Source: Phormidium tenue FACHB-1052
GTDB taxonomy: Bacteria > Cyanobacteriota > Cyanobacteriia > Phormidesmidales > Phormidesmidaceae
Direction of reading: 5' to 3'
Assembly: GCF_014696675.1 (NCBI RefSeq)
Contig: NZ_JACJQN010000013.1
Coordinates: 1-64,000, forward strand
Length of the DNA stretch: 64,000 bases
Within the stretch, counting starts at the first letter, position 1; each line of letters opens with the position of its first letter. Position numbers and translations under genes: made by a program. This document shows positions 1 through 64,000 of this stretch, piece by piece. The notes below the pieces were generated by a model. The model had not been told where the DNA came from. It saw only the letters and a list, made by a program, of their open reading frames with translations, and ran no database searches.

Positions 1-26
1 CCATGGAAATGAGGGTCCTAGGCTGA

Positions 27-1343
27 ACTACTCAAAGCTTAGCGCTCATAGCCCTAGGCAAGCCTAAGCATTATTGCTCATCGCATAACTGGGATGCGCC
101 CGTTGCTTCAGGACAGACAGTATTTCGGCGAAAAACTACTGGAAACGGAGATCTGAAGAGCCTACGATACATATCTATCGATAAATATCAAGATTTCTCC
201 AAGCTCTTCCATTGCTTAATAGAAGCTATTCGGACGCAAAATTCTGGTGTGCAACTTTTTTGTGTTGGTGATGACTGGCAAGCGATCAATGGGTTTGCTG
301 GCTCTGATCTATCTTTTTATCAAAACTTTGAGAAGATTTTTCAACCCTCTACCAAGCTTTCTATTAGTACTAATTATCGTTCAGCAGACTCTATTGTGAG
401 GGTTAGCAATCAGCTAATGAACGGGCTAGGCAATCCCGCCCGTGAGATTAATAAATCGTTAGGGAAAGTAGAGATTGCTAATCTTAGTAATTTTAAGCCG
501 TTGCCAGTTGAACAAGAGGATCATCCAGGAGATGATTTTACACCTGCTATTTTACGCTTGATCAATAGAGCATTTAAACACGATAAAAGCGTAGTTCTAC
601 TGAGTCGAAAAAATAATCTACCTTGGTACATAAATTATGGAGAAAAGCGTCATAAAAGACGAGGTCAACTAGGCAATTTTTTGGAATTATTACGCTCAAA
701 GTTTCCTGAAACTTTAAGGGGAAAGATAAATATATCGACTACTCACAAATATAAGGGCTTAGAAAAAGAAATTGTTATTGTCCTAGATGCTGTCCCTCGA
801 TCTTACCCATTGCTGCATCCAGACTTAATGTTTACATTTGCTTTGGGAAGCTCAATTGAAGGTGCAGGGGATGAGGAACGCCGCCTTTTTTACGTTACAC
901 TAACTCGTGCTGTAGAACATTTGTTTATTTTAACCGAGACAAATAATATCTCTCCTTTTGTTGAAGATTTGCAAAGGAGGATAAATCTTCCTTTGCTAGA
1001 CTGGTCAGCCTATGACCCTGTTGTTGAAAAAACAAGGCGGATCACTGTTAAGGTAACTAACCAAAATGGGGGAAGTAGTAATGGTACTTTCACGATTAGG
1101 GAACTACTGAGATCCGAAGGTTATGAGTGGGATAGCCGATTGAAAACTTGGTGGCGAAATTACTCAGCGCAAAATTTTTCAGTACAGTTATTTTTCGCCA
1201 ATACTCAATGGATTTCTCATGCAAACGGCATTCAACTGAAATTTTATGATGACTTAGAGAAAATGCTAGCTAGCTATGTTATTAATCGTGGACAGCAGAG
1301 TTACATTTTTGATAATTTCCCGGCACAAATTTCACAGAAGTAA
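27..1343 (+). pseudogene. UvrD/Rep-type helicase, truncated C-terminal remnant
   Basis: The frame is open from a TGA at 24-26 to the stop at 1341-1343, with no ATG, GTG or TTG before the GTG at 249. Superfamily 1 helicase motifs are visible: a motif II-like stretch YISIDKYQDFS at about 168-200, motif III GDDWQAINGFAGSD, motif IV NYRS, motif V STTHKYKGLEKE and motif VI EERRLFYVTLTRA. The ATP-binding Walker A and the whole N-terminal half are missing, and the Walker B acid of DExQD is replaced by lysine (codon AAA where GAA is expected). About 90 extra residues follow motif VI. I read it as a decayed fragment: motif II coding sequence lies upstream of the only possible start. The gene is AT-rich compared with its neighbours. 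A short 364-residue protein from 249 cannot be excluded, but it could not hydrolyse ATP. Confidence 0.7.
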
Positions 1344-1397
1344 TTCAGATATAGAGTTGTTACTTGGTTTATGTTGTTCTCTTGTCGCAGACACGGT

Positions 1398-1455
1398 GGC
1401 ATAACAACCCCGACGCAGCAGACGGACGAGAGCCGCTGGTCGGGAACGTTATGCC
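1398..1455 (+). repeat. attC-like site 1 (integron cassette recombination site)
   Basis: The outer arms are GGCATAAC (1398-1405) and GTTATGCC (1448-1455), exact reverse complements. The inner arms are CCCGAC (1409-1414) and GTCGGG (1439-1444). A three-base AAC spacer separates outer from inner arm on both sides, so the arms pair except for a symmetric unpaired spacer. This is the R/L box layout with unpaired central spacer of integron attC sites; GTTATGC is close to the GTTRRRY core. No integrase gene is in the window. That this is an attC is inferred from layout, not proven. Confidence 0.6.
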
Positions 1456-1579
1456 GACTATTCTTTGGTTAGGGCAATCCGAGAAAGATTTCTCCAGGTA
1501 TAAAAAGTCACCGTCACAAGGATCTGTGTAGGCGGTAACATTGGCGGGTTACCAATAAACGCCTCTGGTGCTACTGCCA

Positions 1580-2008
1580 ATGCCCGTACCCAAAATTGTG
1601 ATCGACACAAATGTTGTTGTTGCTGGGCTACGATCTAGGAACGGGAGCGCTTTTCGTCTATTAGGGTTGGTTGGCAGCGAGCAGTTCAACATCAATCTTT
1701 CTGTACCGCTAGTTCTGGAGTACGAAGAGGTCTTATTGCGAGAATTGCCAAATTTGGCCATTAATGCCTCAGACGTACAAGATTTCCTGGATTTTCACTG
1801 TTCTGTTGCGACCCATCACCAGATTTTCTTCCTCTGGCGACCATTCTTGCCCGATCCAAAGGATGACATGGTGCTAGAACTGGCGGTTAAAGCGGGGTGT
1901 GATAGCGTAGTGACATACAACATCCGCGATTTCGCAGGCATTGAGCGGTTTGGGGTTGATGCCGTTACCCCGGCAAGTTTCCTGGAGTCTATTGGAGGAC
2001 TGTCATGA
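1580..2008 (+). CDS. PIN-domain toxin (putative ribonuclease, VapC-like, COG1569 type)
   Basis: A PIN-domain protein of about 142 residues. The N-terminus KIVIDTNVVVAGL carries the first catalytic aspartate. An internal glutamate in LVLEYEEVL and the later PDPKDDMVLELAV supply the other metal-binding acids, followed by VVTYNIRDF. PIN toxins are Mg-dependent RNases held inactive by a partner antitoxin. The gene overlaps the next one by four bases (ATGA), so the pair is translationally coupled, toxin first. I chose the ATG at 1580 because it places MPVPKIVIDTN in the usual position; a GTG at 1568 would add four residues. Neither start has a clear ribosome binding site. The pair lies between two attC-like sites and looks like a mobile cassette. 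Confidence 0.85.
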   Translation: MPVPKIVIDTNVVVAGLRSRNGSAFRLLGLVGSEQFNINLSVPLVLEYEEVLLRELPNLAINASDVQDFLDFHCSVATHHQIFFLWRPFLPDPKDDMVLELAVKAGCDSVVTYNIRDFAGIERFGVDAVTPASFLESIGGLS

Positions 2009-2250
2009 GCACGTTAAGCATCCAGCTACCTGACTCTTTATATAAAATCTTGCAGAGCCTTGCAGCGCAAGACGGGGTTTCGCTCGATCAGTTTATAGCC
2101 CTGGCAGTTGCCGAGAAAATTTCAGCATTAACGACTGAAGGGTATTTGCAGGAGCGCGCAAGCCGGGGCGATCGAATGAAATATGAGTCCGTGTTGGCTA
2201 AAGTAGCTGACGTTGAGCCAGAGTTGTATGACCAGTTGCCGCCAGCATAA
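2005..2250 (+). CDS. Antitoxin partner of the PIN toxin
   Basis: An 81-residue protein that begins STLSIQLPDSLYKILQSLAAQDGVSLDQFIALAVAEK. This pattern of a beta strand followed by two helices is typical of ribbon-helix-helix DNA-binding antitoxins. The C-terminal half is probably the toxin-wrapping tail. By analogy with this family it binds and inhibits the upstream PIN toxin and represses the shared promoter. The start overlaps the toxin stop. The stop codon TAA (2248-2250) lies inside the R-box GCATAAC of the second attC-like site, which is common in integron cassettes. Confidence 0.82.
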   Translation: MSTLSIQLPDSLYKILQSLAAQDGVSLDQFIALAVAEKISALTTEGYLQERASRGDRMKYESVLAKVADVEPELYDQLPPA

Positions 2251-2332
2251 CAACCCGCTTGCACCCGACCGCCGCGAGGTTATTCCCTTGGATCGAGAGG
2301 TTATCTGCGTCGGGTAAAGCGGAACGTTAAGG
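2245..2332 (+). repeat. attC-like site 2, downstream of the toxin-antitoxin pair
   Basis: GCATAAC (2245-2251) faces GTTAAGG (2326-2332). Inside, CCGCTT (2255-2260) pairs with AAGCGG (2317-2322) and CCCGAC (2264-2269) with GTCGGG (2309-2314), with small bulges. The AAC spacers match those of site 1. The central loop of about 40 bases differs from site 1, as expected for attC sites, which conserve structure rather than sequence. The outer boxes pair less well than in site 1. Together the two sites delimit a cassette of about 880 bases. Confidence 0.55.
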
Positions 2333-2410
2333 TTTAGAGCAGGTAGCGATATTTATCAAGAGATCAGCTCTACTTTTGGTCGGAACCATAAGCAGCCTTG
2401 GGCTTTGCAC

Positions 2411-2470
2411 CCAAAGCAGATAGCGGCGTTTCAACTCATCTTGAAACGCCGCTATCATTTCTGCTTTTGG
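2411..2470. terminator. Strong hairpin between the cassette and katG
   Basis: A perfect 16-base-pair stem (2419-2434 with 2441-2456, loop CTCATC) is extended by further pairing of CCAAAGCAGA (2411-2420) with CTGCTTTTGG (2461-2470). It sits 29 bases beyond the katG stop on the minus strand. It probably terminates katG and may also insulate the cassette, so it would act in both directions. Confidence 0.7.
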
Positions 2471-2498
2471 CTTCTAATTAGCCTAGCTAACGCTAGGG

Positions 2499-5500
<3,002 letters not shown>

Positions 5501-6014
5501 GTGCCCAGCTCCTTACTCGCATTCAATATCAGTTAGGTTCTTCTCAACTAAGAAATTGATGGGTAGGGAGACTACCCTGCGAATACTGACGACCTGCCCT
5601 CGAACGTAATGAAGAAATGGTTGCAGGCCATCCCTATCAAGCACCCGTTAACTCGAAGCAATCGCGCTCTGCTAACAGGTGCAAGGCATTGGCAAAAACA
5701 ATAAAACTCCTTTGCGTTAGCCAGCATGTTGGGGGTGCTCCAACTAAGCGCCCCTGGGGCTTACAAACTCATGCAGGCATTTAAGTCATACTCACTACGA
5801 GTTTGCATGATGCCAGCTTAATCAACTCCTTTGCGCTTGGGAGCTAAACATAAAAGTGTTTTGCAACATGTAATATCTCTACAAAATAAAATCTGTCCCC
5901 AGTCAGGTGCAGGGTTAAAGCCCACGGCAGCAGGCGGCGACGCCAACCATAGCCGAATCCTACAATCAGCCGATAAGCTAGAGGGTGCAATCGATACGCC
6001 CCCTTTGGTTTGCT
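5501..6014. other. Intergenic region upstream of the peroxiredoxin-katG operon and the FAD oxidoreductase
   Basis: No convincing gene. The stretch must hold the divergent promoters of the peroxiredoxin-katG operon (minus strand) and the oxidoreductase (plus strand). Small inverted repeats are present, for example GCCCC/GGGGC around 5750-5760 and CAAACTC/GAGTTTG around 5764-5807. I cannot assign any to a known regulator. Confidence 0.5.
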
Positions 6015-8114
6015 ATGAAACGCTTTTTTCGCGCCCTAACGGCTCCCCTGTTAGCCTCCACGCTGGTTGCCGGTTCGATACCGCTCCCCATTGGCAACGC
6101 CCAGGCCCAGGAGTCGGTATCGCCCCGCATTGCCCAGGTGCCCCAAACTCCCGACCAGGTCGTCGAGTGCGAACTGCTGATTGTTGGCGGTGGCCTAGCC
6201 GGTACCGCCACCGCCTACGAAAGCTTGATGATGGGCCACACGGTCTGCATGACTGAGCTGACCGACTGGGTCGGAGGGCAGATCTCATCCCAGGGCACCA
6301 CGGCGCTGGATGAGTCGCGGGAGCAGCGGCGGCAGCTGTTTTATTCGCGGGGGTATAAGGAGTTGCGCGATCGCGTCGAGCGCAAATACGGCAAACTCAA
6401 CCCCGGCGGCTGCTGGGTGAGCGCCTCCTGCTTTTTGCCCGCCGATGCCAACGCCATTCTGATGGAAATGCTGGCCGAGGCAGAGCGCGAGGGCGGCGGC
6501 GAACTCAAGTGGTTCCCCAATACGGTGGTCAAAGACCTGAGCTTGAGCACCGATGGCACCCAGATTGAGGAGGTGGTCGCGATTCGCCACAGCCCCGCAC
6601 CGGGTACAGAACCCCTCAACACCGACTTTCTCTCCGAAATTATCGAAGACGCCTACACCTACGACGACTCGGCCCGCTTGGCGAAGGAAATTATTCAGTT
6701 TGTGCCCGCAGGCATTGAGCTGGAACGGATGGAAAATGCTCCCGACAGCAAGGTGGACTGGTTTGTGGTTGAGGCCACCGAGACCGGCGAGCTAATTGCC
6801 CTGGCCGATGTGCCCTACGAGCTGGGGCTAGACCCAAGATCGCCCCTCAACCCTTCGTCGCCCGTGCAAGAGCGCGACCCCTACTGCACCCAGGGGTTTA
6901 CCTACACCTTTGCCATGGAGCGCACTGCCGAGCCGCAAACCTACGATATTCCTGAGTTTTATAGCACCTACGCGCCCTACTACAGCTGGGAGCGCGAGCG
7001 CGACTCGCTAAAAACGGCCCAAGACCACTTCGACTTTGTCTTCACCTACCGCCGCCTATGGAATGCCTCGCCTCAAACGGAGGCGAAAATCTCTGGGGTG
7101 CCTCGCCCAGGCGTGGGCGACATCTCAATGCAGAACTGGACCTGGGGCAACGACTATCGCCCTGGCACCGAGCAGGACAACCTGATTTTGACCGAAGACC
7201 AGCTGGCGGCCAGCGGTCAGCTAGAGCCGGGCGGCTGGCTGGGCGGCCTGCGCACCGACACCCTGCGCAAGGGCGAAGAGAATGCGATCGGCTTTTTCTA
7301 CTGGCTGACCACCGGCACCACCGACTCGCAAATCGACGAATCCTGGAAAGAGCCTGAGCCCTATAACCGCTATTTGCAGGGGTTAGATTCGCCGATGAAT
7401 ACGGCCCACGGCCTGTCGAAGTATCCCTACATTCGCGAGGCGCGGCGGATTATTGGTCGGCCTGCTTATGGCTACGAAAATGGGTTCATGATCAGCGAAG
7501 TGGACTTTTCGTGGAATGACTTTACCGCTGAGTTCTATCAGGAGAACCTAGACGAGGGCACCTATACATCTTTGCGGCGCTACCTGGCGGGTCTGGGAAC
7601 GGTAGATACCTTTGCGCCCGATGCCGACCCCAACACGTTCCCGATTCGGGCGCGATCGCGCCTCTATCCTGACACCGTTGGCATCGCCCAGTATGCGATC
7701 GACTTTCACCCCTGCATGGCTGAGTACCCAGCGGAGGCCCCCGGCAATATTGAGCGGCCCGGCGTGCGTCAGGCCCACGGCCAGGCCTACCCCGCCCAAA
7801 TTCCCCTGCGGGCGATGATTCCTCAGCGGGTAGACAACATGCTGGTGGCCAGTAAGAGCATTGCCGCCAGCTACAGTGCCGCCGCCGCCTACCGGGTGCA
7901 TTCCTTTGAATGGTCGGTGGGGGCGGCAGCGGCGCACTCCATCGACTTCTCGCTGCGCAACGGGGTGCTGCCCTACGAGCTAGTGGATGACCTGCCCAGC
8001 TATGAGCCCCTGCTCGACCAGCTGCGGACCGAGTTGCAGAGTAGCGGCAACCCGGTGCAGTTCCCGAACACTTCGATCTTTAACGAAGACTGGGGCAACT
8101 GGCGGCCCTGGTAG
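6015..8114 (+). CDS. Exported FAD-dependent oxidoreductase
   Basis: A 699-residue flavoprotein-like enzyme of the FAD_oxidored family. The ATG at 6015 gives a classic signal peptide (MKRFFRALTAPLLASTLVAG, then IPLPIGNAQAQ), suggesting export to the periplasm or thylakoid lumen. A GTG at 5985 would add ten residues and spoil that peptide. The dinucleotide-binding motif LLIVGGGLAGTATA follows at about residues 55-68, then WVGGQISSQG, where the cofactor is usually contacted. The C-terminal part has the conserved IPLRAMIPQRVDNMLVASKS and AAYRVHSFEWSVG blocks found near the flavin in this family. The substrate is not known. It stands alone and is followed by a strong terminator. Confidence 0.88.
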   Translation: MKRFFRALTAPLLASTLVAGSIPLPIGNAQAQESVSPRIAQVPQTPDQVVECELLIVGGGLAGTATAYESLMMGHTVCMTELTDWVGGQISSQGTTALDESREQRRQLFYSRGYKELRDRVERKYGKLNPGGCWVSASCFLPADANAILMEMLAEAEREGGGELKWFPNTVVKDLSLSTDGTQIEEVVAIRHSPAPGTEPLNTDFLSEIIEDAYTYDDSARLAKEIIQFVPAGIELERMENAPDSKVDWFVVEATETGELIALADVPYELGLDPRSPLNPSSPVQERDPYCTQGFTYTFAMERTAEPQTYDIPEFYSTYAPYYSWERERDSLKTAQDHFDFVFTYRRLWNASPQTEAKISGVPRPGVGDISMQNWTWGNDYRPGTEQDNLILTEDQLAASGQLEPGGWLGGLRTDTLRKGEENAIGFFYWLTTGTTDSQIDESWKEPEPYNRYLQGLDSPMNTAHGLSKYPYIREARRIIGRPAYGYENGFMISEVDFSWNDFTAEFYQENLDEGTYTSLRRYLAGLGTVDTFAPDADPNTFPIRARSRLYPDTVGIAQYAIDFHPCMAEYPAEAPGNIERPGVRQAHGQAYPAQIPLRAMIPQRVDNMLVASKSIAASYSAAAAYRVHSFEWSVGAAAAHSIDFSLRNGVLPYELVDDLPSYEPLLDQLRTELQSSGNPVQFPNTSIFNEDWGNWRPW

Positions 8115-8168
8115 GGCGATCGCGCCAGCTATCAACCCAAGCAGTCGCCCTTGAGCGACACCCATCAG

Positions 8169-8210
8169 CAGGGTTTAGGATCCTGAGCGATCCTGAACCC
8201 TGGTTTTTTT
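8169..8210 (+). terminator. Rho-independent terminator after the FAD oxidoreductase
   Basis: CAGGGTTTAGGATC (8169-8182) pairs with GATCCTGAACCCTG (8189-8202), with one mismatch and the loop CTGAGC, followed by GTTTTTTT (8203-8210). A long GC-containing stem plus a U-run is the textbook layout. Confidence 0.9.
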
Positions 8211-8235
8211 GAAGAACCACAGATCTTAGAACAAA

Positions 8236-8263
8236 GGCATCTTGCCTGCACGGGCAAGATGCC
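8236..8263. repeat. Palindromic repeat upstream of clpB1
   Basis: Perfect 11-base arms GGCATCTTGCC and GGCAAGATGCC with the loop TGCACG, followed by TACCCTAC. The form is that of short palindromic dispersed elements of cyanobacteria. No second copy was noticed in this window, so its repeat status is inferred. Confidence 0.55.
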
Positions 8264-8434
8264 TACCCTACAGATTTTTGCGATTCACTTGGGATTACAT
8301 AGAAGTGGGATTCAAGCTGGAGACGGCAACCCGCCTGAGAACAATCGTAAACACCGATCCTGTTAGGTAGGCCACTCTTCCTACAATGCAACCATACAGA
8401 GATTTTATGGAGTAACCACGGGAGAGCGGAGCCT

Positions 8435-11050
8435 ATGCAACCCACCCAAAGCCAATTTACCGAAAAAGCCTGGGATGCCATTGTGCGATCGCAGGATATT
8501 GCCAAGCAGTCGCAGCAGCAGCAGATCGAGAGCGACCACTTGATGCTGGCGCTGCTTGACCAGGACGGCCTGGCCAGCAGCATTTTTGCCAAGCTGGGGG
8601 TCAATGGGCAGGTGCTGCGCGATCGCACCGAAGCCTTTATCAACGGCCAGCCCAAGGTTTCGGGGTCGGGTTCGTCGGTGTACCTGGGCAAATCGCTAGA
8701 TGCCCTGCTCGATCGCGCCGACCGCTACAAAAAAGACTACGGTGACGAATATATTTCCATCGAGCATCTAATTTTGGCTTACCCTGGCGACACCCGCTTT
8801 GGTAAGGCGCTGTTTCAAGATTTGGGCTTGAGCGAAGCCAAGCTCAAGCAGGCCATTCAAGATATTCGAGGCACCCAAAAAGTGACCGACCAAAACCCCG
8901 AAGGCAAGTATCAATCCCTTGAAAAGTATGGGCGCGACCTCACCGATGCTGCCCGTCGAGGCAAGCTCGACCCGGTGATTGGCCGCGACGACGAAATTCG
9001 CCGCACCATCCAGATTCTCTCTCGCCGCACCAAAAATAATCCAGTGCTGATTGGCGAGCCGGGGGTTGGTAAGACGGCGATCGCCGAAGGTTTGGCCCAG
9101 CGCATCGTCAACGGCGACGTACCCCAATCGCTCAAAGACCGCCAGCTAATCGCCCTCGACATGGGCGCGCTGATTGCCGGGGCAAAATTCCGGGGTGAGT
9201 TTGAAGAGCGCCTCAAAGCCGTGCTCAAAGAAGTCACCGACTCCGAAGGGCAAATCGTTCTCTTTATCGACGAAATTCACACTGTGGTCGGCGCGGGCGC
9301 GACCCAGGGGGCGATGGATGCGGGCAACCTGCTGAAGCCCATGCTGGCTCGCGGCGAGCTGCGCTGCATCGGCGCGACGACGCTGGATGAGTACCGCAAA
9401 TATATTGAGAAAGACGCTGCTCTGGAACGCCGATTCCAGCAGGTCTATGTGGATCAGCCCAGCGTCGAGGACACGGTTTCTATTCTGCGCGGCCTTAAAG
9501 ATCGCTACGAAACGCACCACGGGGTGAAAATCTCCGACAGCGCCTTGGTGGCGGCAGCCACACTGTCTACCCGGTACATCAGCGATCGCTTCCTGCCTGA
9601 CAAAGCTATCGACCTGGTAGATGAAGCTGCCGCCAAGCTGAAGATGGAGATCACCTCTAAACCTGAGGAATTGGACGAGGTCGATCGCAAAATTCTTCAG
9701 CTCGAAATGGAGCGGCTGTCGCTGAAAAAAGAAGTTGATGCCGCCTCCGTGGAGCGTCTGGAGCGCATTGAGCGCGAGCTAGCCGACCTCAAGGAGCAGC
9801 AGAGCGCCCTGAATGCTCAGTGGCAGTCTGAAAAAGACACCATCGACAGCATTCAGTCGGTCAAAGAAGAGATTGACCAGGTCAACATAGAAATTCAGCA
9901 GGCCGAGCGCGACTACGACCTGAATCGGGCCGCCGAACTCAAGTACGGCAAGCTCACCGAGTTGCAGCGCCGACTCGAAACCGCCGAATCTCAGCTAGCC
10001 GACACCCAAACCACCGGCAAGACTCTGCTGCGTGAAGAGGTGACGGAAGCAGACATCGCCGAAATCATCTCTAAGTGGACGGGCATTCCGGTCAGCAAGC
10101 TGGTGCAATCGGAGATGCAGAAGCTCTTGCTGCTCGAAGACGAACTGCACGAGCGGGTGATCGGTCAGGAGGAAGCGGTGACGGCGGTGGCCGATGCGAT
10201 TCAGCGATCGCGCGCCGGCCTAGCTGACCCCAACCGCCCGATCGCCAGCTTTATATTCCTCGGCCCCACTGGGGTGGGCAAAACCGAGCTAGCTAAAGCC
10301 CTAGCCGCCTACCTGTTCGACACCGAAGAGGCCCTGGTGCGCATCGACATGTCGGAATACATGGAGAAACACGCCGTCTCGCGGCTGATCGGTGCACCTC
10401 CCGGATATGTTGGCTACGACGAAGGCGGTCAGCTCACTGAAGCGATCCGCCGTCGCCCCTTTGCGGTTATCCTCTTCGACGAGATCGAGAAAGCGCACCC
10501 CGACGTGTTTAACGTCATGCTGCAAATTCTGGACGATGGCCGCGTTACCGATGCCCAGGGCCGCACGGTAGACTTCAAAAACTCCATCATCATCATGACC
10601 AGCAACATCGGCTCCCAGTTCATTCTTGATGTGGCGGGCGACGACGCTAAATACGACGAGATGAAATCGCGGGTGATGGACGCGCTGCGGGGCAACTTCC
10701 GGCCCGAGTTTCTCAACCGAGTCGATGAAATGATCATCTTCCACGGGCTGCTCAAGTCGCAGCTACGGGAAATTGTCAAACTGCAAGTTGCCCGACTCGA
10801 AACCCGGCTCGAAGCCCGCAAGATGGCGGTGAAGCTGAGTGAATCGGCCCTCGACTTTCTAGCTGAGGTAGGCTACGACCCCGTTTATGGGGCGCGCCCC
10901 CTGAAGCGCGCTATCCAACGCGAACTCGAAACTCAAATTGCCAAGTCGATTCTGCGGGGTGAGTTTGGCGAGGGCGACACCATCCATGTGGATGTCGAAA
11001 ATGAGCGGCTCGCTTTTAGACGACTCAACGCCGACCTGCTTAAGGTCTAA
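8435..11050 (+). CDS. clpB1: ClpB1-type AAA+ disaggregase
   Basis: A hexameric ATP-dependent chaperone that, with DnaK, pulls proteins out of aggregates. At 871 residues it has full ClpB length. An N-terminal Clp domain starts [18 protein letters not shown]. Nucleotide-binding domain 1 has Walker [10 protein letters not shown] at about 208 and Walker [10 protein letters not shown]. The ClpB-specific coiled-coil middle domain spans about 400-530 (rich in [15 protein letters not shown]-type heptads). Nucleotide-binding domain 2 has Walker [10 protein letters not shown] at about 609 and ends [12 protein letters not shown]-like ([12 protein letters not shown]). The sequence resembles the stress-type ClpB1 of other cyanobacteria ([23 protein letters not shown]). 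GGAGAGCGGAG precedes the start. I saw no CIRCE element. A paralogue lies at 47536. Confidence 0.97.
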
Positions 11051-11060
11051 CCTGCCGATC

Positions 11061-11096
11061 ACCCTAGGGAAAGCGGCCCTCCCCTTTCCCTAGGGT
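11061..11096 (+). terminator. Terminator hairpin after clpB1
   Basis: ACCCTAGGGAAAG (11061-11073) is an exact inverted repeat of CTTTCCCTAGGGT (11084-11096). It starts ten bases after the clpB1 stop, and TTAACCTTTG follows. The U-run is weak, but the placement fits termination. Confidence 0.75.
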
Positions 11097-11110
11097 TTAA
11101 CCTTTGAAAC

Positions 11111-11148
11111 AAGCCGCAACACTTTAAAGGGCTACGGTTGCGCGGCTT
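11111..11148. other. Second stem-loop downstream of clpB1
   Basis: AAGCCGCAAC (11111-11120) pairs with GTTGCGCGGCTT (11137-11148), with a two-base bulge. It may back up the preceding terminator or be part of the ComFB-gene leader. The role is unknown. Confidence 0.4.
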
Positions 11149-11337
11149 GCTCTGGATTTGACAATATGGGTCATGGGCATTTTTACTGGCAGCGTTAGTA
11201 TATAGACTCAAATATTATTCAGTAGGTTCTCGGAATCTATTTGGGCATACTATCGGTATGTCAGTCAATGCAGCTACCATCCGTCACCCCTAATATGGTT
11301 TCGGCAATGAGTGACCAAGCAGGAGCATCTTTATGAC

Positions 11338-11357
11338 AAACCAGAGAACTCTGGTTT
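11338..11357. promoter_or_regulatory. Near-perfect 20-base palindrome upstream of the ComFB-like gene
   Basis: AAACCAGAG and CTCTGGTTT are separated only by AA. The site lies 36 bases before the ATG at 11393. The spacing is too tight for a good hairpin, so a dimeric repressor operator is a reasonable guess. No known regulator motif was recognised. Confidence 0.35.
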
Positions 11358-11392
11358 TGCACCGATTCGTTCAATAGTAAGTGGGGTTCCCT

Positions 11393-12031
11393 ATGAAGAT
11401 TGATCACGACGTTCCAAGACATACCTACGTCAATGTAATGGAACTGCTCGTCTCTGAAGAGGTGGAAAAGCACCTCAAAACCATGCAGCCCCGCATGCTG
11501 AAGTATCTCAAGCGGGTAGAGGTAGAGACCTATGCTCTCAACCGTTTGCCTTCGCTCTACGCTTCTAGCGAAAAAGGGCGGCAGCTTCAGTATGAAAAAG
11601 CCAAGCGAGAACTCTACAATCACATTAAAAGCGCAGTGCGCCAGGCCTTTGCCGCTGTGCAGGTCGATCCAATTCGGGCATCTGAGCCGTTGCACAACCA
11701 GCAAGACGACGCGGCCAGCGTTGCCCTCACCGCCCTGCGCGACCTGCTTAAGCAGCCCGACCTCAATTGGGATGGGGCGATCAATCGCTTGCGGTCTCTG
11801 CTTGGCCGTCGCGGCGACCAACCACCCACAGCCCCGGCTCAAGAGCCGTCGCACCGCACCCGCTACCGCAATGATGCTCCTGACGTGACCGCCGCTGCTG
11901 ACCCTGACCATAGCCACTATTGGCGACCCGGCACCTATGGCTCTGAGGTTTCGTGGAAAAAAACCCACAATCCTGGCTCAGCCCAGACAGGCTCTGGCTT
12001 TGACTGGAACGACAACCGCTACTCTAAGTAG
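11393..12031 (+). CDS. ComFB-family protein, probable c-di-GMP receptor
   Basis: A 212-residue protein. Residues about 8-95 match the late competence ComFB domain: NVMELLVSEEVEKHLKTMQP, then VEVETYALNRLPSLYASSEKG, then AVRQAFAAVQVDP. Cyanobacterial members of this family bind cyclic di-GMP and affect cell size, motility or competence. The rest is a predicted disordered tail rich in Pro, Asp, His and Arg, ending DWNDNRYSK, with no further domain recognised. The ATG at 11393 is preferred over the GTG at 11381 because the domain begins close after it. It stands alone on the plus strand. The window also encodes three active-looking diguanylate cyclases that could supply its ligand; that link is inference. 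Confidence 0.75.
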   Translation: MKIDHDVPRHTYVNVMELLVSEEVEKHLKTMQPRMLKYLKRVEVETYALNRLPSLYASSEKGRQLQYEKAKRELYNHIKSAVRQAFAAVQVDPIRASEPLHNQQDDAASVALTALRDLLKQPDLNWDGAINRLRSLLGRRGDQPPTAPAQEPSHRTRYRNDAPDVTAAADPDHSHYWRPGTYGSEVSWKKTHNPGSAQTGSGFDWNDNRYSK

Positions 12032-12176
12032 ACGCGGCCCGAAACCTACGATCGCCGCTTAGTCGTTCAAGGTGATCTCTAAATCAGAACCTAATCGCCA
12101 GCACAAAGTTGCCTCTGTGCTGGCGATTTCCACATCTCCCAGTGCCCACTCCAGCAAATTTTCGGCGGCGCTACAC

Positions 12177-13412
12177 CTACATAAAGCCTGCTTGAGCCAG
12201 CAGTAGGGGTGAAATGCCCAAGGCGCTGACGCCTCTGCGTAGACCAGCAGCCGTAGCAGGATCGGTGACCTCATAAAGGGCGATCGCCTGCTTAAAGGCC
12301 TGCAACGCTTCAGGCAACTGCCCCAGCTTAAACAGGGCTACTCCCAGGTTTTGGTGCGCTTCAGCATAGCTGGGGTTGAGGGCGATCGCCTGGCGGTAGG
12401 CGGCGATCGCCTCATCTAGATAGCCCCGAGCGCGGTGGGCGGTGCCCAGGTTGTAGTGGGCGATCGCCAGGGTTGGGTCAGCCGCGATCGCCTGCTCAAA
12501 CAATGCAATCGCCCCCTCCAGATCGCCCTGGGATTTTTTCAAACTGCCGTAGTTAATCCACGCACCCAGCTTGAGCATGGGGGGTACAGCTTCGGCGAGG
12601 GCAGATTCGTAGTCATGGGCGGCTTGGGCGGGGCGATCGGCTAGAGCTAGAGCGCGGTGGTAGTGAAGCTCGTAGCGGGTCAGCTCGTCTAGGACATCGG
12701 CCTGCTCTAGGGCGCGATCGAGCAGCGGTAGGGCCAGCTCAGCCTGGTCAGACTCGACATAGAGAGCCGCCAGCTTATTCAGCAGGTAGCTGTCGTTGGG
12801 GTGCTCTGCCAGGTAGCCTTCCATGGCGGTGCGGGCGCGATCGAACTTGCCTCGCTCCACGACCACGGCTGGGTCGTAGCCGGTGTGGTGCAGAGCTACC
12901 TCGCCCAGGGTAATTACCTGCCAGCGAGTCTCCTGCGCCTGTAGTGCCGCCACGCTGTCGTCCACGGTTTCGTGGTAGGGGCGGTTAAAGGTGATCTCGG
13001 GCAAGCGGCGAAAGCAGCGGGTGATCAGCGTGTAGGGGGCTTGAGGAGCACCTAGTTCCAGGCGCAGCAGGTTCACAGCCAGCACGTCTTCGGCGGCGAC
13101 ATCCCCCAAAGGTTTCCCCTGGTCAAGCTGTTGCAGTACCTGGGCGGTTTCCGGTAGCAGCACCTCGTCGGCGTCGAGCACCAGCACCCAGTCCCCTGTG
13201 GCGTGGCGCAGCGATTCGTTGCGGGCGGCGGCAAAGTCGTTATCCCAGGCGAAGCGGTGGACTTTGGCCCCGTGGGACTGGGCGATCGCCACGGTGTCAT
13301 CCACCGACCCCGTATCGACGACCACAATCTCGCCCACTACTCCCTGGGCGCTCTCAAGCGTGCGGGCCAACGTAGCGGCCTCGTCTTTGACAATCATGCA
13401 GAGGCTAATCAT
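12177..13412 (-). CDS. Family 2 glycosyltransferase with TPR repeats
   Basis: A 411-residue protein. Residues 1-230 are a GT-A glycosyltransferase domain: ISLCMIVKDEAATLARTLES at the N-terminus, VVVDTGSVDDT, and the metal-binding acidic motif VLDADE. FNRPYHETVD and ALHHTGY are family landmarks of SunS/WaaE-like GT2 proteins. From about 215 on, tetratricopeptide repeats follow, including LAIAHYNLGTAHRARGYLDE and YAEAHQNLGVALFKLGQL. It likely transfers a sugar to a protein or surface polymer, with the TPR part binding a partner; acceptor unknown. Its start overlaps the argH stop by one base (TGATG), so it is translationally coupled to argH. Confidence 0.9.
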   Translation of the reverse strand: MISLCMIVKDEAATLARTLESAQGVVGEIVVVDTGSVDDTVAIAQSHGAKVHRFAWDNDFAAARNESLRHATGDWVLVLDADEVLLPETAQVLQQLDQGKPLGDVAAEDVLAVNLLRLELGAPQAPYTLITRCFRRLPEITFNRPYHETVDDSVAALQAQETRWQVITLGEVALHHTGYDPAVVVERGKFDRARTAMEGYLAEHPNDSYLLNKLAALYVESDQAELALPLLDRALEQADVLDELTRYELHYHRALALADRPAQAAHDYESALAEAVPPMLKLGAWINYGSLKKSQGDLEGAIALFEQAIAADPTLAIAHYNLGTAHRARGYLDEAIAAYRQAIALNPSYAEAHQNLGVALFKLGQLPEALQAFKQAIALYEVTDPATAAGLRRGVSALGISPLLLAQAGFM

Positions 13413-14806
13413 CAGCCTTCTCCTAGGGCCTGGTTTGCCCGTGCGATCGATTGGTGCACCTGGTCAAAGCCAGTGCCGCCGTAGCTGTTGCGGGCCGAGA
13501 CCACCTGTTGAGGAGCGATCGCCGCGTAGATATCGTCCTCAAAGGCGGGGTGAATGGCCTGCCATTCTTCTAGGGTCAGCTCGCGCAGCAGCTTACCCGC
13601 CGCTAAAGAAGTCTTCACCACCTTGCCCACCAGGTTGTAGGCCTCGCGGAAGGGCACGCCCTTGGTGGCCAGGTAGTCAGCCACGTCGGTGGCGTTGGAA
13701 TAGTCTTCGTTCACAGCCTGGCGCAGGCGCGGCACCCGGAAGTTGACCCCTTCAGACAGCAGAATGGTCATGGCCTCGACGCAGCCGCGCACGGTGTTGA
13801 CCGTGTCAAAGATCGCCTCTTTGTCCTCTTGCAGGTCTTTGTTATAAGCCAGGGGCAAACCCTTCATCATCACTAGCAGGCCTTGCAGATGGCCAAACAC
13901 GCGCCCAGTTTTGCCCCGCACCAGCTCGGGCACGTCGGGGTTTTTCTTCTGGGGCATAATGCTGGAGCCGGTGGAGCAGCTGTCGTTGAGGGTGACAAAG
14001 CTAAACTCTTCCGACGCCCAGAGAATCATCTCTTCGGACAGCCGCGACAGATGCACCATGATCAGGCTGGCGGCGCAGGCAAACTCGATGGCAAAGTCGC
14101 GATCGCTCACCCCATCCAGACTGTTGCCATAGACTTTCTCAAAGCCCAGCAGCTCGGCAGCATACTGGCGATCGATGGGAAAGGTCGTCCCCGCCAGGGC
14201 ACCGCAGCCCAGGGGCGAAATATTTACCCGCTTTTGCAGGTCGTGGAGTCGCTCCCAGTCGCGCTGGGCCATGTCGAAGTAGGCCAGCAGGTGGTGGGCC
14301 AAACTCAGCGGCTGCGCCCGCTGGAGGTGGGTATAGCCCGGAATCAGGGTTTCCACATGGTCTTCGGCAAGGCTCAGCAGGGTCTGCTGGTACTGGCGCA
14401 GCTCGCCCTGGATGGCCTCGATCTGGGCACGCAAGTAGAGGCGCAGGTCGGTGCCCACTTGGTCGTTGCGGCTGCGGGCGGTGTGCAGCTTCTTGCCCAC
14501 GTCGCCAATTAGCTCCGTCAGCCGCCGCTCGACGGCGAAATGCACATCCTCCGCCTCGACACCGGGGTTAAAGTCGCCCCGGCGATACTCCTGGCGAATG
14601 GTTTCGAGCCCATTGACGATCGCCTCGCCCTCTTCGGGGCTAATGATCTCTGTTTTGACCAGCATTTTGGCGTGGGCTTCTGAGCCGGTGAGGTCGTACT
14701 CAATTAGCTGAATGTCGAAGCCGATGCTGGCGTTGAAAAGCGCGATCGCAGGGTGCAGCGCCGTTTCAAAGCGCTGGCTCCAGGTTTGGGGAGAGGGCGT
14801 TTGCAT
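13412..14806 (-). CDS. argH: Argininosuccinate lyase
   Basis: Catalyses the last step of arginine synthesis, cleaving argininosuccinate to arginine and fumarate. The length of 464 residues is standard. Landmarks are [19 protein letters not shown] (substrate-binding region), [15 protein letters not shown], and the fumarase/aspartase superfamily signature [12 protein letters not shown] at about 283-294, whose flexible loop carries the catalytic serine. The N-terminus [11 protein letters not shown] is typical. It is downstream of a small membrane protein gene (16-base gap) and overlaps the glycosyltransferase that follows. Confidence 0.98.
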
Positions 14807-14822
14807 TATTGTGCGGTCTGGG

Positions 14823-15149
14823 TTAAAAGGCAGTCAGGTTGCGGATGAAATATCCCAGCACAATACCGAAGAGCAGTGCCCACAACTGTCCTGATTCAAC
14901 AAAATTGTTCCAGATATCGACCATATCCCCCAAAATGTCTTGGTCAAACTGCTGGGCCAGCACTGGGGAGAGCGCCTCGGTATCTACCGTAAATCCGGCC
15001 ACTCCGGCCACGGCAGGTAGCTCAACTCCGGTAAAATAGCCGCTGAAACTGTCGCCATCGCCCAGGCTAATGGGGCGCAGCAGCGTATCTACAGAAAGCA
15101 GGGCAGCATCTTGCGAGAGAAAACCGTGGGTCTGGAGCATGACATCCAT
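14823..15149 (-). CDS. Small hypothetical membrane-anchored protein
   Basis: A 108-residue protein that I do not recognise. The first 85 residues are soluble and acidic ([20 protein letters not shown]). A single hydrophobic segment, [17 protein letters not shown], closes the protein, so it looks like a tail-anchored membrane protein. An alternative ATG lies three codons in. The gene is 16 bases upstream of argH on the same strand, and its start is 20 bases from the divergent permease gene, so both promoters must be very compact. Confidence 0.55.
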
Positions 15150-15169
15150 AGTGGGGTGACGACCTGAGC

Positions 15170-16900
15170 ATGGTTAACACCCAACAGACTATCACCATAC
15201 CGCTGCGACCGAGCCTCTGGAACCCAAAAACCGTCAGCGCTCTAGCGGTCTTGGCGGCCCTGGGGTTAGCCGCGTATCAGGCAGGACTGGGTCGGCCTGG
15301 AACCGAGCTGATCAACCTGGGCGGGTGGCCCCAGCTACGCGAGTTCTTGGCCGCTAGCCTGCGCCCCGATCTCAGCCCTGAGTTTGTCGTTCTCATGGGC
15401 CGCGCCGCCCTGGTGACTCTGGCCTACGCGGTGCTGGGCACAGCCCTCAGCGTGGGGCTAGGGATGATAGGTGGTCTGCTCTCCTCGGCGGTGTGGTGGC
15501 AGACGGTTCTGCCTGGAGAAGCTTCAGATCTGCGCCGCAGTCTGTGGCTGGGGGTGCGGGGGCTGCTGGCCTTTCCCCGCGCCATCCACGAGCTGATCTG
15601 GGGGCTGGTGCTGCTGCAAGTGCTGGGGCTAAACCCGCTGGTGGGGGTGCTGGCGATCGCGATTCCCTTTGGGGCGATCGTCGCCAAAGTCTTCTCAGAA
15701 ATTTTGGATGAGACGCCTCCCGAACCGCTCCACGCCCTGCTCAATGCTGGCACGCCGCCGCTAGCGGCCTTTATCTACGGGCTACTGCCCCAGGCGCTAC
15801 CCAACCTCCTCTCCTACACTTTTTACCGCTTTGAATGTTCCCTCAGGGCATCCGCCGTTTTGGGAATTATTGGGGCCGGAGGCCTGGGCTACGAGATTTT
15901 TCTGAGTCTGCAATCCTTGCGCTATGAGCAGTTGTGGACAGGGTTCTACGCGCTGATTGTGCTCAACGGCGCGGTGGATGCCTGGAGTGCCCTGGTGCGC
16001 CGCCGCATGGGCTTCACCAGCCGCCTCGACATCAACCGCAAACCGGGAGCTTCGTCTCGGCCTGCCTTTAAAGCGCCTAGCCAAGACTGGTTTCTGCGGC
16101 TGTCGTGGATGGGAGCTGCCCTGGCGATTCCCCTGAGCTGGTGGTGGTTGCAGCTAGATGTAGTGGTGCTGTGGTCGGCCCGCACCCAGCGCCTTTTGGG
16201 TGAATTGTTGGGCACCGGCTGGTCACCCCTGCCGAGCTGGGCCGAGCTGGTGAATTTAGCTCGGCTCTCTTGGCTGACGGTGGCGATGTCAATGGTGGCG
16301 ATCGCCCTGGCGGGTCTGTTTGGCATCCTCTTCTCGCTACCCGCCGCCCAAAACTTTCTGCTGCCGGGCGGCCTGCTGCGTCCCATCGGCCAGCGGGGTG
16401 GGTCTGCCTGGATGGCCTATACCTTGCTGGGTCTAAGTCGGCTCGTGCTGCTGATCAGCCGCGCAATCCCCGCCCCTATCTGGGCACTAGTGCTGCTCTA
16501 CATGCTGTTCCCCGGCGTGCTGCCAGGGGCGCTGGCCCTCGCGCTACACAACTTCGGCATCCTCGGTCGGCTCATGGCCGAGGTCAACGAAAACCTGGAC
16601 GATCGCCCCGTCCGAGCCCTCAGCACCCTGGGGGCCAGCCCCAGTGCGATCGTGGCCTACGGCATCTTGCCCCAAAACCTGGGCCGCTTTCTGGCCTACA
16701 TTCTCTACCGCTGGGAAGTCTGCCTGCGCGAAACCGTGATCGTCGGCCTGGTCGGTGCCGGTGGCCTAGGCCGTCTGCTCACCGAGCAAATCAGCAGCTT
16801 CGACTACAGCGGCGTGACGATCACCCTAGGCGTTTTTGTGGTGCTGACTTTTGGAGTAGATGCGGTGAGCCAGCGGCTGCGGGGGGTGTTGAGGGAATGA
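15170..16900 (+). CDS. Fused phosphonate-type ABC transporter permease (PhnE-PhnE)
   Basis: A 576-residue membrane protein made of two ABC permease domains in tandem. Each half has the cytoplasmic EAA-type loop with a closely related sequence: ALLNAGTPPLAAFIYGLLPQ and ALSTLGASPSAIVAYGILPQ, followed by RFECSLRASAVLGIIGAGGLG and RWEVCLRETVIVGLVGAGGLG. These are hallmarks of the PhnE family, normally a homodimer importing phosphonate, phosphite or phosphate-like anions with PhnC (ATPase) and PhnD (binding protein). Here the two halves are fused, so one chain forms the whole pore. No ATPase or binding protein gene is next to it. The stop codon opens a G-rich repeat shared with the converging gene. 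Confidence 0.88.
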   Translation: MVNTQQTITIPLRPSLWNPKTVSALAVLAALGLAAYQAGLGRPGTELINLGGWPQLREFLAASLRPDLSPEFVVLMGRAALVTLAYAVLGTALSVGLGMIGGLLSSAVWWQTVLPGEASDLRRSLWLGVRGLLAFPRAIHELIWGLVLLQVLGLNPLVGVLAIAIPFGAIVAKVFSEILDETPPEPLHALLNAGTPPLAAFIYGLLPQALPNLLSYTFYRFECSLRASAVLGIIGAGGLGYEIFLSLQSLRYEQLWTGFYALIVLNGAVDAWSALVRRRMGFTSRLDINRKPGASSRPAFKAPSQDWFLRLSWMGAALAIPLSWWWLQLDVVVLWSARTQRLLGELLGTGWSPLPSWAELVNLARLSWLTVAMSMVAIALAGLFGILFSLPAAQNFLLPGGLLRPIGQRGGSAWMAYTLLGLSRLVLLISRAIPAPIWALVLLYMLFPGVLPGALALALHNFGILGRLMAEVNENLDDRPVRALSTLGASPSAIVAYGILPQNLGRFLAYILYRWEVCLRETVIVGLVGAGGLGRLLTEQISSFDYSGVTITLGVFVVLTFGVDAVSQRLRGVLRE

Positions 16901-16990
16901 TGGGGTAGGGGGTAAGGGGTAGGGGGTGATGGTGCTAATCAGTTCTCTATCACCTTAACTCCCCACTCCCCACTCCTCACTCCCTACCCC
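16901..16990. repeat. G-rich/C-rich 3'-end repeat between converging genes
   Basis: Directly after the permease stop comes a run of GGGGTAGGGGGTAAGG-type units, then about 30 bases of spacer, then the complementary CCCCACTCCCC- and CCCTACCCC-type run. It can fold into one large hairpin. The converging gene on the minus strand takes its TAG stop from the C-rich arm. Related elements occur near 20000, 33640, 41460 and 43270. Confidence 0.75.
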
Positions 16991-17313
16991 TCACCTTCAC
17001 TTCGCCAATCGGGACACCCTCCACCCCCCTGCCACCCCTGGGGATGGATTGCGCACACCAGCATACAGCGCTTGGCGCGGCTGGTGCCGTAGGCGATGCC
17101 GTGATAGTTAGTGCAGCCCTGGCAGGGTTGGGGTCGAGTGGGCGGCAGAGATTGAAAGCCGACCTGCGATCGCAAAATCTGCTGCTTGCTCTGCCGCCGA
17201 TGCCACTGTTCGTAGGCGCGGCGGCGGCATAAATCGTTAGCCCGGTGAAAGAGTTCGTCGGTTACGCTCACGACCGATTCTCCCGGTAGAGGGTGGATGG
17301 CGCAGGTTAGCAT
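16984..17313 (-). CDS. Conserved cyanobacterial hypothetical protein with CxxC-NYHG-CAIHP motifs
   Basis: A 109-residue protein whose C-terminal half PCQGCTNYHG, LVCAIHPQGWQG and CPDW forms a cysteine/histidine-rich pattern that I recall from uncharacterised cyanobacterial proteins. Four cysteines and two histidines are suitably placed to bind a metal. The N-terminus MLTCAIHPLPGE echoes the internal CAIHP block. The function is unknown. The last residues SEGEG and the TAG stop are encoded by the G-rich/C-rich repeat, so the C-terminus may have been reset by the repeat. It converges on the PhnE-like permease gene. Confidence 0.7.
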   Translation of the reverse strand: MLTCAIHPLPGESVVSVTDELFHRANDLCRRRAYEQWHRRQSKQQILRSQVGFQSLPPTRPQPCQGCTNYHGIAYGTSRAKRCMLVCAIHPQGWQGGGGCPDWRSEGEG

Positions 17314-17754
17314 CAGCGACGACTTAGGTGAAGGCTAAGGGAGCAGGCCAGCCGCTAACCCAGGCACCGCCAGTGGCGACCTTATCTAGCCTACCGAACC
17401 GAGCCAGGCGATGCCGAAAATTTAAAAGGTCGCAATGTCACGCTACTGGCCCTGCGATCCAAGCCAAGGCCAAGGGAAGGCTGAGGAGGCAGTCTAGTGC
17501 CTTAGTCATGCAAATATTGCATGGATTTTGACGAAGGCTGCATGTTACAACATTGCCACACTTTTAGGAGTGTGCTAAAGGCAAAATTACAGCATTTGTT
17601 AATGGTGCCACCGAAGGATTAAGGCGAGAATAAGCAAGAGCTGCTAGCCAAATCCTCAAAACTATCAGTAAACTAGAACACAGAATCTAAAGATTCTTGT
17701 CTGACTTACTTGACTTTTACCTTTGCAGCTCCTCCGTCGTTACTGGGTTTAGCT
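17314..17754. other. Intergenic region upstream of the DUF4327 gene
   Basis: No gene recognised. The part from about 17500 is AT-rich and includes ATTTAAAAGG-, TGCAAATATTGC- and AAAATTACAG-like stretches suitable for a promoter, but no boxes can be placed with confidence. Confidence 0.4.
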
Positions 17755-17976
17755 ATGCTTCAGTCCCTCCACTATTCCATCGATATCATCCGTGACGAAG
17801 CTCGACAGCTGGTTCAAAAGGGTGTGGTTAGCCGTCAGCAACCGATTTATACCCTTTGCCGCCACATCCCCGCCCGTGAATGGGCGCTGGTGGAAACCGA
17901 GCTAGAGTCTTCTGGGTTTTTGCTGCGCGATCGCGTCGGCGATCTCATGGGCCGCGAAGATTGGGAAAACGACTAG
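17755..17976 (+). CDS. DUF4327 family protein
   Basis: A 73-residue protein. SIDIIRDEARQLVQKG, VVSRQQPIYTLCRHIPAREW and GFLLRDRVGDLMGREDWEND match the DUF4327 family, which I know only from cyanobacteria and whose function is undescribed. The ATG at 17755 gives the usual family length; a TTG at 17710 would add 15 residues with no family match. It is small and soluble. It converges on the DUF72 gene. Confidence 0.85.
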   Translation: MLQSLHYSIDIIRDEARQLVQKGVVSRQQPIYTLCRHIPAREWALVETELESSGFLLRDRVGDLMGREDWEND

Positions 17977-18022
17977 CCATAGCTAAGGCTGTCGTCTAAA
18001 TCAGGGCTAATTTTTTATTTAT

Positions 18023-18919
18023 TCATCCAAACAAACTGAGCTGAGCCGAGGAGTTGTCTTCCTCGGCTTTTTGTTGTTCGGCCACATCCCACAGCAGCTC
18101 GGGCAGGTTGGCCCCGGCTTGCTGAAGCTGGTGGTAGACCTCACGAGCCACCGCTGGCGATCTGGCCTCCTGGGGGCAGTGGGCAAAGAAATAGACGTCG
18201 GTACCGGCCTCTAGCCACTGGTGCAGCCGGGGCACCCATTCATCAAAATAGGTCTGGTTATAGGCCAAGTCGGGGTGGCTGATATAGCGAATAATTGTGA
18301 ACGGGGCCGTCACCTCAGGCTGAAGCGGCACCCTCGGTTTCTTGCGCTCGGAGCCAATTTGCGGGTCATCGTCAGGGGTGTTGATGCAGTCGTAGATGGG
18401 GCGAGTATCGAGCAGTACACGGCCTACGCCCAGGCTGCTCAGCATCTGGTTCAGGCGAGTAGCGTGGGGTTCGGCAAACCAGTCCAGGTGGCGTACTTCT
18501 ACAGCAATAGGATGCGTTTGCCGAGGCCAGCAGGCGAGAAATTCCCTTAAATCACCAAGCTGCTCGGGGCTGTAGGTAGGCGGCAGCTGAATGAATAGTG
18601 GCCCCAGCCGGTCTCCCAGGGGCATGAGAGTTTGCAGAAAGCGGTGAGACTCTTCGACAAAGGGCATCAGCTTGCCCTGGTGAGAAAAGGCGCGGGGCAG
18701 TTTGGGGCAAAACCGAAATCCGGGGGGCATGGTGACGGCCCAGCGATCGATGGTTTTGGCATCGGGCATGGAATAAAAGGTGGTGTTGCCCTCGACAGCA
18801 GTCATGCGATCGCTGTACAGCCGCAAAAAATCCCCCGCCTTGCTGCCCTTGGGGTAAAAGCTGCCCACCCAGTCTTTAAACGCCCACACCGCGCACCCAG
18901 TGAAGTAAGACCCCGCCAT
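18023..18919 (-). CDS. DUF72 (YecE-like) protein
   Basis: A 298-residue protein of the DUF72 family, TIM-barrel-like proteins of unknown activity. Family blocks are visible: YFTGCAVWAFKDWVGSFYP, VEGNTTFYSMPDAKTIDRW, GFRFCPKLPRAFSH, GPLFIQLPPTYSP, VEVRHLDWF and DVYFFAHCPQE near the C-terminus. The ATG at 18919 (MAGSYFTGC) is chosen because the 30 residues before it in the frame do not match the family. The last residues QLSLFG are also common in this family. Confidence 0.9.
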   Translation of the reverse strand: MAGSYFTGCAVWAFKDWVGSFYPKGSKAGDFLRLYSDRMTAVEGNTTFYSMPDAKTIDRWAVTMPPGFRFCPKLPRAFSHQGKLMPFVEESHRFLQTLMPLGDRLGPLFIQLPPTYSPEQLGDLREFLACWPRQTHPIAVEVRHLDWFAEPHATRLNQMLSSLGVGRVLLDTRPIYDCINTPDDDPQIGSERKKPRVPLQPEVTAPFTIIRYISHPDLAYNQTYFDEWVPRLHQWLEAGTDVYFFAHCPQEARSPAVAREVYHQLQQAGANLPELLWDVAEQQKAEEDNSSAQLSLFG

Positions 18920-19114
18920 TGTTGCCGCCCCCGATTGCCTGTTGCCTCTTAATTCTGACCTAATATCAGCCCTCCCTGGGAAGCGATCGGGAATGCCAGG
19001 GGTCAGCACAGGGCAACAGGTTAAGGGTTGAGACAGATAGAGGTCGGGGCTAGCCTAGGTTAGTTATGCTTTAGACCACATCTTCGGGGAAAGACACCAC
19101 TAGGCCACCTATTC

Positions 19115-20005
19115 ATGGACTCTAACTCGTTTCTCGCGGCCCTCAACCCAGCCTCAATGGTGGTTAAGCCCAGCCGCCGCGTCAAGCTCAAAGACTTTGA
19201 CCCCAGCTTTACGGGCAACTTTAATAAAAAAACGGCCAAAGAGCTTTTAATTCAGAGCGTTGAAGAACTGTCTAGCTACCAAAATGTGCTCTACGCCCAA
19301 AACACCTACGCACTGCTGCTGATCTTTCAGGCGATGGATGCGGCGGGTAAAGACAGCACCATCAAACATGTGATGTCGGGGGTCAACCCCCAGGGCTGCC
19401 AGGTGTTTAGCTTTAAGCAGCCCTCCAGCGAAGAGCTGGATCACGACTATCTGTGGCGATCGTTTAAAGCCCTGCCCGAGCGCGGCAACATCGGCATTTT
19501 TAATCGTTCTTACTACGAAGAGGTGCTGGTGGTGCGGGTGCGCCCTGGGTTGCTAGACCAGCAGCAGCTGCCCCAGAGCACGCTGGGCAAAGACATTTGG
19601 CAGCAGCGCTTTGAGGAAATCAACAACTTCGAAAAATACCTTGTCAACAACGGCATCGTGGTGATGAAGTTTTTTCTCAATGTCTCAAAGGAAGAGCAGA
19701 AAAAACGGTTTCTAGAACGCATCGATCGCCCCGAAAAAAACTGGAAATTTTCCATCGCTGACGTGCAAGAACGGGGCCGTTGGAAGGACTACATGGCCGC
19801 CTACGAAGACATGTTTAGCCACACCAGCACCGACTGGGCCCCCTGGCACATTATTCCAGCCGACAACAAGTGGTTTACCCGTCTGGCGGTGGCCAGCCTG
19901 GTGTGCCAAAAACTGAAGTCCCTCAACCTGGCCTTTCCCGTGCTGGAGGACAACCACATGGAGCGGCTGCATGAGGCGAGGGTGATGTTGGAGAGTGAAG
20001 AGTGA
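19115..20005 (+). CDS. ppk2: Polyphosphate kinase 2 family protein
   Basis: Transfers phosphate between polyphosphate and nucleotides, either making NTPs from polyphosphate or the reverse. At 296 residues it is a single-domain PPK2. The P-loop is FQAMDAAGKDSTIKH, the second nucleotide-binding block is FNRSYYEEVLVVRVRPG, and the lid includes RFLERIDRPEKNWKFS. HIIPADNKWFTRLAV is the conserved C-terminal block. Subclass (ADP- or AMP-using) cannot be decided by eye. The last codons run into the G-rich repeat that separates it from the converging amidase gene. Confidence 0.93.
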   Translation: MDSNSFLAALNPASMVVKPSRRVKLKDFDPSFTGNFNKKTAKELLIQSVEELSSYQNVLYAQNTYALLLIFQAMDAAGKDSTIKHVMSGVNPQGCQVFSFKQPSSEELDHDYLWRSFKALPERGNIGIFNRSYYEEVLVVRVRPGLLDQQQLPQSTLGKDIWQQRFEEINNFEKYLVNNGIVVMKFFLNVSKEEQKKRFLERIDRPEKNWKFSIADVQERGRWKDYMAAYEDMFSHTSTDWAPWHIIPADNKWFTRLAVASLVCQKLKSLNLAFPVLEDNHMERLHEARVMLESEE

Positions 20006-20068
20006 GGAGTGGGGGGTAGGGAGTGAGGAATAATGTGACATTCCCCTACCCCCTACCCCCTACCCCTC
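20000..20068. repeat. G-rich/C-rich 3'-end repeat between ppk2 and the amidase gene
   Basis: A G-rich arm (GGAGTGGGGGGTAGGG type) begins at the ppk2 stop. After a short spacer a C-rich arm of CCCCTACC units follows. The amidase on the minus strand reads its last nine codons (ERRGVGGRG) and its TAG stop from the C-rich arm. Confidence 0.75.
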
Positions 20069-21422
20069 TACGCTCCAACTGCGCTGCCACCCGAAACAAA
20101 TTCGCCTCTTGATACGGTGCAGCAATCAGTTGAATGCCCACGGGAAGTTGTCCCGGACGGTGAATGGGCACTGACAATACCGGCAATCCAATGAACGAAA
20201 GGGGCTGGGTGTAGAAGCCTAGATGGGGGCGTAGGGGATAGAGTTCGCCATCGATTTCCAGAGTGGTTTGGTCGAGGGGTGGGGCAACGCAGGGGGTGGT
20301 AGGTGTGATCAAAACGTCTACGTGCTGAAAGATTTCGCGGACGCGATCGCGGTACCACCGCCGCAGCCTTTGAGCCTGCAAATACCAGGCGGCGGGGAGC
20401 ATGGCCCCGGCGAGGAAGCGATCGCGCGTCGCCGGGTCAAACTCCATCGGACTCTGCCGCAGGCGATCGAGGTGAAGCTGACTGCCCTCACAGGCGGTGA
20501 TGATATAGGCCGCCGCCCTGGCCCGGTGGGTTTCAGGAAATTCTACCGCTTCAGAAACACTCAATACCTGGAGCACCTCCGTCAGAATGTCCCTGACTAA
20601 AGGTTCCATGCCGCGTTCAAAATGACCACCGAGTTGAGCGATCCGCAGCCCTTCAATTCCTTGGGTAAGAGAAGTTGCCACAGGTTCTGGGGGCCGTTGA
20701 GTACAGACGGGGTCAGCTGAGTCTGGCCCCTGCATGATGTCGTAGATCGTGGCGAGGTCAGGGAGCGATCGCGCCAGCGGCCCCACATGATCCAAACTGC
20801 TCGAAAACAGAAATGCTCCAGCCCGCGACAGCCGCCCGTAGGTAGGCTTCAGCCCATACACCCCACACAGCGAAGCGGGCACCCGAATCGAGCCATTGGT
20901 GTCAGACCCCAGGGTGAAGGGAACCAGGCCCGCTGCGATCGCCGCCGCCGACCCGCCAGAAGATCCACCCGACATTCGGCTGGGGTCGTGGGGGTTGGGG
21001 GTGGTGCCGAAGTGGGCATTGATGGTGACAAAGCCGTAGGCGTACTCATCCATATTCAGCGCGCCAACCAATACTGCTCCGGCCTGCTTTAACCGCGCAA
21101 CAACGGTGGCATCCTGAGCCGCTGGGGGATTTTTCTGATTCAGCTTAGCCCCAGCTACCGTCGTAATGCCCTCAACGTCAAACAGGTTTTTGACTGCAAA
21201 GGGAACCCCGGCTAGGGGGCCGGGGTCTTTGCCTGCGGCGATCGCATCGTCAATGGCCTGGGCTTGCGATCGCGCCCGCTCCACCGTCACCGCCGTAAAA
21301 CAGTTGAGCGCTGGATTGCGCCGGGCAATATCCGCCAGCATTGCCTCCAACACAGTCACAGCAGATAGTCTCCTGGCTTTAATGGCAGCAGCCAGGGCCA
21401 GGGCATCGGGCGGTTGGGTCAT
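20046..21422 (-). CDS. atzE: AtzE-like amidase (1-carboxybiuret hydrolase-type catalytic subunit)
   Basis: An amidase-signature hydrolase of 458 residues. The Ser-cisSer-Lys triad is K78 in FAVKNLFDVEG, S154 in MSGGSSGGSAAA and S178 in GSDTNGSIRVPAS. AtzE hydrolyses 1-carboxybiuret in cyanuric acid breakdown and works with the small GatC-like subunit AtzG. The adjacent upstream gene encodes an AtzG-like protein and overlaps this one by four bases, which supports the AtzE assignment over a generic amidase or GatA. AtzD or biuret hydrolase genes are not nearby, so the true substrate may be another urea-like amide. The last nine residues come from an intergenic repeat and are unlikely to matter for catalysis. 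Confidence 0.88.
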   Translation of the reverse strand: MTQPPDALALAAAIKARRLSAVTVLEAMLADIARRNPALNCFTAVTVERARSQAQAIDDAIAAGKDPGPLAGVPFAVKNLFDVEGITTVAGAKLNQKNPPAAQDATVVARLKQAGAVLVGALNMDEYAYGFVTINAHFGTTPNPHDPSRMSGGSSGGSAAAIAAGLVPFTLGSDTNGSIRVPASLCGVYGLKPTYGRLSRAGAFLFSSSLDHVGPLARSLPDLATIYDIMQGPDSADPVCTQRPPEPVATSLTQGIEGLRIAQLGGHFERGMEPLVRDILTEVLQVLSVSEAVEFPETHRARAAAYIITACEGSQLHLDRLRQSPMEFDPATRDRFLAGAMLPAAWYLQAQRLRRWYRDRVREIFQHVDVLITPTTPCVAPPLDQTTLEIDGELYPLRPHLGFYTQPLSFIGLPVLSVPIHRPGQLPVGIQLIAAPYQEANLFRVAAQLERRGVGGRG

Positions 21423-21613
21423 GGCTCAAAGGTGGCGGCGCTTTCTACGGTGTCGGGCAGCGGAAAGGTGAGGACGGGCTGGGCGATCGCAAAAATATGC
21501 TCCACATTCGCCACCACCCCAGACTTAATCTCATCGGGAAGGCTCAGCCCTAGCGTTGCCGCCATCAGATCTACATAGGTAGCCGTATCAAAGTCGGAGG
21601 GCTCAGGTGTCAT
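21419..21613 (-). CDS. atzG: AtzG-like small subunit (DUF4089)
   Basis: A 64-residue protein. FDTATYVDLMAATLGLSLPDEIKSGVVANVEHIF fits the DUF4089/AtzG-like family, small GatC-like partners of AtzE that wrap around the amidase and stabilise it. Start and stop both overlap neighbours by four bases (ATGA at each junction), so translation is coupled to the dynamin-like gene upstream and the amidase downstream. Confidence 0.85.
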   Translation of the reverse strand: MTPEPSDFDTATYVDLMAATLGLSLPDEIKSGVVANVEHIFAIAQPVLTFPLPDTVESAATFEP

Positions 21614-23361
21614 GACCGCTTCTCTGTCCCTGCTTCACCCAGCACCTTAGAGCTAAATAAGGCTGTTGCCTCCTGCTGAATCGCGGTGTATTGGTCAATC
21701 ACCGGCTGCACCGCCTCTTCTTCGCGCTCCACATAGTCGTAGAACTGGGTAAAGATGCGCTCCACTTCTTCGTAGATCAGCCCCAGCTTTTCGTTCAGGC
21801 GGCTGGCCACCTCCTGCTGAAAGCGGTCTTTTTCGCTGTCTAGTGCCTGCTCAAACTTAGCGATGATCCGGTTGCGCTGCCAGAGAATGCCGATCGCCAG
21901 CACCACCACCCCCACCCCGGCAAAGGCAATGCCGATAGCGCTAAGAATGGCCTCGGCGACCGCAAACTCAATAATGTGCAGAATAGTGCCCGCCACCGCC
22001 ATAATGGCACCGCCAACAATTTCGTTGGCCATGTCGCCCGCCTGAGTCGCCAGCACATCGCCAAAGCCCTGGTCGGCCATCAGATTCTTAACCTTCGCCA
22101 TCACGCTCTCGATCACCTCCTGGCGACGCTCCAGCACCTTGAGAGAAATATGGCTGCTCTCAATGCGCTGGGTTTTGACGCTCTCCAAGTCTTGATTGAG
22201 CCCGTCAAACAGCTGACGAATGCCATCGACAAAGTGCTGCGCGCCCTCATTAGAGGCTTCTTCTAGCGACTCGCGCAGATCGCGGGCGCAGCGCTCCTGA
22301 AACTCATCGATCCAGGCCTGCATCGACTCGTTCTGGTTAAAGATACCGACGAAGGAGCGCCGCATCACCATCATCACCGACAGACTCTCGCGAAAGTCGC
22401 GCTTGATGCGAGCCGAGATAATCTCGTAGCGAGCCGCCAGACGGTCGGCCAGGGTGTTGATCTCGTAGCGCGATCGCCCCCTGCCCGCATCGATCTTAGA
22501 GCGAATGCTTTGGGAGGTGGCGCGATCGGCCACCAGCTGCCGACTCAGCGCCTCCACATCGCCATTCAGCAGGTCAATAATCTGCTGGGTGGTCTGGCTC
22601 ACCGATCGCAGCTTAATCTTGTAGCTCTCTCCCGACGACACCATCGCCTGAATGTATTGACGCACCGGCTCAAAACCGCTGTTGGCCGTATCGCCCTCAT
22701 TCTCCAATACTGCCGAGGTAGGAAAGATGATTGGGGCTTTGATCTGTTTTTGGTAGGCGTATTCCTTCACCCGATCGATGTTGGTTTGCAGATCGGCAGG
22801 GCGCAGCAGGTCAGCCTGCTGAAGAATGAACACCACCTTTTTGCGCCACTCAGCGCTGACAAAATCAAGAAAATCCCAGGCGCTCTTTTGGTAAGGGTTT
22901 TTGGCAAACAGCACAAAAAACGTCAGGTCGCTATTGGGAATGTAGCGCTCGGTAATGATCTGGTGCTCGGCCACCACCGTGTTGGTGCCCGGCGTATCCA
23001 CAATCGAGATGTCTTGCAGAATGGGGATAGGTCGCCCAATTTTGCGCAGGTTAGGCTCTACCTGTTCGACAAACTCTTGCTCGGCGTAGACAATCTGCTG
23101 AATCGAGTCGGTGCAGGGCTCAATATCGGTGGCGCACACCTCAGCGTCAAGCAGGGCGTTGACAAAGCTGCTCTTGCCCGCCTTGACCTCGCCCACCACC
23201 ACAAACAAAAATGGCTCGTTGATGTTGCGGCGCAGGTTGTGGGTGGTGCGCTGCAAGTTGGGGTTGTTGATGGTGGTGGCCAGGGCCTGCACGCGCTCTA
23301 GCAGGCGATCGAGGTCGTCTCGATAGGCGTGGAGCTTTTTGTCAATGATTTGGCTGGCCAC
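21610..23361 (-). CDS. Bacterial dynamin-like GTPase
   Basis: A 583-residue large GTPase of the dynamin family, which remodels membranes by nucleotide-dependent assembly. The P-loop is VGEVKAGKSSFVNALL (about 57-72), switch I includes the conserved threonine of PCTDSIQQ, and switch II is DTPGTN. The G4 motif reads LQQADLL rather than T/NKxD, as in several bacterial dynamins. Long helices follow. A hydrophobic segment at about 445-490 (GGAIMAVAGTILHIIEFAV, then SAIGIAFAGVGVVVLAIGI) is the likely membrane-inserting paddle or hairpin. A C-terminal helical stalk with EEVERIFTQFYDYVERE ends the protein. It is the first gene of an overlapping operon with atzG and atzE, an unexpected partnership. 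Confidence 0.9.
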   Translation of the reverse strand: MASQIIDKKLHAYRDDLDRLLERVQALATTINNPNLQRTTHNLRRNINEPFLFVVVGEVKAGKSSFVNALLDAEVCATDIEPCTDSIQQIVYAEQEFVEQVEPNLRKIGRPIPILQDISIVDTPGTNTVVAEHQIITERYIPNSDLTFFVLFAKNPYQKSAWDFLDFVSAEWRKKVVFILQQADLLRPADLQTNIDRVKEYAYQKQIKAPIIFPTSAVLENEGDTANSGFEPVRQYIQAMVSSGESYKIKLRSVSQTTQQIIDLLNGDVEALSRQLVADRATSQSIRSKIDAGRGRSRYEINTLADRLAARYEIISARIKRDFRESLSVMMVMRRSFVGIFNQNESMQAWIDEFQERCARDLRESLEEASNEGAQHFVDGIRQLFDGLNQDLESVKTQRIESSHISLKVLERRQEVIESVMAKVKNLMADQGFGDVLATQAGDMANEIVGGAIMAVAGTILHIIEFAVAEAILSAIGIAFAGVGVVVLAIGILWQRNRIIAKFEQALDSEKDRFQQEVASRLNEKLGLIYEEVERIFTQFYDYVEREEEAVQPVIDQYTAIQQEATALFSSKVLGEAGTEKRS

Positions 23362-23520
23362 GGCATATCTCCTTAAACCTCGCTAGGCCATGCTGGCCTA
23401 CCTTAAGTATCGCACGGCCAGCATTTTGGGCTGTCTTCCGTTTAGGTGGCATCTGCCCTCTGGAGCATCGAACGAAGACTTAGCTTGGGACGTAAGAAAC
23501 TTCAACCCGCAAAAAATATG

Positions 23521-23546
23521 ACTAGATGGTTAGACTAGATGGTTAA
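23521..23546. repeat. 13-base tandem direct repeat
   Basis: ACTAGATGGTTAG occurs twice head to tail (the second copy differs in its last base). It lies between the dynamin-like gene and the UPF0175 gene, at the edge of an AT-rich patch. It may be a trace of an insertion or a protein-binding site. Confidence 0.45.
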
Positions 23547-23574
23547 TTATCGCCAATTGAATAATGGCGACGTG

Positions 23575-23766
23575 TTACAGACGGCAGGCATACTCCATAT
23601 CTTCTGCGAGTTCAGTTTCAAAATAGTGCCGGGGGATCGGGCGCTCTCCCAAAAGCTGGCTAAATTGCCAATGGTCTAGGCTGGCTAGTTCGAGGGCTTT
23701 GCCAAAGGATAGTAGCTCTTGGGCATAGAGGGCGAGAGTGAGTTCTTTCAGCAGCTCTGATTCCAT
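23575..23766 (-). CDS. UPF0175 family protein, orphan antitoxin-like
   Basis: A 63-residue protein. ELTLALYAQELLSFGKALELASLDHWQFSQLLGERPIPRHY matches the UPF0175 family, small helix-turn-helix-like proteins usually encoded beside a PIN-like (DUF3368) protein as its antitoxin. No partner gene lies on either side: the next gene downstream is about 210 bases away and is the dynamin-like gene. It is either an orphan antitoxin left from a lost module or acts alone. A GAGGACC-type purine stretch precedes the start. Confidence 0.8.
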   Translation of the reverse strand: MESELLKELTLALYAQELLSFGKALELASLDHWQFSQLLGERPIPRHYFETELAEDMEYACRL

Positions 23767-23819
23767 GCGGTCCTCCGGTAGTCGAATAGATGAATGATGG
23801 ATTCAGGAATGGAGAGTTG

Positions 23820-24015
23820 CATAGTTCTAGCCTGGTGAGATGTGCCGCCACAGAAGGCTGCCGAGTAAGCATAGCTAAGGACTTGCAAGGTGAGCGGAGG
23901 TGGGCTGATAGGTCTCTCCTGCATGAACCGTCAATCCTTTACGTGGCAAATTGGGCGGCGTCGCCGCCAGCAGGTCAACGGTTATGTAGAACGTGGGCGA
24001 CATTTGCTTTCTAAG
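23820..24015 (+). other. Possible structured RNA or mobile-intron remnant
   Basis: No believable protein, although a frame is open for 74 codons. GCATGAACCGT (about 23921) can pair with ACGGTTATGT (about 23979), enclosing a perfect GGCGGC-GTC-GCCGCC hairpin at 23956-23970. The purine-rich GAGCGGAGGTGGG stretch and stem-rich layout recall parts of group II introns, but no domain V and no reverse transcriptase are present. This is only a tentative reading. Confidence 0.3.
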
Positions 24016-24170
24016 GCATTGGACTAGGATTTGTCTAGACATCGCGACAGAAGAATAATTTCCAAATTATGTACGCAAGCTAAGGCAGACGAGCCCAACA
24101 AGACCTTCAAAACCCTTGATGTACAGAGCTTTCAAGCAAATCCCTACAGTTTTTTGGGCAACGATTAGAC

Positions 24171-24323
24171 GATCGTAAAAACTTCCTTCCTCATAGTTAT
24201 TGCGAAGATCCGGGGCAAGCAATCACCTGTAAAGCTTGCGTAGCAATGGCTTTAGCGATTCATAGAGTCTCTGCTTGCGATTTGACGGAGAGAGTAGCTT
24301 AGCTGTATCTAGTTTTTACGATC
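24171..24323. repeat. 153-base element with perfect 13-base terminal inverted repeats
   Basis: GATCGTAAAAACT (24171-24183) and AGTTTTTACGATC (24311-24323) are exact reverse complements 127 bases apart. There is no open frame of note inside. Size and ends resemble a miniature inverted-repeat transposable element. It lies about 60 bases upstream of the winged-helix gene and could affect its promoter. Confidence 0.5.
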
Positions 24324-24382
24324 ACATTCCTGTTCTTTGTGATATATTAGAAAAGTAGATGCTCAAATATGGTTGCTAACAC

Positions 24383-24979
24383 ATGAATACGAATGATAGT
24401 TTTGATTTGCAAAAGAGCCTGCAGGAGAGGTATTTAGCTGTTAAAAAGGGGGCAAGAGAGAATTCACTTATTGATTATGACAGTCTACTTATTCTCATAA
24501 GACAAGCCGGGTCGCTCTCGATGAACGAGCTTTCGGCTATTTTCGACGTTCCACCTCAAAATATTCACGTTAAGTTAGACCGGCTTTTAAAGTATGGGCT
24601 TATCGAGCGTGAGAGAAGGAAAGGACGCAAGGGGGTTAGAGAATACCAGCATTTCTTAGCCGCAGACGTTGATCCGGCTGAGTTACAAGCACTTACGGGA
24701 GACGAGCTGCCATCTACAGTTAGCGATCGACTAAGGATCGTGATTCATGAAGAGCGTATCCAATCGCATCAGCCGCCTTTAAGTCGTACTAAAGAAACTT
24801 TATCGACAACTAAAAGCCAAGAGTCTGTATTCCAGCCTCCACAGGCTAAATCAGCCGCTGACCAATTGATTTCTAAGCTTCCAGATTTTGATCCGACCTG
24901 GTCAAAAGAAATGCAGAATCGATGGATGGCTTCATTTGAGGCCATTACCAAGCGATTAACAGAAGAATCTGATAACTAA
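24383..24979 (+). CDS. Winged helix-turn-helix protein of unknown role
   Basis: A 198-residue protein. Residues about 32-85 form a winged helix (LLILIRQAGSLSMNELSAIF, then IHVKLDRLLKYGLIERERR) of the general MarR/ArsR kind. A linker follows. The C-terminal 30 residues LPDFDPTWSKEMQNRWMASF are a distinct helical segment that I do not recognise with confidence. The gene is AT-rich compared with the chromosome around it. It precedes a small membrane protein and a toxin-antitoxin pair on the same strand, with a 30-base gap to the next start. It may regulate them; this is a guess from position. Confidence 0.65.
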   Translation: MNTNDSFDLQKSLQERYLAVKKGARENSLIDYDSLLILIRQAGSLSMNELSAIFDVPPQNIHVKLDRLLKYGLIERERRKGRKGVREYQHFLAADVDPAELQALTGDELPSTVSDRLRIVIHEERIQSHQPPLSRTKETLSTTKSQESVFQPPQAKSAADQLISKLPDFDPTWSKEMQNRWMASFEAITKRLTEESDN

Positions 24980-25009
24980 ATAACTCGAAAATTAACATAG
25001 GAGAAAATT

Positions 25010-25252
25010 ATGAATAATTATCGCAAGACTAATAGACCGTATTTCGTACTTGTTTTTGCAACTGTAGTAGTGCTCAACGGCGGTTCAGGTGGCGCTGCCT
25101 TTTACCTTGGGAACCAAACTGCTCTTACTGAAGCACAAAGTCGCATTCTCGATAGCACTATCGAGATGTGGCGCATGAGTACACCGGCTTTAATCGGTTT
25201 ACTCGGTAGCCGTTCTAATCTTCCAGATAATAAAAATGATTATCAAGATTGA
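25010..25252 (+). CDS. Small single-span membrane protein
   Basis: An 80-residue protein with one hydrophobic segment YFVLVFATVVVLNGGSGGAAFYL at residues about 11-33 and a hydrophilic C-terminus ending DNKNDYQD. AGGAGA sits nine bases before the ATG, one of the clearest ribosome binding sites in the window. No family recognised. The gene follows the winged-helix gene by 30 bases and ends 40 bases before the toxin start, so all four genes may be cotranscribed. Confidence 0.6.
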   Translation: MNNYRKTNRPYFVLVFATVVVLNGGSGGAAFYLGNQTALTEAQSRILDSTIEMWRMSTPALIGLLGSRSNLPDNKNDYQD

Positions 25253-25292
25253 GTTGGCAGATGAGCCGTATTTATCACCTAAACTAAATTTT

Positions 25293-25637
25293 ATGCAATC
25301 GACACCAAGAGAAATACGTTTATATGTATCTGTGGATGGCTCATGCCCATTTGAAGCTTGGTTGGATGGTCTACGCGATAGACAAGCACGAGCTAGAATT
25401 AGAAAACGACTAGACCGGGTCGAACTAGGTAATCTGGGAGACGCTAAGCCCCTAGGGGAAGGAGTTTCAGAACTTAGAGTTGATTATGGCCCTGGTTATC
25501 GCATTTACATTGCCCAAGTAGGAACCGCTATAGTCGTTCTTCTTTGCGGTGGCGACAAAAGCAACCAGCGACAGGATATTCTTAAGGCCAAGCAGTACTG
25601 GATAGATTTTCAGCAGAGGCAAGATGCCAGCTTATAA
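25293..25637 (+). CDS. RelE/HigB-type toxin (phage Gp49-like addiction killer protein)
   Basis: A 114-residue protein. REIRLYVSVDGSCPFEAWLDGLRDRQARARIRKRLDRVELGNLGDAKPLGEGVSELRVDYGPGYRIYIA is the pattern of the Gp49-like/RelE family (COG3657), ribosome-dependent mRNA interferases. The C-terminal LLCGGDKSNQRQDILKAKQYW carries the conserved GGDKxxQxxDI block. I chose the ATG at 25293; the 19 residues before it in the frame have no family match. The stop overlaps the start of the antitoxin by 14 bases. Confidence 0.88.
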   Translation: MQSTPREIRLYVSVDGSCPFEAWLDGLRDRQARARIRKRLDRVELGNLGDAKPLGEGVSELRVDYGPGYRIYIAQVGTAIVVLLCGGDKSNQRQDILKAKQYWIDFQQRQDASL

Positions 25638-25929
25638 AAGCTACCATTCCTATCTAATTAAGTCGCTAGAAGACCCCGTAGAGGCAGCGGCCTATCTAGA
25701 TGCCGTTTTAGAAGATGGCGAATTTGACCATATCTTGTTGGCTCTAAAGAATGTAGCTGAAGCTCGTAGAGCTTTAGTTACAGCTTCAGGTAGCTCGGAC
25801 GTCAACTGGGAAGCCTGCTATCAACTCATTTCTCAGGGCGAAGTGCCTGGGTTTCCGCTGATCGCCAAGCTCTTGAACAGCTTAGGGCTGAAGCTTTCAG
25901 TTACAGTGAGAGACGAGCAAGCCGCCTAA
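25624..25929 (+). CDS. HigA-like antitoxin (addiction module antidote, COG3636)
   Basis: A 101-residue protein. HSYLIKSLEDPVEAAAYLDAVLEDGEFDHILLALKNVAEAR is the signature of the antidote family partnered with Gp49-like toxins. A divergent helix-turn-helix lies in the C-terminal half, where SGSSDVNWEACYQLISQGEVPGFPLIAKLLNSLGLKL covers the DNA-binding part. It would neutralise the upstream toxin and repress the pair. The TAA stop sits within GCCTAAC, a perfect RYYYAAC box, and a strong hairpin follows. Confidence 0.86.
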   Translation: MPAYKSYHSYLIKSLEDPVEAAAYLDAVLEDGEFDHILLALKNVAEARRALVTASGSSDVNWEACYQLISQGEVPGFPLIAKLLNSLGLKLSVTVRDEQAA

Positions 25930-25956
25930 CAACATGGGCTGTAACCTTTAGTACTG

Positions 25957-25991
25957 AGGCTTCTGGGTGATTTCAGATCGCCCAGAAGCCT
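25957..25991. terminator. Hairpin between the toxin-antitoxin pair and a converging gene
   Basis: A 15-base stem (25957-25971 with 25977-25991, one G-T pair, loop TTCAG) lies 28 bases after the antitoxin stop and 10 bases before the end of the gene on the minus strand. It probably terminates both. Because it lies between GCCTAAC and GTTAATC it could also be the core of a degenerate attC-like site. Confidence 0.6.
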
Positions 25992-26000
25992 GACTTATCG

Positions 26001-26285
26001 TTAATCTATTTTCCGATCGCGCCTCAGCAAACTAAACACCTCACCTCGCTCTGGGGTAATCAAAATCCCCGATCGCGGTATCGTCACCAACCGGCTCCAC
26101 TCTCGCTGCTCGGCGTACTTGAGCAGATGCAGGTAGTTGATAGCCCCTCGCACCCCCTCCGGTGAGCCAATCACCAAATGGCGCAAGCGCTCTCGCCCCG
26201 GCTGGGCGTCTGGATTCGCAAGCAACAGCGGACTAATCGCCTCCCGGTTCTGGGCAGACGACACCAAATATGGCAAACACAACAT
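26001..26285 (-). CDS. Conserved cyanobacterial hypothetical protein
   Basis: A 94-residue protein. The block RERLRHLVIGSPEGVRGAINYLHLLKYAEQREWSRLVTIP, then GEVFSLLRR, has the look of a small soluble family I have seen only in cyanobacteria, with no known function. The ATG at 26285 has AAGGA eight bases upstream, which decides the start; the frame could extend to 26348. It converges on the toxin-antitoxin pair. Confidence 0.7.
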   Translation of the reverse strand: MLCLPYLVSSAQNREAISPLLLANPDAQPGRERLRHLVIGSPEGVRGAINYLHLLKYAEQREWSRLVTIPRSGILITPERGEVFSLLRRDRKID

Positions 26286-26558
26286 AATCGGGTTCCTTCC
26301 GAATGTAACGACGGGTAAGAAACCCAAAAACTTGGCCGCCCCAGACATGTTGCAGTTCAGGACGGCCAGGTAAAATCACCTTAGCCTCCGAGACAGCTAG
26401 ACCCTGTCGACGGGGTTAGCCGCTGGTTGGTGTTGACAGCACCTTCCAGTGGCGTTAGACCAAATTTTTGGGACGTTCAGACTGCACTCACACAGCCTTA
26501 GCTCAGTAATCTAATCCAATCGCGCACCAGACGCAAGTAAGAATTGTTACCGTTGCTA

Positions 26559-26625
26559 GAAACTCTGCGTTTCTAAACCGGGTTGTATTTAACTACTGCA
26601 CACCCTTGAGAAGCCCGGTTTCTGG
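26559..26625. repeat. Palindromic repeat with AGAAAC/GTTTCT and AAACCGGG/CCCGGTTT arms
   Basis: AGAAAC and GTTTCT form a small hairpin at 26559-26574. AAACCGGG (26575-26582) pairs with CCCGGTTT (26614-26621), followed by CTGG. Palindromes built on AGAAACC-GGTTTCT are common dispersed repeats in filamentous cyanobacteria. The rest of the 26349-26678 gap shows no gene. Confidence 0.5.
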
Positions 26626-26678
26626 CCCTATATCCTCACTTTCACAGCCCGTAAGGTTTATAGCCAACTCCAAGAGCT

Positions 26679-27950
26679 TCAATCGTCGTCTTCAAAAACA
26701 CCTTTAAAGAACTCGATGGTGTCTTTGAGCGCAGCGATAAAGCTATCGATTTCGGCCTTGGTGTTGTAGAAGTACAAACTGGCCCGCGCGGTAGAATCAA
26801 CGCCCAAAATGCGGTGCAGCGGCTGAGTGCAGTGGTGCCCCGAGCGAATGGCAATCCCAGACTGGTCGAGCAGGGTAGACAAATCCTGCGCGTGGACGCC
26901 CTCGACGGTGAAGGTAGCCAGGGCTGCCCGTCCGCCGCCGTCGGCTTGGGGAAGCGGCCCATAGAGAGTGACTTCCGGAATAGTCTGCATTTGCTGGTAC
27001 AGATAGGCCGTCAGCTCGTGCTCGTAGGCAGCAATGTTGTCCATGCCCAGGGTCAAGAGATAGTCTACGGCTGCCCCCAGAGCGATCGCCTCTGCGATCG
27101 CCGGTGTGCCCGCCTCAAACTTGTGGGGCAGCGCGGCGTAGGTGGAGTGATCTAAAAACACGTCGGCGATCATTTCGCCACCGCCCATAAAGGGGGGCAT
27201 GGCCTCCAGCACCTCTAGCTTGCCGTAGAGGAACCCGATGCCGGTCGGGGCACACATCTTGTGGCCAGAGGCAACGAACCAGTCACAGCCCAAGGCGGGC
27301 AGGTCGAGCGGCAGGTGGGGCGCGCTCTGGCAACCGTCGATCAGAACTTTGGCCCCGTGGCGGTGGGCAAGGTCGATGATCTCTTCTACCGGGTTGATGC
27401 AGCCCAGGGTATTTGAAACGTGGTTGACGGCTACCAGGCGAGTCTTGTCGCTAATCAGCTCACGGTATTGGTCTAGGTCAAAGGATTGGTCGGCGGTTAG
27501 CCCGACAAACTTGAGTACCGCTCCGGTACGCTGGGCCACAAACTGCCAGGGCACCAGGTTGCTGTGATGCTCCATCACCGAGAGAATGATTTCGTCCCCG
27601 GCTTTTAGCGTGCTCATGCCCCAAGCGTAGGCCACCAGGTTGATGGCTTCGCTGGCGTTGCGGGTAAACACAATCTCGTCGCGGCTGGTAGCTTTGACGA
27701 AGGCAGCCACTTTGTCCCTCGCGCCCTCGTAGGATTCAGTGGCCCGAGCGCTGAGGTTGTGCACCCCCCGATGCACGTTGGCATTATCGTTCTGGTAGTA
27801 GTGCTGTAGCGCATCAAGCACCGCCTTGGGCTTCTGCGAGGTAGCGGCATTGTCGAGGTAAACCAGCGGCTGACCATTCACCTCCTGATGCAGAATCGGG
27901 AAGTCGGCACGAACCTTAGCGGCGAGGGTTAGTTCCTGAGCGACGGTCAT
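26679..27950 (-). CDS. sufS: Cysteine desulfurase SufS
   Basis: A PLP enzyme that takes sulfur from cysteine as a persulfide for Fe-S cluster assembly. With the ATG at 27950 it has 423 residues. The PLP lysine is K231 in [11 protein letters not shown]; the sulfur-carrying cysteine is C374 in [11 protein letters not shown], the short-loop form of group II desulfurases. [11 protein letters not shown] and [11 protein letters not shown] are further landmarks. The 26 residues before this ATG in the frame lie over the end of sufD and do not match the family. It is the last gene of the suf operon, 28 bases after sufD. Confidence 0.96.
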
Positions 27951-27978
27951 AGGGGTGAGGGGGTGGATGGGTAAGGGG

Positions 27979-29304
27979 TCAAGGCCACTGGGCGATTGCT
28001 TCGGCAAGGCGCGATCGCAGCGTCTCAACCGTTATCTTGTCTAAGATCTCCATAGCAAAAGCATAGATCAGCAATCGCTGGGCCTGGGGAGCGCTAATGC
28101 CGCGACTTTGCAGGTAAAAAATCTCGTCCGACTGAAGCTGGCTCACCGTTGCTCCGTGGGCGCACTTGACGTTGTCGGCCACGATTTCGAGCTGGGGTTT
28201 GGTATCTACCCGCGCAGTATCAGATAGCAGCAGGTTGCGGTTGAGCTGGCTAGCATTGGTGAGCTGGGCTTTTTGGGCTACGGCCATGCGTCCGTTAAAA
28301 ACGCTGTGGGCTTTGCCATCCACAATCGCCTTGTGCTCCTGCTCCACAATCCCGTGGGGATGACTCAGGGCCACCAAGCTGTGGGTGTCAGCGTGCTGGG
28401 TAGCGGAGATAGCCCCCAACCCGTAGATCCTGGTGGTAGTTTGTTCGCCGGTTTGGTAAATCTCCCAGTTGTGGCGGGCCAGTTTGGCCCCAAACCCGGC
28501 AGCAACCCCAATGTACTGGCTATCGCGAGCCTGGGTCACTACAGTCTTGCCGATGTGAAAGGTGCCTGCGCCCTCTCGCTCGATGCGGCTGTGGGTGACT
28601 TGGGCGTTGGCGTCGAGCCACAGCTCGGTAACCGCATTGGTGAAGTGAGTGGCGGTGGACTCGCCCCAAAAATCTTCAACCAGGGTAAGCGCGCTACCTG
28701 ACTCAGCCACCACCAAACAGCGGGGCTGAACCAGCAGAGCATCGTCCTGCGCCTGGGACAGATAGATAATTTGAATTGGGGTTTCAACCACCTGGTTGCG
28801 AGGCAGCCAAACCACCACAGCATCCGTAAAGCCCACGGTGTTTAGAGCCGTAAACACTTCGTGGTTGCCGCTGGCTTGGGCGAGGCGATCAGCCAGTTGG
28901 CTCTGGAGTTCGGGGCGATCGCCCAGCGAACCAACAACTGCCCCCTCTGGCAAGCCACCGAGCTGAGACAGCTCGCGACTCACCCGTCCGTTAACCACCA
29001 CCACCTGAGCGCCAGTAGTCTCTGGCAAGCGCAGCGCAGCGATATCGGCCTCAGTGACAGAAGCCTCTCCAGCGGTGGCAAAGTCGATACCCAACATTGC
29101 CGACAGGTCGGTGAAGCGCCAGTCTTCCTGTCGAATCGAGGGAAAGGTTTGCTCGTTGAGGAAGGAGGCAGCGCGCGATCGCACCTCCGCCAAAGCCAGG
29201 CTCTCAGGCACAGCTGCCTGGGCAATCTGCACCAGTCCTTTCAGGTAAGCATCGCGCTGATCAGCCGTTCTTAACACGCTCACGTCAGACACAGAACTTG
29301 CCAT
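27979..29304 (-). CDS. sufD: Fe-S assembly scaffold protein SufD
   Basis: A 441-residue partner of SufB in the SufBC2D complex that builds Fe-S clusters. The N-terminal helical part includes [21 protein letters not shown]. The right-handed beta-helix core holds [21 protein letters not shown], and the conserved end has [27 protein letters not shown], then [17 protein letters not shown] with the SufD family cysteine and histidine, and FYLQSRGI. The start ATG overlaps the sufC stop by one base (TAATG). Confidence 0.95.
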
Positions 29305-30092
29305 TACGCCGTCACCCCCGTCCGAAATTCCTCCAGCACCCACTCGTAGCCGCGCGACTCTAGCTGCTTAGCCAGGTCTTTGCCGCCCGTGGTAATAATG
29401 CGACCATCGGCCATCACATGGACAAAGTCGGGCACGATATAGTCGAGTAGCCGCTGGTAGTGGGTAATCAGCACTACGGCGTTATCGGCGTTGGCCAGCT
29501 GGTTTACCCCACCCGCCACGGTCTTGAGCGCATCAATATCCAGACCCGAATCGGTTTCATCCAGAATAGATAGGGCCGGTTCTAGCAGCGCCATTTGCAG
29601 AATTTCGTTGCGTTTTTTCTCGCCGCCCGAGAAGCCTTCGTTGACGCTGCGATCTAAGAAAGACGCGTCCATTTTGACCACGTCCAGTTTCTCTTCGATC
29701 AGGTCGTCAAAGTCAAATACGTCAATTTCGTCTTCGCCGCGAGCTTTGCGGTGAGCGTTAAAGGCCACCCGCAAGAAGTCGCGGTTGCTGACGCCAGGAA
29801 TTTCGAGCGGGTACTGGAAAGCGAGAAAAATGCCAGCAGTGGCGCGATCGTGAGGATCTAGCTCAAGCAGATCTTGCCCTTTGAACTGGATCTCTCCCGC
29901 CGTCACCTCATAGTCGGGATGGCCCGCCAGCACCTTTGAGAAGGTGCTCTTACCCGATCCGTTGAGACCCATAATGGCGTGAATCTCTCCGGCCCTGACT
30001 TCCAGATTCAGGCCCTTGAGAATTTCGGTGCCATCTACAGTGGCGCGGAGGTCGCGCACCGAGAGAATAATTTCGCTGTTGTTGTTAATCAT
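29304..30092 (-). CDS. sufC: Fe-S assembly ATPase SufC
   Basis: A 262-residue ABC-type ATPase of the SufBC2D complex. Walker A is [10 protein letters not shown], the ABC signature [12 protein letters not shown], Walker [13 protein letters not shown], and the H-loop [33 protein letters not shown] and [18 protein letters not shown] are typical of SufC. It is cytosolic and not a transporter. It is translationally coupled to sufD and separated from sufB by about 190 bases that hold palindromic repeats. Confidence 0.97.
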
Positions 30093-30202
30093 GGTTCCTT
30101 TCCCGTAGGGTGGGCACCGCCCACCATGCTCCTGCGCGTTGAAATTTTAGGTTTTGAATTTGCGATTTTGGATTGGGGACTCCTATCTCTTACCGAGGAT
30201 TG

Positions 30203-30281
30203 GTAGGGTGCATTCGCGAAGCAATGCACCGTGCGGGAACTCCGGCGAGGATGGTGCATTGCTGGCGCGAATGCACCCTAC
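30203..30281. repeat. Palindromic dispersed element between sufB and sufC
   Basis: The arm at 30203-30230 (GTAGGGTGCATTCGCG followed by AAGCAATGCACC) pairs with 30253-30281 (GGTGCATTGCTGGCGCG followed by AATGCACCCTAC). The right arm recurs nearly unchanged at 40911-40938. A smaller palindrome, GGTGGGC-ACC-GCCCACC, is at 30109-30125. The element sits inside the suf operon, so its RNA hairpin may set the sufB:sufC ratio. Confidence 0.7.
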
Positions 30282-30285
30282 GGGT

Positions 30286-31725
30286 TTATCCCACCGTGTT
30301 CTCTAGCTTCAGCGCTAGCAGCTTGTCCGCCTCGGCGGCAAACTCCATGGGCAGCTTGTTAAACACATCGCGGCAGAACCCGCTGATGATCATCGACACC
30401 GCATCCTCCGGCGAAATGCCCCGCTGGGCAAAGTAGAACAACTGGTCTTCCCCAATTTTGGAGGTCGAGGCTTCATGCTCAACCTGGGCGGTGCTGTTTT
30501 GCACCTGAATGTAGGGGAAGGTGTTGGCGCTGGAGGTGTCACCAATCAGCATCGAATCGCACTGAGAGTAGTTGCGTGCGCCGGTAGCTTTAGGCCCAAT
30601 CTTCACCAGCCCTCGGTAGCTATTCTTTGAGTTCGCCGCCGAAATGCCCTTGGAGATGATGGTGCTGCGGGTGTTTTTGCCCACGTGCACCATCTTGGTG
30701 CCGGTGTCGGCCTGCTGCATGTTGTTGGTCAGCGCCACCGAGTAAAACTCGCCCACGGAGTTGTCGCCCACCAGCACGCAGCTGGGGTACTTCCAGGTGA
30801 TAGCCGAGCCGGTTTCAACCTGAGTCCAGGAGATTTTGGAGTTTTTGCCCGCGCAGAGGCCGCGCTTGGTGACGAAGTTGTAGATGCCGCCCTTGCCGTT
30901 TTCGTCGCCCGCGTACCAGTTCTGCACCGTGGAGTAGTTGATGCTGGCGTCATCCATGGCCACCAGTTCGACGATCGCAGCATGGAGCTGGTTGCTGTCA
31001 TACATGGGAGCCGTACAGCCCTCCAGGTAGGTCACCGAGCTACCCGATTCCGCCACAATCAGCGTGCGCTCAAACTGGCCTGAGTCGCCATTGTTAATGC
31101 GGAAGTAGGTCGAAAGATCCATCGGACACTTGGTGTCTTTGGGAATATAGACGAACGACCCATCGCTAAACACCGCCGAGTTCAGCGCCGCAAAGTAGTT
31201 GTCGCCAATGGGGATGACGGTGCCCAGGTATTTCTCTACCAGGTCGGAGTGCTCTTGCAGCGCCTCGGAGATCGAGCAAAAGATCACGCCGGATTCTGCC
31301 AGCTTTTCTTTGTAGGTGGTCGCGATCGAAACACTGTCAAAGATAGCGTCTACGGCCACGTTGGCTAGCCGCTTTTGCTCCGAGAGGGGAATACCCAACT
31401 TCTCAAAGGTTTCGAGCATGGTCGGATCGACTTCATCCAGGCTGCCGAGCTTTTTGGGCTGGGTCTTGGGGGCCGAGTAGTAGACGATATTCTGGTAGTC
31501 GATGGGCGGATACTTGACGTTGGGCCAAGCAGGCTCTTTCATCGTCAGCCACTTGCGGTAGGCCTTCAGCCGAAACTCCAGCATGAAGGCGGGCTCGTTC
31601 TTTTTGGCTGAGATCATGCGCACCACGTCTTCGCTGAGGCCGCGAGGAATGGCGTCGGCCTCAATGTCGGTGGTGAAGCCGTACTTATAGGGCTGGCTAA
31701 CAAGGGTTTGAACGGAAGCACTCAT
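30286..31725 (-). CDS. sufB: Fe-S assembly scaffold protein SufB
   Basis: A 479-residue scaffold subunit on which Fe-S clusters form within SufBC2D. Landmarks are [71 protein letters not shown] and the core [31 protein letters not shown], with the [11 protein letters not shown] block after it. The acceptor cysteine and the glutamate/histidine ligands of the family lie in these blocks. It is the first suf structural gene, 67 bases downstream of ftrC. Confidence 0.97.
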
Positions 31726-31792
31726 GACGCGACTCTATTAAACGGGCTGCACAATCGGGGGTAGACAGAAATCTGGCGGGACGGGCAGAAGC

Positions 31793-32152
31793 CTAGAACT
31801 TATTGGTTTCGGTGCGGATGGTCTCGAAGGTGATGTCTTGCTGATCGCCCGCGAAGGGGTTGTCGGGCGTGAGAAAGAGCATGCAGTGGCACTCTTTGCG
31901 CTCCTGCATGGGGATGCAGGGACAGTTCCAGTAGATGGCTTTAACTTCGGCCCCTTTGTCTTCGTAATGGCGACAGGGGCACAGGGGTGCGCCGAGGTCG
32001 TCTTTGTGTTTGGCTAGACCTTCAAGCACCACCGCAGTCACGCCAGCATCGGAGCAGAAGTAGGTGCCGGTGCGCTTGGCATAGCTCTGGGCAAAGTTGC
32101 GCATGAGCTCTAGGTTCTTGTCGGTGGCCTGGTTGGGTTTGAGGTCAGTCAT
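31793..32152 (-). CDS. ftrC: Ferredoxin-thioredoxin reductase catalytic chain
   Basis: The 119-residue catalytic subunit of ferredoxin-thioredoxin reductase, which passes photosynthetic electrons from ferredoxin to thioredoxin. The cysteines that hold the 4Fe-4S cluster and redox disulfide are all present: YFCSDAG, LCPCRHYED, NCPCIPMQERKECHCMLFL. Length and motifs are standard. The gene lies between the SufR operators and sufB, so it appears to be the first gene of the suf transcription unit. That fits a protein that itself carries a cluster. The variable subunit gene is not in the window. Confidence 0.96.
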   Translation of the reverse strand: MTDLKPNQATDKNLELMRNFAQSYAKRTGTYFCSDAGVTAVVLEGLAKHKDDLGAPLCPCRHYEDKGAEVKAIYWNCPCIPMQERKECHCMLFLTPDNPFAGDQQDITFETIRTETNKF

Positions 32153-32199
32153 TACGGGATTGGTACGCTACACAGCCCAATAATTTTATACAATTAAAG

Positions 32200-32213
32200 C
32201 AACTTTTAAGTTG
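32200..32213. promoter_or_regulatory. SufR operator site 1 (CAAC-N6-GTTG)
   Basis: CAAC-TTTTAA-GTTG is a perfect match to the published cyanobacterial SufR recognition pattern of CAAC and GTTG separated by six bases. It lies 48 bases upstream of ftrC (minus strand), in the region between ftrC and sufR. Confidence 0.85.
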
Positions 32214-32239
32214 TCTAACTGAATCTTAGACTAGTTTAA

Positions 32240-32253
32240 CAACATAAAGGTTG
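32240..32253. promoter_or_regulatory. SufR operator site 2 (CAAC-N6-GTTG)
   Basis: CAAC-ATAAAG-GTTG is the second perfect match, centred 40 bases from the first. Two such sites between sufR and the suf operon are known to give autoregulation of sufR and repression of sufBCDS. Confidence 0.85.
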
Positions 32254-32354
32254 TCAAAGTAGATTATCGTCCGATGGACTGGGATAACCTGGTCTGGGTA
32301 GGTATAGTCTCCTGTGACTATGTCCTCTATTAAGTCTTACTGTGGGCCAACGCC

Positions 32355-33017
32355 ATGACCTCTGTGCAGCAACCCTCTACCTCTACAAAAGACGACATTT
32401 TGATGTACCTGCTCAGGCAGGGCGAAGCGACGGCCCACGATCTGGCAGAGCACTTCGAGGTGAGTGCCCAGGCTATTCGCCGCCACTTAAAAGATTTAGA
32501 AGCCGAAGCACTGATTGAGCACCGAGCGGTGCAGGAGGGCATGGGGCGGCCCAACCACCTGTATCAGATCAGTGCTAAGGGGCGCGATCGCTACCCCGCT
32601 AAGTACGACGAATTTGCGCTGTCTCTGCTCGATACCCTGGCTGCCACCATGGGCCAAGATCAGGTGGGCACCATGCTGCGCAAACAGTGGGAGCGCAAGG
32701 CTCTGGAATATCGCGATCGCGTTGGCACCGGCAGTCTAGGCGAACGGGTGGCTCGACTGGTGCAGATTCGCCAAGCCGAGGGCTACATGTCTGAGTGGCA
32801 CGAGGTCAGCGACGGCGATGTGCGCCAGACCGGCCCTGGCTACATCATCACCGAATACAACTGCGCTATTTCCCACATTGCTGAGTCGTTCCCCAGCGTT
32901 TGCGGTCACGAGCTAGAGATGTTTCAGGTGGCGCTAACCGACTGCACGGTGCAACGCACCCACTGGTTGGTGAGAGGCGAGCATCGCTGCGGCTACCTAG
33001 TGCAGGGGTGTGATTAG
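32355..33017 (+). CDS. sufR: Fe-S biogenesis repressor SufR
   Basis: A 220-residue DNA-binding protein that represses the suf operon and itself when it carries 4Fe-4S clusters. An N-terminal winged helix (TKDDILMYLLRQGEATAHDL, then VSAQAIRRHLKDLEAE) is followed by a DeoR/ArsR-like wing and a C-terminal cluster domain. Four cysteines, C170, C183, C197 and C212, are spaced exactly CX12CX13CX14C, the SufR signature. One further cysteine (C219) sits at the C-terminus. It is divergent from ftrC-sufBCDS, with two operator sites between. Confidence 0.97.
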   Translation: MTSVQQPSTSTKDDILMYLLRQGEATAHDLAEHFEVSAQAIRRHLKDLEAEALIEHRAVQEGMGRPNHLYQISAKGRDRYPAKYDEFALSLLDTLAATMGQDQVGTMLRKQWERKALEYRDRVGTGSLGERVARLVQIRQAEGYMSEWHEVSDGDVRQTGPGYIITEYNCAISHIAESFPSVCGHELEMFQVALTDCTVQRTHWLVRGEHRCGYLVQGCD

Positions 33018-33180
33018 AAATTTGAGCAGGTGGGAATACGCCGTGGAGCGGGAGTTACATATCTAGGGCCTGCTGGTGTGTACGGTGGGCTATCTGCTGG
33101 GAGTTTAGCTCGGCAGTTTGAGATCCAAAGCATCCAAAGTTCTGCCCAAAACGTAGATCTAGAACAACCCTCTCCAAATA

Positions 33181-33226
33181 AAGGCGGCTACTGGGGCATT
33201 CCTGGCAGCCGCTTTTCTCTTTTTTG
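33181..33226 (+). terminator. Terminator hairpin downstream of sufR
   Basis: AAAGGCGGCT (33181-33190) pairs with AGCCGCTTTT-type sequence around 33208-33217, with a bulged G. The U-rich CTCTTTTTT follows. It lies about 160 bases after the sufR stop, with no gene in between. Confidence 0.7.
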
Positions 33227-33365
33227 GGGCTTTTGCCAACCTCAGTAGGGTCTGACACTATGTAATGTATAGCGACCACCGCACTTAGGAGAGTCTCTGC
33301 CCCTGGCAAAAACAGAGGCGGCGCGATCGCTATAGTTGTCCTTTACCATTTCCTCGCCTTGAACC

Positions 33366-33635
33366 ATGCTTGACCAATCGCTCCAGTTTCTCACCCCAGA
33401 AGAGTCGGCGGAAGTCGACAAGGCGCTGCTGTCATCCCCCGAGAAATTTTTGGCCCGGCTTACCGTCTCCACCAGTAAGCTGCTGCGAGTCATTGCCGCC
33501 GATACCGACACACCCATCGAAGCCCTAACCGCCGTGCAGATTATCCAGTGGTTTGAAAAAGATGCCAAGCTCAAGCGTGAGCAGGGGGTCAGTGCGTCGG
33601 TGTTGAAGTGGGATGCGGAGAATTTGGAGAGATAG
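33366..33635 (+). CDS. Conserved cyanobacterial hypothetical protein
   Basis: An 89-residue protein. FLTPEESAEVDKALLSSPEKFLARLTVSTSKLLRVIA, then PIEALTAVQIIQWFEKDAKLKREQ, is a mostly helical soluble protein with a layout I associate with an undescribed cyanobacterial family. No catalytic motif is visible. Its TAG stop is followed at once by a long G-rich/C-rich repeat that separates it from vipp1. Confidence 0.72.
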   Translation: MLDQSLQFLTPEESAEVDKALLSSPEKFLARLTVSTSKLLRVIAADTDTPIEALTAVQIIQWFEKDAKLKREQGVSASVLKWDAENLER

Positions 33636-33790
33636 AGGGTAGGGAGTAGGGGGTAGAGGGTAAGGGGTAGGAAGAAGTCGAGAACATTAGCGTCTAACCT
33701 TCACCCCTCACTCCCCACGCCCTACCCCTCACTCCCCACGCCCTACCCCTCACTCCCCACCCTTTACTCCTCACCCCTCATCCTCCCGAT
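33636..33790. repeat. Expanded G-rich/C-rich 3'-end repeat upstream of vipp1
   Basis: The G-rich arm (GGGTAGGGAGTAGGGGGTAG type) begins at the stop of the preceding gene. After a 30-base spacer a long C-rich arm follows, in which CACTCCCCACGCCCTACCCCT occurs in tandem. This is the largest copy in the window and contains at least two internal tandem units. Confidence 0.75.
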
Positions 33791-33856
33791 CCCCCCTCAC
33801 TTTCTGTAAACTAGGAAAGACCATCGCAACACCATAGATTAAGGAAGCAGCACGTC

Positions 33857-34630
33857 ATGGGGTTATTTGATCGCGTTAGCCGAGTGGTTCGCTCTAACCT
33901 GAATGCGGCGGTGAGTTCGGCGGAGAATCCAGAGAAGATTCTGGAACAGGCCATCATCGACATGCAGGAAGACCTGGTGCAAATGCGCCAGGCGGTGGCG
34001 GGCGCGATCGCCAGCCAGAAGCGGGTGCAGCAGCAGTACGAAAAGGCTAGCAGCGAGGCCAACACTTGGCAGCAGCGGGCTCAACTCGCCCTGCAAAAGG
34101 GCGATGACGAACTGGCCAAACAGGCGCTGCTGCGCAAGAAAACCCAGGCTGAAACCGCCGTTGCTCTCAAGACTCAGCTCGATGGCCAAAGCGCCACGGT
34201 AGATCAGCTCAAGCGCAACCTGATTGGCCTAGAGAGCAAGCTATCTGAGGCCAAGACCAAAAAAGACATGCTCAAGGCGCGGGCCAGTGCCGCCAAGGCC
34301 AACGAGCAACTGCAAAACACCACCAGCAGTCTCAACACCGGCAGCGCTATGGCGGCCTTTGAGCGCATGGAAGAAAAGGTGCTGCAAATGGAGGCTAGAT
34401 CCCAAGCGGCGGTGGAGCTGGCCGGGGCCGACCTAGAGAGCCAGTTTGCCTCCCTCGAAGCCGGGGGTGATGTGGATGATGAGCTGGCGGCAATGAAGGC
34501 TCAGCTCGCCGGTGGCACCGTTGACCAGGGGCAGCTACCCGCCGCCGAGACCGCCATCCCCGCCACCGAATCAACCGAGGTGGATGCCGAGCTAGAACAG
34601 CTGCGATCGCAGATTGACAAGCTCGACTAG
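33857..34630 (+). CDS. vipp1: Vipp1/IM30, thylakoid membrane ESCRT-III-like protein
   Basis: A 257-residue PspA/IM30 protein that forms rings and rods on membranes and is needed for thylakoid formation and repair. The amphipathic N-terminal helix MGLFDRVSRVVRSNLNAAVS is followed by long coiled-coil helices (about 25-215) with ENPEKILEQAIIDMQEDLV and MAAFERMEEKVLQMEARSQA. The C-terminal extension ends EVDAELEQLRSQIDKLD, the extra helix that separates Vipp1 from PspA. AAGGAA lies about ten bases before the ATG. Confidence 0.95.
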   Translation: MGLFDRVSRVVRSNLNAAVSSAENPEKILEQAIIDMQEDLVQMRQAVAGAIASQKRVQQQYEKASSEANTWQQRAQLALQKGDDELAKQALLRKKTQAETAVALKTQLDGQSATVDQLKRNLIGLESKLSEAKTKKDMLKARASAAKANEQLQNTTSSLNTGSAMAAFERMEEKVLQMEARSQAAVELAGADLESQFASLEAGGDVDDELAAMKAQLAGGTVDQGQLPAAETAIPATESTEVDAELEQLRSQIDKLD

Positions 34631-34645
34631 ACCTTAAGACGGGTG

Positions 34646-34688
34646 TAAGGTTTAGGGTCAAAAGCAACCCCTTAAACCCTCAACCTTA
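34646..34688. terminator. Bidirectional hairpin between vipp1 and the GGDEF gene
   Basis: TAAGGTTTAGGG (34646-34657) pairs with CCCTCAACCTTA (34677-34688) with one mismatch. It follows the vipp1 stop by 15 bases and precedes the end of the converging minus-strand gene by about 40 bases. Confidence 0.55.
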
Positions 34689-34725
34689 CCCCTGCTCCTA
34701 CCCAATGTGCCCCAGTGCTAAGGGT

Positions 34726-36276
34726 TTAAGAGCGCTCAGCCCCAGAGAGCATGTGGTCAACGCTGATGGCGCGATCGCGACCGTGGTTTTTGGCCCAGTA
34801 CAGCGCCTTATCGGCCAGATTGACCAGGGTGTGGGGGTTTTCACCGTGGTGGGGAAAGCTTGCCACACCCAGAGAAATCGTGATCGGTGGCAGCGGCTGG
34901 CCGTTGAAGGAATTGGTGACATACTTCACGGCTCGGCGGATTTTCTCGGCTCGTTTTAGCGCGACTTCTGGGGTAGTGTCGAGCAGCACCATACAAAATT
35001 CTTCACCGCCGTAGCGACAGACAATATCCTGAGCGCGCACGTGGCCTCGCAGCAGCATGCCGATATTCTTGAGCACGGCATCGCCCGCCGGGTGGCCGTA
35101 GGTGTCGTTAATGGCTTTGAAATGGTCGATGTCGATCAGAATAATGCTGATATTCTGCTGTTTGCTAGCCTGACACAGGCTGTTGAGCACGGCCTCGGCA
35201 TGGCGGCGGTTGAGCAACCCCGTCAACGGATCCTTTAGCGCCTGATCTTGCAGATCTTCGAGCAGCAGCAGCCGCTGCATCACAAACAAAATTTGCTCCG
35301 ACAGCTTTTTCAGCAGCGCCGTCTGCATCGAAGTAAAGGGGTTTGACTCAGATTGCACCAGCTGCACAATGCAGGTGGTGTCATTGATCATGCCGAGCAC
35401 AATGCACTTCGTCATCTGTTGAGGGCAATGGGTGACCTGGCACTGCTGGCATTCCTGGCCAACGCTAGACGGCGGGGCCAAGAGCTGCTCCTGGGAATAG
35501 CAACATTGCTGCTCTACCACGGCTAAAGGCTTCGCATCGCCCCACTCAGTGAGTATTGTAAAGCTGTCAGGCGGGGTCGAAAACAGGACTAACCGTCCCG
35601 ACTGATGCGGGAAAAAATAGGGTAAATAGGTGCCCAATAGCTGGCCCAACTGTTTGTAAGACAGGCACGACTGAAGCTGAGCCACCAGATCGGCCAAGCG
35701 GGGATGGCCGTGCTGGATGCGATCGTAGACAGCGCCACCGGGGTTGAGCGCCACCACCCGCGATAAAAAATCGACGCCGTCGGGGGACGCACTCACGGCC
35801 AGTTGGGGCGTCACCTTGGACAGCGTTGCTGGGGTAGCAGGCTGGGCTAACGTTAGGCACAAAAGCAGCTGCTGGGTGAGGTACTGAAGGGTTTTGACCT
35901 GCACCTCGCTTAGCTGATCTACGGCCAGCCCAGGCACATAAATCGTAAAGTGATACCGATAGTCGGCGCTGTGCAGACGGCCCACCAGCACCGGCACTGG
36001 GCTGACCTCAGGGTGTAGGCCCGATTGGCTGTGGGTGCTGAGGGAAAGCTGATCGCATTTGAGGCCGGTTGCGTCTACTGGCTGGCTCGCCAGCACCTCA
36101 CGCAGAGCGGCAGCAGGCAGTTGACCGTAATTCATCACCCCACCGTGGCGCCAGTCGTCGCCCACCTGAACCGTTAGCGCTAGCTGGGGAGCAGACAGGG
36201 TCAATGAGGCGAGCCGCAAGAAATTGCACAGGGCTGGGTAGGCATCTCCTAACGACGTAGGTTGAACTTGGTGCAT
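34726..36276 (-). CDS. Diguanylate cyclase with GAF-like sensor and cysteine cluster
   Basis: A 516-residue protein that would make cyclic di-GMP. The C-terminal GGDEF domain (about 345-510) has an intact active site GGEEF (423-427) and the product-inhibition motif RAQD five residues before it. The N-terminal 340 residues are sensory; the part from about 190 to 335 looks like a GAF domain. It contains six cysteines in a short stretch (C258, C259, C276, C279, C284, C291), which suggests metal, Fe-S or redox sensing. No membrane span is clear. The ATG at 36276 (MHQVQ) is preferred; the frame could begin ten codons earlier. It converges on vipp1. Confidence 0.85.
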   Translation of the reverse strand: MHQVQPTSLGDAYPALCNFLRLASLTLSAPQLALTVQVGDDWRHGGVMNYGQLPAAALREVLASQPVDATGLKCDQLSLSTHSQSGLHPEVSPVPVLVGRLHSADYRYHFTIYVPGLAVDQLSEVQVKTLQYLTQQLLLCLTLAQPATPATLSKVTPQLAVSASPDGVDFLSRVVALNPGGAVYDRIQHGHPRLADLVAQLQSCLSYKQLGQLLGTYLPYFFPHQSGRLVLFSTPPDSFTILTEWGDAKPLAVVEQQCCYSQEQLLAPPSSVGQECQQCQVTHCPQQMTKCIVLGMINDTTCIVQLVQSESNPFTSMQTALLKKLSEQILFVMQRLLLLEDLQDQALKDPLTGLLNRRHAEAVLNSLCQASKQQNISIILIDIDHFKAINDTYGHPAGDAVLKNIGMLLRGHVRAQDIVCRYGGEEFCMVLLDTTPEVALKRAEKIRRAVKYVTNSFNGQPLPPITISLGVASFPHHGENPHTLVNLADKALYWAKNHGRDRAISVDHMLSGAERS

Positions 36277-36395
36277 GGTAGAGAAACCACCAGGATAAAA
36301 GAGCATTAAAGCTGTAGAAGACCTGATCGCTAATGACTGTATTATGCCGATCGTTCTCAGTTGCCAACCTCAGCGCAAGGGGAGGTGACGCTTGA

Positions 36396-36420
36396 CTAGG
36401 GCTGATTCAGCCAGCCCTAG
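36396..36420. other. Stem-loop in the divergent region before the aminotransferase gene
   Basis: CTAGGGCTG (36396-36404) and CAGCCCTAG (36412-36420) form a perfect 9-base stem with the loop ATTCAGC. It lies between two divergent genes, so a leader structure or operator is more likely than a terminator. Confidence 0.4.
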
Positions 36421-36523
36421 AGACCAGGGCAAAACAAAGGTTTTATAATGAGTGTTCCCTGATTAATTCGTTCCGATTAACTCTGTTTTACCAGCGGCAG
36501 CCTGACCTAACTCTCCCAGCACC

Positions 36524-37687
36524 ATGCAAATTGCCCAGCGGATGAGGCCCTTACAGGCCAACGTGTTTGCCGATATGGATCGGGCTAAGGCAGCGGCCCG
36601 CGCGGCGGGCCAATCGATTGTCGATCTGTCGTTGGGATCGTCAGATTTGCCGACATCGCCCCACGTGCTAGAGGCGATCGCCACCGCCCTAAACGATCCC
36701 AGCACCCATGGCTACTGTTTATTTTCGGGCACCCAAGCATTCCGGGTCGCCGCCGCTCACTGGTATACCAATAAGTTTGATGTAGCCGTCGATCCGGAGA
36801 CCGAGGTACTGCTGCTGATCGGTTCCCAGGAGGGCACGGCTCACCTGCCCCTGGCGGTGCTCAACCCCGGCGACTTTGCCCTGCTGATGGATCCTGGCTA
36901 CCCCTCCCACGCCGGGGGCGTGTATCTGGCCAACGGGCAGATTTACCCAATGCCCCTGCACGCCGAGGATGGCTTCTTACCCCGCTTTGCCGACATTCCG
37001 GCGGCGGTGCTGGAGCAGTCGCGGCTGATGGTGCTGAGTTACCCCCACAACCCCACCACCGCTACGGCGTCGCTCGACTTTTGGCAGGAGGCGGTGGCCT
37101 TTTGCCAGCAGCACAACCTGGTGCTGGCCCACGACTTCCCCTACGCCGACCTGACCTTCACGGGGAAGCCAGCGGTGTCGGCCCTCCAGGCTGACCCCGA
37201 CAAGACCTGCACCATCGAGTTTTTCACCATGTCGAAGTCGTACAACATGGGGGGCTTTCGGGTTGGGTATGCGATCGGCAACGCTGCAATCATTGCTGCT
37301 CTGCGCCAGATCAAGGCCAACGTCGATTTCAACCAGTATCCCGGCATTCAGCGGGGGGCGATCGCCGCCCTCACCGGCCCCCAAGACACCGTTCACAACA
37401 TGGTCGCCACCTTTCGCCAGCGGCGCGACACGGCGGCGGCAGCCTTAAATCGCATCGGCTGGGCGGTGCCCAAGCCCGAGGCCACGATGTATCTCTGGGC
37501 CAAGCTGCCCGACCCCTGGGGCGATCGCTCCAAAGAATTTTGCCTGCGCCTGGTCGAGCAGACAGGAGTTGCCCTGGCCCCTGGCATAGGCTTTGGCAAG
37601 GCGGGCGAAGGCTATGTGCGCATTGCCCTGGTGCATCCGCCGGATGTGCTGGAGGGGGCGATCGCCCGTATCGCTGAGTTCTTATAA
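36524..37687 (+). CDS. PLP-dependent class I/II aminotransferase
   Basis: A 387-residue fold-type I aminotransferase. QSIVDLSLGSSDLPTSPHVLEAI is the typical N-terminal block, SQEGTAHLPLAVLNPGD binds the cofactor phosphate region, LSYPHNPTTATA and HDFPYADLTF contain the cofactor-ring residues, and the PLP lysine is K238 in TMSKSYNMGGFRVG. The closest relatives I can suggest are the LL-diaminopimelate aminotransferase and succinyldiaminopimelate aminotransferase-like proteins of cyanobacteria. The amino donor and acceptor cannot be read from the sequence, so no symbol is given. Confidence 0.9.
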   Translation: MQIAQRMRPLQANVFADMDRAKAAARAAGQSIVDLSLGSSDLPTSPHVLEAIATALNDPSTHGYCLFSGTQAFRVAAAHWYTNKFDVAVDPETEVLLLIGSQEGTAHLPLAVLNPGDFALLMDPGYPSHAGGVYLANGQIYPMPLHAEDGFLPRFADIPAAVLEQSRLMVLSYPHNPTTATASLDFWQEAVAFCQQHNLVLAHDFPYADLTFTGKPAVSALQADPDKTCTIEFFTMSKSYNMGGFRVGYAIGNAAIIAALRQIKANVDFNQYPGIQRGAIAALTGPQDTVHNMVATFRQRRDTAAAALNRIGWAVPKPEATMYLWAKLPDPWGDRSKEFCLRLVEQTGVALAPGIGFGKAGEGYVRIALVHPPDVLEGAIARIAEFL

Positions 37688-37956
37688 GTTCCCTAGGGCA
37701 AGAAACGGGGCCACAATGGGTGTCTAAGGCCGGAGCATGGCTGTAAATAAATCCGTAGAAGTCACCACAGCAATCAAAGCCACCAGTAAAGCACCGATTA
37801 AGATGGAGTAACCGAGATAAGGATTGCATTAACTTGCCCAGCTTTGACCTCATGCTGGGCTACGCCATTCATTAGTATCCAGGGTGCAACTCATTGGGTA
37901 ATCAGAACAACTTGCGGTTCTGGTGGGGCCAGTTCTCAGGGTAGGATCTAAGGGTA

Positions 37957-38361
37957 ATGGTAACATCTCCATCCAGCACTGCTGATGGTCAGCTTCGCAT
38001 CGTTGTGGTAGAAGACGATCGGGGCAACCGTCTCTTTTTTGCCGATTACCTCACCTATTCTGGATTTAGGGTGCTGGCGCTGCCCCACGGGCTAGACCTG
38101 CAACAGCATTTAAAGGAGTTTCAGCCCCATCTGCTACTGCTCGATCTGGGGCTGCCCGAAATTGACGGCTACACTCTGCTCAAACAGCTGCGGGCATCTG
38201 ATCTGTGGCAACATTTGCCCGTCATCGTTGTGTCGGGCTACGCCTTTGCTGAAGACCAGCAGCGCGCCCTGGCATTGGGGGCACAGCAGTACCTGGTCAA
38301 GCCCATTGCCCTTCAGCAGCTCACCCAGGCGATTCACACGGTGGTGCGATCGCCTGGGTGA
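37957..38361 (+). CDS. Single-domain response regulator
   Basis: A 134-residue protein that is only a receiver domain. Acidic residues in VVVEDDRGN, the phosphorylated aspartate in LLLLDLGLPEIDGY, the switch serine in VIVVSGYA and the lysine in QYLVKPIAL are all in place. There is no output domain, so it would work by protein contact, like CheY or Spo0F. No histidine kinase gene is adjacent. A gap of about 270 bases without genes separates it from the aminotransferase. Confidence 0.9.
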   Translation: MVTSPSSTADGQLRIVVVEDDRGNRLFFADYLTYSGFRVLALPHGLDLQQHLKEFQPHLLLLDLGLPEIDGYTLLKQLRASDLWQHLPVIVVSGYAFAEDQQRALALGAQQYLVKPIALQQLTQAIHTVVRSPG

Positions 38362-38385
38362 GCCATCAATAAACGCGAACCGACG

Positions 38386-38586
38386 CTACGATAGACTGCC
38401 ACCTCCCGACCCCGACTGTTGCTCGGCCAAATAGCGCTCTACATCTCGGCCCAACAGCTGAACGGATGCGCCAATATCGGTAATCGTGTGCTCAAGCTGG
38501 GACGAAGTCGCCATCGCTGACTGGAGCTGGTTGAGAATGTCTCTAATTTGCTCGCGATAGCGCGTTTCAAATTCTTGGGGAGTCAT
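38386..38586 (-). CDS. Small helical hypothetical protein
   Basis: A 66-residue protein. MTPQEFETRYREQIRDILNQL is followed by QLEHTITDIGASVQLLGRDVERYLAEQQ, two amphipathic helices that could form a coiled coil, and a Gly/Ser tail. I recall similar short proteins in cyanobacteria, but no function. The ATG at 38586 is preferred over one twelve codons upstream. It converges on the response regulator gene. The 310 bases before uvrC hold no other gene. Confidence 0.62.
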   Translation of the reverse strand: MTPQEFETRYREQIRDILNQLQSAMATSSQLEHTITDIGASVQLLGRDVERYLAEQQSGSGGGSLS

Positions 38587-38896
38587 GGGGCAGGATCTAG
38601 TGACAGAAACGATCAGGAACAAGATGTAATACTAACTACATCAAGGGGGAGAGGTTTCCAGAAAGAATCGCTTATAAAATCAATCTTTACAGTTCTGTCC
38701 GGGATCGCAAGCGCCCGTGAAGCAGGTATATAAATAACCTGCTTGAATACGCACATATACTGAAGTCGGCAACGGGTTGACATGTCATCCAAACATATCA
38801 CTCCTTTTTGCGGCGGAAAACCGTCTGCCCAAGAGAATTTTGCGGCATGAAATTGCCGCTATCCTGGTTAGTACAGAGGTTTAGCCCCTAGCGCCT

Positions 38897-40795
38897 GTGA
38901 CTTCGGTTCAACCCATTACCCTAGTTAACGACCCTGAGCGCCTTGAGACGCGGCTCAAAGAGATCCCCAAAGAGCCGGGGGTCTACTTTATGAAAGATGG
39001 CCGCGACCAGACGCTCTACATTGGCAAGTCGAAGTGTTTGCGCACCCGGGTCAGGTCGTACTTTCGCGACTTTCACGGCCACATGCCGCGCATTACCGTG
39101 ATGGTGATGCAGATTGTCGATATCGAATTTATCGTTACCGACACCGAGGCCGAGGCCCTAGCCCTAGAAGCCAATCTGATCAAGCAGAACCAGCCCCACT
39201 TCAACGTGCTGCTGAAGGATGACAAAAAGTACCCCTATCTCTGCGTCACCTGGTCAGAAGATTATCCCCGCATTTTTATCACCCGCAAGCGGCGCAAGAG
39301 CCTAAAGGATCGCTACTACGGCCCCTATGTCGATGTGGGCCTGCTGCGCAGCACCCTGCATCTGGTAAAGCGAATATTTCCGTTGCGGCAACGGCCTCAG
39401 CCCGTGCACCGCGATCGCCCTTGCCTCAACTACGACATTGGCCGCTGCCCCGGCGTCTGCCAGCAGCTAATTTCGCCGGAGGATTACCACAAGACTCTCC
39501 AGCGCGTCGTCATGGTGTTCCAGGGTCGCACTACCGAATTGGTGGATATTCTTACTGCCCAAATGGAGAAGGCGGCGGAAGACCTCAAGTTTGAGCTGGC
39601 AGCCCGACTGCGGGATCAGATTCGGGGCTTAGAGCGGCTCTGTGCCGACCAGAAGGTGGCCCTGTCTGACGATACGGTGTCGAGGGATGCGATCGCCCTG
39701 GCTGCCGACGACAAACACGCCTGCGTGCAAATCTTTCAGGTGCGGGCCGGTCGTCTGGTGGGCCGCCTGGGCTTCACCGCCGATGCTGAGTCGGGCACGC
39801 CGGGCGAAATTCTCCAGCGAGTACTGGAAGATCACTACCAAACCGTGGAAGCGGTCGAAATTCCGGCGCTGATTCTCGCCCAGCACGAGCTGCCCGAGGG
39901 CGACATGCTGACCCAGTATCTCACCCAGCGGCGGGGCCGCAAGGTGTCGGTGGAAGTGCCCCAGCGCCAGACCAAGGCCGACCTGATTGAAATGGTCGAG
40001 CGCAACGCCCAGTATGAGCTAGCCCGCACCCAGGCCGCCGCCGATCGCAACATTCAGGCATTGCAGGATCTGGCGATCGCGATCGACCTGCCCGACCTGC
40101 CCAAGCGCATCGAAGGCTACGACATCTCCCACATTCAAGGGTCTGACGCCGTCGCCTCCCAGGTGGTGTTTGTCGATGGCATGCCCGCCAAGCAGCACTA
40201 CCGCCACTACAAAATTAAGAATCCCGAGGTCAAACCGGGCCACTCCGACGACTTCGCCAGCATGGCCGAGGTCATTCGCCGCCGCTTTCGCCGCTACGCC
40301 ACCGACCCTACCAAGCAACGCCTGGGCAACCCCGACTGGCCCGATCTGGTGATGATCGACGGCGGCAAAGGCCAGCTCTCCGCTGTCGTGGAGGTACTGA
40401 AGGAACTCAACCTGCTCCAGGATTTGAATGTCGTCAGCCTGGCCAAAAAGCGTGAAGAAATCTTTTTGCCCGGCGAATCGATCCCACTACCCACCGAGGC
40501 CGAGCAGCCCGGCGTACAATTGTTGCGCCGCTTGCGCGACGAGGCCCACCGCTTTGCGATCAGCTTTCACCGCAAGAAGAGGACGGATCGGATGCGGCGA
40601 TCGCGCCTCTCCGAAATCCCCGGCCTTGGCCAGCACCGCCAGAAAGAACTGCTCGCCGCCTTCCGCTCCATCGACTACATCCGCGAAGCCAGCCCCCAAC
40701 AGCTCGCCACTGTCCCCGGCATTGGCCCCCAGTTAGCGCAGCAGATCTATGAGTACTTTCATCCCCAGGCCGAGGAGATCGAGGAGATGGTGTAG
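38897..40795 (+). CDS. uvrC: Excinuclease ABC subunit C
   Basis: The dual-incision nuclease of nucleotide excision repair. It has 632 residues with the expected order: N-terminal GIY-YIG nuclease ([25 protein letters not shown], about 27-105), a cysteine-containing region [13 protein letters not shown], the UVR motif that binds UvrB (about 205-240, [22 protein letters not shown]), the RNase H-like second nuclease ([20 protein letters not shown] and [11 protein letters not shown]), and C-terminal helix-hairpin-helix repeats ([18 protein letters not shown] and [19 protein letters not shown]). The start is GTG. It stands alone. Confidence 0.97.
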
Positions 40796-40910
40796 GGGAG
40801 TGATGGGGAAGATGAGGAGGATGGGGAAAGGGGCTGCAACTACAGAGTTGAAGGTTGCCTACAGACCCATTTGCAGAACAAAGGTTTAAACCGCAGCAGC
40901 TCAAGGGGAT

Positions 40911-40938
40911 GGTGCATTGCTGCGCGAATGCACCCTAC
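40911..40938. repeat. Second, partial copy of the sufB-sufC palindromic repeat
   Basis: GGTGCATTGCTGCGCG followed by AATGCACCCTAC matches the right arm of the element at 30203-30281 with one base missing. It can form a hairpin on its own through GGTGCATT and AATGCACC. It lies between uvrC and the ABA4-like gene. Confidence 0.6.
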
Positions 40939-40985
40939 GGGAACTGTTTACACTAGGGACAGTCCCCTAAATCAATACTCCCCCT

Positions 40986-41465
40986 ATGACCGTCGATGCC
41001 AATCTGCTAGAGCTGCTGTTTAGCGGTGCCAACCTCTTTGTGTTGCCCTTTTGGACCCTAATGATACTGGTGCCCAACACCAAACTCACCCGCACCGTCA
41101 TGGGTTCCCTGCTTCCCTTTGCTGCCCTAGCGGGGTTGTACCTCTTTCTCTTCGTGACCAGCTTTACCAACGTCGAAGGCATCGAAGCCCTCTCCGACCC
41201 CAACCTCAGCCTGAGCGACCTGGCAGCGGTCTTTGCCCAGCCCCACGTCACCGCCACCGGCTGGGTTCACTTTCTCGCCTTTGACCTATTTGTCGGTCGC
41301 TGGATCTACTGGCAAGGTCAAGAAAGCGGCGTCTTCACCCGCCATTCCCTCGCCCTATGTTTCTTTGCTGGTCCCCTGGGGCTGCTGTCGCACCTGGTTA
41401 CAGACGCAGTGTGGAAACGGTTTGCAGGCGGCAAAGTCAGTGAGACTGTAGGGAGTGAGGGGTGA
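40986..41465 (+). CDS. ABA4-like (DUF4281) membrane protein
   Basis: A 159-residue membrane protein with about four spans (NLFVLPFWTLMILVPNTKLT, LLPFAALAGLYLFLFVTSF, WVHFLAFDLFVGRWIYW, LALCFFAGPLGLLSHLV). The block HFLAFDLFVGRWI and the ending FAGPLGLL are hallmarks of the ABA DEFICIENT 4-like family. In plants ABA4 is needed to make neoxanthin; the role in cyanobacteria is not settled, but carotenoid metabolism is a fair guess. The last residues and stop codon are drawn from a G-rich intergenic repeat. Confidence 0.87.
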   Translation: MTVDANLLELLFSGANLFVLPFWTLMILVPNTKLTRTVMGSLLPFAALAGLYLFLFVTSFTNVEGIEALSDPNLSLSDLAAVFAQPHVTATGWVHFLAFDLFVGRWIYWQGQESGVFTRHSLALCFFAGPLGLLSHLVTDAVWKRFAGGKVSETVGSEG

Positions 41466-41550
41466 GGGGTAAGGAGAACAACCTGCCTATCCACCCCCCA
41501 CCCCCTATCCATCCACCCCTTACCCATCCACTCCCCCACTCCCCCTAGTC
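41445..41550. repeat. G-rich/C-rich 3'-end repeat after the ABA4-like gene
   Basis: GTAGGGAGTGAGGGGTGAGG-type sequence includes the stop codon of the preceding gene. It is followed by a C-rich arm (CCACCCCCCACCCCC, CTCCCCCACTCCCCC). It belongs to the same family as the elements at 16901 and 20000. Confidence 0.7.
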
Positions 41551-41604
41551 CCCAAAGGGTGATACAACTATCCCAGTGTTGGCCAGTTAGTTAGATAAAA
41601 CCTG

Positions 41605-43272
41605 ATGAGTTCTTTGGTGTCGTGGATGGGTAAAGGCAACGGAATTTGGGCACGACAGCCCTGGCGGCGGGTAGTGCAGTTTGTGGGGCTGTTTGGGCTA
41701 GTATTTGCGATCGCCCTGGGCTGCGCAGGCAACAACCAGCCCGCTGCCGATGCCCCCGCTGGTGATGGCGATGGCCGCATTACCATTGGCACTACCCTCA
41801 CCGCCCGCACCCTCGACCCCGCCGACGCCTACGAAACCTTCCCCGGCATCTTGCTCTATAACCTAGGCGATCGCCTCTACACCTACGAGCCTGGCACCAC
41901 CAACCTGGTGCCCCAGCTCGCTACCGAGCTACCCAACGTCAGCGATGACAGCCTGACCTACACCATTCCCCTGCGGGACGATGTCACCCTCCACGACGGC
42001 ACTCCCTTCAATGCCGAGGTGATGGCCTTCTCCATCCAGCGGTTTATGGAAAATGGCGGTCGCCCTGCCTACCTACTGTCTGACAAAATTGCCACTGCTG
42101 AGGCCACGGGAGACTATGAGCTTACCCTGACCCTCAAAACCCCCTTTGCGGCATTCCCTGCCCTGCTGAGCTTTTCGGGCGTAACCCCGATTTCACCCGA
42201 GAGCTACGAGATCGGCACCGGCAGCTTTAAGCCCGATAGCTTTGTCGGCACCGGCCCCTACAAGCTGTCGGGCTTCACCAGTGACTCGATCAAACTCGAC
42301 GTCAACCCCGACTACTGGGGCGATGCCCCCGCCAACCAGGGCATCGACATTCAGATTTTTACCAGCCCCGCCAACCTCTACAACACCTTTAGAACCGGCG
42401 GTCTCGACATCGCCTACCAAACCCTCGACCCCGAGCAGGTCGCGGCCCTAGAGCGGGAAGAAGACTCCGGCGGCTGGCAGGTGATCGAGGCGGGCACCAA
42501 CGTGATCAATTACATGGCGCTCAACCAAAAGATTGAGCCACTGAACAATGTCAAGGTGCGCCAGGCGATCGCCGCCATGGTCGATCGCCCCCTACTCAAC
42601 GAGCGCGTCTTCCAGGGCCAGGCCGAACCGCTCTACAGCCTGATTCCCGCCAGCTTTGACATTGCTAAGCCAGTGTTCAAAGACGCTTACGGCGACGGTG
42701 ACTTTGATAAGGCCAAGACCCTGCTCACCGAAGCCGGATTCTCAGAGGCCAAGCCACTAACTTTAGAAATCTGGTATCCCTCAGCCTCTACCACCCGCAG
42801 CATTGTCGCCAACACCCTCAAAGAATCGATCGAGGCAGGCCTGCCGGGGTTAGTGACGGTGAGCGTACAGAACACCGAAGGAGCCACCCTTTGGGAAAAC
42901 GTGGGCAAAGGCATTTACCCGATCGTTTTGGCCAATTGGTACCCCGACTACTACGACCCCGACACCTTCATTCAACCCTTTATGAGCTGCGAAAAAGGCA
43001 GCAACAACCTCTGCGAAGAAGGGCCTTCCCAGGCCAACGGCTCGTTTTACTACAGCCCCGAAGCCAATCAGCTTGTGGCCAAACAGCAGGCCGAGCAAGA
43101 CCCCGACGCTCGTCAGCAGGCGATCGCCGACCTCCAGCAGATGATGGTCGATGACGTACCTTACGTCCCTCTGTGGCAAAACAAAGACTATGTCTTCGCC
43201 CAGGACGGTGTAGAAGGCGTAGCCGTGGAGCCAACGCAGCAGTTCTTGCTGTGGCAGATCAGCCGGGGGTAG
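41605..43272 (+). CDS. Peptide/nickel-type ABC transporter substrate-binding lipoprotein
   Basis: A 555-residue family 5 extracellular solute-binding protein (DppA/OppA type). An N-terminal hydrophobic stretch VVQFVGLFGLVFAIALGC ends in a lipobox with the acylated cysteine at about residue 40, followed by an Ala/Asp/Gly linker. ITIGTTLTARTLDPADAYE, ITPLRDDVTLHDGTPF-like (IPLRDDVTLHDGTPFNAEVM), SFVGTGPYKLSGF and KVRQAIAAMVDR are the family blocks. It likely delivers a peptide or small cationic ligand to the permease encoded next. The other permease and the ATPases are not in the window. Confidence 0.92.
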   Translation: MSSLVSWMGKGNGIWARQPWRRVVQFVGLFGLVFAIALGCAGNNQPAADAPAGDGDGRITIGTTLTARTLDPADAYETFPGILLYNLGDRLYTYEPGTTNLVPQLATELPNVSDDSLTYTIPLRDDVTLHDGTPFNAEVMAFSIQRFMENGGRPAYLLSDKIATAEATGDYELTLTLKTPFAAFPALLSFSGVTPISPESYEIGTGSFKPDSFVGTGPYKLSGFTSDSIKLDVNPDYWGDAPANQGIDIQIFTSPANLYNTFRTGGLDIAYQTLDPEQVAALEREEDSGGWQVIEAGTNVINYMALNQKIEPLNNVKVRQAIAAMVDRPLLNERVFQGQAEPLYSLIPASFDIAKPVFKDAYGDGDFDKAKTLLTEAGFSEAKPLTLEIWYPSASTTRSIVANTLKESIEAGLPGLVTVSVQNTEGATLWENVGKGIYPIVLANWYPDYYDPDTFIQPFMSCEKGSNNLCEEGPSQANGSFYYSPEANQLVAKQQAEQDPDARQQAIADLQQMMVDDVPYVPLWQNKDYVFAQDGVEGVAVEPTQQFLLWQISRG

Positions 43273-43320
43273 GGAGAGACAAGGAAGGGGGGTAAATGAG
43301 GGGATAGGGAGATGAATTCA

Positions 43321-43361
43321 AAGTTCAAAATTGAAAATTCAAAATTTTGAATTTTGAACTT
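43321..43361. repeat. AT-rich palindromic repeat
   Basis: AAGTTCAAAATT (43321-43332) and AATTTTGAACTT (43350-43361) are exact inverted repeats around a GAAAATTCAA core. A G-rich stretch of the 3'-end repeat type precedes it from 43265, and a C-rich one follows at about 43425-43470. Tracts of TTCAAAATT units are frequent intergenic repeats in filamentous cyanobacteria. Confidence 0.6.
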
Positions 43362-43471
43362 CCCCTTCCTCACCGCCACCTTGCGGGCAGCCGTCCCGCT
43401 TATACATCCTCCTCCCGCCTCCACCTCCCCTAACCCTCCTGACTCCTCACCCTCGCTTAAACCCCCTCCCC

Positions 43472-44500
43472 ATGTCTTCTCGCTCCGCCGCCCTGCGCTA
43501 CTACATCTTCACTCGGCTGCTGCTGGCTCCGCTGATGATTTTGACCATCACGACGGTGGTGTTTTTGCTGCTGCGGGCGACGCCGGGCGACCCGGTCGAT
43601 GCACTGCTCGGAGCGCGGGCTCCGGCGGCGGCAAAGGATGCGCTTAGGTCGCAGCTTGGCTTAGATCAGCCCTTGTTCATTCAATACTTGAGCTACCTGG
43701 GGGATCTGCTGCGGCTGGATTTGGGATCTTCTCTGGCAACCCAGGGTCAGACGGTGTGGCAAATTATTCGGGCACACTTTCCGGCCACGGTTGAGCTGAC
43801 GGTGTGCGGCATGATTGTCGCCACGGTGGTGGGCATCGGCGTTGGTGCCCTAGCGGCCTCGCGCCCCAATTCGCTGCTGGATGCGGGGGGACGGCTGTTT
43901 GGCATCGTTACCTACGCCATTCCGATGTACTGGTTTGGCATGATTTTGCAGCTTATTTTTGCGGTGCAGCTGCGCTGGTTCCCCATTGGCACCCGCTACC
44001 CGCTGCGGGCCGCGCCCCCGGCAGGGCCAACCGGGCTGTACCTGCTCGATAGCCTGCTGACCCTCGATTTTGGCGCATTCTTTACCACGCTCTACTACTT
44101 GGCCCTGCCTAGCCTCACCCTAGGGATTTTAATCAGCGGCGTGTTTGAGCGCATGGTGCGGGTCAATCTCAAACAGACCCTGGCGGCAGACTACGTGGAG
44201 GCGGCGCGGGCGCGGGGCATTCCAGAGCGGCGCATTGTGCTGGTACACGCGCTGAAGAATGCGATGATTCCGGTGATTACGATTTTGGGGCTGACCTTTG
44301 CCTCCATGCTGGGGGGCGCGGTGCTCACGGAGGTGACGTTTTCGTGGCCGGGGCTAGCCAACCGCCTTTACGAGGCGATCTCCCAGCGCGACTACCCAGT
44401 GGTGCAGGGGCTAATGGTGTTTTTCGCCATGATTGTGGCGGTGATCAGCATTGCGATCGATATTTTGAATGCCTATATTGACCCCCGCATTCGTTACTGA
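43472..44500 (+). CDS. Peptide-type ABC transporter permease (DppB family)
   Basis: A 342-residue inner-membrane permease with six predicted spans. RLLLAPLMILTITTVVFLLLRATPGDP is the typical DppB/OppB N-terminus, and DYVEAARARGIPERRIVLVHALKNAMIPVITILG is the EAA loop that docks the ATPase. The protein ends NAYIDPRIRY, as in the family. It sits about 200 bases after the binding-protein gene with repeats between, so the two may or may not be cotranscribed. A DppC partner must be encoded elsewhere. Confidence 0.95.
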   Translation: MSSRSAALRYYIFTRLLLAPLMILTITTVVFLLLRATPGDPVDALLGARAPAAAKDALRSQLGLDQPLFIQYLSYLGDLLRLDLGSSLATQGQTVWQIIRAHFPATVELTVCGMIVATVVGIGVGALAASRPNSLLDAGGRLFGIVTYAIPMYWFGMILQLIFAVQLRWFPIGTRYPLRAAPPAGPTGLYLLDSLLTLDFGAFFTTLYYLALPSLTLGILISGVFERMVRVNLKQTLAADYVEAARARGIPERRIVLVHALKNAMIPVITILGLTFASMLGGAVLTEVTFSWPGLANRLYEAISQRDYPVVQGLMVFFAMIVAVISIAIDILNAYIDPRIRY

Positions 44501-44906
44501 GCGGGCTGGTTCAGCTATTTGCCTAGATACCTGAATGGCATGGCTGCGATCGCAACCCTTCAAAAGAGCAAAGCTCTAAATTAAGGCAGGCCAAAATGCC
44601 GGAACTTAAACCACTAAGCATTCTTTTCACTTTTCGCTCTTCTATCTTCGCCTTTTTGCTGCCCCCCTTTTGAGCCTACTACCCCATTCGGCAATACGAG
44701 GTGTAGCCTAGGAGTAGCAAGGTGCGGCAGTGAAGTGAGGGCGTATTTTTTAATGCCCTTGGCCATAAAGTTGGTAACCAATTGTTGAGAAAAACAACGC
44801 TAGTTAACGTCTTCTAAAGTCAGGTTTAGAGATTGATGCGTCTTCTTTTGCGCTTTGGCAATTGGGCACGCTAACCAGATACGGGGGTTCAGCGCAAAGG
44901 TAGACC
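44501..44906. other. Intergenic region upstream of the RsbQ-like gene
   Basis: No gene found. It has a small GAGC-AAA-GCTC hairpin near 44576-44586 and a GGGC-GTATTTTTTAAT-GCCC stretch near 44739. The region probably holds the promoter of the hydrolase-cyclase operon; no boxes could be assigned. Confidence 0.4.
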
Positions 44907-45731
44907 ATGCCAGTGGATGTTTTAAGCCGAAACAACGTCAAGGTTATGGGCCAAGGGCAGCGACCTTTGGTGATGGCCCACGGCTTTGGCTGCGATCAAA
45001 AGATGTGGCGGTTTGTGGCCCCTGCCTTTGCCGCCGACTATCGGCTGGTTTTGTTTGACTATGTGGGATTTGGCCAGTCAGACTTGGCCACCTACGATCC
45101 GCTGCGGTACAGCCACCTTCAGGGCTATGCCCAGGATGTTTTGGAGATCTGTGCGGCGTTGGAGCTAGAACAGGCGATCTTTGTGGGTCACTCGGTGAGC
45201 AGCATGATTGGTCTGCTGGCGGCGATCGCCGCCCCCGAGCGCTTTGAGCGGCTGGTGATGATTGGCCCATCGCCCTGCTATATCAACGAGGATGCCTACG
45301 TCGGCGGTTTTGAGCGCCAGGATATTGACCAACTGCTCGACATCATGGAGAAAAACTACATTGGCTGGGCGCACTTTTTAGCCCCAGTGGTAATGCAGAA
45401 CGCCGATCGACCCCAGCTCACCCAAGAGCTAGAGGAGAGTTTTTGCTCGACCGACCCCGCCATTGCCACGCGGTTTGCCAGAGCTACCTTCTACGGCGAT
45501 AACCGCGACGATTTGGCCAGAGCACCGGTACCCTCCCTGATTTTGCAGTGCAAAGACGATGCGATCGCCCCCACCGAGGTAGGGCGATACCTGCATCAGC
45601 ACTTGCCCCACAGCACCCTGGCCCTGATGGAGGCCACGGGCCACTGCCCCCACATGAGCCATCCCGACGAAACCGTTCAGCGGATAAAAACCTATTTGGA
45701 GGCGGCCAGTCTGGGTTCGGCCTATGGTTAA
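44907..45731 (+). CDS. rsbQ: RsbQ-like alpha/beta hydrolase (KAI2/D14 superfamily)
   Basis: A 274-residue alpha/beta hydrolase closely resembling Bacillus RsbQ along its whole length. Shared blocks include LSRNNVKVMGQG, GFGCDQKMW, FDYVGFGQSDL, GYAQDVLEICAALEL, FVGHSVSSMIG, PSPCYINED, MEKNYIGWA, PSLILQCKDDAIAP and EATGHCPHMSHPDET. The catalytic triad is S96, an aspartate at 217/218 and H246, almost the same numbering as RsbQ (S96, D219, H247). In Bacillus, RsbQ supplies or processes a small hydrophobic ligand for the PAS domain of phosphatase RsbP. Here the gene overlaps a PAS-GAF-GGDEF gene by eight bases, so the output appears to be cyclic di-GMP instead. It is cytosolic, with no signal peptide. 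Confidence 0.93.
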   Translation: MPVDVLSRNNVKVMGQGQRPLVMAHGFGCDQKMWRFVAPAFAADYRLVLFDYVGFGQSDLATYDPLRYSHLQGYAQDVLEICAALELEQAIFVGHSVSSMIGLLAAIAAPERFERLVMIGPSPCYINEDAYVGGFERQDIDQLLDIMEKNYIGWAHFLAPVVMQNADRPQLTQELEESFCSTDPAIATRFARATFYGDNRDDLARAPVPSLILQCKDDAIAPTEVGRYLHQHLPHSTLALMEATGHCPHMSHPDETVQRIKTYLEAASLGSAYG

Positions 45732-47316
45732 CCGGAGTTCTACCCCAAGGTCTGCGCCCCAGGGCACCGGCCCCCTGCTCGACCAGGCTCCCTGCGGACT
45801 TTTGTCGGTGCGCGACGACGGCGTGATTGAGTACGCCAATGCCACACTACTGACGCTGCTGGGCTGGGAGGCGCTACAGGGTCAAAACATTGTCGCTATT
45901 TTGCCCTTGGCCAGCCGCATTTTTTATCAAACCCACGTGTTTCCCATGCTGCGGGTGCAGGGGGCGGTGAGCGAAATTTACTTTTCCCTGCGATCGCGAT
46001 CGGGGCAAGACATTCCCATTTTGGCCAACGGGGTGCGGCGGCAGCGCCAGGGAGACGCCATCAACGACTGTGTGGTGATTCCCATTCGCCAGCGCATGCA
46101 GTACGAAGACGAGATTTTGCGGGCCAAAAAGCAGGCCGAAGCCGCGATTAGCGCCCAAAAGCAGGCCGAGGCCACCCTCAAACATCAGTACGAGCGGGCC
46201 GTAGCCCTGGGACAAATTACCCAGCACATTCGAGAATCCCTTGAACTAACGCAAATTTTTGCCGTCGCGGCCCAGGAAGTTCGCCAGTGCTTAGCGGCGG
46301 ATCGGGTGGGCATCTATCGCTTCGCTCCCGATGGGGCGGCGGGCGGTAGTTTTGTGTCGGAGGCGGTGGCCCCAGGGGTGGATGCGGTCATGGTGACCCA
46401 GGTGCCGCACCAGGGGTTTGGCGATCACTACCGGGGCATTCGCCACAACGCTGGCACCCTGGCCATTAGAGATCTTCACGAAATGAGGCTGTTGGACGAG
46501 CACAGCCAGCTCTTTAGCCAGTTTCAGGTGCAGGCCAGCCTGGTGGTGCCCCTGCAAAAGGGAACCGATCTTTGGGGGCTAATTGTGATTCACCAATGCT
46601 CCGGGCCGCGCTACTGGCAGGGGGTAGAGGTCGAACTGGTAGAAGACATTGCGGCGCAGCTAGCGATCGCCATTCACCAGGCCGATTTGGTTAAACAGCT
46701 ACAGAGCGAACTGCAAGAGCGCCAGCTCGCCGAGGTGCGCCTGACCCAGGCCAACGCTGAACTGCAACGGGCCACAGGGCTGCTAGAGCAGATGGCCCAC
46801 ATCGATCCGCTGACTCAAATTGCCAATCGTCGCCGCTTTAGCGATCGCCTAGAGCAAGAGTGGGCGCGTCTGAGGCGCGATCGCCTACCCCTCTCCCTGC
46901 TGCTGTTTGATGTCGACTATTTCAAGTGCTACAACGATACCTACGGCCATCAGTCGGGCGATGATTGCCTCTACGCCCTTGCCCAGGCCGCTCAAAAAGT
47001 ATTGGGTCGCCCCACCGATCTGCTGGCGCGCTACGGCGGCGAAGAGTTTGTGATCATTTTGCCCAACACCATTCGGCAAGGGGCGATCGCAGTGGCACGC
47101 CACATCCATCAGGCGATCGCGGCCTTAGCCATTGCTCACCAGGCCTCAGCAGTGGGTTCCCAGATTACAATTAGTTTAGGCATCAGTACCCTCATCCCCT
47201 CTCAGAAACTAACCTCTACGGTGCTCGTTCAACAGGCAGACCAGGCCCTCTACCAAGCCAAGCGGCAGGGACGCAATCGTTCGGTGGTGTTTGACCGGAC
47301 GATGTCTCGCCCCTAA
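45724..47316 (+). CDS. PAS-GAF-GGDEF diguanylate cyclase coupled to the RsbQ-like hydrolase
   Basis: A 530-residue signalling protein. The PAS domain (about 18-105) reads DQAPCGLLSVRDDGVIEYAN, then ASRIFYQTHVFPML and EIYFSLRSRSGQDIPILAN, a subtype like that of RsbP. A coiled coil of QAEA repeats (about 130-155) leads to a GAF domain (about 160-325) with DRVGIYRFAPDG and LVVPLQKGTDLWGLIVIHQC. It resembles phytochrome-type GAF domains but lacks the bilin-attachment cysteine. The GGDEF domain (about 355-525) has an intact GGEEF at about 438 and the I-site RPTD. The gene overlaps the hydrolase gene by eight bases, so translation is coupled. It likely makes c-di-GMP in response to the hydrolase ligand. 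Confidence 0.92.
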   Translation: MVNRSSTPRSAPQGTGPLLDQAPCGLLSVRDDGVIEYANATLLTLLGWEALQGQNIVAILPLASRIFYQTHVFPMLRVQGAVSEIYFSLRSRSGQDIPILANGVRRQRQGDAINDCVVIPIRQRMQYEDEILRAKKQAEAAISAQKQAEATLKHQYERAVALGQITQHIRESLELTQIFAVAAQEVRQCLAADRVGIYRFAPDGAAGGSFVSEAVAPGVDAVMVTQVPHQGFGDHYRGIRHNAGTLAIRDLHEMRLLDEHSQLFSQFQVQASLVVPLQKGTDLWGLIVIHQCSGPRYWQGVEVELVEDIAAQLAIAIHQADLVKQLQSELQERQLAEVRLTQANAELQRATGLLEQMAHIDPLTQIANRRRFSDRLEQEWARLRRDRLPLSLLLFDVDYFKCYNDTYGHQSGDDCLYALAQAAQKVLGRPTDLLARYGGEEFVIILPNTIRQGAIAVARHIHQAIAALAIAHQASAVGSQITISLGISTLIPSQKLTSTVLVQQADQALYQAKRQGRNRSVVFDRTMSRP

Positions 47317-47535
47317 TCGAAGTCTGCCCTGCCGCCCCTGGAGTTAGCTTTTAGACCCCCCTGCGTTGTCCTAGGAGAGTTAGAGAGCCAGGAGCAGCGG
47401 GCTGAACAGTTTGTAGCGGGCAATCCCTCTATGCTGCCCTCAGAAGGCCGCCCAGCCAGCCCAGCGCCCAACTGATATACTGAACGTCCAACCGTTACAA
47501 AAAGCAAAGCGCACGCCTGCCCGCCCACGGAGATT

Positions 47536-50220
47536 ATGCAGCCAACCGATCCGGATCAGTTTACCGCCAAAGCCTGGGATGCCATCGTTGAGGCCCAGGA
47601 CGTGGCTCGCCGCTGCAAACATCAATATATGGAGGTCGAGCACGTGCTGATCGCGCTGCTCGATCAAGAAGAAGACGGGCTGGCCCACAAGATCCTCGAC
47701 AAGGCCAACCTCGACAGCGACCAAATTCTCGACGATCTAGAGAAATTTGCCCAGCGCCAGGCCCGCGTGCGCCCCGGTGTTGACAGCAACCTCTACCTGG
47801 GCCAGAGCCTCGATCGCATGCTCGATCAGGCCGAGGCGGCGCGCCAAACCCTCAAAGACAAATTCATCTCGGTCGAGCACCTGCTGCTGGGTTTTCAGGA
47901 GGATGAGCGCATTGGCCGTCGGCTACTGCGGGGCTTTAATGTGGAAGGCCCCGAACTGATGGCGGCAGTACAGGCGGTGCGCGGCAGTCAAAAAGTCACC
48001 GACCAAAATCCTGAGTCGCAGTACGACGCCCTAGAGAAATTTGGCATCGACCTCACCCAGCTCGCCCGCGACGGCAAGCTCGACCCCGTAATTGGTCGTG
48101 ACGACGAGATCCGCCGCGTGATTCAGGTGCTGTCGCGGCGCACGAAAAACAATCCCGTGGTGATTGGCGAACCGGGGGTGGGCAAGACGGCGATCGCCGA
48201 AGCTCTGGCCCAGCGCATCATCAACGGCGAGGTGCCCGAATCGCTTAAGGGGCGCACGCTGATTTCCCTCGACATCGGCGGGCTAATTGCCGGAGCCAAG
48301 TTTCGCGGCGAGTTTGAAGAACGGCTGCGGCTGGTGCTCAAGGAAGTTACCGACTCCGCCGGGCAGGTGGTGCTGTTTATTGATGAGCTGCACACGGTGG
48401 TCGGAGCCGGAGCGGGCCAGGGCACCATGGATGCCAGCAACCTGCTCAAGCCGATGCTGGCGCGGGGCGAACTGCGCTGCATAGGGGCCACCACCCTCGA
48501 CGAATACCGCAAGCACATCGAAAAAGACGCCGCCCTAGAGCGTCGCTTTCAGCAGGTGTACATCGGTCAGCCCAGCGCCGAAGACACTATCTCCATTTTG
48601 CGGGGGCTGAAAAAGCGCTACGAGTCGTACCACGGCGTCGATATTGCTGACAGCGCCCTGGTGGCGGCGGCAGTGCTCTCTGACCGCTACATTGCCGATC
48701 GCTTTCTGCCCGACAAAGCCATCGACCTGGTTGACGAAGCCGCCGCCAAGCTCAAGATGGAGATTACCTCCAAACCCGAGGAGCTGGAGGGCATCGAGCG
48801 CCGCCTCATGCAGATCGAGATGGAAAAGCTCTCCCTGGAGGCCGAAAACGGCTCCATGACCAAGGCCTCGCGCCAGCGTCTCAGCCGCATCGAGCAAGAG
48901 ATTACCGAACTCCAGGCCAAGCAGCAGTCCTTTAGCGGCCAGTGGCAGAGCGAAAAGCAGGCCCTCGACGCCATTCATGCCCTCAAAGACGAAGAAGACC
49001 AAATTCGCCTACAGATTGAGCAGGCCGAACGGGCCTATGACCTCAACAAGGCCGCCAAACTCAAGTACGACAGTCTGGAGAAGATTCAGCGCGATCGCGA
49101 AACCCTAGAGGCCCAGCTGGTCGAAGTGCAGGCCCAGGGCAATACCCTGTTGCGCGAACAGGTCACCGAGGCCGACATCGCCGAAATCGTCGCCAAATGG
49201 ACGGGCATCCCCGTCAATCGACTGATGGAGTCAGAGCGGCAAAAGCTGCTCCAGCTCGAAGGCCATCTGCACGAGCGGGTGATTGGTCAAGACGAAGCGG
49301 TGGAGGCCGTGGCCGCCGCCATTCGCCGCGCCCGCGCCGGCATGAACGACCAGGGCCGTCCCTTGGGTTCCTTCCTGTTTATGGGGCCGACCGGGGTGGG
49401 TAAGACCGAGCTGGCCCGCGCCCTGGCAGAGTTTCTCTTCGACACCGAAGACGCGCTGATTCGCATCGACATGTCAGAGTACATGGAGAAAAACGCCGTG
49501 TCGCGGCTGGTGGGGGCACCCCCTGGCTACGTCGGCTACGAGGACGGCGGTCAGCTCTCCGAGGCGGTGCGTCGCCACCCCTACTCAGTGGTGCTGCTCG
49601 ATGAGGTCGAGAAAGCCCACCCCGACGTGTTCAACATTCTCTTACAGGTGCTCGACGACGGTCGCATCACCGACTCCCAGGGCCACCGGGTCGACTTTCG
49701 CAACACCGTGGTGATCATGACCAGCAACCTGGGCAGCGACCACATTTTAGAGCTGGCGGGCGACGACGATCGCTACGACGAAATGCGCGTTCAGGTGCTC
49801 AAGGCGCTGCAAAAACAGTTTCGCCCCGAGTTCCTCAACCGGGTGGATGATCTGATTCTGTTCCACTCGCTGCGCAAGAGCGAGCTGCGCAAGATTGTGG
49901 CCCTGCAAATTCGCCGGGTGCAGCGCCGATTAGCTGACCAGACCATTGGCCTGGAGATTGCCGATCCGGCGATCGACTTCATCGCCGAGAGCGGCTATGA
50001 CCCAGTGTACGGTGCCCGTCCCCTCAAGCGGGCCATCCAGCGGCTGCTAGAGAACCCGATCGCCACCAAGATTCTAGAGACCACCTTTGCCCAGGGCGCG
50101 ACCATCACCGTGAGTTTGCAGAACGGCAAGCTGGAGTTTGACCACCGCGAACCCGCCGCCCCCGAGGTGCTAGCGGCGACAGAGGATGAAGCCGCCAAAG
50201 TAGAGTCGGTGGTGGGTTAG
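47536..50220 (+). CDS. clpB2: ClpB2-type AAA+ disaggregase
   Basis: The second ClpB of the window, 894 residues with the full set of domains. The N-domain starts [22 protein letters not shown]. Walker A 1 is GEPGVGKTA (about 209), the middle coiled coil lies at about 405-540, Walker A 2 is GPTGVGKTE (about 616), and the C-terminus has [12 protein letters not shown]. It differs from ClpB1 in the N-domain ([17 protein letters not shown]) and in an acidic tail ending [13 protein letters not shown]. Cyanobacteria usually have a stress-induced ClpB1 and a housekeeping ClpB2; the assignment to ClpB2 rests on similarity and is tentative. ACGGAGATT precedes the ATG, and a TATACT box lies about 60 bases upstream. 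Confidence 0.95.
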
Positions 50221-50233
50221 CCCCATCTGCACC

Positions 50234-50437
50234 CTAGGCGGGGTTATGGTGCAGGTCGTACTCGGCTTTTTTGGCCTGGAATGGGAGAAAGCGGTCAGGC
50301 CGCGCCGCGAGCCGGTTGCAGCGATCGCAGCGGTAGTAGGCGCGATGGCGCAGTTCTGGGCGATCGCGGCAGATTGCCTGCCCTCACCCACCGGGGCACA
50401 GGGGACACCGTTTACCGACCGTGGGCCTTCCCAAAGC
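50234..50437 (-). pseudogene. Zinc-ribbon/methyltransferase N-terminal remnant
   Basis: In this frame the strand reads KRCPLCPGG, then an in-frame TGA (50384-50386), then CRDRPELRHRAYYRCDRCN and FLPFQAKKAEYDLHHNPA before the stop at 50234-50236. CPLC and CDRC pairs followed by a KAEYDLHxN motif are the opening of a family of class I SAM-dependent methyltransferases with an N-terminal zinc ribbon. The methyltransferase body is absent. There is no start codon for the second half, so I call it a decayed fragment. It directly follows the GGDEF gene in the same frame, after that gene's stop. Confidence 0.45.
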
Positions 50438-51526
50438 TCAGCTGATAGTCAACCCCGGTTGATAGAAACGGTAGGTATTGCGGCCCTGGTTTTTGGCCTG
50501 GTAGAGAGCCTGGTCGGCATAGCGCAGCAGGGTGGTGGGGTCGGGGCCATCCTGCGGAAAAAGGGCGATGCCGACGCTAGTGCCAATGTGTAGCTGATGG
50601 TCATCGATCGCGAAGGTGGGTCGCAGGCTCTCTAAAATGCGATCGCAGGTGCGCCCCACCGAATCTGCATCAGTTAGCCGAGAGAGCACCAAAACAAACT
50701 CATCACCGCCCCAGCGCACTAGCAGGTCTTCGCTGCGCAGGCAGTGGGCTAGGCGCTGAGCCACCTGGTGCAGCATTTGGTCGCCGACCTCGTGGCCCAG
50801 GCTGTCGTTGATATCTTTGAATTTGTCGAGGTCTAAAAAGGCCACTGCTACCTGAGTTTGTTGGCGCTCGGCCTGGGCCAGCACCTTGGGCAGATAGGTG
50901 TCGAGAAAGGCACGGTTGGGCAGCCCGGTGAGCCGGTCGTAGAAGGCTTGGTGGTGAATTTTGGCCTCGGCCTGCTTTTTTTCGGTGATGTCGCGCACCA
51001 GCCAGCGCAGGCGGGCTTCACCGCCCTCACGGCTAGCGGAAACTGTAATGGCAACATCGATGGCCGTGCCCTCTCGGAGCACAATCTGGGTTTCCCAAGT
51101 TTTGATGGGCAGTGGGGTTGTGCCAGTGATCTGGGCCAGCATGGCGTAGAGGGCGCGGCGGTGCTTGATCGGTAGCAACAGCACCATGGGTTTGCCCACC
51201 AGCGACGCCTGGGGCAGACGCAGCAGGGCGGCGATCGCCACATTGCCCGCCTGAATGATGCCCTTGGCGTCGCTCACCAAGTAGCCATCGGGGGCAAGGT
51301 TAAACAGGTCTTGGTAGCGCTGGCGCTCGGTCTCTAGCTGCTGGCGGTAGTCAGCCAGAGCCTGATTTTGCTGAATTAGCTCTTCGTGGGCGGTGCGCAG
51401 CTCTTCGAGCACTAGGCTAAGGTCATCTAGGGCCAGGGCCAGCAGCTCGGGTTTAATGGGCGACGTGCTGGCGTGCTGGTGCAGTAGCAAGGCGCGCTGC
51501 TGTACAGCATCAATGCGCTTAAGCAT
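50438..51526 (-). CDS. PAS-GGDEF diguanylate cyclase
   Basis: A 362-residue protein. An N-terminal helical region (about 1-70, ALDDLSLVLEELRTAHEELI) leads to a PAS domain (about 70-190, FNLAPDGYLVSDAKGIIQAGN, ending LRWLVRDITEKKQAE) and a GGDEF domain (about 200-362). The active site is WGGDEF at about 271 and the inhibition motif RSED is five residues before it, so it should make cyclic di-GMP with feedback control. The ATG at 51526 is chosen because the frame upstream overlaps the preceding gene in an unrelated reading. It starts five bases after the stop of its PAS-only paralogue. Confidence 0.9.
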   Translation of the reverse strand: MLKRIDAVQQRALLLHQHASTSPIKPELLALALDDLSLVLEELRTAHEELIQQNQALADYRQQLETERQRYQDLFNLAPDGYLVSDAKGIIQAGNVAIAALLRLPQASLVGKPMVLLLPIKHRRALYAMLAQITGTTPLPIKTWETQIVLREGTAIDVAITVSASREGGEARLRWLVRDITEKKQAEAKIHHQAFYDRLTGLPNRAFLDTYLPKVLAQAERQQTQVAVAFLDLDKFKDINDSLGHEVGDQMLHQVAQRLAHCLRSEDLLVRWGGDEFVLVLSRLTDADSVGRTCDRILESLRPTFAIDDHQLHIGTSVGIALFPQDGPDPTTLLRYADQALYQAKNQGRNTYRFYQPGLTIS

Positions 51527-51531
51527 AATAT

Positions 51532-52215
51532 TCACTGCGGCCTGCCCTGACGGTAGTCGCTGAGATCTTGAAGCAGTTGGGCGTTGGCCTGCATGAGGTC
51601 TGCGGTGCGGGCCACGACTAGATCTTGAAGATCGGCCTGGGCCGCCTGGAGCTGCTGCTCTATGCGGCGCTGCTGAGAAATATCTCGCAGCGACCAAAGA
51701 ATGGTAGTGGCCCCTGGGCCGCTGTCTTTGAGGAAGTTAGTGGCGATCGCCACCGTAATCGGCTCCCCCTGCCGCGATTTGAGGGTGACTTCCCAGGGCT
51801 TGGCAGGGTTGGGCTGAGCCAGCCGCCGCTGAAACTCTGACCAGTCACCCTGCTCGATCAGCACCATCAGCGGTTTGCCCACCAGCCCGGCCTGGGGCTG
51901 GGCAAACAATATCTCTGCTGCCCGGTTAGCGTGATAAATTTTGCCCGTTGCATCGGTAACTAAATAGCCATCGGGGGCCAGCTCAAACAGGGTGCGATAG
52001 CGCTGGCGCTCAAGGTCAACCTGAACCCGGGTGTCGTTGAGTATCTGGTTTTGCTCATGCAGCTCCGTATCTACGGCCTGTAGCTCTTCAAGCACGAGGT
52101 ATAGGTCTTTAAGGGCCAGCTCTAGCAGAGTGGGGTCAATCGGGTTGGTAGTGGCCTGCTCGCGCAGCCTGAGGGCGCGTTGGTAGACTGCTTCGATTTG
52201 ATGAGAGATACTCAT
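51532..52215 (-). CDS. PAS-domain protein without output domain, paralogue of the next gene
   Basis: A 227-residue protein. Its N-terminus (ALKDLYLVLEELQAVDTELHEQN) and PAS domain (FELAPDGYLVTDATGKIYHAN, ending ILWSLRDISQQRRIEQQ) align with the same parts of the GGDEF protein encoded five bases downstream. A C-terminal coiled coil (LQAAQADLQDLVVARTADLM) replaces the cyclase. It is probably a tandem duplication in which one copy lost or never had the output. It could form mixed coiled-coil dimers with its neighbour and modulate it; that is inference. Confidence 0.87.
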   Translation of the reverse strand: MSISHQIEAVYQRALRLREQATTNPIDPTLLELALKDLYLVLEELQAVDTELHEQNQILNDTRVQVDLERQRYRTLFELAPDGYLVTDATGKIYHANRAAEILFAQPQAGLVGKPLMVLIEQGDWSEFQRRLAQPNPAKPWEVTLKSRQGEPITVAIATNFLKDSGPGATTILWSLRDISQQRRIEQQLQAAQADLQDLVVARTADLMQANAQLLQDLSDYRQGRPQ

Positions 52216-52638
52216 GGGTCAGTCTTCCTAGGGATGGTGGATCATCCCGAACAAAATGTAGCTAGCGACACCTTCCTCAAAGGTTTAATTTCAGTCTACA
52301 AGGCGCTTGCTTTTGCTCGTTATCGTACCAAAATATTTTGCTGAATATAACCTCCGATAGAGTGAGCTTGCCTTCCCTATCAGTCATAAAATCAGGCGTT
52401 TATGATGGTTTTTTGGCGATCGCCAGCCCAGCTCAGGCTCTAGATTTCTCCTAGGCAAAGCTCTATTTTTGAGCCTAGATTAGGTCAGATTTGCTTTGAA
52501 GAAATCCTGTTTTTGGGATGTGGCCTGCTCTGGTGGACCTATATTCTAAATTGCATATCGCCACATTAATTTTGCTGTCATTCGACCTCCATTGGCGATT
52601 GCCTATACGTTCCACATTTTCAATCAAACCATTCTCAT
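52216..52638. other. Intergenic region between the PAS gene and the CheB-CheR gene
   Basis: About 420 bases with no gene that I can support. It is AT-rich, with TTTTGCTGAATATAACC-like stretches near 52335 that may be promoter sequence for the minus-strand PAS operon. Confidence 0.4.
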
Positions 52639-55629
52639 CTATTCTCCACTGGCGGCACGATCAGACATAGTTTCAATCGCCAATAAAACTAAATCGTCGC
52701 CGTTGGGCTGGGTCATTTTGCGGGCGTTGAGCCACATCGTTTGGAGGCCAATGGTTTCGAAGTTGTGCACCACTTCAAAGTCGTCGATCTGCATGTTTTG
52801 GGGCAGCAGGTCGTGGAGCAGCGATCGCAGCTGAGGGATATCCCACTGGCCGTTACCCAGATCAAAAATCAATTGCCCCTCGGTGTCGCTGGGACTGACT
52901 TGAAAGGTCTGATAAAACTGCCGATTTGCCGTCACCACCCGCAGGTCGTGGGTGAGCACCACTAGGGCCTCGCGCACGGTCTGCACAATGGCGTCGGCGT
53001 AGTCGCGGGCCTGGCTGAGCTGGTTGGCGCTGCGCTTGAGGCTGTCAATATCCACCAGCACCACCACCGCCCCATCGATGCGGTTGTCGAGGGTGCGGTA
53101 GGGGCGAATGCGCAGGTCGTACCAGCGGCCCTCCTGATCCTGCACTTCCTGGCTGCTCTGCTCTAGGGTATTGATCACTGCTAGGATGCGGGCTTCGAGG
53201 TCGGCGATGACCAGGCGGTGGTTGATGTCGCCCAGGGGACGGCCCACATCGCCGGGAATCAGATTGAACAGGGCGGCTGCGGTGGGGGTAAAGCGGCGAA
53301 TTCTGAGGTCGTCCTCCAACATTAGAATAGGAATGTGGATGCTGCTGAGCAGGTTTTGAAAGTCGTCGCTGATGCGGGTGGTTTCGGCATTGCGGCGGTA
53401 GAGCTCGTCATTGATGGTGCTGAGTTCTTCGTTGGTGGCCTGAATTTCTTCTTTGGCGGTTTGCAGCTCTTCGTTGGTGCTCTGGAGTTCTTCGTTACTG
53501 GAGAGAACTTCTTCGTTAGCGGCCCGCAGATCTTGGTTGGTGGCCTCCTGCTCTTGAATGATCGATTGCAGGTGCGATCGCGTGGTGTCGAGATCCTGCT
53601 GGAGGGCGAGATTTTCTTGCCAGTACTGATTCTCCAAATCGGAGACAGGGAGGGCGGCCTCGGCGGCGGTGCCGTCTGGCACCACATCGGTGAAAAACAC
53701 CAGGGAGTAAGCTTTGCCAGCAGGCTGTGGCATGAGGGGCACAACCTCAATCTGCACCGGGCGGCGATCGCCCCCTTCGATCAGCAGCGATCGCCGCTGC
53801 ACCGCCTGGCTAGTTTGCTGGGCCTGGTAGAAGGCCGTGCGCAGGTCGATCCGCAGCCCCTCCTTCGCCATGGTGAGCAAATTGAGGCTGGCGCGACCGG
53901 GGGCAGGCTCTAGATAAGCCCCCGTCTGCCCGCGAAACTGCAAGATCTCCAGCCGGTCATTCACCAATACCCCCGCTGGGCCGTAGCGGTTGAGCACGGT
54001 TTGGTCGGCCAGGGCGTAGAGGTCAATGGTTTGGCTACGCTCTGGGGGTGGGTCGGGCATAGGGGACTGGGGGCTGGGGATGTAGGGGGTGGGGTCAAAG
54101 TCAAAGTTCAAAGGCAGCGACACCGACTGTTTGGCGTAGAGTTTGTAGTGGCTGTCGACCAACGAAAACAGGTGGCTAAACTCCCCCGTTGTCTCCGACG
54201 ACCCCAGCAGCAAAAAACCGCTGGGCTTGAGGCCGTAGTGAAACATGGGCAGCACCTTGCTCTGCAAAGACGTCCTAAAGTAAATCAGCACATTGCGGCA
54301 GCTGATTAAATCTAGGCGTGAAAAGGGCGGATCGGTGATCAGATTGTGGCAGGCAAAGATGCACAGCTCTCGCACCACCTTGTTGATCTGGTAGCCGCCG
54401 TCGGTGGGCACAAAAAACCGCTGCAACCGTTCTGGCGACACGTCGCTCACCTGCACGGGCGAGTACCAGCCCATGCGAGCCACTTCAATCGCCAGCTTGC
54501 TAACATCAGTGGCAAAAATTTGAATTGGCGGGCTGACGCTGTGGCGGCTGAGATACTCCAGCAGGCAAATGGCAATGGAATAGGCCTCTTCGCCAGTCGA
54601 GCAGCCCGCCACCCAAATGCGCAGGGGCAGGTCGGGGTTGCCTTGATCGGCTTGGGCCAGCCGTTGTCTATTTCTCAACAGCGCCGGAAACACCGTCTGC
54701 TCCAGGGCTGTAAACACGTCTCCATCGCGAAAGAAGCTGGTTACGCCAATCAAAATTTCCTGGTGCAGGGCCTGCACCTCCTCGGGGTTGGCCTGAAGGT
54801 ACTGACTGTAGCTCTCCAGGCTCTCTAGGTGGTGCAGAGCCATGCGGCGAGAGATGCGCCGCTTGACGGTGTTGGGTTTGTACTGGGCAAAGTCAATTTT
54901 GGTGGCCCGCTTCAGCAGGGTGAGAATGGTGTCTAGCCCGGTGTCGCTTGCAACTTTCTCCTGGGGCACGGCCACAGGGTCTGCTGGGTTGGGGCTGGTG
55001 ATGTAGGGGTGGGCGCTGAGGCTAGCTAGGGTCTGGGCAATTTCTTCTGGCGTTTGAATAAAGTCGATCTGCCCGGTGGCGATCGCCATGTGGGGCATGC
55101 TGCTAAATTGTGCCGATGTCTCCAACTGCGCAAAGGTGATGCCCCCCGCCGCCTTAATCGCCTCTAGACCCAGAGTGCCGTCGGCATCTGCCCCCGAGAG
55201 CACCACGCCAATGGCTTTGGTACCCCGCTCCTCGGCCAGGGCGTTAAAAAAATTGTCAATAACGTGGCTGCCGGTGCGCGATCGCGGTCGGGGTTGCAGC
55301 CGCAGCTCGCCCCCCACAATGGTCATCGCCGTATTGTGGGGAATGACGTAGACGTGGTTGGGGGCGATCGCCACCCCATCTAACACCTCCAGCACCGGCA
55401 TCTCGGTGGTGCGGCCCATGATCTCGCTCAGCAGGCTGGGCTGGTTGGGGTCTAAATGCTGCAACAGCACAAAGGCCATGCCCGTAGTGGTGGGCAAATG
55501 GCTGATCAGCTGAGTAAACGCCTCTAGCCCCCCTGCCGATGCCCCAATCGCCACCACCGGAAACATTTCCTCGGGCTGGGCAGGGATTGCAGGAGCGTCA
55601 TCGGCGGAAGCGGGTGGCGGGAGCGTCAT
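52639..55629 (-). CDS. CheB-CheR-PAS fusion protein lacking a kinase domain
   Basis: A 996-residue multidomain protein. A CheB methylesterase domain (about 23-205) has S31 in AIGASAGGLEAF, H58 in LQHLDPNQPSLL and the aspartate in LSGADADGTLG. A CheR methyltransferase domain (about 220-485) has the SAM motif WVAGCSTGEEAYS and LISCRNVLIYF. A PAS-like region (about 530-660) is followed by a long coiled coil (about 665-750) of NEEL repeats, then two PAS domains (about 755-870 and 885-990). Proteins of this kind usually continue into a histidine kinase, but this one stops right after the last PAS domain. It may methylate and demethylate sensory receptors, or act as a partner for a separate kinase. 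No chemoreceptor gene is adjacent. Confidence 0.92.
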   Translation of the reverse strand: MTLPPPASADDAPAIPAQPEEMFPVVAIGASAGGLEAFTQLISHLPTTTGMAFVLLQHLDPNQPSLLSEIMGRTTEMPVLEVLDGVAIAPNHVYVIPHNTAMTIVGGELRLQPRPRSRTGSHVIDNFFNALAEERGTKAIGVVLSGADADGTLGLEAIKAAGGITFAQLETSAQFSSMPHMAIATGQIDFIQTPEEIAQTLASLSAHPYITSPNPADPVAVPQEKVASDTGLDTILTLLKRATKIDFAQYKPNTVKRRISRRMALHHLESLESYSQYLQANPEEVQALHQEILIGVTSFFRDGDVFTALEQTVFPALLRNRQRLAQADQGNPDLPLRIWVAGCSTGEEAYSIAICLLEYLSRHSVSPPIQIFATDVSKLAIEVARMGWYSPVQVSDVSPERLQRFFVPTDGGYQINKVVRELCIFACHNLITDPPFSRLDLISCRNVLIYFRTSLQSKVLPMFHYGLKPSGFLLLGSSETTGEFSHLFSLVDSHYKLYAKQSVSLPLNFDFDPTPYIPSPQSPMPDPPPERSQTIDLYALADQTVLNRYGPAGVLVNDRLEILQFRGQTGAYLEPAPGRASLNLLTMAKEGLRIDLRTAFYQAQQTSQAVQRRSLLIEGGDRRPVQIEVVPLMPQPAGKAYSLVFFTDVVPDGTAAEAALPVSDLENQYWQENLALQQDLDTTRSHLQSIIQEQEATNQDLRAANEEVLSSNEELQSTNEELQTAKEEIQATNEELSTINDELYRRNAETTRISDDFQNLLSSIHIPILMLEDDLRIRRFTPTAAALFNLIPGDVGRPLGDINHRLVIADLEARILAVINTLEQSSQEVQDQEGRWYDLRIRPYRTLDNRIDGAVVVLVDIDSLKRSANQLSQARDYADAIVQTVREALVVLTHDLRVVTANRQFYQTFQVSPSDTEGQLIFDLGNGQWDIPQLRSLLHDLLPQNMQIDDFEVVHNFETIGLQTMWLNARKMTQPNGDDLVLLAIETMSDRAASGE

Positions 55630-55687
55630 ATCCGGGGTGAATCACGGCCTAAACCATCTGCGCTGAGCCAGTCTAGATTCAAACAGT

Positions 55688-55915
55688 ATGACGGCTCAGC
55701 CCCCGATATCTCCCACGACTTTATCTACTTGGCCATTGCCTTCAGTCGCAGCCGTCGGTCTGCCCGCCCAGCGGCAGGCCACCTTTAACCAGCTCGAACT
55801 CAAAAGCCCCTGGCCTGGCAACACCCAACCACAACCGCATTGGGTGCGGCTCTATCGCAAGCTCACCTACCAAATGGTTAAGGGGTCTGTAACTATAAAA
55901 ATGCTGACCGTTTAG
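55688..55915 (+). CDS. Small hypothetical protein, doubtful
   Basis: A 75-residue frame divergent from the CheB-CheR gene, starting with ATG at 55688. ATFNQLELKSPWPGNTQPQPHWVRLYRKLTYQMVKGS looks protein-like (mixed, with aromatic and basic residues), but I do not recognise a family and no ribosome binding site is visible. It may be a remnant of a longer gene. Its end overlaps the end of the converging gene by four bases. Confidence 0.35.
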   Translation: MTAQPPISPTTLSTWPLPSVAAVGLPAQRQATFNQLELKSPWPGNTQPQPHWVRLYRKLTYQMVKGSVTIKMLTV

Positions 55916-56157
55916 CGTTTGGCGATCTTGCCCAATTCAATCATGAGGAGTGCGCCACCACTGGCAAAAGCGCCGCCGAGCATGCCCTGGGCCACCTGCA
56001 TCTTAGGAGATTCGCTGAGGCAGTGCCCAGGCATTGTCTGTGCTTGAGTACAGGCCTGGTTTTTAGCGCGCGCTGCACCGCCCCCCAAGAGGATGCCGAC
56101 CGAGAGCGCCAGGGTCGTGCCCCACAACATGACATTTTTTTCGCGTTGAATAAACAT
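55912..56157 (-). CDS. Small secreted or membrane-anchored hypothetical protein
   Basis: An 81-residue protein. MFIQREKNVMLWGTTLALSV followed by GILLGGGAARAKNQ is a good signal peptide or anchor. The middle holds two cysteines (QACTQAQTMPGHCLSES), and a second hydrophobic glycine/alanine-rich segment GMLGGAFASGGALLMIEL precedes a basic end GKIAKR. No family recognised. The ATG at 56157 is used; a TTG five codons earlier is possible. Confidence 0.5.
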   Translation of the reverse strand: MFIQREKNVMLWGTTLALSVGILLGGGAARAKNQACTQAQTMPGHCLSESPKMQVAQGMLGGAFASGGALLMIELGKIAKR

Positions 56158-56329
56158 TTCGGTAGTTGACAAACGGTTGCTTTAGCATGCCCAACTGCAT
56201 CAATATTCATAACGCACGCACGGCTATAACCTCCTCAAATGTCTCAAAACGCCCGAGCACTAAAGTTTCTGCGCCTGCGGATGATGATGCTGGGGTGAAG
56301 CACCTAGCCGACAGCAGCGATTTTTTCAG

Positions 56330-56479
56330 GGCGTTGCTGAATTGAGGTATGAATCTGCAAAAGCAACAGTTGCTGCATCGGCCCCCCACCCCCCCAAGTT
56401 TGGGGGACTTTGAAGTCGTCTGGTTCTCCCCAGAATTGGGGGGCTAGGGGGGCAAATCATACTGCTGATCAGCAACGCC
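56330..56479. repeat. MITE-like element, copy 1
   Basis: A 150-base element bounded by GGCGTTGCTGA (56330-56340) and TCAGCAACGCC (56469-56479), exact inverted repeats. The inside has C-rich then G-rich tracts (CCCCCCACCCCCCCAAG and GGGGGGCTAGGGGGG) that can pair. A related 146-base element lies at 59448-59593. A fragment GGGCATTGCTGATTTCAGG follows at about 56498. No open reading frame is inside. Confidence 0.72.
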
Positions 56480-56528
56480 TCTTGCAGAACAGCTTGGGCA
56501 TTGCTGATTTCAGGAGGGTGTTGATTGA

Positions 56529-57002
56529 CTAGCCAGCACTGGGGTTGAGGTCGATCATCTGGCCGGTGGTGTAGGTGCCAATGGGGCTCCACAGCACGTA
56601 GGGCAGGAGGAGTAGGGCAGCAAGCTCAGAGATTGGCAAAACTATGAGCGTCAGCAGAATGCCTAGAACCACTCCCAGTCCGCCTAATGCAGTGCCAACT
56701 TTTAGGCTTCTCAACCACAGCGTGGCAGGGATATAGGCAACGGTAATGACTTCTACCAATAGATACAAACCCATCAGCAGCCAGGTTTTAGCACTACCCG
56801 GATCGCCTTGCCAAACATAGGTGGCCGAGAACGCTCCGCAAGCAAAAATTACTGTCCAAATCAGCGGGATGGCGGGTTCAAAGAAGAGCCAATTGGGGCG
56901 ATCGAGGCGCTTTCCCCAAGAGATGTCTCGGGGCCGAATAAAACTACTACCCAGGGCAATCACGAAGGTTATTCCCCCAATTATCATCCAGTTATCGTGC
57001 AT
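56529..57002 (-). CDS. tspO: TspO/MBR-family tryptophan-rich sensory protein
   Basis: A 157-residue membrane protein with five predicted spans. SFIRPRDISWGKRLDRPNWLFFEPAIPLIWTVIF and the C-terminal LLLPYVLWSPIGTYTTGQMIDLNPSAG match the TspO/MBR family, which binds tetrapyrroles and related ligands and acts in stress and pigment control. The first helix is followed by the typical Arg-Pro-x-Trp motif. The ATG at 57002 (MHDNW) is preferred over one six codons earlier. It lies next to two oxidoreductase genes on the same strand but with a 160-base gap. Confidence 0.82.
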   Translation of the reverse strand: MHDNWMIIGGITFVIALGSSFIRPRDISWGKRLDRPNWLFFEPAIPLIWTVIFACGAFSATYVWQGDPGSAKTWLLMGLYLLVEVITVAYIPATLWLRSLKVGTALGGLGVVLGILLTLIVLPISELAALLLLPYVLWSPIGTYTTGQMIDLNPSAG

Positions 57003-57168
57003 TTTAGGGTCAGGTTTCAACCTGAATGAAACTTATTAAGGCTAAACAGAGCCTCGTGTGTTGAAAAATTGTTCTAAGTTTTTTAGCCGTCGCCGTCAGT
57101 CTTTGGTAGTAATTTGCGAGGTCTCGGAGGGTAAAGGAATTTAGCAAATTGCATTCAAACTAAATACT

Positions 57169-58128
57169 TTATGGTCTTGCCGCTTGCGGTAGGGCCGGAG
57201 CCAGAACCTGGTCGATCTCCTGCAATACTTCAGAGCTGAGATCAACCCCAGAAGCAGCAGCATTGTCGGCCACCTGCTCGGGACGGCTGGCTCCGATAAT
57301 GGCCGATGTCACCCTCCCGTCGCGCAGAATCCAGGCGAGGGCTAGCTGGGCCATGGAGAGGTTGAGCCGCTGGGCGATGGGCTGGAGGTTTTGCACAGCA
57401 CTGAGCACGCGATCGCGCCTCAGCTCGCTCATAAACCCATTCATTTTGTCGTTGGCGGCGCGGGAGTCGGCAGGCGGCGTAGCCCCCGGCTTGTATTTGC
57501 CGGTGAGCACCCCCTGGGCCAGGGGCGACCAGACAATCTGCCCGATACCGTGGTCGGCACAGAGGGGAAAAACCTCAGCCTCGGGCTGTCGCCACAGCAT
57601 CGAGTATTGGGGCTGGCTAGAGACAAATTTTTCTACGTCGGGCAGATCCAGCGCCGCCTGAATCTGGGCCGGATTCCATTCGCTAAAGCCGATGTAGCGG
57701 GCTTTGCCCTGCTGCACCACCTCAGTGAGGGCGGCCATGGTTTCTTCAAGGGGCGTGTTGGGGTCGTAGCGATGACACTGGTAGAGATCGACGTAGTCGG
57801 TGCCCAGGCGCTGCAAAGAAGCGTCGATCTGTTTATAAATTTGGGCTGCCGATAGCCCCTGATCGCTGGGCGACATGGGAAAAAAGACCTTGGTGGCCAG
57901 CACGTAGGAGCTGCGATCGCGCCCCCGCAATACCTCTCCTAAAAACGACTCCGCAGCGCCACGCCCGTAGACGTTGGCCGTGTCAATAAAGTTGATGCCA
58001 ACCTCAAAGGCCTTGTGTACGCAGGCCTCCGCCTGCTGCCGCTCGACTCCGCCGCCGTAGGTTAACCATGATCCCAGAGCCAGCTCCGAGACGGTGAGGT
58101 CGCTATCCCCCAACTGCCGATATTTCAT
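57169..58128 (-). CDS. Aldo/keto reductase
   Basis: A 319-residue NADPH-dependent TIM-barrel reductase. The catalytic tetrad is D49, Y54, K80 and H119 (NFIDTANVYGRGAAE, VLATKVFF, DLYQCHRYD). The cofactor-binding end has SAIIGASRPEQVADN. The sequence is close to the Kv-beta-like / YajO / voltage-gated potassium channel beta-subunit branch (ELALGSWLTYGGGV). The carbonyl substrate is unknown. The neighbouring SDR gene is on the same strand, 206 bases upstream. Confidence 0.93.
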   Translation of the reverse strand: MKYRQLGDSDLTVSELALGSWLTYGGGVERQQAEACVHKAFEVGINFIDTANVYGRGAAESFLGEVLRGRDRSSYVLATKVFFPMSPSDQGLSAAQIYKQIDASLQRLGTDYVDLYQCHRYDPNTPLEETMAALTEVVQQGKARYIGFSEWNPAQIQAALDLPDVEKFVSSQPQYSMLWRQPEAEVFPLCADHGIGQIVWSPLAQGVLTGKYKPGATPPADSRAANDKMNGFMSELRRDRVLSAVQNLQPIAQRLNLSMAQLALAWILRDGRVTSAIIGASRPEQVADNAAASGVDLSSEVLQEIDQVLAPALPQAARP

Positions 58129-58334
58129 CCTAAATCTCCTTCATTGATCGCGTTGAGACAAAATCTAGAACCTTGGCTTGAGCTGACTGGGCTAGTTGTC
58201 GGCTTTACCCGTCAACATTTTTGAGCCGACGAAGCTGGGCAATCAGTAGAACCTCCGCAAAATTTAGTCTGGGGACAGGTCAAATTCAGCCTACCCGTCC
58301 CTCAGTGTTGTCTCGAAGGGCGTTGTGTCGTCAG

Positions 58335-59285
58335 TTAGACTCGGCTCCCAAATACGAGTTTGAGTAGCCAATCCGACAGGCTAGGCACGGTGAGGTGGGT
58401 GAAGTCTCCCTTCACCTGCTCATAGCCCGGCATAGGCTCAAACAGACCGTCTGGAGCCTGAGGCGCTTTGAGATCGTCGGTGCGCTGACCGCGAAAGCCC
58501 ACGTAGTTGAGAGCAACGTCCATCAGCCCCGGCGACAACCGCTGGCCCCAATCGAGCAGGCGACCGACATCCCCCACGATATAGTCACGGATTGGGTTCT
58601 CAGCAGCGTAGAGAATGGCGTCGGTGACCAGGCCCGGATCGTAGTAGGGCGGAATACCTGTGGGCTTAACGCCGACTTTAGTACGCATGTGGTTGTAGAA
58701 GGGAGTATTAATCACCGCTGGCTTGATGCTGGTGACATTGATGGCGGCCCCTTCGTGCTCTAGCTCTACCCGCAGCGATTCGAGAAAGCCCTCTAGTCCG
58801 TGTTTGGCCGTGGAATAAGGACTCTGCAACGGCAGTGCCCGTCGCCCCTCCATCGACGAAATAGCGATCAGCGAGCCTCGGCCCGCCTGTTTAAGGTGGG
58901 GCAGGGCCACTTTGGCCCCGTAAACCTGGCCCATCAGGGTAACGTCGATCACCCTTCGAAACTCTTCGATGGTCATCGTTTCGAAGGGGGCGAGGATGCC
59001 AGCGGCAGCACAGTGTACCCAGGTGTCGATGCGGCCAAAGCTGGCGATCGCAGCATCGGCGATCGCGCTGACCTGCTCAAATTGGGCGACATCGGCGGTG
59101 ACGGCGATCGCCTCTCCGCCCTGCTGCCGAATTTCATCTACCAGCGACGCCAGTCCGCTCTCGTTGCGTGCCGCAACAACAACTTTAGCGCCCCGCTGAG
59201 TCAACTTTAAAGCAGCGTCGCGACCAATACCGCTAGAGGCCCCCACGACAACGACAACCTGCTGGTTAAGTGGTTTAAGCTCCAT
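58335..59285 (-). CDS. Short-chain dehydrogenase/reductase
   Basis: A 316-residue SDR. The cofactor motif is VVVVVGASSGIGRDAAL, an arginine follows the second strand (VVAARNE), and the catalytic residues are the serine in LIAISSMEGRR and YSTAK. The C-terminal 100 residues are longer than in classical SDRs (GDVGRLLDWGQRLSPGLMDV, ending LSDWLLKLVFGSRV), a form often annotated as SDR family oxidoreductase with membrane-associated tail. The substrate is unknown. It is in line with the aldo/keto reductase gene downstream. Confidence 0.92.
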   Translation of the reverse strand: MELKPLNQQVVVVVGASSGIGRDAALKLTQRGAKVVVAARNESGLASLVDEIRQQGGEAIAVTADVAQFEQVSAIADAAIASFGRIDTWVHCAAAGILAPFETMTIEEFRRVIDVTLMGQVYGAKVALPHLKQAGRGSLIAISSMEGRRALPLQSPYSTAKHGLEGFLESLRVELEHEGAAINVTSIKPAVINTPFYNHMRTKVGVKPTGIPPYYDPGLVTDAILYAAENPIRDYIVGDVGRLLDWGQRLSPGLMDVALNYVGFRGQRTDDLKAPQAPDGLFEPMPGYEQVKGDFTHLTVPSLSDWLLKLVFGSRV

Positions 59286-59447
59286 GAAAACTCTCTACAT
59301 ATCCTTAAGTCAGGGCTTCGGATCAAATCTTGAAGTCAACCACTCCCAATCCTCAAAAAGGCAATGTTATAAAATACAAATGGGGTTTGCCCCAATAGGT
59401 TTGGGGGCAGTCAAACTAAGCTTGCGATCGAAATGATATAAACTTCG

Positions 59448-59593
59448 GCATTGCTGAATCGAGGAATGAACCGGCAAAACCTTTAGACTCTGCACAGCAC
59501 TCCCAAATCCCCAAGGCTGGGAACTTTGAGGCTCTGTCTCCCCCTAGGATTGGAGGCTAGGGGGGCAAATTATACTTACGTTGAGCAACGGCT
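59448..59593. repeat. MITE-like element, copy 2
   Basis: GGCATTGCTGAATCGAGGAATGAA at the left (given as two parts: GGCATTGCTGA and ATCGAGGAATGAA) matches the left end of copy 1 closely. The right end TTGAGCAACGGC is a degenerate partner. The inner G-rich GGCTAGGGGGGCAAAT is shared with copy 1. It lies between the SDR and DUF2231 genes. Confidence 0.68.
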
Positions 59594-59600
59594 AAACTTG

Positions 59601-60161
59601 CTAGGGCACGTGGGTTTCGCCCGGCCCTACAATCCCCACCTTGTGACGAAACATCAGCTCACCGCCAAACCAGCCACTGGCCAGTAGTAGCACTGACACC
59701 ACCAAGGACAACACTAAACCGGTTGGCAAAATATTTGTCTCTGGGTTGCCCAACCGCAGCGCAAAGTTGCCGATACTCAATACCAACACCGCCACATTGA
59801 GCCCCATGTGCAACCAGCCCGCCTGGCGTTTGCGCGCCCTAGGAATGCGAACGAAGTCAAACATACCAGTTATGGCGGCGGCGACCCCAGACAGCAAGCC
59901 CACCCCCAACAGCCAAATCGACGCCTGTGCCCAAAACTCACCCTTGGTTAGCCAATAGCCCAGATCAGTACCCGCTACGCCGCTGAGAAATGCGATGGGG
60001 AAAATTACAATAATGGGATGAATGGGATGGCCCAGAATAGCTACAGTGCTGGTAATGCCGGTGCCGTGATATTCAGTGGCGCGACTATCAATCAGTGGTG
60101 GAATATTTGGATAAGGAACGTCACTACCCTGTCGATCTTGTTGAGTTTCTTGTGTTTCCAT
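59601..60161 (-). CDS. DUF2231 membrane protein
   Basis: A 186-residue membrane protein with four predicted spans. The diagnostic LGHPIHPIIVIFPIAFL opens the domain, with GLLSGVAAAITGMFDFVRIP and WLHMGLNVAVLVL following. The conserved histidines of HPIHP and of WLHM suggest haem or metal binding, as has been proposed for related membrane proteins. The ATG at 60161 (METQETQQD) is chosen because the 32 residues before it do not resemble the family. The function is unknown. Confidence 0.85.
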   Translation of the reverse strand: METQETQQDRQGSDVPYPNIPPLIDSRATEYHGTGITSTVAILGHPIHPIIVIFPIAFLSGVAGTDLGYWLTKGEFWAQASIWLLGVGLLSGVAAAITGMFDFVRIPRARKRQAGWLHMGLNVAVLVLSIGNFALRLGNPETNILPTGLVLSLVVSVLLLASGWFGGELMFRHKVGIVGPGETHVP

Positions 60162-60298
60162 ACTGCCTCTTAGATACAAAACTATACTGTCAAAATTCAG
60201 CGATTTACTGAACCTGTGATGTTCAACACTGCTCAAAGCCAGCAGGATGTTGGCCACTTCGCTTCCTTCAGGAAAAATCTGCGGGTTGACCGGATTTA

Positions 60299-60390
60299 GG
60301 ATCTATACGTCCCCGCTTCGGAGAAAGGCCTAGCCCCATCCCAGCGTCGCTCTTACCTATTTCGAACACGTATAGAGATCGGCCTCCGAA
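60299..60390. other. Candidate pseudoknotted or switching RNA
   Basis: Two overlapping helices are possible. GATCTATACGT (60300-60310) pairs with ACGTATAGAGATC (60368-60380) with a two-base bulge. TTCGGAG-AAA-GGCC (60317-60330) pairs with GGCCTCCGAA (60381-60390). They cross, so they form either a pseudoknot or alternative states. The region lies upstream of the DUF2231 gene on the minus strand. The remaining gap to 60809 shows no gene. Confidence 0.4.
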
Positions 60391-60809
60391 TTTTTGAAGG
60401 CAAGAACTATTCCTTAGCCAGAATTGAATAGTATTGCTATTGTTCCTTCTGACTTGAGGTCTTCAACACGAGATATTGAAAATGCGGAATGGCTGTAAGG
60501 AAAACCCGCTCTAACAGGAGTCTAATCATTAGCACAGACTATTTCGTCTTCCCTGGGGAGTATCTGCCTATTCCTTAAGGATGAATAAGCAACAGCAGCA
60601 ATGCGATACTTCAGGGGTTAGTCTAGGGGTTCTACCTTAGGGAATAAAGATGGAGGAAGAAACTGAGGTCTTGCTGGATCGCTTTGTCCTTTAAAACGCT
60701 GTAGACAGTTCTAAATAGTTAGTCTTTGAGGCTATCCCTATTTTTTCAAAGGGTCAAAGAGCTTCAACCAGGCACTCAGGCTACAACAGCTCTCTTGGCA
60801 AACGGACTC

Positions 60810-62453
60810 TTAAACTAACACCTTTGCTTCGTATTCTGGTAAGTCTGTGACCCAAACGCCGTCATGGACTTCGACGTCGTAATTACTGATCCATTCGTGC
60901 CAGTTGATACCTTGGGGGAAGTTTTTAACTTCGTAGTCGGCTAAATATTGATTTGAGAAATTGACGACGACAACAACACGCGAGCCTTCATCGTTCCAGC
61001 GAATGTAGGCCAGCACTTTAGATTCTGGATCATCGTAGAAAAATTCCACATTTTCAGTGCGCAGAGCATAGTTGTCTTTACGCAGGTTAATCAGACTTCG
61101 ATAGTGCTGCATCAGGTCGTGGTTGCGATCGTTCTTCAGCAGTGACCAGTCAATCTTGGCTGGTTCTAGGGTTTTAGGCTGGTAGGCTCCAAACTCTTCT
61201 CCCATCCAGATTAAGGGCACACCCATAGCGGTCATCACCAAAACAGCCCCCAGTTTCGCTCGTTTAAAGGCGATTTCGTCAAAGATTTCATGATTGGCTA
61301 GCTGCACCATTAAGCGATCGTGGTCGTGGTTGCTGAGATAGTTAATAGCGTTGACAGCCCCTTGATAGCCCGATCGCTTGGCATCAACTAAATCTTTAAC
61401 GGTTTCTATATCAGTTTCATCTCCCCATAGCATGGGCAGCAGTTGGTGCAGAAATCCATCGCGCCAGCAGGCATCAAGGGGGCCTTCTAAATTGGTGGCA
61501 TCGGGAGATTCGGGAATGAGTTCTCCGATGTTATAAAACGGTTTAGGCTGAGCCTGCTTACTTGTCTCATCGGTGAGCTGCCCCAAAAAGTCAAAGTGAC
61601 CCATTTGGCTAACGGCATCAAATCGAAAGCCGTCGATGTGATATTCCGTAATCCAAAAGTGCAGGACATCTTTGACGAATTCCTGAGCAGGGCATAGATT
61701 CAGGTTTTCGTCATAGTGATCGTAATCGAATTCTGGGCCCCAATTTTGCTCAGGATCTTTAGGCTCGCTTCGATACCAATAGTTGTAGTCAATTTTTGTC
61801 AACGGAGCTTCGGAACCCGAATGGTTAAGAATAATATCTAAAATGACTCGAATGCCACGAGCATGGCACTCATCTACTAGATGTTTGAGGTCTTCGCTGG
61901 TGCCGTAGGCCGACTCTACGGCGAAATAATGGTGTGTGTTATAACCCCAACCTTGCTCACCAGGGAATTCTTGAATCGGCATCAGCTCAATGGCATTGAT
62001 TCCTAGTTCGCAGAGGTAGTCAAGCTTTTCGGTAATATGTTTAAGCTGTCCACGCAGATTGGCATCATCCTCTCCGCCAGAAAAATCGCTAGCCAAAATT
62101 TCGTAGATGATCAGATCTTCGTTTTGTGGCAGCGCTTTATCGTCATGGTGCCAAACGTAATCGTCAACTGTAGGTTCGCCATCTTTAATGCACAAGACAG
62201 CGGCTTGATTGCTCTCATCTACATGACTAGCTCTCGGATCAATGACCTCAATCCACTGATCAGGTTCTAGAAAAAAGCTTTTGGACTGAACCCGGAACTT
62301 GTAGTCGTGGCGACCATCATTTAAGTCAACTTGGGCACGAAAATAGCCGTCTTCTCCTTTCTCCATAGGGATATCCTTCCCGTTGGAGAAGGAGCCAATC
62401 AAAACCGCGTCCTTATTGTAGGGAGCAAACAGCTTAAACTCAACAGGGGCCAT
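60810..62453 (-). CDS. GH13 alpha-amylase family enzyme with CBM48-like N-domain
   Basis: A 547-residue glycoside hydrolase. Residues about 3-95 form a CBM48-like domain (VEFKLFAPYNKDAVLIGSF, DGYFRAQVDLNDGRHDYKFRV) as in branching and debranching enzymes. The catalytic TIM barrel has the four GH13 regions: DIILNHSG, GFRFDAVS with the nucleophile Asp near 275, FYNIGEL with the acid/base Glu near 309, and LSNHDHD with the third Asp near 375. A C-terminal beta domain follows. It is shorter than branching enzymes and may act on glycogen or malto-oligosaccharides. The ATG at 62453 is used rather than a TTG two codons upstream. The 62460-62805 gap upstream shows no gene. Confidence 0.9.
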   Translation of the reverse strand: MAPVEFKLFAPYNKDAVLIGSFSNGKDIPMEKGEDGYFRAQVDLNDGRHDYKFRVQSKSFFLEPDQWIEVIDPRASHVDESNQAAVLCIKDGEPTVDDYVWHHDDKALPQNEDLIIYEILASDFSGGEDDANLRGQLKHITEKLDYLCELGINAIELMPIQEFPGEQGWGYNTHHYFAVESAYGTSEDLKHLVDECHARGIRVILDIILNHSGSEAPLTKIDYNYWYRSEPKDPEQNWGPEFDYDHYDENLNLCPAQEFVKDVLHFWITEYHIDGFRFDAVSQMGHFDFLGQLTDETSKQAQPKPFYNIGELIPESPDATNLEGPLDACWRDGFLHQLLPMLWGDETDIETVKDLVDAKRSGYQGAVNAINYLSNHDHDRLMVQLANHEIFDEIAFKRAKLGAVLVMTAMGVPLIWMGEEFGAYQPKTLEPAKIDWSLLKNDRNHDLMQHYRSLINLRKDNYALRTENVEFFYDDPESKVLAYIRWNDEGSRVVVVVNFSNQYLADYEVKNFPQGINWHEWISNYDVEVHDGVWVTDLPEYEAKVLV

Positions 62454-62805
62454 AACCAAACCTTTTTTTCTTAATGTGATGCTAAAGCCTCTGGTTTTTA
62501 CCTATCCTTAGACAGAAATTTTCTGTGTCTCGCTTTCCTAAGATGGGAATAGGAAGATGGTATTCGGCTAGTAGCGATACATTGTTGAACTAGAGCGGTT
62601 CTAGATGGAGTGAGGTATACAACTGCTGAGTTTCAGATCCCCCAGCACCTAGTGGTTTAAGTTTCACTCTGTATAGTATCTCCTTTGATCAGAGTCCCCC
62701 TTGACAAGAGATAGATCAATCGCTAAATACTTCACCCAAGTGAAAACCGCCATAGAGCCATTCTCACCGATCGCTCTTGCCATAGCATCAAGAATAAACA
62801 TCAAC

Positions 62806-62847
62806 GCAGGCGGCGCTGCTGAATTTGGTTTATCCAGCAGCGCCTGC
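62806..62847 (-). terminator. Hairpin downstream of the small charged-protein gene
   Basis: GCAGGCGGCGCTGCTG (62806-62821) pairs with CAGCAGCGCCTGC (62835-62847) with a three-base bulge. It starts 34 bases beyond the stop of the minus-strand gene at 62882, fitting a terminator. The U-run is poor. Confidence 0.5.
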
Positions 62848-62881
62848 TTGTAACTATTATCGCCGATTACATCACTGCCAA

Positions 62882-63019
62882 TTACTCAGCGACTTCAGAC
62901 TCGGCTTCCTTCTTCTTTTCTTCCCGCTTTTTTTCTCCTTTTTCGTTGATGTTTTCAACAAATTCTGTGATGCGCTCTTCGTTCTTCTCAGCGTAAGACT
63001 TGTGCTGCTTATCAGTCAT
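62882..63019 (-). CDS. 45-residue highly charged small protein
   Basis: A minus-strand frame beginning MTDKQHKSYAEKNEERITEF and ending KKEAESEVAE. About half of the residues are Lys or Glu. There is one likely amphipathic helix (RITEFVENINEKGEKKREEK), no cysteine and no membrane span. TGAGG lies about ten bases before the ATG. Flanking stop-rich frames and a downstream hairpin support a real gene. No family is recognised; the composition recalls small stress-induced or nucleic-acid-associated proteins. Confidence 0.6.
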   Translation of the reverse strand: MTDKQHKSYAEKNEERITEFVENINEKGEKKREEKKKEAESEVAE

Positions 63020-63389
63020 AGGATTAACCTCAGTAACTAAATTGTTGAATCATTCATTCCAGATACAGCTTATCGGCAACCCTAAGCACTACCCTCTACT
63101 CAATGAGTGATTTACATCAATTCTCTAGAAAGCATTGATCAATTCATCTGAGCACCTGAGATCAGCATTTGAAAAGGTGCGAGCGGATTGCGATCGCTAA
63201 TTTAACTCAACCCTCGAAGCAACGCCTCTAGACGACATCTCACCGTTAGAATCTCCTCCTTTCTACATTTTTTGATCTCTCCAATGAGCGATGAGGCCAA
63301 CTGATTGCAGCTTTTAAGATAGTGAACAATGCAGCGATTGCCAGCTTTGCAATAGCTGCTGGCTTCGCACAACAAGGAGGAAGCACAAC
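63020..63389. other. Intergenic region upstream of the stress-protein gene
   Basis: No further gene seen. It must contain the divergent promoters of the small charged protein (minus) and the glycine-rich stress protein (plus). AAGGAGG at 63374-63380 is a full Shine-Dalgarno for the latter. Confidence 0.5.
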
Positions 63390-64000
63390 ATGGCTTCACA
63401 ACATAGACGAGCGGTCGGTATTTTTTCCAGTCGTCCTAAAACAGCATCGGCTCTACAGGCTCTCAGCGACTCAGGCTTTGCTATGGGCCATGTATCGATC
63501 ATCGCCAAAGACCCCGAGCGGCAAAGTGCGATCGCAGGGGTTGATGTGACGGCTGAGGCTAGCAACCAGGCCGACAAAGGGGGTGCCGTCGGTGCGGTAA
63601 CAGGCGGCGTACTGGGGGGTGTTACCGGTCTACTTGTGGGTCTGGGTACGTTGGTTATCCCTGGCGTTGGCCCTGCTTTGCTGGCGGGAGAGGCTGCTGC
63701 CGTAGTATCTACCCTGATCGGCGGAGCGGCGGGAGCGGCGGCTGGCGGGTTGGCAGGTGCGTTAATTGGTTTAGGCATTCCTGAGCACAGGGCTAGGCAT
63801 TATCGCGATCGCGTCGCCCGAGGCGAATACCTCGTCATGCTCAAAGATACTGAACCGGAGATTGCTCGGGCAGAACGCACCCTTAGGGCTGCGGGTATTG
63901 AAGATTGGGGTGTCTACCAGGCTCCAGCCGATACAACCTACGCCAGCAGTGGTTCTCCCAACGCCACATTTAGTGGCACTGCTGTCGGTTCTAATGGGCG
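63390..64000 (+). CDS. General stress protein-like glycine-rich membrane protein, partial at the window end
   Basis: The frame starts with ATG at 63390, ten bases after AAGGAGG, and stays open to the window edge (203 codons seen). The N-terminus RAVGIFSSRPKTASALQALSDSGFAMGHVSIIAKD resembles the YflT-like general stress domain. A Gly/Ala-rich hydrophobic middle (GGAVGAVTGGVLGGVTGLLV, GTLVIPGVGPALLAGEAAAV, GAAAGGLAGALIGLGIP) looks like a membrane hairpin of the glycine-zipper kind. Then comes HRARHYRDRVARGEYLVML, which is typical of these proteins. It likely acts in stress resistance at the membrane; the C-terminus is not in the window. Confidence 0.85.
   Translation, partial: MASQHRRAVGIFSSRPKTASALQALSDSGFAMGHVSIIAKDPERQSAIAGVDVTAEASNQADKGGAVGAVTGGVLGGVTGLLVGLGTLVIPGVGPALLAGEAAAVVSTLIGGAAGAAAGGLAGALIGLGIPEHRARHYRDRVARGEYLVMLKDTEPEIARAERTLRAAGIEDWGVYQAPADTTYASSGSPNATFSGTAVGSNG

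Follow-up and report, generated by a model that had tools for sequence, protein, structure and literature searches.

RsbQ hydrolase and PAS-GAF-GGDEF protein of Phormidium tenue: a probable RsbQ/PAS-controlled diguanylate cyclase with a cyanobacteriochrome-type GAF domain

The gene pair described here probably encodes an RsbQ/PAS-controlled diguanylate cyclase, i.e. a two-protein sensor of the RsbQ/RsbP-PAS type with c-di-GMP as its output and a GAF domain that is most likely light-blind. It was identified in a 64,000-nucleotide stretch of DNA (hereafter the window) from Phormidium tenue FACHB-1052, whose genome comprises 5.8 Mb; the nearest named relatives at the locus are the cyanobacteria Leptolyngbya and Nodosilinea. 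This reading is drawn from the orthology of the hydrolase with RsbQ and its intact triad, the adjacency of a PAS domain in 77/80 loci, natural RsbQ-PAS fusions, and the joint gain or loss and the co-absence of the two partners. It is further based on the retention of F55 and P62 and the His at Y59 in the PAS domain, the intact GGEEF and RPTD motifs and dN/dS values of 0.06-0.26. In the accessible text of two earlier studies, RsbQ of B. subtilis requires its active site and contacts the PAS domain of RsbP (PMC3183031), and an AlphaFold2 complex published in 2025 places RsbQ between PAS and linker (PMC12143880), which argues for the same reading.

The features of the locus are as follows (strand in brackets).
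43472-44500 and 47536-50220: flanking genes of the pair, a permease and a ClpB-type gene, named by eye
44907..45731 (+): rsbQ orthologue, alpha/beta-hydrolase of 274 aa (1wom match, triad, sole RsbQ orthologue of the genome)
45192-45194, 45558-45560 and 45642-45644 (+): rsbQ catalytic codons S96, D218 and H246
45724..45731 (+): 8-base overlap of the rsbQ end with the start of the cyclase gene (ORF coordinates)
45724..47316 (+): PAS-helix-GAF-helix-GGDEF protein of 530 aa, probable diguanylate cyclase (Pfam; AlphaFold2 fold order)
45778..46113 (+): RsbP-type PAS domain (150 bits with the RsbQ-linked-PAS model; PAS fold in the AlphaFold2 model)
45922..45945 (+): F-alpha motif F67-Y-Q-T-H71-V-F-P74, with F67, H71 and P74 corresponding to F55, Y59 and P62 of B. 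subtilis RsbP (41-row alignment)
46084..46233 (+): predicted 50-residue signalling helix between PAS and GAF, residues 121-170 (AlphaFold2 model)
46246..46674 (+): cyanobacteriochrome-type GAF domain, residues 175-317 (Pfam; 6oap, E 1.6e-32; trees)
46408..46419 (+): HQGF, residues 229-232, at the DXCF position of relatives (alignment)
46498..46503 (+): E259-H260, at the canonical Cys-His or Cys-Tyr position of relatives (alignment)
46621..46797 (+): predicted 59-residue helix between GAF and GGDEF, residues 300-358 (AlphaFold2 model)
46795..47280 (+): GGDEF domain (Pfam E 4.6e-53), with the RPTD I-site at 47008-47019 and GGEEF at 47035-47049

The gene pair and its domains

Both genes were called as ORFs on the + strand (44907-45731 and 45724-47316), and the overlap of eight bases is as described in the initial annotation. 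They lie between genes which we take, by eye, to encode a peptide transporter and a ClpB-type protein.

The best solved-structure match of the hydrolase was B. subtilis RsbQ (1wom; E 1e-110, 372.8 bits, residues 4-266), with 157 of 263 residues identical (60%). S96, D218 and H246 were invariant in all of the best 80 of 226 relatives, so that the initial assignment to RsbQ, triad included, was borne out; as in known RsbQ-PAS modules, the protein is a full-length RsbQ homologue with a Ser-Asp-His triad. The genome of the window yielded 18 alpha/beta-hydrolase matches with a single RsbQ orthologue, the best of the 17 others being 27% identical. Kinship with the plant receptors KAI2 and D14, likewise suggested at the outset, extends to a common alpha/beta-hydrolase family. 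Membership of the hydrolase in the KAI2/D14 group was rejected, since its structure-match scores reached at most 205.6 bits for KAI2 and 195.7 bits for DAD2/D14 and its sequence is much nearer to RsbQ. The plant receptors act with an F-box protein (MAX2), whereas the partner gene encodes a PAS protein here.

Pfam PAS_8 scored barely above its cut-off in the 530-aa protein (23.2 vs 21.8 bits), and no single stretch passed alone. With a model built from RsbQ-linked PAS domains, the PAS domain scored 150 bits, and it aligned with Firmicute RsbP-type PAS domains, in agreement with the RsbP-like PAS first proposed. It is N-terminal in the adjacent downstream protein, begins 50 bases past the RsbQ match and, like the PAS domains of the module, ends without a DIT motif (its terminus reads DCVVIPIRQRMQYED). 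The module class is defined by ten positions (C10, L13, L48, Q53, F55, C56, Y59, P62, E72 and P86), and all ten agree with it in the window. The numbering is that of B. subtilis RsbP, transferred from the Firmicute relative L060 and not from B. subtilis RsbP itself. Identical residues were found at C10, L13, L48, F55, P62, E72 and P86; R at Q53, Y at C56 and H at Y59 are each the commonest residue among the 41 of 87 rows that were aligned, with 26 H and 15 Y at the last position. According to the accessible text of PMC3183031, a change at either F55 or Y59 of B. subtilis RsbP lowered RsbQ binding. In the module, PAS and output are joined by a coiled coil of at least 21 residues, and AlphaFold2 predicted here a 50-residue helix leading into the GAF domain.

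In a Pfam run of 16 proteins altogether, the GAF (175-317) and GGDEF (358-519) domains scored far above cut-off. The AlphaFold2 model of the cyclase (mean pLDDT 81.4, pTM 0.42) comprised a PAS fold, the 50-residue helix, a GAF fold, the 59-residue helix and a GGDEF fold; because of the pTM value it predicts fold order and not the mutual arrangement of the domains. Foldseek with this model returned composite matches of low TM-score (bacteriophytochrome-GGDEF proteins and DosP), informative for the GAF and GGDEF parts only. The GGEEF motif (438-442) and the RPTD site (429-432) are intact, with key positions invariant in 15 rows, and provide the GG(D/E)EF motif and RxxD inhibition site by which diguanylate cyclases are recognised; the GGDEF output named in the initial annotation is supported. 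Comparison of the window with seven relatives gave dN/dS values of 0.07-0.15 for RsbQ, 0.06-0.26 for PAS, 0.09-0.20 for GAF and 0.08-0.15 for GGDEF, and every part is therefore under purifying selection.

Conservation of the pairing and its outputs

A collection of named genomes contained 226 relatives, the best 80 of which were examined. In 77 of these 80 loci, no more than 250 bases separate the RsbQ match from the start of a downstream RsbP-type PAS domain; two exceptions lie at contig ends (L011, L056) and were among the rows set aside before counting, and the third has no PAS within 5 kb downstream (L008). Within 1.5 kb flanks, RsbQ-linked PAS domains were absent from seven loci that encode other alpha/beta-hydrolases in the same genome (L082-L088) and from seven more distant RsbQ-like loci (L098-L104, 39-46% identical). 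PAS adjacency thus exceeds chance, given 77/80 RsbQ loci against 0/7 loci of other hydrolases, and the pairing, whose lack of conservation had been named beforehand as a ground for dismissing the idea, held among the best 80 of 226.

PAS, GAF and output classes were assigned with models built on sequences of these same loci and are partly circular. Among the best 80 of 226, the 17 cyanobacterial loci comprised nine PAS-GAF-GGDEF, four PAS-GAF-kinase, one PAS-GAF cut short, one PAS-kinase and two without PAS. The 63 non-cyanobacterial loci comprised 47 with kinase, five with PPM phosphatase, four with GGDEF and four with no assigned output, together with two fused RsbQ-PAS genes and one locus without PAS. 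By these model matches, a cyanobacteriochrome-type GAF domain was present in 14/15 cyanobacterial PAS loci and in 0/62 others. RsbQ-PAS loci thus span several phyla with differing outputs. The two natural fusions carry RsbQ and then PAS in one reading frame (L061 from Modicisalibacter, also by Pfam, and L076 from Halomonas), which lends indirect support to a contact between the two partners.

The distribution of RsbQ is patchy. It was detected at E 1e-60 or better in 16/386 sampled genomes of the phylum and, at E 1e-100, in 10/63 genomes of the order of the window and 21/388 of another order, the phylum and order samples overlapping; within the genus it was found at E 1e-100 in 9/26 genomes, that of the window included. 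After merging identical loci, 40 distinct cyanobacterial RsbQ loci above 300 bits were obtained, 39 of them informative (L158, L160 and L161, below 300 bits, were left out). A PAS domain lies downstream of RsbQ in 35 of the 39 and is absent downstream in four. The outputs of the 35 were GGDEF in 21 cases (two with two GAF matches), GAF-kinase in nine, kinase in four and one cut short. Of the four loci without a downstream PAS, those of G607 and G664 have a PAS protein directly upstream of RsbQ, with a class III adenylate/guanylate cyclase domain at its end (Pfam E 1.2e-19 and 3.5e-20); in G346 and in G730, from which L008 comes, an RsbQ-linked-type PAS protein is encoded elsewhere in the genome.

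The window's genome contains exactly one RsbQ-linked-type PAS and one RsbQ, and no such PAS was detected at E 1e-6 in the RsbQ-less genomes G429 and G406 of the same genus. In G415, G427, G428, L001, L002, L003 and L005, the pair is flanked by the same two genes as in the window. Empty sites were found in G429 and G407, where both flanks are present, 143 and 405 bases apart, and the pair is missing; in the RsbQ-less genomes G406, G411 and G424 the ClpB side alone was matched, which is uninformative on an empty site. Judged by gene order, the RsbQ and PAS-GAF-GGDEF genes are a two-gene cassette that is gained or lost as a unit. Observations that count against an RsbQ/PAS-controlled cyclase include the 4/39 loci without downstream PAS, the weak Pfam score of the PAS domain, the pTM of 0.42, the patchiness of RsbQ and the number of GGDEF loci in the genome.

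The cyanobacteriochrome-type GAF domain

Among solved structures, the GAF domain matched best the cyanobacteriochrome GAF in 6oap (E 1.6e-32), an entry deposited as a dual sensor histidine kinase, and the Foldseek matches included 6oap, 6ob8 and 3w2z, so that both sequence and fold are of the cyanobacteriochrome type. The possibility that the domain was never of this type was rejected on the 6oap match, the trees and the motif alignment. With the DXCF motif and canonical cysteine as defined in the accessible text of PMC11284453, the alignment showed neither chromophore-binding cysteine in the window: the canonical one is replaced by E259, and the second, in the DXCF motif, is missing from HQGF. 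All ten rows of the window's clade lack both cysteine motifs and have H-x-G-F/L and Glu instead (Glu in 10/10 rows); the His beside the lost canonical Cys is retained in most of them. What had been annotated as an extra GAF sensor is therefore a GAF domain indeed, of cyanobacteriochrome type and from a lineage devoid of both motifs, and it is most likely light-blind there.

The other 12 of the 22 cyanobacteriochrome-type rows lie outside this clade, and all 12 have the canonical cysteine. Six of them, five with GGDEF output (L014, L029, L137, L139 and L155 in its second GAF) and one with kinase output (L031), also carry an exact DXCF motif; a further four have an altered motif that still includes a cysteine (L013, L039, L141, L142), and two have no cysteine at the DXCF site (L006, L145). 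The fluorescent protein miRFP670nano, which binds bilin, likewise has a C-Y pair instead of C-H. The set of 22 excludes L017, L155_145, the split L134 matches, the truncated L021 and six kinase-type rows with weak scores (98-162 bits).

In the GAF tree, one branch (90/91) separated 24 RsbQ-linked rows from 6oap and 26 other GAF rows, 24 of them different, that came from four genomes. Without the motif columns, the RsbQ-linked GAFs formed one group (91/88) when L017 and L155_145 were not counted; with these two as outsiders, two changes were needed and the group held together in 21% of 200 bootstrap trees. An AU test did not reject the 22-row clade (p 0.471), which is no proof of it. Since the outsiders are 26 rows from four genomes and 6oap, unsampled cyanobacteriochromes could break the group. 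In both trees a long stem (0.77 and 0.75) leads to the window's clade, whose fork with the cysteine-bearing rows is supported by 87/81 and 87/83. Loss of the pigment cysteines in this clade from a cysteine-bearing ancestor is favoured by these alignments and trees, with moderate support. In the preferred reading, the cyclase of the window would go back to an ancestor that sensed both light and a chemical, and its light input is probably dead.

Proposed mechanism, alternatives and known systems

For the mechanism, we infer the ligand, the RsbQ-PAS contact, the direction of regulation, cyclase activity, dimerisation and past light sensing. Most likely, RsbQ would capture a small hydrophobic, perhaps butenolide-like, molecule in its Ser-Asp-His site and dock on the PAS domain together with the helix that follows. 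Ligand-loaded RsbQ would shift both and hence the cyclase, with the signal passing from PAS through the helix of about 50 residues to GAF and through that of about 59 residues to GGDEF, whose dimer would make c-di-GMP and be subject to product inhibition at the RPTD site. The RsbQ-PAS module of cyanobacteria has been joined to a cyanobacteriochrome-type GAF, which should add a light gate in the several relatives with both pigment-binding cysteine motifs; in the window it has most likely been retained for a structural or dimerising role or for another ligand. More tentatively, and with slightly less than even confidence, we propose a cyanobacterial coincidence sensor for light and a small molecule, in which RsbQ and a two-cysteine cyanobacteriochrome GAF act in series on a diguanylate cyclase or histidine kinase, the lineage of the window having later dropped the light input while retaining the chemical one.

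The GAF domain of the window could still sense light through a bilin held without cysteine, so that the protein would be a photoreceptor cyclase to which RsbQ provides a second input. Its fold and sequence, its purifying selection (dN/dS 0.09-0.20) and the His kept beside the lost Cys in most clade rows would suit such a function; it is nevertheless distinctly unlikely in view of the lack of both motifs in 10/10 clade rows and the long stem (0.75-0.77) expected after a change of function. Somewhat less improbable is that RsbQ is an enzyme making or delivering the PAS ligand (Model 1 of Nadezhdin et al.) and not itself the receptor (Model 2). Both models are left open in the accessible text of PMC3183031, and the triad intact in 80/80 relatives (best 80 of 226) is compatible with catalysis, but the analogous plant receptors and the title of a 2024 RsbQ paper tend to favour perception by the hydrolase.

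A metabolic esterase standing by chance beside an unrelated cyclase might be expected in a genome with 18 alpha/beta-hydrolase matches and 36 GGDEF loci. This explanation is highly improbable and was rejected on the PAS adjacency in 77/80 loci with varied outputs, the empty sites and the co-absence; the two fusions and the occurrence of this PAS in 0/7 other-hydrolase and 0/7 distant RsbQ-like loci also speak against it. An RsbQ/PAS-controlled cyclase remains the preferred reading.

An RsbQ-PAS route to c-di-GMP, the core of the initial annotation, stands as to RsbQ, PAS, GGDEF and conserved pairing, but not as a novelty. Nadezhdin, Brody and Price reported in 2011 that RsbQ-PAS modules occur with a phosphatase, a histidine kinase or a diguanylate cyclase as output (PMC3183031, accessible text), and the pairing with a diguanylate cyclase was restated in 2025 (PMC12143880, accessible text). 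The window shares with B. subtilis RsbQ-RsbP and the 2011 module an adjacent rsbQ, the N-terminal RsbP-type PAS, a helical linker, GGDEF output, the triad and most class residues; it differs in the cyanobacteriochrome-type GAF between PAS and output and in its cyanobacterial host. The 45 cases of 2011 were termed organo-heterotrophs, and the accessible main text mentions neither cyanobacteria nor GAF (PMC3183031). The class III cyclase output of G607 and G664 lies outside the three outputs named there. Neither this output and the natural RsbQ-PAS fusions nor a cyanobacteriochrome GAF in the module and its cysteine loss were found in the open-licence literature searched, and the GAF in the module is apparently new. 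RsbQ, RsbP and hydrolase are likewise absent from the accessible main text of a 2022 census of c-di-GMP stimuli (PMC8846402). SesA of Thermosynechococcus, as described in the accessible text of PMC5871770, also has a cyanobacteriochrome-type GAF followed by GGDEF with an RxxD site. SesA is, however, activated by blue light, whereas in the window the GAF has neither cysteine motif and follows an RsbP-type PAS in a protein partnered by RsbQ; by description, this sets the two apart.

The cue of the module was called mysterious in 2011 (PMC3183031, accessible text). Phototroph modules with c-di-GMP output, with or without an intact light domain, would offer a simple readout for finding it (c-di-GMP with light on/off and ligand on/off). 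Such modules would also connect bacterial relatives of the plant karrikin and strigolactone receptors with light signalling. If the coincidence-sensor reading is true, the lineage of the window and its relatives form a natural before/after pair; of the readings given here, that of combined light and chemical sensing in the relatives most deserves a test.

The genome of the window contains 36 GGDEF loci (37 rows, one a neighbour's fragment), 19 EAL domains, a single PilZ protein and, of the ComFB type, two proteins above cut-off and one below, and thus the c-di-GMP machinery for the cyclase to act on. As one among 36 GGDEF loci, it may make a small contribution to c-di-GMP.

Class III cyclase output and reversed gene order

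In two of the loci fetched from other genomes, the RsbP-type PAS domain, i.e. the kind linked to RsbQ, is joined in one protein to a class III adenylate/guanylate cyclase, and the gene order is reversed, with the PAS-cyclase gene lying directly upstream (5') of rsbQ:

L228:572-2484, PAS-cyclase protein
L229:622-2597 (-), PAS-cyclase protein

This output is absent from the three (phosphatase, histidine kinase and diguanylate cyclase) named for RsbQ-PAS modules in 2011 (Nadezhdin et al., PMC3183031).

PAS proteins and fusions without an output domain, and a double pair

Other loci carry the PAS domain without an output domain, either as a separate protein encoded after RsbQ or fused to RsbQ in a single frame:

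L059:5836-6339 and L074:5827-6300, PAS plus short helix, Paenibacillus
L061:4980-6152 and L076:4980-6179, RsbQ-PAS fusion, Halomonadaceae

Pfam searches of the two Paenibacillus proteins returned no output domain. Judged by eye, the gene adjoining each fusion upstream, on the same strand, resembles a sigma-54-type AAA+ regulator with a GAFSGA motif, which makes it a candidate partner of the fusion. Two RsbQ-PAS pairs were observed within 5 kb in Sporosarcina gallistercoris (L040:1585-2751 and 5010-6174).

Atypical cyanobacterial loci

A more distant cyanobacterial RsbQ-like group (L098-L104) is 39-46% identical, and no RsbP-type PAS was found within 1.5 kb of its members. The pair at L097 and L158 looks degraded, with an RsbQ match limited to residues 66-265 and a PAS frame of 163 aa. 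At L155, the PAS protein contains two GAF domains; its gene and rsbQ are 842 bases apart (4842-5682, -), with an apparent broken response-regulator gene (by eye) in the spacer.

Other c-di-GMP-related domains in the window

The window also carries:

11429-11671 (+), ComFB-type domain (Pfam PF10719, E 7.3e-18)
34771-35238 (-), GGDEF domain
50438-51697 (-), GGDEF domain

The ComFB-type domain is a possible c-di-GMP receptor. One of the two GGDEF domains sits in a 419-aa protein encoded just past the ClpB-type gene.
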